DNA of 13,729 nucleotides. Source: Spirochaetaceae bacterium. GTDB taxonomy: Bacteria > Spirochaetota > Spirochaetia > Treponematales > Breznakiellaceae. This document shows, piece by piece, positions 1-13,729 of this stretch; the stretch's first letter is position 1; each line of letters opens with the position of its first letter. Where the stretch lies: positions 1 to 13,729 of the forward strand of contig JAITAM010000149.1 of the NCBI GenBank assembly GCA_031284085.1, written 5' to 3'. The position numbers and the translations under genes are program-made. The notes under the pieces were generated by a model that did no database searches, was not told the DNA's origin, and saw nothing but the letters and a program-made list of their open reading frames with translations.

Positions 1-256
1 CCGGCATATTTTTTTACTGGTGCCGCCGCAAGCTGTACCGTGCCGGCTTCCCCTTTTGTGCAAAACTGTTTTGTGAAAGGCTTGACCATCGGGGCGGTGA
101 AAGGATAGGCGCAGGCGCACACAGTGCGAAGGTTCATGTCTGCGCCGCCGGCATATTTTTTTACTGGTGCCGCCACAAGCTGTACCGTGCCGGCTTCCCC
201 TTTTGTGCAAAACTGTTTTATGGAAGGGCTAACCATCGGGGCGGTGAAAGGATAGG
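1..256. repeat. Two tandem copies of a 109-bp sequence (period 147 bp)
   Basis: Copy 1 is 1-109 and copy 2 is 148-256, separated by a 38-bp spacer; the copies differ at only a few bases. Copy 1 starts at the window edge, so more copies may lie to the left. In both copies one forward frame is open across the copy and ends at the same TAG (106-108 and 253-255). In copy 2 that frame has an ATG at 136, giving a possible 39-residue peptide starting MSAPPAYFFTG and ending TIGAVKG. The base changes give Ala/Thr, Val/Met and Lys/Glu replacements plus synonymous changes. The ATG lacks a well-spaced ribosome binding site (GAAGG lies only about 3 bases upstream), so translation is doubtful. The copies could be duplicated C-terminal gene remnants or an intergenic repeat. 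Confidence 0.85.
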
Positions 257-293
257 GGTTTACGAGTCGGGCTTCTAAACACCCGAACGATCC

Positions 294-327
294 TATAATT
301 CCAAGAGATTCCAATTTTATGGAGGTG
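294..327 (+). promoter_or_regulatory. Probable -10 box and Shine-Dalgarno of the binding-protein gene
   Basis: A perfect TATAAT lies at 294-299, with no convincing -35 hexamer at the usual distance. GGAGGTG at 321-327 is a strong ribosome binding site six bases before the ATG at 334 and decides that start. The leader would be about 30 nt. Confidence 0.5.
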
Positions 328-333
328 TGAGAA

Positions 334-1881
334 ATGAAAAAAATCATGGCTTTTATCGTGATTTTTACGACGGCTGTGTCCGCTTTTGCAGGCGGAGACA
401 AACAACAAAGCGGCGGTGCGGGCAAGGGGGCGTTCACAACAACCAACAGCGCCTATGCGGCTTACGATTTGAGTAAGCCGCTGACACTCTATATGTATAT
501 GCTGGGAGACGTTCCCAAAGACATGAACGAGGTCTTGGACAAGGCGAACAAGGAGTATTTCCAGCCCATGCTCAACACCACTCTCAAGCTGGTGTTCCTT
601 GCGTGGTCGGACTACATGACCAAGTATCCGCTCATCTTGGCGGCGGGCGAGAACGTGGATATTATTTTCACCGCACCATGGGCGTTTTACGAGCAGGAAT
701 CGGCAAAAGGCTCGTATTTGGAGTTGACCACCGATTTTATCGCCCAATGGATGCCCAATGTGGCAAAGTCCATGAGTAAAATCGCATGGCAGCAGGCGGT
801 AACCGGAGGCAAAATCTACGGCGTCCCCACGAACTTCTCGGCCTTAAACCACAAACATTACGCCATCCGCGAGGACCTGCGGACCAAACACAATCTGCCC
901 GAACCCAACAGTTGGGACAACCTTGAAAAGTACCTGTTCACCATAGCGGCGAATGAGCCTTCCATTCAGGCTTATGCGGCGGCGGCGGAAGCCCCTGAAG
1001 TCCTGTTCGTCTACCTGAATGCGATGAACGTCTTGGCATCGGGCGAGCCAATCTACTTCGCGTGGAAGAATGTAAACCGCAATGAGCCAAAGCCCGAAGA
1101 GCTGTTTTTCTTGTACACAAGCGATTGGTTCCGCGATTTCTCTTTGGAAATGGCAGAATGGTTCCAAAAAGGCGTGTGGAGCCGAAACGTGATGAACAAC
1201 ACCATAGCGCAAGGGGACTCTTTCACTCAAGGCAAGAGCGCAAGCGTGTTTTGGAACGCCTCCGTATACAGTTTGGGCAAGACAATGGAGGATAACGGCG
1301 TGGGCAAAGCGGGCTACTACGAGGCCAACCCGACCGTTCCCACCCGCAAAGAGAGTTACGACAACAATATGTGGGCTATCACGGCTTTGTCCTCAAATAC
1401 GCAGCGCTCCGCCTTGACCCTCGACTTGATAAAGACCAACCGTGATCTAAATATGCTCCTGCGCGGCGGCATCATCGGAAGGCACTACATCCCCAAAGAG
1501 GCGGGAACCTATGAAAGAGGGGCTGAATCGGACGATTATGTCTTTGACGGCTGGACATGGGCCATGCGTGAAGAGGGCATGAATGAAGTCTACGACACCG
1601 TTCGATATGCCCAACGGTATGCGTTGGATAAATCCACAAGCGCCCGTGCGTTTGAGCCTTTGATAGATGGTTTCCGCTTTGACCGCAAGAAAGTGTCCAG
1701 CGAATGGGCGGTTATCTCCTCGCTTATTGAGGAGTATACCCCCAGTTTTGAGTGCGGCGTTTACGGCAACGACACGCAGGCAAAATTCAACGAATTTAAG
1801 GCAAAATGCGAGGCGGCGGGTCTTAACAAACTCATAACGGAATTCCGCACCCAGTATACGGCATTTTTGAAAAACAATTAG
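334..1881 (+). CDS. ABC transporter extracellular substrate-binding protein, LplA-like (DUF3502 type)
   Basis: A 515-residue secreted solute-binding protein, probably for a sugar or oligosaccharide. Residues 1-19 form a Sec signal peptide (MKKIMAFIVIF...SAFA) with likely cleavage before Gly-Gly. No lipobox cysteine is present, so it would be periplasmic rather than a lipoprotein, unlike B. subtilis LplA. Residues 45-430 resemble a family 1 type binding protein, and the C-terminal ~75 residues (FRFDRKKVSSEWA, EAAGLNKLITEF) match the DUF3502 pattern of LplA-like proteins. The start is set by GGAGGTG at 321-327. No permease genes adjoin it. The next gene on the strand is a family 2 glycoside hydrolase 1.8 kb away, beyond a repeat array, which fits a carbohydrate role. 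The family call is firm; the substrate is unknown. Confidence 0.88.
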   Translation: MKKIMAFIVIFTTAVSAFAGGDKQQSGGAGKGAFTTTNSAYAAYDLSKPLTLYMYMLGDVPKDMNEVLDKANKEYFQPMLNTTLKLVFLAWSDYMTKYPLILAAGENVDIIFTAPWAFYEQESAKGSYLELTTDFIAQWMPNVAKSMSKIAWQQAVTGGKIYGVPTNFSALNHKHYAIREDLRTKHNLPEPNSWDNLEKYLFTIAANEPSIQAYAAAAEAPEVLFVYLNAMNVLASGEPIYFAWKNVNRNEPKPEELFFLYTSDWFRDFSLEMAEWFQKGVWSRNVMNNTIAQGDSFTQGKSASVFWNASVYSLGKTMEDNGVGKAGYYEANPTVPTRKESYDNNMWAITALSSNTQRSALTLDLIKTNRDLNMLLRGGIIGRHYIPKEAGTYERGAESDDYVFDGWTWAMREEGMNEVYDTVRYAQRYALDKSTSARAFEPLIDGFRFDRKKVSSEWAVISSLIEEYTPSFECGVYGNDTQAKFNEFKAKCEAAGLNKLITEFRTQYTAFLKNN

Positions 1882-1892
1882 TAGGACTTAGA

Positions 1893-1991
1893 CCCTTAAA
1901 GGCTGGTATTAAACCGCTGGAAACGGGTTAAGAGCCTTTAAGGGCTGCTCTTAAACCCCTTAATGCTGAGTATAAACACTGAGGGGTTTAA
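1893..1991 (+). terminator. Two consecutive hairpins after the binding-protein gene
   Basis: Twelve bases after the stop codon a perfect 12-bp inverted repeat (CCCTTAAAGGCT 1893-1904 with 1933-1944) encloses a further imperfect stem. A second perfect 10-bp inverted repeat follows (TTAAACCCCT 1951-1960 with 1982-1991). GGTTAAGAGC near 1927-1936 can also pair with GCTCTTAA at 1947-1954, which would exclude the other two stems. There is no clear T run, so intrinsic termination is plausible but not certain; protection of the mRNA 3' end is an alternative. Confidence 0.5.
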
Positions 1992-3504
1992 CTTAAAAAT
2001 CCAGTTTGTTGCCTTAAAAATCCAGACGGCAGCGTTAAAAATCTAGGCGATTGGAGCAAAAATCCAGACGGCGGCCTTAACCGTCTAGTTGGCGGCACTG
2101 GAAATCTAGGTGGCGGCCTTAAAAATCTAGACGGCGGCTCAAAAAGCCCGACTGGTACCTTAAAAATCCAGACGGTAGCGTTAAAAATCTAGACGGTGGG
2201 AGCAAAATCCTGACGGCGGCATTGAAAATCTAGTTGGTGGCATTGAAAATCTTGTTGGCCGCACTGGAAATCTGGACGGTATCCTTAAAAATCCAGACGG
2301 TAGTCTCAGAAATCCAGTTGGCGGCCTTAGAAATCCAGACGGTTGCTTTGAAAATCTAGGCGGTGGGACTAAAAAGCCCGGCAGCGAAATTAAAAAACCT
2401 GACAGCGGTACTAAAAAGCCCGACAGTGGCACTGGAAATTTGGACAACGGGATTAAAAATCCAGACTGCGGCACTAGAAGTTTGGACAGCGGGACTGAAA
2501 ATCCAGACAGTAGAGCTGGAGGTTTGGGCAATGGGACTAAAAAGCCCGACAGCGGCATTAGAAGTTTGGACAGCAGAGGCAAAAAGCCTGACAGTGGAAA
2601 TGGAAGTTTGGACAGCAGGACTAAAAAGCCCGACAGCGGCACTAGAAGTCTGGACAGCGGGACTAAAAAGCCCGACAGTGGAAATGGAAGTTTGGACAAC
2701 AGGACTAAAAAACCCGACAGCGGCACTGGAAGTTTGGAAAGCAATGCTAAAAATCCAGACTACGGCATTAGAAATTTGGACAGCGGGACTAAAAATCCAG
2801 ACAGTGGAAATGGAAGTTTTGACAACAGGACTAAAAAGCCCGACAGCGGCACTGGAAGCCTAGACAACGGCGTTAAAGGTCTAGACGGCAATGCTGAAAA
2901 GCCCGACTGCGGCATTAGAAATTTGGACAGCGGGACTAAAAAGCCCGACAGCGGAAATGGAAGTTTGGACAGCAGAGGCAAAAATCCAGACAGCGGAAAT
3001 GGAAGTTTGGACAGCGGGATTAAAAATCCAGACAGTGGAAATGGAAATTTGGACAGCAGCATTAAAAATCCTGACAGCGGAAATGGAAGCCTAGACAGCA
3101 GGACTAAAAATCCAAACTGTGGAAATGGAAGTTTAGACAACGGGATTAAAAAGCCCGACAGCGGAACTGGAAATTTGGACAGCGGGACTAAAAAGCCCGA
3201 CAGCGGCACTGGAAGCCTAGACAACGGAGTTAAAGGTCTAGACGGCAATGCTAAAAATCCAAACTGTGGAAATGGAAGTTTGGACAACAATGCTAAAAAA
3301 CCCGACTGCGGAACTGGAAATTTGGACAGCGGCACTGGAAGCCTAGACAACGGAATTAAAGGTCTAGACGGCAATGCTGACAAGCCCGACAGCATCACTG
3401 AAAGTTTGGACAGCGGGACTAAAAAGCCCGACAGTGGCACTGGAAGTTTGGGAAGCAACAGCAAAGGTTTGGACAGCAATGCAGAAAAGCCCGGCAGCGG
3501 TGCA
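1992..3504. repeat. Array of about 72 21-bp units (array 1)
   Basis: The region is built of 21-bp units. From 2371 to 3504 there are 54 units in perfect register, mostly alternating between type A (AAAAAGCCCGACAGCGGCACT-like) and type B (GGAAGTTTGGACAGCGGGACT-like), which gives a 42-bp higher order. Type A occurs in two linked forms, ...AAGCCC... or ...AATCCA.... Upstream units (1992-2370) are more diverged, and two are 20 bp long (near 2132 and 2203). The array is open on several frames of both strands. The longest forward frame (to a TAA at 3568-3570) contains no ATG anywhere and begins only after the second 20-bp unit, and neither strand has a ribosome binding site. The translation would be a heptad-like (KKPDSGT)(GSLDSGT) protein. 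A non-coding array is more likely than a gene. Confidence 0.9.
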
Positions 3505-3626
3505 GCCCAAACAGGGTTTCAGTCAGACCTTAGAGATGCAAATATAAAACAGTTCAAAAAAAATAGATAACTATGATACGTCCGCTCAGACCAAAAAGAA
3601 AATTAGCCTGAGCGCCTGTTTGAAAC

Positions 3627-3687
3627 GCTCTCAAAATTGGGTGAAAAAGAAAAAATTGAGAGCATAAGCCCGCCTAAAGACGGGTTT
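3627..3687 (+). terminator. Two hairpins between array 1 and the hydrolase gene
   Basis: GCTCTCAA (3627-3634) pairs with TTGAGAGC (3656-3663). It is followed at once by AAGCCCG (3667-3673) pairing with CGGGTTT (3681-3687), with one G-T pair. Only a short T stretch follows the second stem. They may end transcription coming from the array, or form the leader structure of the hydrolase mRNA. Confidence 0.4.
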
Positions 3688-3714
3688 CTAATACTTTATA
3701 AGGAGTTCTAAGTT

Positions 3715-6126
3715 ATGAATGAAACCGTGAGAACCTGCGTTAGTTTTAATGAAGCATGGAGGTTTTGCTTGGGAGACGATGGGGCTTATGCACAAGCCGA
3801 CTTTGATGATGAGGCATGGAAAACAGTAACCCTCCCGCACGATTGGGGAATGGATTACCCTTTGAATAAAGAAGCGCCCTGCGGCGGGGGCGGCGGTTAT
3901 GCAGTAACGGGCGTTGGCTGGTACCGCAAGACTTTTGACGCACCGCTTCTCCCAAAACATCGCAACAGCATGATTCAATTTGACGGGGTCTATATGAATT
4001 CTACCGTCTTCCTGAACGGAGTTGCAATAGGCGGCCGACATTACGGCTACAGCGAATTTACCGTTGACCTTAAACAACAGCTTCTTGAAGGGAAAAATAC
4101 CATTGCCCTGCGGGTTGACAATTCCATGCAGCCCAATTCCCGCTGGTATACCGGCTCAGGCATATACCGGAACGTCTGGCTCCTTGGTTTTAACACCGTC
4201 CATATTGATAATCACGGAGTCTTTGTCATTACCAACGGCTTATATGAGCATAAAAAGAAAGCACGGCTGCAAATACAGTGCTGGATTAGAAACGAAAGCA
4301 CGGAAAATGTTGATGTCGGCGTGGAACAACACATTTTTGACGCACAAGGAAAGACGGTGCTTAAAGACGCCTCCGCGCTGCACGTAAAAGCCGGCACGGC
4401 CGCCTTGACAATGGTGATGCCGACTGTGGAAGAGCCGATTTTGTGGACTGACAAAAACCCTTATCTGTACACTGTGGAGACTGTCTTGGTGCAAAAAGGC
4501 GCGGTTGTCGACCAATGCAGCACGCGTATCGGTATCCGCACGGCGGCCTTTGACTGCGACAAAGGTTTTCTGCTCAACGGCGAACAGGTCAAGATAAAAG
4601 GTATGTGCGTCCACCATGACGGCGGCCTTACCGGCGCGGCCGCTTACCCGGACACATGGAAACGCAGGCTTACCCTGCTTAAAGACATGGGTTGCAACGG
4701 CATCCGCTGCGCGCACAACCCGCCTGCCCCGGAGTTACTCGATATTTGCGATGAGTTGGGCTTCCTTGTGATGGATGAAGCTTTTGACGAATGGCTTTTG
4801 TCCAAATTCAAGAGCGCGGATTACGGATACAGCCGCACTTTTACCTATGGAGGAAGCCAGTTTTTTGCCAATGACGGAGAGGCCGACCTCATCACCATGC
4901 TGCGCCGGGACCGCAACCACCCCAGCGTTATCCTTTGGAGCATTGGCAACGAGATTCTTGAACAATCCGCCTTAGAAGGCTTAAAAGTACTGCGGCGCTT
5001 GCAGCATATCTGCCATCAAGAAGACCCGAGCCGCCTTGTATGCAGCGCGTGCGATAATATCGCCGCCCCGCAAGCCTATCGCACGCAGGAAGATTTTGAA
5101 AACTCTCTTGATTTGGTAGGCTACAATTACACGGGACGATGGGGCATCAGAGCGGAAACCCTCTATGATGAGGATAGGAAGAAATACCCCAGCCGCCGCA
5201 TGATAGGCTCCGAGAATCCTTCTGCAGGAGGGCTGCGGGGGAACTATGAACCCGTCTTGGGCTCTGAATTCCTCCAGTCCGGCTATGATACCATCACTTT
5301 GGCGCACGAATTCCTCTGGCGTTATACGGCAAGCCGTGATTTTGTAGCCGGCGATTACCTGTGGACCGGCATAGACTACTTAGGGGAATCCTGTTGGCCC
5401 CTGAAAGGAGCGCCTTCAGGCCCTCTTGATACCGCAGGTTTTCCGAAAGACACCTTCTATTACTTCCGCAGCATCTGGAACGATGAGGCGTTTACGCTGC
5501 ACATCCTTCCGCATTGGAATTGGGTGGGAAAAGAAGGGAAATTCATCACGGTCATAGGCTATACCAACTGCGAGGAAGTGAGTCTTTACCTAAACGGCCG
5601 CTTAGTCGGCACTAAGGGCTACGATTTCCCCAATGTGGGCGCGACGAAAGCATGGAACATCAAGACGAAAATAACCAAGCCCACGACGCACGATCTGCAT
5701 CTGTGCTGGGATTTGCCTTTTGAGGCGGGAGAACTTAGGGCGGTGGGACGCGCCAACGGCAAGGTCGTTAAAGAAGTGGTGGTTAAAACCACCGGCGCCC
5801 CTTTCCGCCTTAATGCGGCTGCGGATAAAGAGGCCATAAACCTCCATGCAATAGCCCACATTGAGATTTCGACTACGGACGAAGAGGGTCTTTGGGTGCC
5901 TGATGCACAGTTGCCCATAAGCGTTAGTCTTGAGGGCGGCATAGCCTTATTGGGGCTTGACAACGGCGATCTGCAAGACATGAGTCCCTTTTACGGCCCG
6001 CGCCGAAGGCTTTATGCAGGGAGGCTTTTATGTGTTATTCGTGGAATGAGCCAAGGGGCGGCGCGGGCGACCATTCATGCGGAGGGCATGAACGATATAG
6101 CGCTCCCATTCACGGTTCAGGTCTGA
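3715..6126 (+). CDS. Glycoside hydrolase family 2 protein, beta-galactosidase-like
   Basis: An 803-residue retaining glycosidase of the multi-domain GH2 type, probably a beta-galactosidase or related exo-glycosidase. No signal peptide is seen, so it is likely cytoplasmic. Domains: jelly-roll sugar-binding domain (about 5-165, with LPHDWG and GVGWYRK), Ig-like domain (170-275), TIM barrel (280-585), then two C-terminal Ig-like domains of the DUF4982 / GH2 C5 kind (LLGLDNGD near the end). The barrel shows GIRCAHNPP, DEAFDEW, and RDRNHPSVILWSIGNE with the acid/base Glu at residue 413. The likely nucleophile is Glu500 in RMIGSENPS. The start is supported by AGGAG at 3701-3705. The stop TGA lies inside a dispersed palindromic motif (6118-6130). 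The family is certain; the exact substrate cannot be read from sequence. Confidence 0.93.
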   Translation: MNETVRTCVSFNEAWRFCLGDDGAYAQADFDDEAWKTVTLPHDWGMDYPLNKEAPCGGGGGYAVTGVGWYRKTFDAPLLPKHRNSMIQFDGVYMNSTVFLNGVAIGGRHYGYSEFTVDLKQQLLEGKNTIALRVDNSMQPNSRWYTGSGIYRNVWLLGFNTVHIDNHGVFVITNGLYEHKKKARLQIQCWIRNESTENVDVGVEQHIFDAQGKTVLKDASALHVKAGTAALTMVMPTVEEPILWTDKNPYLYTVETVLVQKGAVVDQCSTRIGIRTAAFDCDKGFLLNGEQVKIKGMCVHHDGGLTGAAAYPDTWKRRLTLLKDMGCNGIRCAHNPPAPELLDICDELGFLVMDEAFDEWLLSKFKSADYGYSRTFTYGGSQFFANDGEADLITMLRRDRNHPSVILWSIGNEILEQSALEGLKVLRRLQHICHQEDPSRLVCSACDNIAAPQAYRTQEDFENSLDLVGYNYTGRWGIRAETLYDEDRKKYPSRRMIGSENPSAGGLRGNYEPVLGSEFLQSGYDTITLAHEFLWRYTASRDFVAGDYLWTGIDYLGESCWPLKGAPSGPLDTAGFPKDTFYYFRSIWNDEAFTLHILPHWNWVGKEGKFITVIGYTNCEEVSLYLNGRLVGTKGYDFPNVGATKAWNIKTKITKPTTHDLHLCWDLPFEAGELRAVGRANGKVVKEVVVKTTGAPFRLNAAADKEAINLHAIAHIEISTTDEEGLWVPDAQLPISVSLEGGIALLGLDNGDLQDMSPFYGPRRRLYAGRLLCVIRGMSQGAARATIHAEGMNDIALPFTVQV

Positions 6127-6145
6127 CCTGTTTTTGCGGCCGCAA
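6118..6145 (+). repeat. Dispersed motif CAGGTCTGACCTGTTTTTG plus a 12-bp palindrome
   Basis: CAGGTC-T-GACCTG (6118-6130) is an interrupted palindrome, followed by five T and then by the palindrome TTGCGGCCGCAA (6134-6145). The hydrolase stop codon is inside the motif. Near-identical copies occur at 13139-13157 and 13262-13280, with weaker ones at 12961-12977 and 13116-13134. Confidence 0.7.
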
Positions 6146-6183
6146 GTTGGTCTATTTAACATTTTCGGCGCACAAATAATCAG

Positions 6184-7122
6184 GGCAGCTCAGGCATTAT
6201 AGCGTGTACCGTTCCCGGCGCAAGAGTAAAGCTAACCATTAAAAAGCTTCCGGCAGGCTATAAGCAAGGCAGGTTAGGCATTATACTGAGTACCGTTCCC
6301 GGCACAGAAGCGAGGCTAACCATTGAGAAGCTTCCAGTGAACTATAAGCAAGGCAGCTCAGGCATTATACCGTGTACCGTTCCCGGCACAGAAGCGAAGC
6401 TAACCATTGAGAAGCTTCCGGTGAACTATAAGCAAGGCAGGTTAGGCATTATACTGTGTACCGTTCCCGGCGCAGAAGCGAAGCTAACCATTAAGAAGCT
6501 TCCGGTGAACTATAAGCAAGGCAGCTCAGGCATTATACCGTGTACCGTTCCCGGCACAAGAGTAAGGCTAACCATTAAGAAGCTTCCGGTGAACTATAAG
6601 CAAGGCAGGTTAGGCATTATACCGTGTACCATTCCCGGCGCAAGAGTAAGGCTAACCATTAAGAAGCTTCCGGTGAACTATAAGCAAGGCAGCTCAGGCA
6701 TTATACCGTGTACCGTTCCCAGCACAGAAGCGAAGCTAACCATTAAAAAGCTTCCGGTGAACTATAAGCAAGGCAGGTTAGGCATTATACCGTATACCGT
6801 TCCCGGCGCAAGAGCGAAGCTAACCATTAAGAAGCTTCCGGTAGGCTATAAGCAAGGCAGCTCAGGCATTATACCGTGTACCGTTCCCGGCGCAGAAGCG
6901 AAGCTAACCATTAAAAAGCTTCCGGCAGGCTATAAGCAAGGCAGGTTAGGCACTATACCGTGTACCGTTCCCGGCACAGAAGCGAAGCTAACCATTAAAA
7001 AGCTTCCGGCAGGCTATAAGCAAGGCAGCTCAAGCATTATAGCGTGTACCGTTCCCGGCGCAGAAGCGAAGCTAACCATTAAAAAGCTTCCAGTGAACTA
7101 TAAGCAAGGCAGGTTAGGCATT
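6184..7122. repeat. Array of about eleven 84-bp units in strict register (array 2)
   Basis: The landmark AAGCTT recurs eleven times at exactly 84-bp spacing, from 6244 to 7084, with no indels. Units alternate strictly between GGCAGCTCAGGC and GGCAGGTTAGGC at the same position (6184, 6268, 6352 ... 7108), so the true period is a 168-bp dimer. Each unit holds a GAAGCT...AGCTTC inverted pair (for example 6396-6401 with 6413-6418). One forward frame is open from 6160 to the TAG at 7273-7275 and would read NYKQGSSGIIPCTVPG..., with the only usable start a GTG at 6337 lacking a ribosome binding site. It also runs four bases into the convergent folE2. The call is a non-coding array; an unusual repeat protein cannot be fully excluded. 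Confidence 0.92.
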
Positions 7123-7157
7123 ACCTCTCAACTAAGCCTAGCGTTCAGCCTAAACAA

Positions 7158-7271
7158 GAAGCTATACTCCGCCTTTGATACAAAGCCGAAGCTTAGGAAC
7201 AGGCTGGCCTGCGAGAAGCTGTACTCCGCCTTTGATACCAGTGCCGAAAGCTTAGGAACAGCCTATGGCTG
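7158..7271. repeat. Two direct copies of a 57-bp repeat at the end of array 2
   Basis: Copies begin GAAGCTATACTCCGCC at 7158 and GAAGCTGTACTCCGCC at 7215, and both continue TTTGATAC ... AAGCTTAGGAACAG. A related copy (TCCGCCTTTGATATCAATGCCG) lies at 13060-13081, 5.8 kb away. The second copy ends at the folE2 stop codon. Confidence 0.8.
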
Positions 7272-8051
7272 TTAGCCTTTCTCTCCCCGATATTCCGTAT
7301 AGGCAAAGGCATTGTGTTTGTGAATACTCTCATAAGTCTCCGCCTCCACTGAAAAATAGGGAAACTTCTTTAAGTCCCGTATTCTGGTATAAACGTCGCG
7401 GACAATGTCCTCAACAAACTTGGGATTATCATAAGCCGCTTCCGTAACATACTTCTCGTCTTCCCGCTTCAAAAGCGAGTAAACCGGACTCGATGCACAT
7501 TCCTCCACTATGGCAATAATATCCTCAATCCAAAAAAACGGCCCCAATTCCACAGTAACGGTAACTATACCCCGCTGGTTATGAGCGCCCCGGTTGCTTA
7601 TCGCCTTGGAACACGGACAGACCGTTGTAATAGGCGCCGAAATAGTAACGGTAAACTGCCGCCCGCCGCTATCCACCCGCCCTTGATATTGGCACTCGTA
7701 GGACATCATGCTCATAAGGCCGGAAACCGGCGCTGCTTTCTCTATAAAAAAAGGAAACCTTACCTGCCCAAAAGTCGATTCCGCTCCCAGCGCGCTTCGC
7801 ACCTGTTCCAGCATATCCAAAAACCGGTGCATAGATATATTTTCACGGTAGCGGTGAAAAACTTCTATGAACCGGCTCATGTGCGTCCCCTTAAAACACG
7901 GCGGCACATTAGCATAGAGATCAACCTGCGCTGTCGTATACTGGACTTTTTTCACTTTATCCAGCACGCAGATCGGGTATTCAAGCCCTTTCACCCCTAC
8001 TTTGAGCAAGGCTACCTCACGAGTGTCGCTTTGACTTTGTAGATCTATCAT
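7272..8051 (-). CDS. folE2: GTP cyclohydrolase FolE2 (type IB)
   Basis: A 259-residue protein of the metal-dependent FolE2 / MptA family. It converts GTP to 7,8-dihydroneopterin triphosphate, the first step of folate synthesis and of queuosine-type deazapurine synthesis. The start at 8051 gives MIDLQSQSDTREVALLKVGVKG, the usual FolE2 opening. A TTG 84 bases upstream would add a basic, non-homologous tail and is rejected. The motif TTVCPCSKAIS carries Cys147, the expected catalytic/metal ligand. AHNQRG (His157), the acidic KREDEKYVTE segment and His246 in SIHKHNAFAY fit the other active-site positions, and the length is typical. No good ribosome binding site precedes the ATG. The gene is divergent from livJ and is a single-gene unit here. 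No Zur box was recognised. Confidence 0.93.
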   Translation of the reverse strand: MIDLQSQSDTREVALLKVGVKGLEYPICVLDKVKKVQYTTAQVDLYANVPPCFKGTHMSRFIEVFHRYRENISMHRFLDMLEQVRSALGAESTFGQVRFPFFIEKAAPVSGLMSMMSYECQYQGRVDSGGRQFTVTISAPITTVCPCSKAISNRGAHNQRGIVTVTVELGPFFWIEDIIAIVEECASSPVYSLLKREDEKYVTEAAYDNPKFVEDIVRDVYTRIRDLKKFPYFSVEAETYESIHKHNAFAYTEYRGEKG

Positions 8052-8081
8052 ACGATGAGCATATAGAAAAAATGAATACAA

Positions 8082-8115
8082 AAGAAGGCGGCAAAAAGAC
8101 AGCCGCCGCCTTCTT
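8082..8115 (-). terminator. Perfect 11-bp hairpin in the folE2 leader
   Basis: AAGAAGGCGGC (8082-8092) pairs perfectly with GCCGCCTTCTT (8105-8115) around a 12-base loop. Read leftward, the second arm runs into TTTTG and a T-rich stretch, so it has the form of an intrinsic terminator or attenuator about 30 bases before folE2. Rightward there is no T run. Confidence 0.5.
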
Positions 8116-8140
8116 GACGCAGGAGAGCGCCTCAAGCCTG

Positions 8141-8193
8141 TTGACTAGGATTTAGTTTTTCTCTAAAGTTTATACTATCGATATTTAAGGAGG
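8141..8193 (+). promoter_or_regulatory. livJ promoter and ribosome binding site
   Basis: TTGACT (8141-8146) lies 17 bases before TAAAGT (8164-8169); TATACT at 8171-8176 is a better -10 but is badly spaced from this -35. AAGGAGG (8187-8193) is a near-perfect ribosome binding site seven bases before the ATG at 8201. Confidence 0.5.
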
Positions 8194-8200
8194 AATTGTT

Positions 8201-9361
8201 ATGAAACAATTACTAATATTTGCGGCGTTGGTTACCGCGCTTATGGCGCCGGTTTTTGCACGAGGCGCTCAAGAGTCAGGTACAGCCGGTAATGTTATCA
8301 AAATCGGTGTCTTTGAGCCTTTGACCGGAGCAAATGCGGCGGGCGGCGCTATGGAATTAGAGGGCATACGGCTTGCTAATGAGCTTTATCCAACGGTAAC
8401 CATTGGGACCACTACCTACAAAATAGAGCTTGTGGTGGCGGATAATAAGTCTGATAAAGTTGAGGCGGCTAATGCGGTGCAGCGCCTTGTCGACTTGGAT
8501 AAAGCAACAGTCCTACTTGGATCATGGGGTTCTTCTCTGGCAATGGCAGGCGGTGAAGTGGCAAAAGAGGCTCAGGTGCCGGTCATCGGATTGTCATGTA
8601 CCAACCCTCTTGTAACTGCCGGTAACGACTATTATTTCCGTGTCTGTTTTATCGATCCGTTTCAAGGAACCGTTATGGCAAACTATGCTTTTAGCGAAAT
8701 TCCTGCACGGACCGCCGTATTAGTACGGGAAGTGTCGAATGATTATTCGGTTGGGCTTGCCAAATTCTTTGGCGATACCTTCAAGAGTCTTACCAAAAAC
8801 CCCAATGCCATCCTTGCAACGGTTGATTACAACACAGGCGATCAGGACTTCAGCGCTCAATTAACGGCAATCAGCACGCTCAAACCAGATGTTATCTTTG
8901 CGCCGGGTAACTACACCGAATCCGCTCTCGTTATGAAGCAGGCGCGTGAGCTGGGACTGAATATACCGTTTTTAGGCGGCGATACGTGGGAAACCCCTGA
9001 ATTCATTGATGTAGGACGCGAGCGGGTTGAAGGCGCTGTGTTCTCAACCTTCTTTGCATCAGAATACGCTGCCAATCCGGTTGCAGAAACCTTCTTGAAA
9101 GAATACCGGGCGCGGTATAATAAAGAACCTGCTGCGGTTACAGCCCTTGGCTATGACGGGTATCTTGTTGCTCTTGATGCTATCAAACGTGCCGGATCCA
9201 CCGATCGGCAGAAGATCCGCGATGCTATTGCTAAAACTTCAGGGTTTGAAGGAGCTGCCGGCACCGTAACGCTTGATGCCAACGGCGATGCTACCAAGAG
9301 CGCCTTTATTAAAACGGTACAAGGCGGAAAGTTCGTATTTAAGACTATTGTTAATCCATAA
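8201..9361 (+). CDS. livJ: Branched-chain amino acid ABC transporter substrate-binding protein (LivJ-like)
   Basis: A 386-residue periplasmic binding protein of the Peripla_BP_6 (type 1 fold) family. Residues 1-20 are a Sec signal peptide (MKQLLIFAALVTALMAPVFA), cleaved before Arg-Gly-Ala-Gln; no lipobox cysteine is present. The mature start NVIKIGVFEPLTGANAAGG is typical of LivJ/LivK, as are VLLGSWGSSLAMAGGEVA (ligand loop), KPDVIFAPGNYTE and ALGYDGYLVALDAIKRAGS near the C-terminus. It is the first gene of a livJH unit, 75 bases before livH, separated by alternative hairpins that could let livJ be expressed above the permease. Members of this family also bind amides, urea or aromatic acids, so branched-chain amino acids are only the default ligand. 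The start is fixed by AAGGAGG. Confidence 0.9.
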   Translation: MKQLLIFAALVTALMAPVFARGAQESGTAGNVIKIGVFEPLTGANAAGGAMELEGIRLANELYPTVTIGTTTYKIELVVADNKSDKVEAANAVQRLVDLDKATVLLGSWGSSLAMAGGEVAKEAQVPVIGLSCTNPLVTAGNDYYFRVCFIDPFQGTVMANYAFSEIPARTAVLVREVSNDYSVGLAKFFGDTFKSLTKNPNAILATVDYNTGDQDFSAQLTAISTLKPDVIFAPGNYTESALVMKQARELGLNIPFLGGDTWETPEFIDVGRERVEGAVFSTFFASEYAANPVAETFLKEYRARYNKEPAAVTALGYDGYLVALDAIKRAGSTDRQKIRDAIAKTSGFEGAAGTVTLDANGDATKSAFIKTVQGGKFVFKTIVNP

Positions 9362-9365
9362 ACTT

Positions 9366-9400
9366 CGGTATTGTCCGGCATTGTTAGTCAATACCGGACA
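9366..9400 (+). promoter_or_regulatory. Alternative intercistronic hairpins between livJ and livH
   Basis: CGGTATTG (9366-9373) can pair with CAATACCG (9389-9396), or TGTCCGG (9372-9378) with CCGGACA (9394-9400). The two stems overlap and exclude each other. The position is typical of structures that protect the upstream message or reduce transcription of the downstream gene. No T run follows. Confidence 0.5.
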
Positions 9401-9436
9401 TACAGTCTGTCCATTGATTAGTGTGGAGTAAGCGCA

Positions 9437-10330
9437 ATGACCATCGCTCTTTTTTTACAGTATTTAACCAATGCTCTTTCCTTAGGAAGCCTTTATGCGC
9501 TTATTGCCATCGGTTATACTATGGTTTACGGTATCCTGCGGCTTATCAATTTTGCCCACGGCGATATATTCATGCTGGGAGGTTATATAGCTTTCTACTG
9601 TATGACCCTTCTCATTATGCCGTGGTGGGCGGCTTTTATCGTTTCGCTGGGGCTTACCGGATTGTTTGGTGTGTGTTTGGAACGGGTAGCATACCAGCCG
9701 TTACGCCATTCACCGAAGATTTCTATTATGATCAGCGCCATCGGCGCATCGTTTTTAATGGAAAACCTCGCCACGGTTATCTTCGGCGGCCGCCCCAAAG
9801 GTTTTATAGTGCCTGAGATATTTAACCAGATTGTGCATATAGGCAGTATTTCCTTCGTCAACATCAGTCTTTACATTCCGGTAATAACCGCAGTTCTCTT
9901 AGTGGTATTGCTTGCCATTGTCCAGAAAACAAAAACTGGTATGGCAATGCGGGCTGTGTCAACGGATCTTGCCGCTGCCCGACTTATGGGTATAGATGTA
10001 AACCGGGTTGTTTCTTTTACGTTTGGTATCGGATCCGTTCTTGCAGCTATTGGAGGCATTATGTGGTCTTTGAAATACCCACAGCTCAACCCGACTATGG
10101 GCATGATTCCGGGACTCAAATGTTTTATCGCTGCGGTCATAGGCGGCATTGGCAATATTGCCGGTGCGGTGCTTGGCGGCCTCCTTCTGGGTTTTATTGA
10201 AATTATGCTCATAGCTTTCCTGCCGACCTTAACCGGTTACCGCGATGCTTTTGCTTTCATTCTCCTTATCATCGTCCTTTTAGTAAAACCATCCGGTCTT
10301 TTAGGAAAGCATCAAATCGAAAAAGTATAA
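9437..10330 (+). CDS. livH: Branched-chain amino acid ABC transporter permease, LivH family
   Basis: A 297-residue inner-membrane permease. The opening QYLTNALSLGSLYALIAIGYTMVYGILRLINFAHGD is the LivH signature, and later parts (RAVSTDLAAARLMGIDVNRVVSFTFGIGS, AAVIGGIGNIAGAVLGGLLLG) match the cytoplasmic coupling region and C-terminal helices. About eight hydrophobic segments are visible. The length is normal, with no truncation. GGAG at 9425-9428 precedes the ATG by eight bases. It should pair with a LivM permease and LivG/LivF ATPases, but none follows: the next gene is a polysaccharide deacetylase with its own promoter. The protein may use partners encoded elsewhere, or the cluster has been split. 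Confidence 0.92.
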   Translation: MTIALFLQYLTNALSLGSLYALIAIGYTMVYGILRLINFAHGDIFMLGGYIAFYCMTLLIMPWWAAFIVSLGLTGLFGVCLERVAYQPLRHSPKISIMISAIGASFLMENLATVIFGGRPKGFIVPEIFNQIVHIGSISFVNISLYIPVITAVLLVVLLAIVQKTKTGMAMRAVSTDLAAARLMGIDVNRVVSFTFGIGSVLAAIGGIMWSLKYPQLNPTMGMIPGLKCFIAAVIGGIGNIAGAVLGGLLLGFIEIMLIAFLPTLTGYRDAFAFILLIIVLLVKPSGLLGKHQIEKV

Positions 10331-10343
10331 GGCGTATAAAATA

Positions 10344-10440
10344 TCCCCAAGCACCAAGAGCCTTCCCTTAGGGGACAAGCACACGGCTATAAGGGCGCTG
10401 TTAAGCTTTTTGCTCTTTCATCTTCACAGCACTCTTTTAT
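10344..10440 (+). terminator. Weak terminator region after livH
   Basis: TCCCCAAG (10344-10351) pairs with CTTAGGGGA (10367-10375) with one bulged A but no T run. A second imperfect stem (GCGCTGT 10395-10401 with ACAGCAC 10426-10432, one mismatch) is followed by TCTTTTAT. Either could end the livJH transcript. Confidence 0.35.
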
Positions 10441-10451
10441 CGAGTTATACT
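10423..10451 (+). promoter_or_regulatory. Sigma-70-like promoter of the deacetylase gene
   Basis: TTCACA (10423-10428) and TATACT (10446-10451) are separated by exactly 17 bases. Transcription would begin near 10458, only about eight bases before the ATG at 10466, where no clear ribosome binding site exists. The mRNA may therefore be almost leaderless. Confidence 0.6.
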
Positions 10452-10465
10452 AGAAGCCAAAGATT

Positions 10466-11464
10466 ATGAAGAAATTAAACGGTCGGGATCAGTCTCTTGT
10501 ATTGGTAATGACCATACTATTTTTAATTGCTCTTATCGTAAGTTTTTTCGCTTTCTTTATAGGGTACATGGCGCCGTCTCTTCAGATAAAGCAGACGGCC
10601 TCTGCAACGGATCTGCCGGTGCAGGAGATTCCGCTCAAAATACCTGAGCCGCCGCCTCCCCTTCCTCAAGCCGAAGCTTTGCCGGAGCAGAAACCGGAGC
10701 CGGAACAGGAATTCAAGACGGAAACGGTAACCGAACCGGTTTTTTATCCACAAGCGCCCGAATCTGAAAGAGCGGTTTTTGTAGACCCTCCGTCAAAACA
10801 GCAGGTTGCTCAGGGAACTTTGATCGTTGTTATTGATGATGCCGGCAATAATTTGACCGATATAGAACCCTTTTTACGTTTTCCCGGCAGATTGACTATT
10901 TCGGTATTACCCGGCCTGCCTCATTCAGCAGAAGTGGCGCGGCGTGTTCGTGCGGCAGGTAAGGAAGTGTTTTTGCACCAACCTATGGAGGCCATAGGGG
11001 GACAGAACCCCGGGCCGGGCGCTTTGTATACCGGCATGACAAGTGCAGAGGTTCGGCAAATTCTCGAACAGAACTTACGAGAGCTGTGGCCTGTAGCGGG
11101 GATAAACAACCACGAAGGGTCAAAAATAACGCAGGATGAAAGTATTATGGAAACGGTACTCGAAGTATGCCGTGAATGGGGAATAGTTTTTTTAGACTCG
11201 CGCACGATAGCGACAAGTGTTGTGCCTGCTTTGGCACGGCGAGAGGGAATGGATATTGCCGAACGGGATATATTTTTGGATAACAGTTCCGATAGAGAGT
11301 ATATTCTTAACCAGCTTAAAGAAGGTATGCGCAAAGCTAATCGCACAGGGTCTGTTATTATGATAGGCCATACTCGGACTAAGGCATTGGCGGCGCTCTT
11401 AAACGAGTTTTACTCTAACCTTGTCGATGACGGGTATCAGTTTTCTATTATAAACAGCCGGTGA
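10466..11464 (+). CDS. Divergent polysaccharide deacetylase family protein (YibQ-like)
   Basis: A 332-residue membrane-anchored envelope protein. It has a short cytoplasmic tail, one membrane helix (about 11-35), and a Pro/Glu-rich periplasmic linker (55-100, with EPPPPLPQ and KPEPEQE). The catalytic domain (115-332) is of the divergent polysaccharide deacetylase family related to NodB. Visible motifs are VIDDAGNN (Asp124/Asp125), ISVLPGLPHS, FLHQPME (His171), INNHEGS (His216), FLDSRT (Asp244), DIFLDNSSD and IGHTRTKA (His302). The family is thought to act on cell-wall glycans; no substrate has been read from sequence here. It appears to be transcribed alone from the promoter at 10423-10451. 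Family assignment is firm; whether it is enzymatically active is not shown. Confidence 0.9.
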   Translation: MKKLNGRDQSLVLVMTILFLIALIVSFFAFFIGYMAPSLQIKQTASATDLPVQEIPLKIPEPPPPLPQAEALPEQKPEPEQEFKTETVTEPVFYPQAPESERAVFVDPPSKQQVAQGTLIVVIDDAGNNLTDIEPFLRFPGRLTISVLPGLPHSAEVARRVRAAGKEVFLHQPMEAIGGQNPGPGALYTGMTSAEVRQILEQNLRELWPVAGINNHEGSKITQDESIMETVLEVCREWGIVFLDSRTIATSVVPALARREGMDIAERDIFLDNSSDREYILNQLKEGMRKANRTGSVIMIGHTRTKALAALLNEFYSNLVDDGYQFSIINSR

Positions 11465-11843
11465 AATGCAGCAATTACACCCTCCTCTATACGTGAGAGG
11501 CGAGAGACCATCGCACCATGGGATAAAACTCTTATCGTGTGTCAAGTAGTCGCTTTATTTTGGTATGAGAGTGTTTCATTTTAGCAAATGAGCGACTCAT
11601 TGTGGCTTGATTTTTTATTCCAACAAGTCAAGTAGTTTATTCACGATAATTGCCGTTTGTATGACAACCAAATGCTCAAGCCAAAAATGGATCGTCTGAA
11701 TTCACCAATTTTTGCTTTCGTGTGCGTCCAAGGGTCTGTGGACAAGAGTCATCAAAATAAAATTATTGAGTAAATCATCGCTCATCTCCTATGCAAATCT
11801 TTCAGCTTTCCTGCAAGTAACTGTAATTGTATCTTACAACAAC
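11465..11843. other. Non-coding interval with a small inverted-repeat-bounded segment
   Basis: No gene is supported in this AT-rich stretch. TTATCGTG (11532-11539) and its exact reverse complement CACGATAA (11642-11649) bound a 118-bp segment that carries two direct copies of GTCAAGTAGT just inside the ends (11541-11550 and 11627-11636). AGTCGCT (11548-11554) can also pair with AGCGACT near 11590-11596. It could be a decayed miniature element or a terminator region after the deacetylase. Confidence 0.35.
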
Positions 11844-11876
11844 TTCTTGACAAATTTTTGTCAAGAATTCTATAAT
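11844..11876 (+). promoter_or_regulatory. Consensus promoter overlapped by a 24-bp palindromic operator
   Basis: TTCTTGACAAA (11844-11854) and TTTGTCAAGAA (11857-11867) form a perfect inverted repeat around two T. The left arm contains a consensus -35, TTGACA (11847-11852), and a perfect TATAAT follows at 11871-11876 with an 18-base spacer. A dimeric repressor bound here would block the -35, which suggests autoregulation of the downstream regulator. That gene is now broken, so another copy of the regulator may still use the site. Operator identity is inferred. Confidence 0.7.
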
Positions 11877-11900
11877 CATTTAAAAAATGAGGAGAATAAA

Positions 11901-12606
11901 ATGAAAAAACTCGAAAAGAATCATAGCGATTATTATGTTCATGCTTAGGCATAAACAGGTTTCCGCTCAAAAACTTGCTCAAATGTTCAACATATCTCTC
12001 AGGACCATATACCGGGACGTGGAAACGATTGACCATGCCGGAATTCCTCTGTTTTCTACACCGGACCTCATGATGGTTATGGGATTGTTAATAAGTACAG
12101 AATAGAAAAAGGACTTTTCACTACCGGTGACATAATCATTGTGTTGACCGCGCTTATGGGTAGGTACACAATCCGCCCTTAACAATAAAGACATCGTTAA
12201 TGTTATTGTAGAAATAAAAGGGCAGCTTACCGAAGAAGAATTCGATAGAATTCGATAGCATTGAAGAAAAAGCGCGGCAAGTAACCATTGGCTATACACC
12301 GTGGATCGGAACGGAAATGCTCAGGGTTGATATTGAAGACATAATTACTGCCATCAGAGATGAACGTTTATTGGAGATCGTGTATACAAACTATTCCGGC
12401 AAATCAAGCAAGCGACAAGTTGAGCCATACTGGTTGTTTTTGAAAAGCGCGGATTGGTATCTTATTGCCTTTTGTTTATATAAGCGAACGTTTAAGATTT
12501 TCAAATTATCCCGTATTACTGTCTTGAAATATTGGATGAGATATTTGAAGTCCGGGATTGTGATTTCGAAATGGAGCGGGAGAAAAGCAGCCCAAAAAAT
12601 AGATAA
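11901..12606 (+). pseudogene. Decayed YafY-type HTH/WYL-domain transcription regulator
   Basis: Joined across frames, the product is a DeoR/YafY-like helix-turn-helix protein with a C-terminal WYL domain. N-terminal fragments include HKQVSAQKLAQMFNIS and LRTIYRDVETIDHAGIP (winged HTH). The middle reads DGYGIVNKYRIEKGLFTT, and the C-terminal part includes DERLLEIVYTNYSGK and SADWYLIAFCLYKR (WYL). Five lesions are visible: an extra A in the run at 11914-11917, a shift near 12062-12071, a two-base loss near 12160, a perfect 10-bp tandem duplication (12238-12247 / 12248-12257), and a one-base loss near 12521, after which the restored frame reads LEILDEIFEVRDCDFEME and ends at TAA 12604-12606. GGAG (11891-11894) precedes ATG 11901. 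The 101-residue open frame at 12317-12622 is only a fragment of this gene. Confidence 0.88.
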
Positions 12607-12642
12607 GATTTCAAAGCATTAAGATTTTTTTGTAATGCCGTG

Positions 12643-12676
12643 GCGGTTAGGCACGAAACTGCCTACCGCTTATTTT
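12643..12676 (+). terminator. Intrinsic terminator after the WYL pseudogene
   Basis: GCGGTTAGGCA (12643-12653) pairs with TGCCTACCGC (12660-12669) with a single bulge and a six-base loop, followed directly by TTATTTT (12670-12676). Confidence 0.65.
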
Positions 12677-12730
12677 AATAACCTACTTTTTATTCCAAAA
12701 ATATTAGAATACATTGCATATAATGTTCCG

Positions 12731-12920
12731 GCTGTATATGCTTCGCCACTGAAGGCTTTGTGTCCGGTTATAAGGGTCTACTGGCAGGCGGGCGGCGGGG
12801 CAGAGTGAAGTATGCATAATTTGCATGGGAGCGAAGTCGTAGATCGACCGACCTAGCAAAACCGTAGCCTGAGCCGGCTGCGAAGCGTAAACAGTCCCGT
12901 TATGCGAAGTATGGCTCTTT
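12731..12920 (+). ncRNA. Candidate structured RNA or recombination-site-like element
   Basis: A GC-rich island of about 180 bases sits between AT-rich flanks. ATGCTTCGC (12738-12746) pairs with GCGAAGTAT (12904-12912) with one G-T pair, as a possible closing stem. Inside are GCATAA (12814-12819) with TTATGC (12900-12905), an alternative to the closing stem, GGGA (12827-12830) with TCCC (12895-12898), GTCG/CGAC (12836-12839 / 12845-12848) and CGTAGCC/GGCTGCG (12863-12869 / 12876-12882). TATAAT (12719-12724) precedes it and CTCTTTTT follows, as expected for a small transcript; no -35 is evident. GCGAAG occurs three times. No known RNA family was recognised. The GCATAA...GTTATGC ends also recall integron attC sites, but the match is loose. 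Confidence 0.3.
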
Positions 12921-12960
12921 TTACAATATTTTTTATAATGTTTTACTAAATAGTGGACCA

Positions 12961-13280
12961 GAGGTCTGATCTAGTTCATGGCGCTGCTAAGTAGTACCGC
13001 ATTGGAACAGACTGGCTTATGTTCCCTGTTCTGCTTCTATCAAGCAAAAAGCTTGTATGTCCGCCTTTGATATCAATGCCGCAGCCTGTTTTAGGCTGCG
13101 GCTACTTTTGCTTTGGAGGACTGACCTGTTCTGGGTTAGAGGTCTGACCTGTTTTTGAGCGGGAGGTCTCAGCCGCAGGCTGTTTCAAAGCAGGCACAGC
13201 CTGTTTCAAAGGTTGTTGTAACGGGAGAAGGGTACGGCTTTTTGCCTGCAAGAAGCAAGGTGAGGTCTGACCTGATTTTG
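12961..13280 (+). repeat. Cluster of GGTCTGACCTG-type dispersed motifs
   Basis: Copies lie at 13139-13157 and 13262-13280 (18 and 17 of 19 bases the same as the copy at 6118-6136), with weaker copies at 12961-12977 and 13116-13134. The last copy ends eight bases before array 3. The rest of this gene-free interval holds AGGCTGTTTCAAAG / AGCCTGTTTCAAAG direct copies near 13176-13219 and nothing recognisable as coding. Confidence 0.6.
13049..13102 (+). terminator. Dispersed repeat copy followed by a perfect 10-bp hairpin
   Basis: TCCGCCTTTGATATCAATGCCG (13060-13081) is the third copy of the repeat seen at 7168 and 7225. It runs into GCCGCAGCCT (13078-13087) paired with AGGCTGCGGC (13093-13102) around GTTTT, then TACTTTTG. 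The shape is terminator-like, though no gene lies just upstream. Confidence 0.5.
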
Positions 13281-13288
13281 TGGAGGAT

Positions 13289-13645
13289 GGCTTTTGACTC
13301 ATTCGGGACGGCTTTTGACTCATTCGGGACGGCTTCTGACTCATTCGGGACGGCTTCTGACTCATTCGGGACGGCTTCTGACTCATCCGGGACGGCTTCT
13401 GACTCATTCGGGACGGCTTTTGACTCATTCGGGACGGCTTTTGACTCATTCGGGATGGCTTTTGACTCATCCGGGACGGCTTTTGACTCATCCGGGATGG
13501 CTTCTGACTCATCCGGGATGGCTTCTGACTCATCCGGGATGGCTTTTAAGTCGCGGGGAACGGCCCGCAACTCGCGGGGAATGGCCCGCAACTCGCGGGG
13601 AATGGCCCGCAACTCGCGGGGAATGATCCGCAAGCCCGCTTGAAA
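13289..13645. repeat. Seventeen 21-bp units of two classes (array 3)
   Basis: Twelve units of GGCTTTTGACTCATTCGGGAC type (13289-13540) pass without a register change into one hybrid unit (13541-13561), three units of GGCCCGCAACTCGCGGGGAAT type (13562-13624) and one diverged unit (13625-13645). All are 21 bp. The second class carries a CCCGC/GCGGG mini-hairpin in each unit. Changes inside the first class are mainly T/C at two fixed places (TTTTG/TTCTG, ATTCG/ATCCG) plus GGAC/GGAT. Frames on both strands are open because the period is a multiple of three; none has a credible start, so no gene is called. Confidence 0.92.
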
Positions 13646-13650
13646 GAGCC

Positions 13651-13729
13651 TGTCCCGCTACTTGCAGGCAAGTAGCGGGACACTATTCCTGATACAACAA
13701 CCTCTGAAACAGCCTATCCCGCCCCTTGC
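13651..13729. repeat. Perfect 14-bp stem-loop and start of a second copy
   Basis: TGTCCCGCTACTTG (13651-13664) and CAAGTAGCGGGACA (13669-13682) are exact reverse complements around CAGG. TGAAAGAGCCTGTCCCGC (from 13641) recurs as TGAAACAGCCTATCCCGC (from 13705), 64 bp on, and is cut by the window end. No T run follows, so it is listed as a repeat rather than a terminator. Confidence 0.75.

Follow-up and report, generated by a model that had tools for sequence, protein, structure and literature searches.

Non-coding tandem arrays with preferred 21- and 23-bp units, REP-like palindromes and multiplied RAYT genes in a treponeme-like spirochaete

We consider it an evenly balanced proposition that the tandem arrays described here are non-coding minisatellites of gene junctions, amplified at REP-like sites in a genome in which RAYT transposase genes have multiplied. 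The arrays were analysed in the window, that is, the whole stretch of 13,729 bp, which is contig C200 of the source genome (1.78 Mb in 247 contigs, 67.6% complete), and in samples of that genome and its relatives. In these samples, 21 bp is a real preferred unit length and 23 bp a second one. The genes identified in the window by Pfam encode a solute-binding protein, a GH2 glycosidase, FolE2 (minus strand), a Liv-type binding protein with a permease, and a divergent polysaccharide deacetylase, and no RNA family in the window reached the Rfam gathering score. The closest named relatives of the GH2 protein came from a Spirochaetia bacterium (68% identity, L191) and from Treponema sp. bins (62%, e.g. 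L207), indicating that the source organism is a treponeme-like spirochaete. Bins of this sort are presumably of termite-gut origin.

The three arrays of the preliminary description, with units of 21, 84 and 21 bp, were all recovered by Tandem Repeats Finder. Array 1 (1992..3470, plus strand, end estimated) lies between the gene for the extracellular solute-binding protein (SBP_bac_1/DUF3502, 334..1881, plus strand, assigned by Pfam) and the glycoside hydrolase family 2 (GH2) gene (3715..6126, plus strand, assigned by Pfam and by comparison with relatives). It consists of about 70 diverged 21-bp units, the later part of which has a 42-bp higher-order structure, and was covered by overlapping calls with a period of 21 bp and its multiples from 1992 to 3451. 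Base identity within the array was 0.564 at lag 21, compared with 0.21–0.28 at lags 18–20 and 22–25. An almost perfect register had been claimed for the arrays, and these lag-21 identities (0.901 in array 3) agree with it apart from two 1-bp shifts of the commonest GAC phase in array 1 before about position 2200; from there the phase is constant to about 3470. A related array is found on contig C209 (L152). About 50 bp past array 1 stands a degenerate copy of the REP-like palindrome, AGTCAGACC, with one mismatch (3521..3529, plus strand), which may be there by chance.

Array 2 (6176..7123, plus strand) contains 11.3 copies of an 84-bp unit with an 89% match between copies, and the variants AGCTCAGGC and AGGTTAGGC alternate along it. 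The HindIII site AAGCTT is spaced at 84 bp between 6244 and 7084, and 105 bp separate the last of these sites from the following one at 7189, exactly as had been noticed. The description of the unit as 4 x 21 bp is correct as arithmetic only, since the unit has no internal 21-bp repeat: a self-shift of 21 gave 23/84 matches, against a shuffled mean of 20.7 (sd 3.9), and the best self-shift was 42, with 32/84 matches. A second locus of the 84-bp unit occurs on contig C68 in the opposite orientation, with up to 95% identity. The unit was absent from 57 relatives in a DNA search, and a protein search returned only weak, stop-broken matches in two relatives. The REP-like palindrome GGTCTGACC (6120..6128, plus strand) overlaps the GH2 stop codon, 47 bp ahead of array 2. 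Beyond the array lie pieces of a second dispersed repeat (7130..7271, plus strand, limits judged visually), which include the palindrome CAGCCNNNGGCTG at 7259 and have related stretches on C209 and C109. Two sequences mark this second element: GGCAAAAAGCCGTAC, with 58 copies of which 57 are non-coding, and CAGCCNNNGGCTG, with 77 copies versus 0 for three controls. The copies beside arrays 2 and 3 are at 7259, 13170 and 13232.

Array 3 comprises two adjacent arrays called by Tandem Repeats Finder, namely array 3a (13285..13547, plus strand), with 12.5 copies of the 21-bp unit GGACGGCTTTTGACTCATTCG, and array 3b (13551..13633, plus strand), with 4 copies of the 21-bp unit TCGCGGGGAATGGCCCGCAAC and a related array on contig C195. 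The palindrome GGTCTGACC is found at 13141..13149 and again at 13264..13272 (both plus strand), the latter 12 bp ahead of array 3. Array-3-like DNA was detected in 12 of 58 genomes, a count that includes the own genome; all 12 belong to the family. The window also carries a fourth array, which is absent from the preliminary description: the end of a 147-bp (7 x 21) array at 1..258 (plus strand), of which 1.75 copies were read directly. Its unit spans the 3' end of the upstream ABC permease gene (the last ~55 bases, with the stop codon) and about 90 bp of downstream DNA, so that here ordinary sequence has undergone duplication with a step length of 7 x 21 bp. The same array, together with the permease gene, stands at the end of contig C83 in 3.4 copies. 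The units of the arrays abut head to tail, without the unique spacers of a CRISPR array, and arrays 1, 2, 3a and 3b have at least 4 tandem copies of a unit of 10–200 bp, as minisatellites or prokaryotic satellites are defined in PMC6749651.

An empty site was found in a relative. In the corresponding operon of the Treponema sp. bin (L207), the gap between the solute-binding-protein gene and the GH2 gene is 15 bp, whereas the window gap, which holds array 1, is 1833 bp; likewise, the gap between the permease and the solute-binding protein is 84 bp, and the corresponding gap of the window carries the 147-bp array. The matching junction of this relative is thus free of arrays. In the Spirochaetia bacterium (L191), the gene that lies 19 bp from GH2 encodes a more distant solute-binding protein (28% identity).

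Unit lengths were surveyed with Tandem Repeats Finder in 60 contigs of the own genome (a quarter of it) and in samples of relatives, which together covered 1.23 Mb in 34 family members, own genome among them, and 324 kb in 17 genomes outside the family, many of them represented by one stretch. Short-unit arrays (unit of 15–30 bp, at least 2.8 copies) numbered 89 in the family and 2 outside it. The 89 periods were 21 bp in 35 cases, 23 in 27, 24 in nine, 22 in seven, 18 in six, 19 and 25 in two each, 27 in one and 20 in none. When the units were clustered by similarity, with the three window units added, 47 unit families were obtained, whose modal period was 21 bp in 24, 23 in 15, 18 in four and 22 and 24 in two each. 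The gap at 22 (at most 2 of 41 families) has a p value of 1e-5 if 21, 22 and 23 bp are equally likely. With one representative per family, indels amounted to 1.71% in 21-bp arrays and 0.81% in 23-bp arrays, with more in those of 22 bp (4.14%) and 24 bp (3.44%). Arrays of the palindrome family itself have periods from 18 to 25 bp, and a few 7-bp arrays were also seen in the sample.

Exact multiples of 21 were found in 17 of 55 long-unit arrays (unit over 30 bp), against 2.6 expected, in a count that leaves out the genic arrays of the own genome and is not gene-filtered in the relatives. They made up 13 of 36 such arrays in the own genome (G000), 4 of 7 in G001, which like G002 and G003 belongs to the own genus, and 0 of 12 elsewhere. 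After families were collapsed, 11 of 30 periods were multiples of 21 (p 7e-8 versus 1/21; p 1e-4 within the 23 multiples of 3). The shift-21 identity of long units at multiples of 21 was at most 30% in 15 of 17 and 42–48% in the other two (L040 and the 42-bp unit of L072). Distances between 13-mers, which are not independent of the long-period arrays, were likewise multiples of 21 in 96 of 418 cases (19.9 expected), of 23 in 51 (18.2 expected) and of 24 in 33 (17.4 expected). The marked excess at 21 bp and its multiples that the preliminary description had predicted for a histogram of unit lengths in own and related genomes is therefore present in the own genome and G001, but 21 bp is not the single quantum: 23 bp shares the field as a second sharp mode and the palindrome arrays range more widely. 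The arbitrary periods that the preliminary description had named as contrary evidence do occur in part: 27 of the 89 short arrays are neither 21 nor 23 bp, a single cluster that surrounds a dispersed element and has scattered periods accounts for 20 of the 55 long arrays, and none of the 12 long arrays outside G000 and G001 is a multiple of 21.

The palindrome GGTCWGACC was counted 207 times in 436 kb, that is, about 47 per 100 kb, whereas 11 control palindromes of the same composition occurred 0–8 times. It lay outside called genes in 205 of the 207 cases (149 in arrays, 56 in other non-coding DNA) and in genes in 2. The palindromic core is AGGTCWGACCT, 11 bp long, and the consensus of 60 non-array copies with 25 bp on either side is aaaacaGGTCAGACCTc. 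This consensus contains neither a GTAG nor a CGTC tag, and the palindrome is therefore called REP-like and not REP. Arrays that do not themselves contain the palindrome cluster around it: 25 of 40 in the own sample lay within 200 bp of a GGTCWGACC site, versus 13–20% of random non-coding positions. In G001, GGTCWGACC is missing but GGTCTGTCC occurs in 89 copies in 104 kb, and the clustering was replicated with it (9 of 12 versus 32%). In G002, which has 23 GGTCWGACC in 71 kb, it was hardly replicated (2 of 4 within 200 bp versus 32%, and 0 of 4 within 100 bp). The same side of the palindrome faced the array in 28 of 38 pairs within 100 bp (own sample and window, not all independent), and one side faces arrays 1 (degenerate copy), 2 and 3 alike in the window. 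There was no fixed palindrome-to-array distance, the pairs within 100 bp being 4–98 bp apart. Most arrays adjoining a palindrome are built of different units, whose length is mainly 21 or 23 bp exactly.

RAYT proteins were identified with NCBIfam NF047646, which the three proteins submitted matched with 88.7, 99.6 and 89.5 bits (cut-off 80). The palindrome lay within 200 bp of 12 of the 15 sampled RAYT loci or fragments, as compared with 15% of 260 genes. It stands 46 bp upstream of RAYT in L016, L021 and L060, and a 63-bp array is located upstream of three RAYTs (L016, L053 and L060). Across the 39 family genomes counted with this profile (G001 and G003 left out), matches with E up to 0.001 numbered 49 in G000 (at least 23 above the cut-off), at least 75 in G002, 28 in G025, 15 in G015 and 0–9 in the other 35. 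The broader Y1_Tnp profile gave 34 matches in G000, 33 in G001, at least 95 in G002 and 46 in G003.

Satellites with at least 4 copies and a unit of 10–200 bp reached 121.6 per Mb in the own sample (contig C68, which had been chosen for its array-2 copy, left out), 174 in G001 and 70 in G002, and 0–17 in G029, G030, G036 and G044; for the own genome as a whole we estimate a couple of hundred arrays. G006, which belongs to another genus, has 75 satellites per Mb (3 in 40 kb) and 5 RAYT matches, while G003, of the own genus, has 46 Y1 matches and 1.7 arrays per 100 kb. No array was found in 20 kb of G025 in spite of its RAYT matches, and the incomplete genomes G008 and G028 carry array-3-like repeats and no RAYT match. 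The minisatellite expansion is thus patchy and at the level of lineages. It is not specific to the genus, since G006 has it from outside and G003 hardly shows it from within, and RAYT number alone predicts little of array density.

The arrays had been thought non-coding, and the present results agree with this. No 21–24 bp array of the own sample lay inside a called gene (0 of 58), as judged with a crude gene finder based on a codon score with arrays masked, by which a repeat-only gene would go undetected; the 10 genic arrays had other periods, eight of them multiples of 3 and one of 42. The opposing reading, in which the arrays encode heptapeptide-repeat proteins or are remnants of genes that did, is disfavoured and appears very unlikely to us. 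It can draw on the length of the open frames, which run for 376 codons with a unique C-terminal tail in array 1 and for 312 codons in array 2, and on 7-residue repeats distantly similar to the array-1 ORF in 10 of 58 genomes, own included. Two Ig-like Pfam families (Ig_2 and a VEGFR Ig-like family) also score above the whole-protein cut-off on the array-2 ORF, but these matches look like repeat artefacts because none of the individual stretches passes. Several frames are open on both strands, as expected when the period is divisible by 3, and open frames in 21-bp units (one representative per family) averaged 4.13 versus 3.95 after shuffling. When each variant was counted once, no frame showed a significant synonymous excess in array 1 (17 of 57 variants in its ORF frame versus 24% expected) or array 2 (likewise 4 of 23 versus 27%). 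Array 3a, for which the test is weak with its 3 variants only, gave two frames at p 0.01, and one of these frames is interrupted by a stop in each unit. Neither the array-1 ORF nor the array-3 ORF of the minus strand matched a Pfam family, and the plus-strand array-3 ORF had only a sub-cut-off phage-tail match. Nearly as common as the 21-bp arrays, those of 23 bp are not codon multiples. Start codons had been described as lacking, which is incorrect, as ORFs open at TTG 2440 (array 1) and GTG 6337 (array 2), although nothing else favours translation. In place of coding, the preliminary description preferred helical phasing or a replication or recombination mechanism with a fixed step. Helical phasing, in which selection for protein binding, curvature or packaging would favour units of two helical turns, is not specifically supported by the survey, and we regard it as improbable. 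While 21 bp is indeed the commonest unit and its multiples are in excess, a second sharp mode exists at 23 bp, and odd multiples of 10.5 are not enriched, since 10 or 11 modulo 21 occurred in 5 of 55 long periods versus 5.2 expected. Curvature was considered through half-unit A/T periodicity, none of which was seen in 23 families of 21 bp (one representative each, p 0.37). The units also fall into so many families that a common binding site was seen only in the palindrome family, and no motif common to all 21-bp or all 23-bp units rose clearly above the shuffled maximum.

An assembly artefact is scarcely credible, since arrays 1 and 2 consist of diverged units and are each flanked by unique sequence, and similar arrays occur in separate genomes of the family. 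Five contigs do end in perfect 7-bp or 21-bp repeats about 118–121 bp long, where short-read assembly seems to break, and copy numbers are perhaps too low. Plain replication slippage on hairpin-prone DNA, with palindromes and RAYT merely occupying the same tolerant non-coding space, has more to recommend it and is in our estimate rather unlikely. Dyad symmetry is stronger in the units than in shuffled sequences (best stem score 4.28 on average versus 3.55, and a score of at least 5 in 19 of 47 families versus about 6, one representative per family). Furthermore, the origin of the 147-bp array from an ordinary gene 3' end suggests that an array may start without a REP-like unit, and RAYT number and array density are uncoupled across genomes. 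Slippage alone does not obviously explain why 21 and 23 bp are common and 22 bp is rare, nor does it account for the orientation preference or for palindrome clustering above random non-coding positions in G000 and G001. A bolder proposal, which we hold to be unlikely, is a sequence-blind amplification machine with a ruler, which would copy any DNA adjoining RAYT-processed palindromes, even the end of a gene, with a step of exactly 21 bp (or multiples) or 23 bp, giving at least 100 arrays per Mb between genes. For amplification at REP-like sites as we envisage it, tandem duplications would begin at or beside a palindrome, where RAYT or replication may leave a nick or hairpin; the arrays might then grow via slippage or unequal exchange and would persist owing to the tolerance of gene junctions. 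The favoured lengths of 21 and 23 bp would accordingly stem from how amplification works and not from codons. We know of no RAYT activity that explains either length. Amplification at REP-like sites is opposed by array 1, with its degenerate palindrome only, by the variable distance from palindrome to array edge, by the poor clustering in G002 and by array densities that RAYT number does not predict. The link among RAYT, palindrome and array is inferred from their positions in the sequence and their co-occurrence in some genomes.

Bacterial gene junctions are usually short. The genome studied here breaks this rule and also the rule that RAYTs are single-copy, and in addition its unit lengths are non-random, 21 and 23 bp being frequent and 22 bp hardly present. 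These features hint that DNA length is measured when repeats are made. If the length preference stems from an enzyme or from the geometry of replication, such genomes could provide a tractable bacterial model for minisatellite birth, mostly a topic of eukaryote research.

Comparison with known systems places the palindrome closest to REP, BIME and REPIN elements. REP elements are extragenic, high-copy palindromes of 20–40 bp in GTAG or CGTC superfamilies, and tandemly reiterated REPs are described, according to PMC3733652. Tandem REP clusters are also reported for Pseudomonas fluorescens SBW25, with next-neighbour peaks at 71, 110 and 184 bp, in PMC3116915. The present palindrome resembles these elements in being short, extragenic and high in copy number next to RAYT genes (NF047646), but it lacks a GTAG/CGTC tag, RAYT is present in dozens of copies and the adjoining arrays are mostly of other units. 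RAYTs are characterized as single-copy, domesticated and vertically inherited in PMC8049555; G000 does not show the single-copy state, and its dozens of copies contradict the single-copy rule as worded there. Among satellites, PMC6749651 describes non-coding families of 37, 46 and 69 bp spread through the genome of Leptospira interrogans, and no short-repeat satellite in that species. The likeness is that non-coding families extend across a spirochaete genome, and two of the lengths (46 and 69) are multiples of 23. The same paper mentions the (GATAGRA)n heptamer repeats of Chloroflexus aurantiacus, which are likewise dispersed short tandem arrays, 7-bp arrays being few here. The maximum satellite densities given there (Table 1, Subirana and Messeguer 2019, PMC6749651) are 23 per Mb for bacteria and 89 for archaea, whereas 122 (G000) and 174 (G001) per Mb were found here, with 21–24 bp units dominating, a comparison that is rough because the software differs. 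Neither 21-bp arrays in treponemes nor multiplied RAYTs there are described in the titles or abstract beginnings of the open-licence papers searched. Tandem REP clusters and non-coding satellites are thus already known; what seems to be new is how dense the arrays are, that their units have two exact lengths, that longer periods fall at multiples of 21 and that RAYT is present in dozens of copies.

The contig under study (C200) and contig C83 are probably neighbors in the genome, because the same 147-bp array terminates both, at positions 1–258 of the window and at 10595–11101 of L069, the stretch holding the end of C83. The unit of this array derives from an ABC permease gene, namely its 3′ end. 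Four further contig ends (L143 1–118, L158 1–120, L164 1779–1899, and L048 9274–9391) consisted of perfect tandem repeats with a 7-bp unit, approximately 118–121 bp long and each with a different heptamer; the assembly was probably broken there inside longer heptamer arrays. The 7-bp unit is one-third of 21.

In the own-genome sample, a second dispersed, non-coding element of approximately 50–77 bp, carrying GGCAAAAAGCCGTAC with CAGCCNNNGGCTG, was frequently found as short tandem arrays of scattered period, as exemplified by L014 5115–5256, L039 74–316, and L044 7600–7834. Separately, window positions ~11900–12620 resembled, by eye, a broken HTH/WYL-type regulator gene with pieces in several frames, and this putative gene is likely a pseudogene on that reading.

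Among the relatives, G003, of the same genus, contained many matches to the broader Y1 transposase profile and few arrays besides one in L084 (3229–4008; 43 copies of an 18-bp unit). Matches to the profile of the REP-associated tyrosine transposase (NF047646) were also numerous in two family genomes beyond the genus of the window, with 15 in G015 and 28 in G025.
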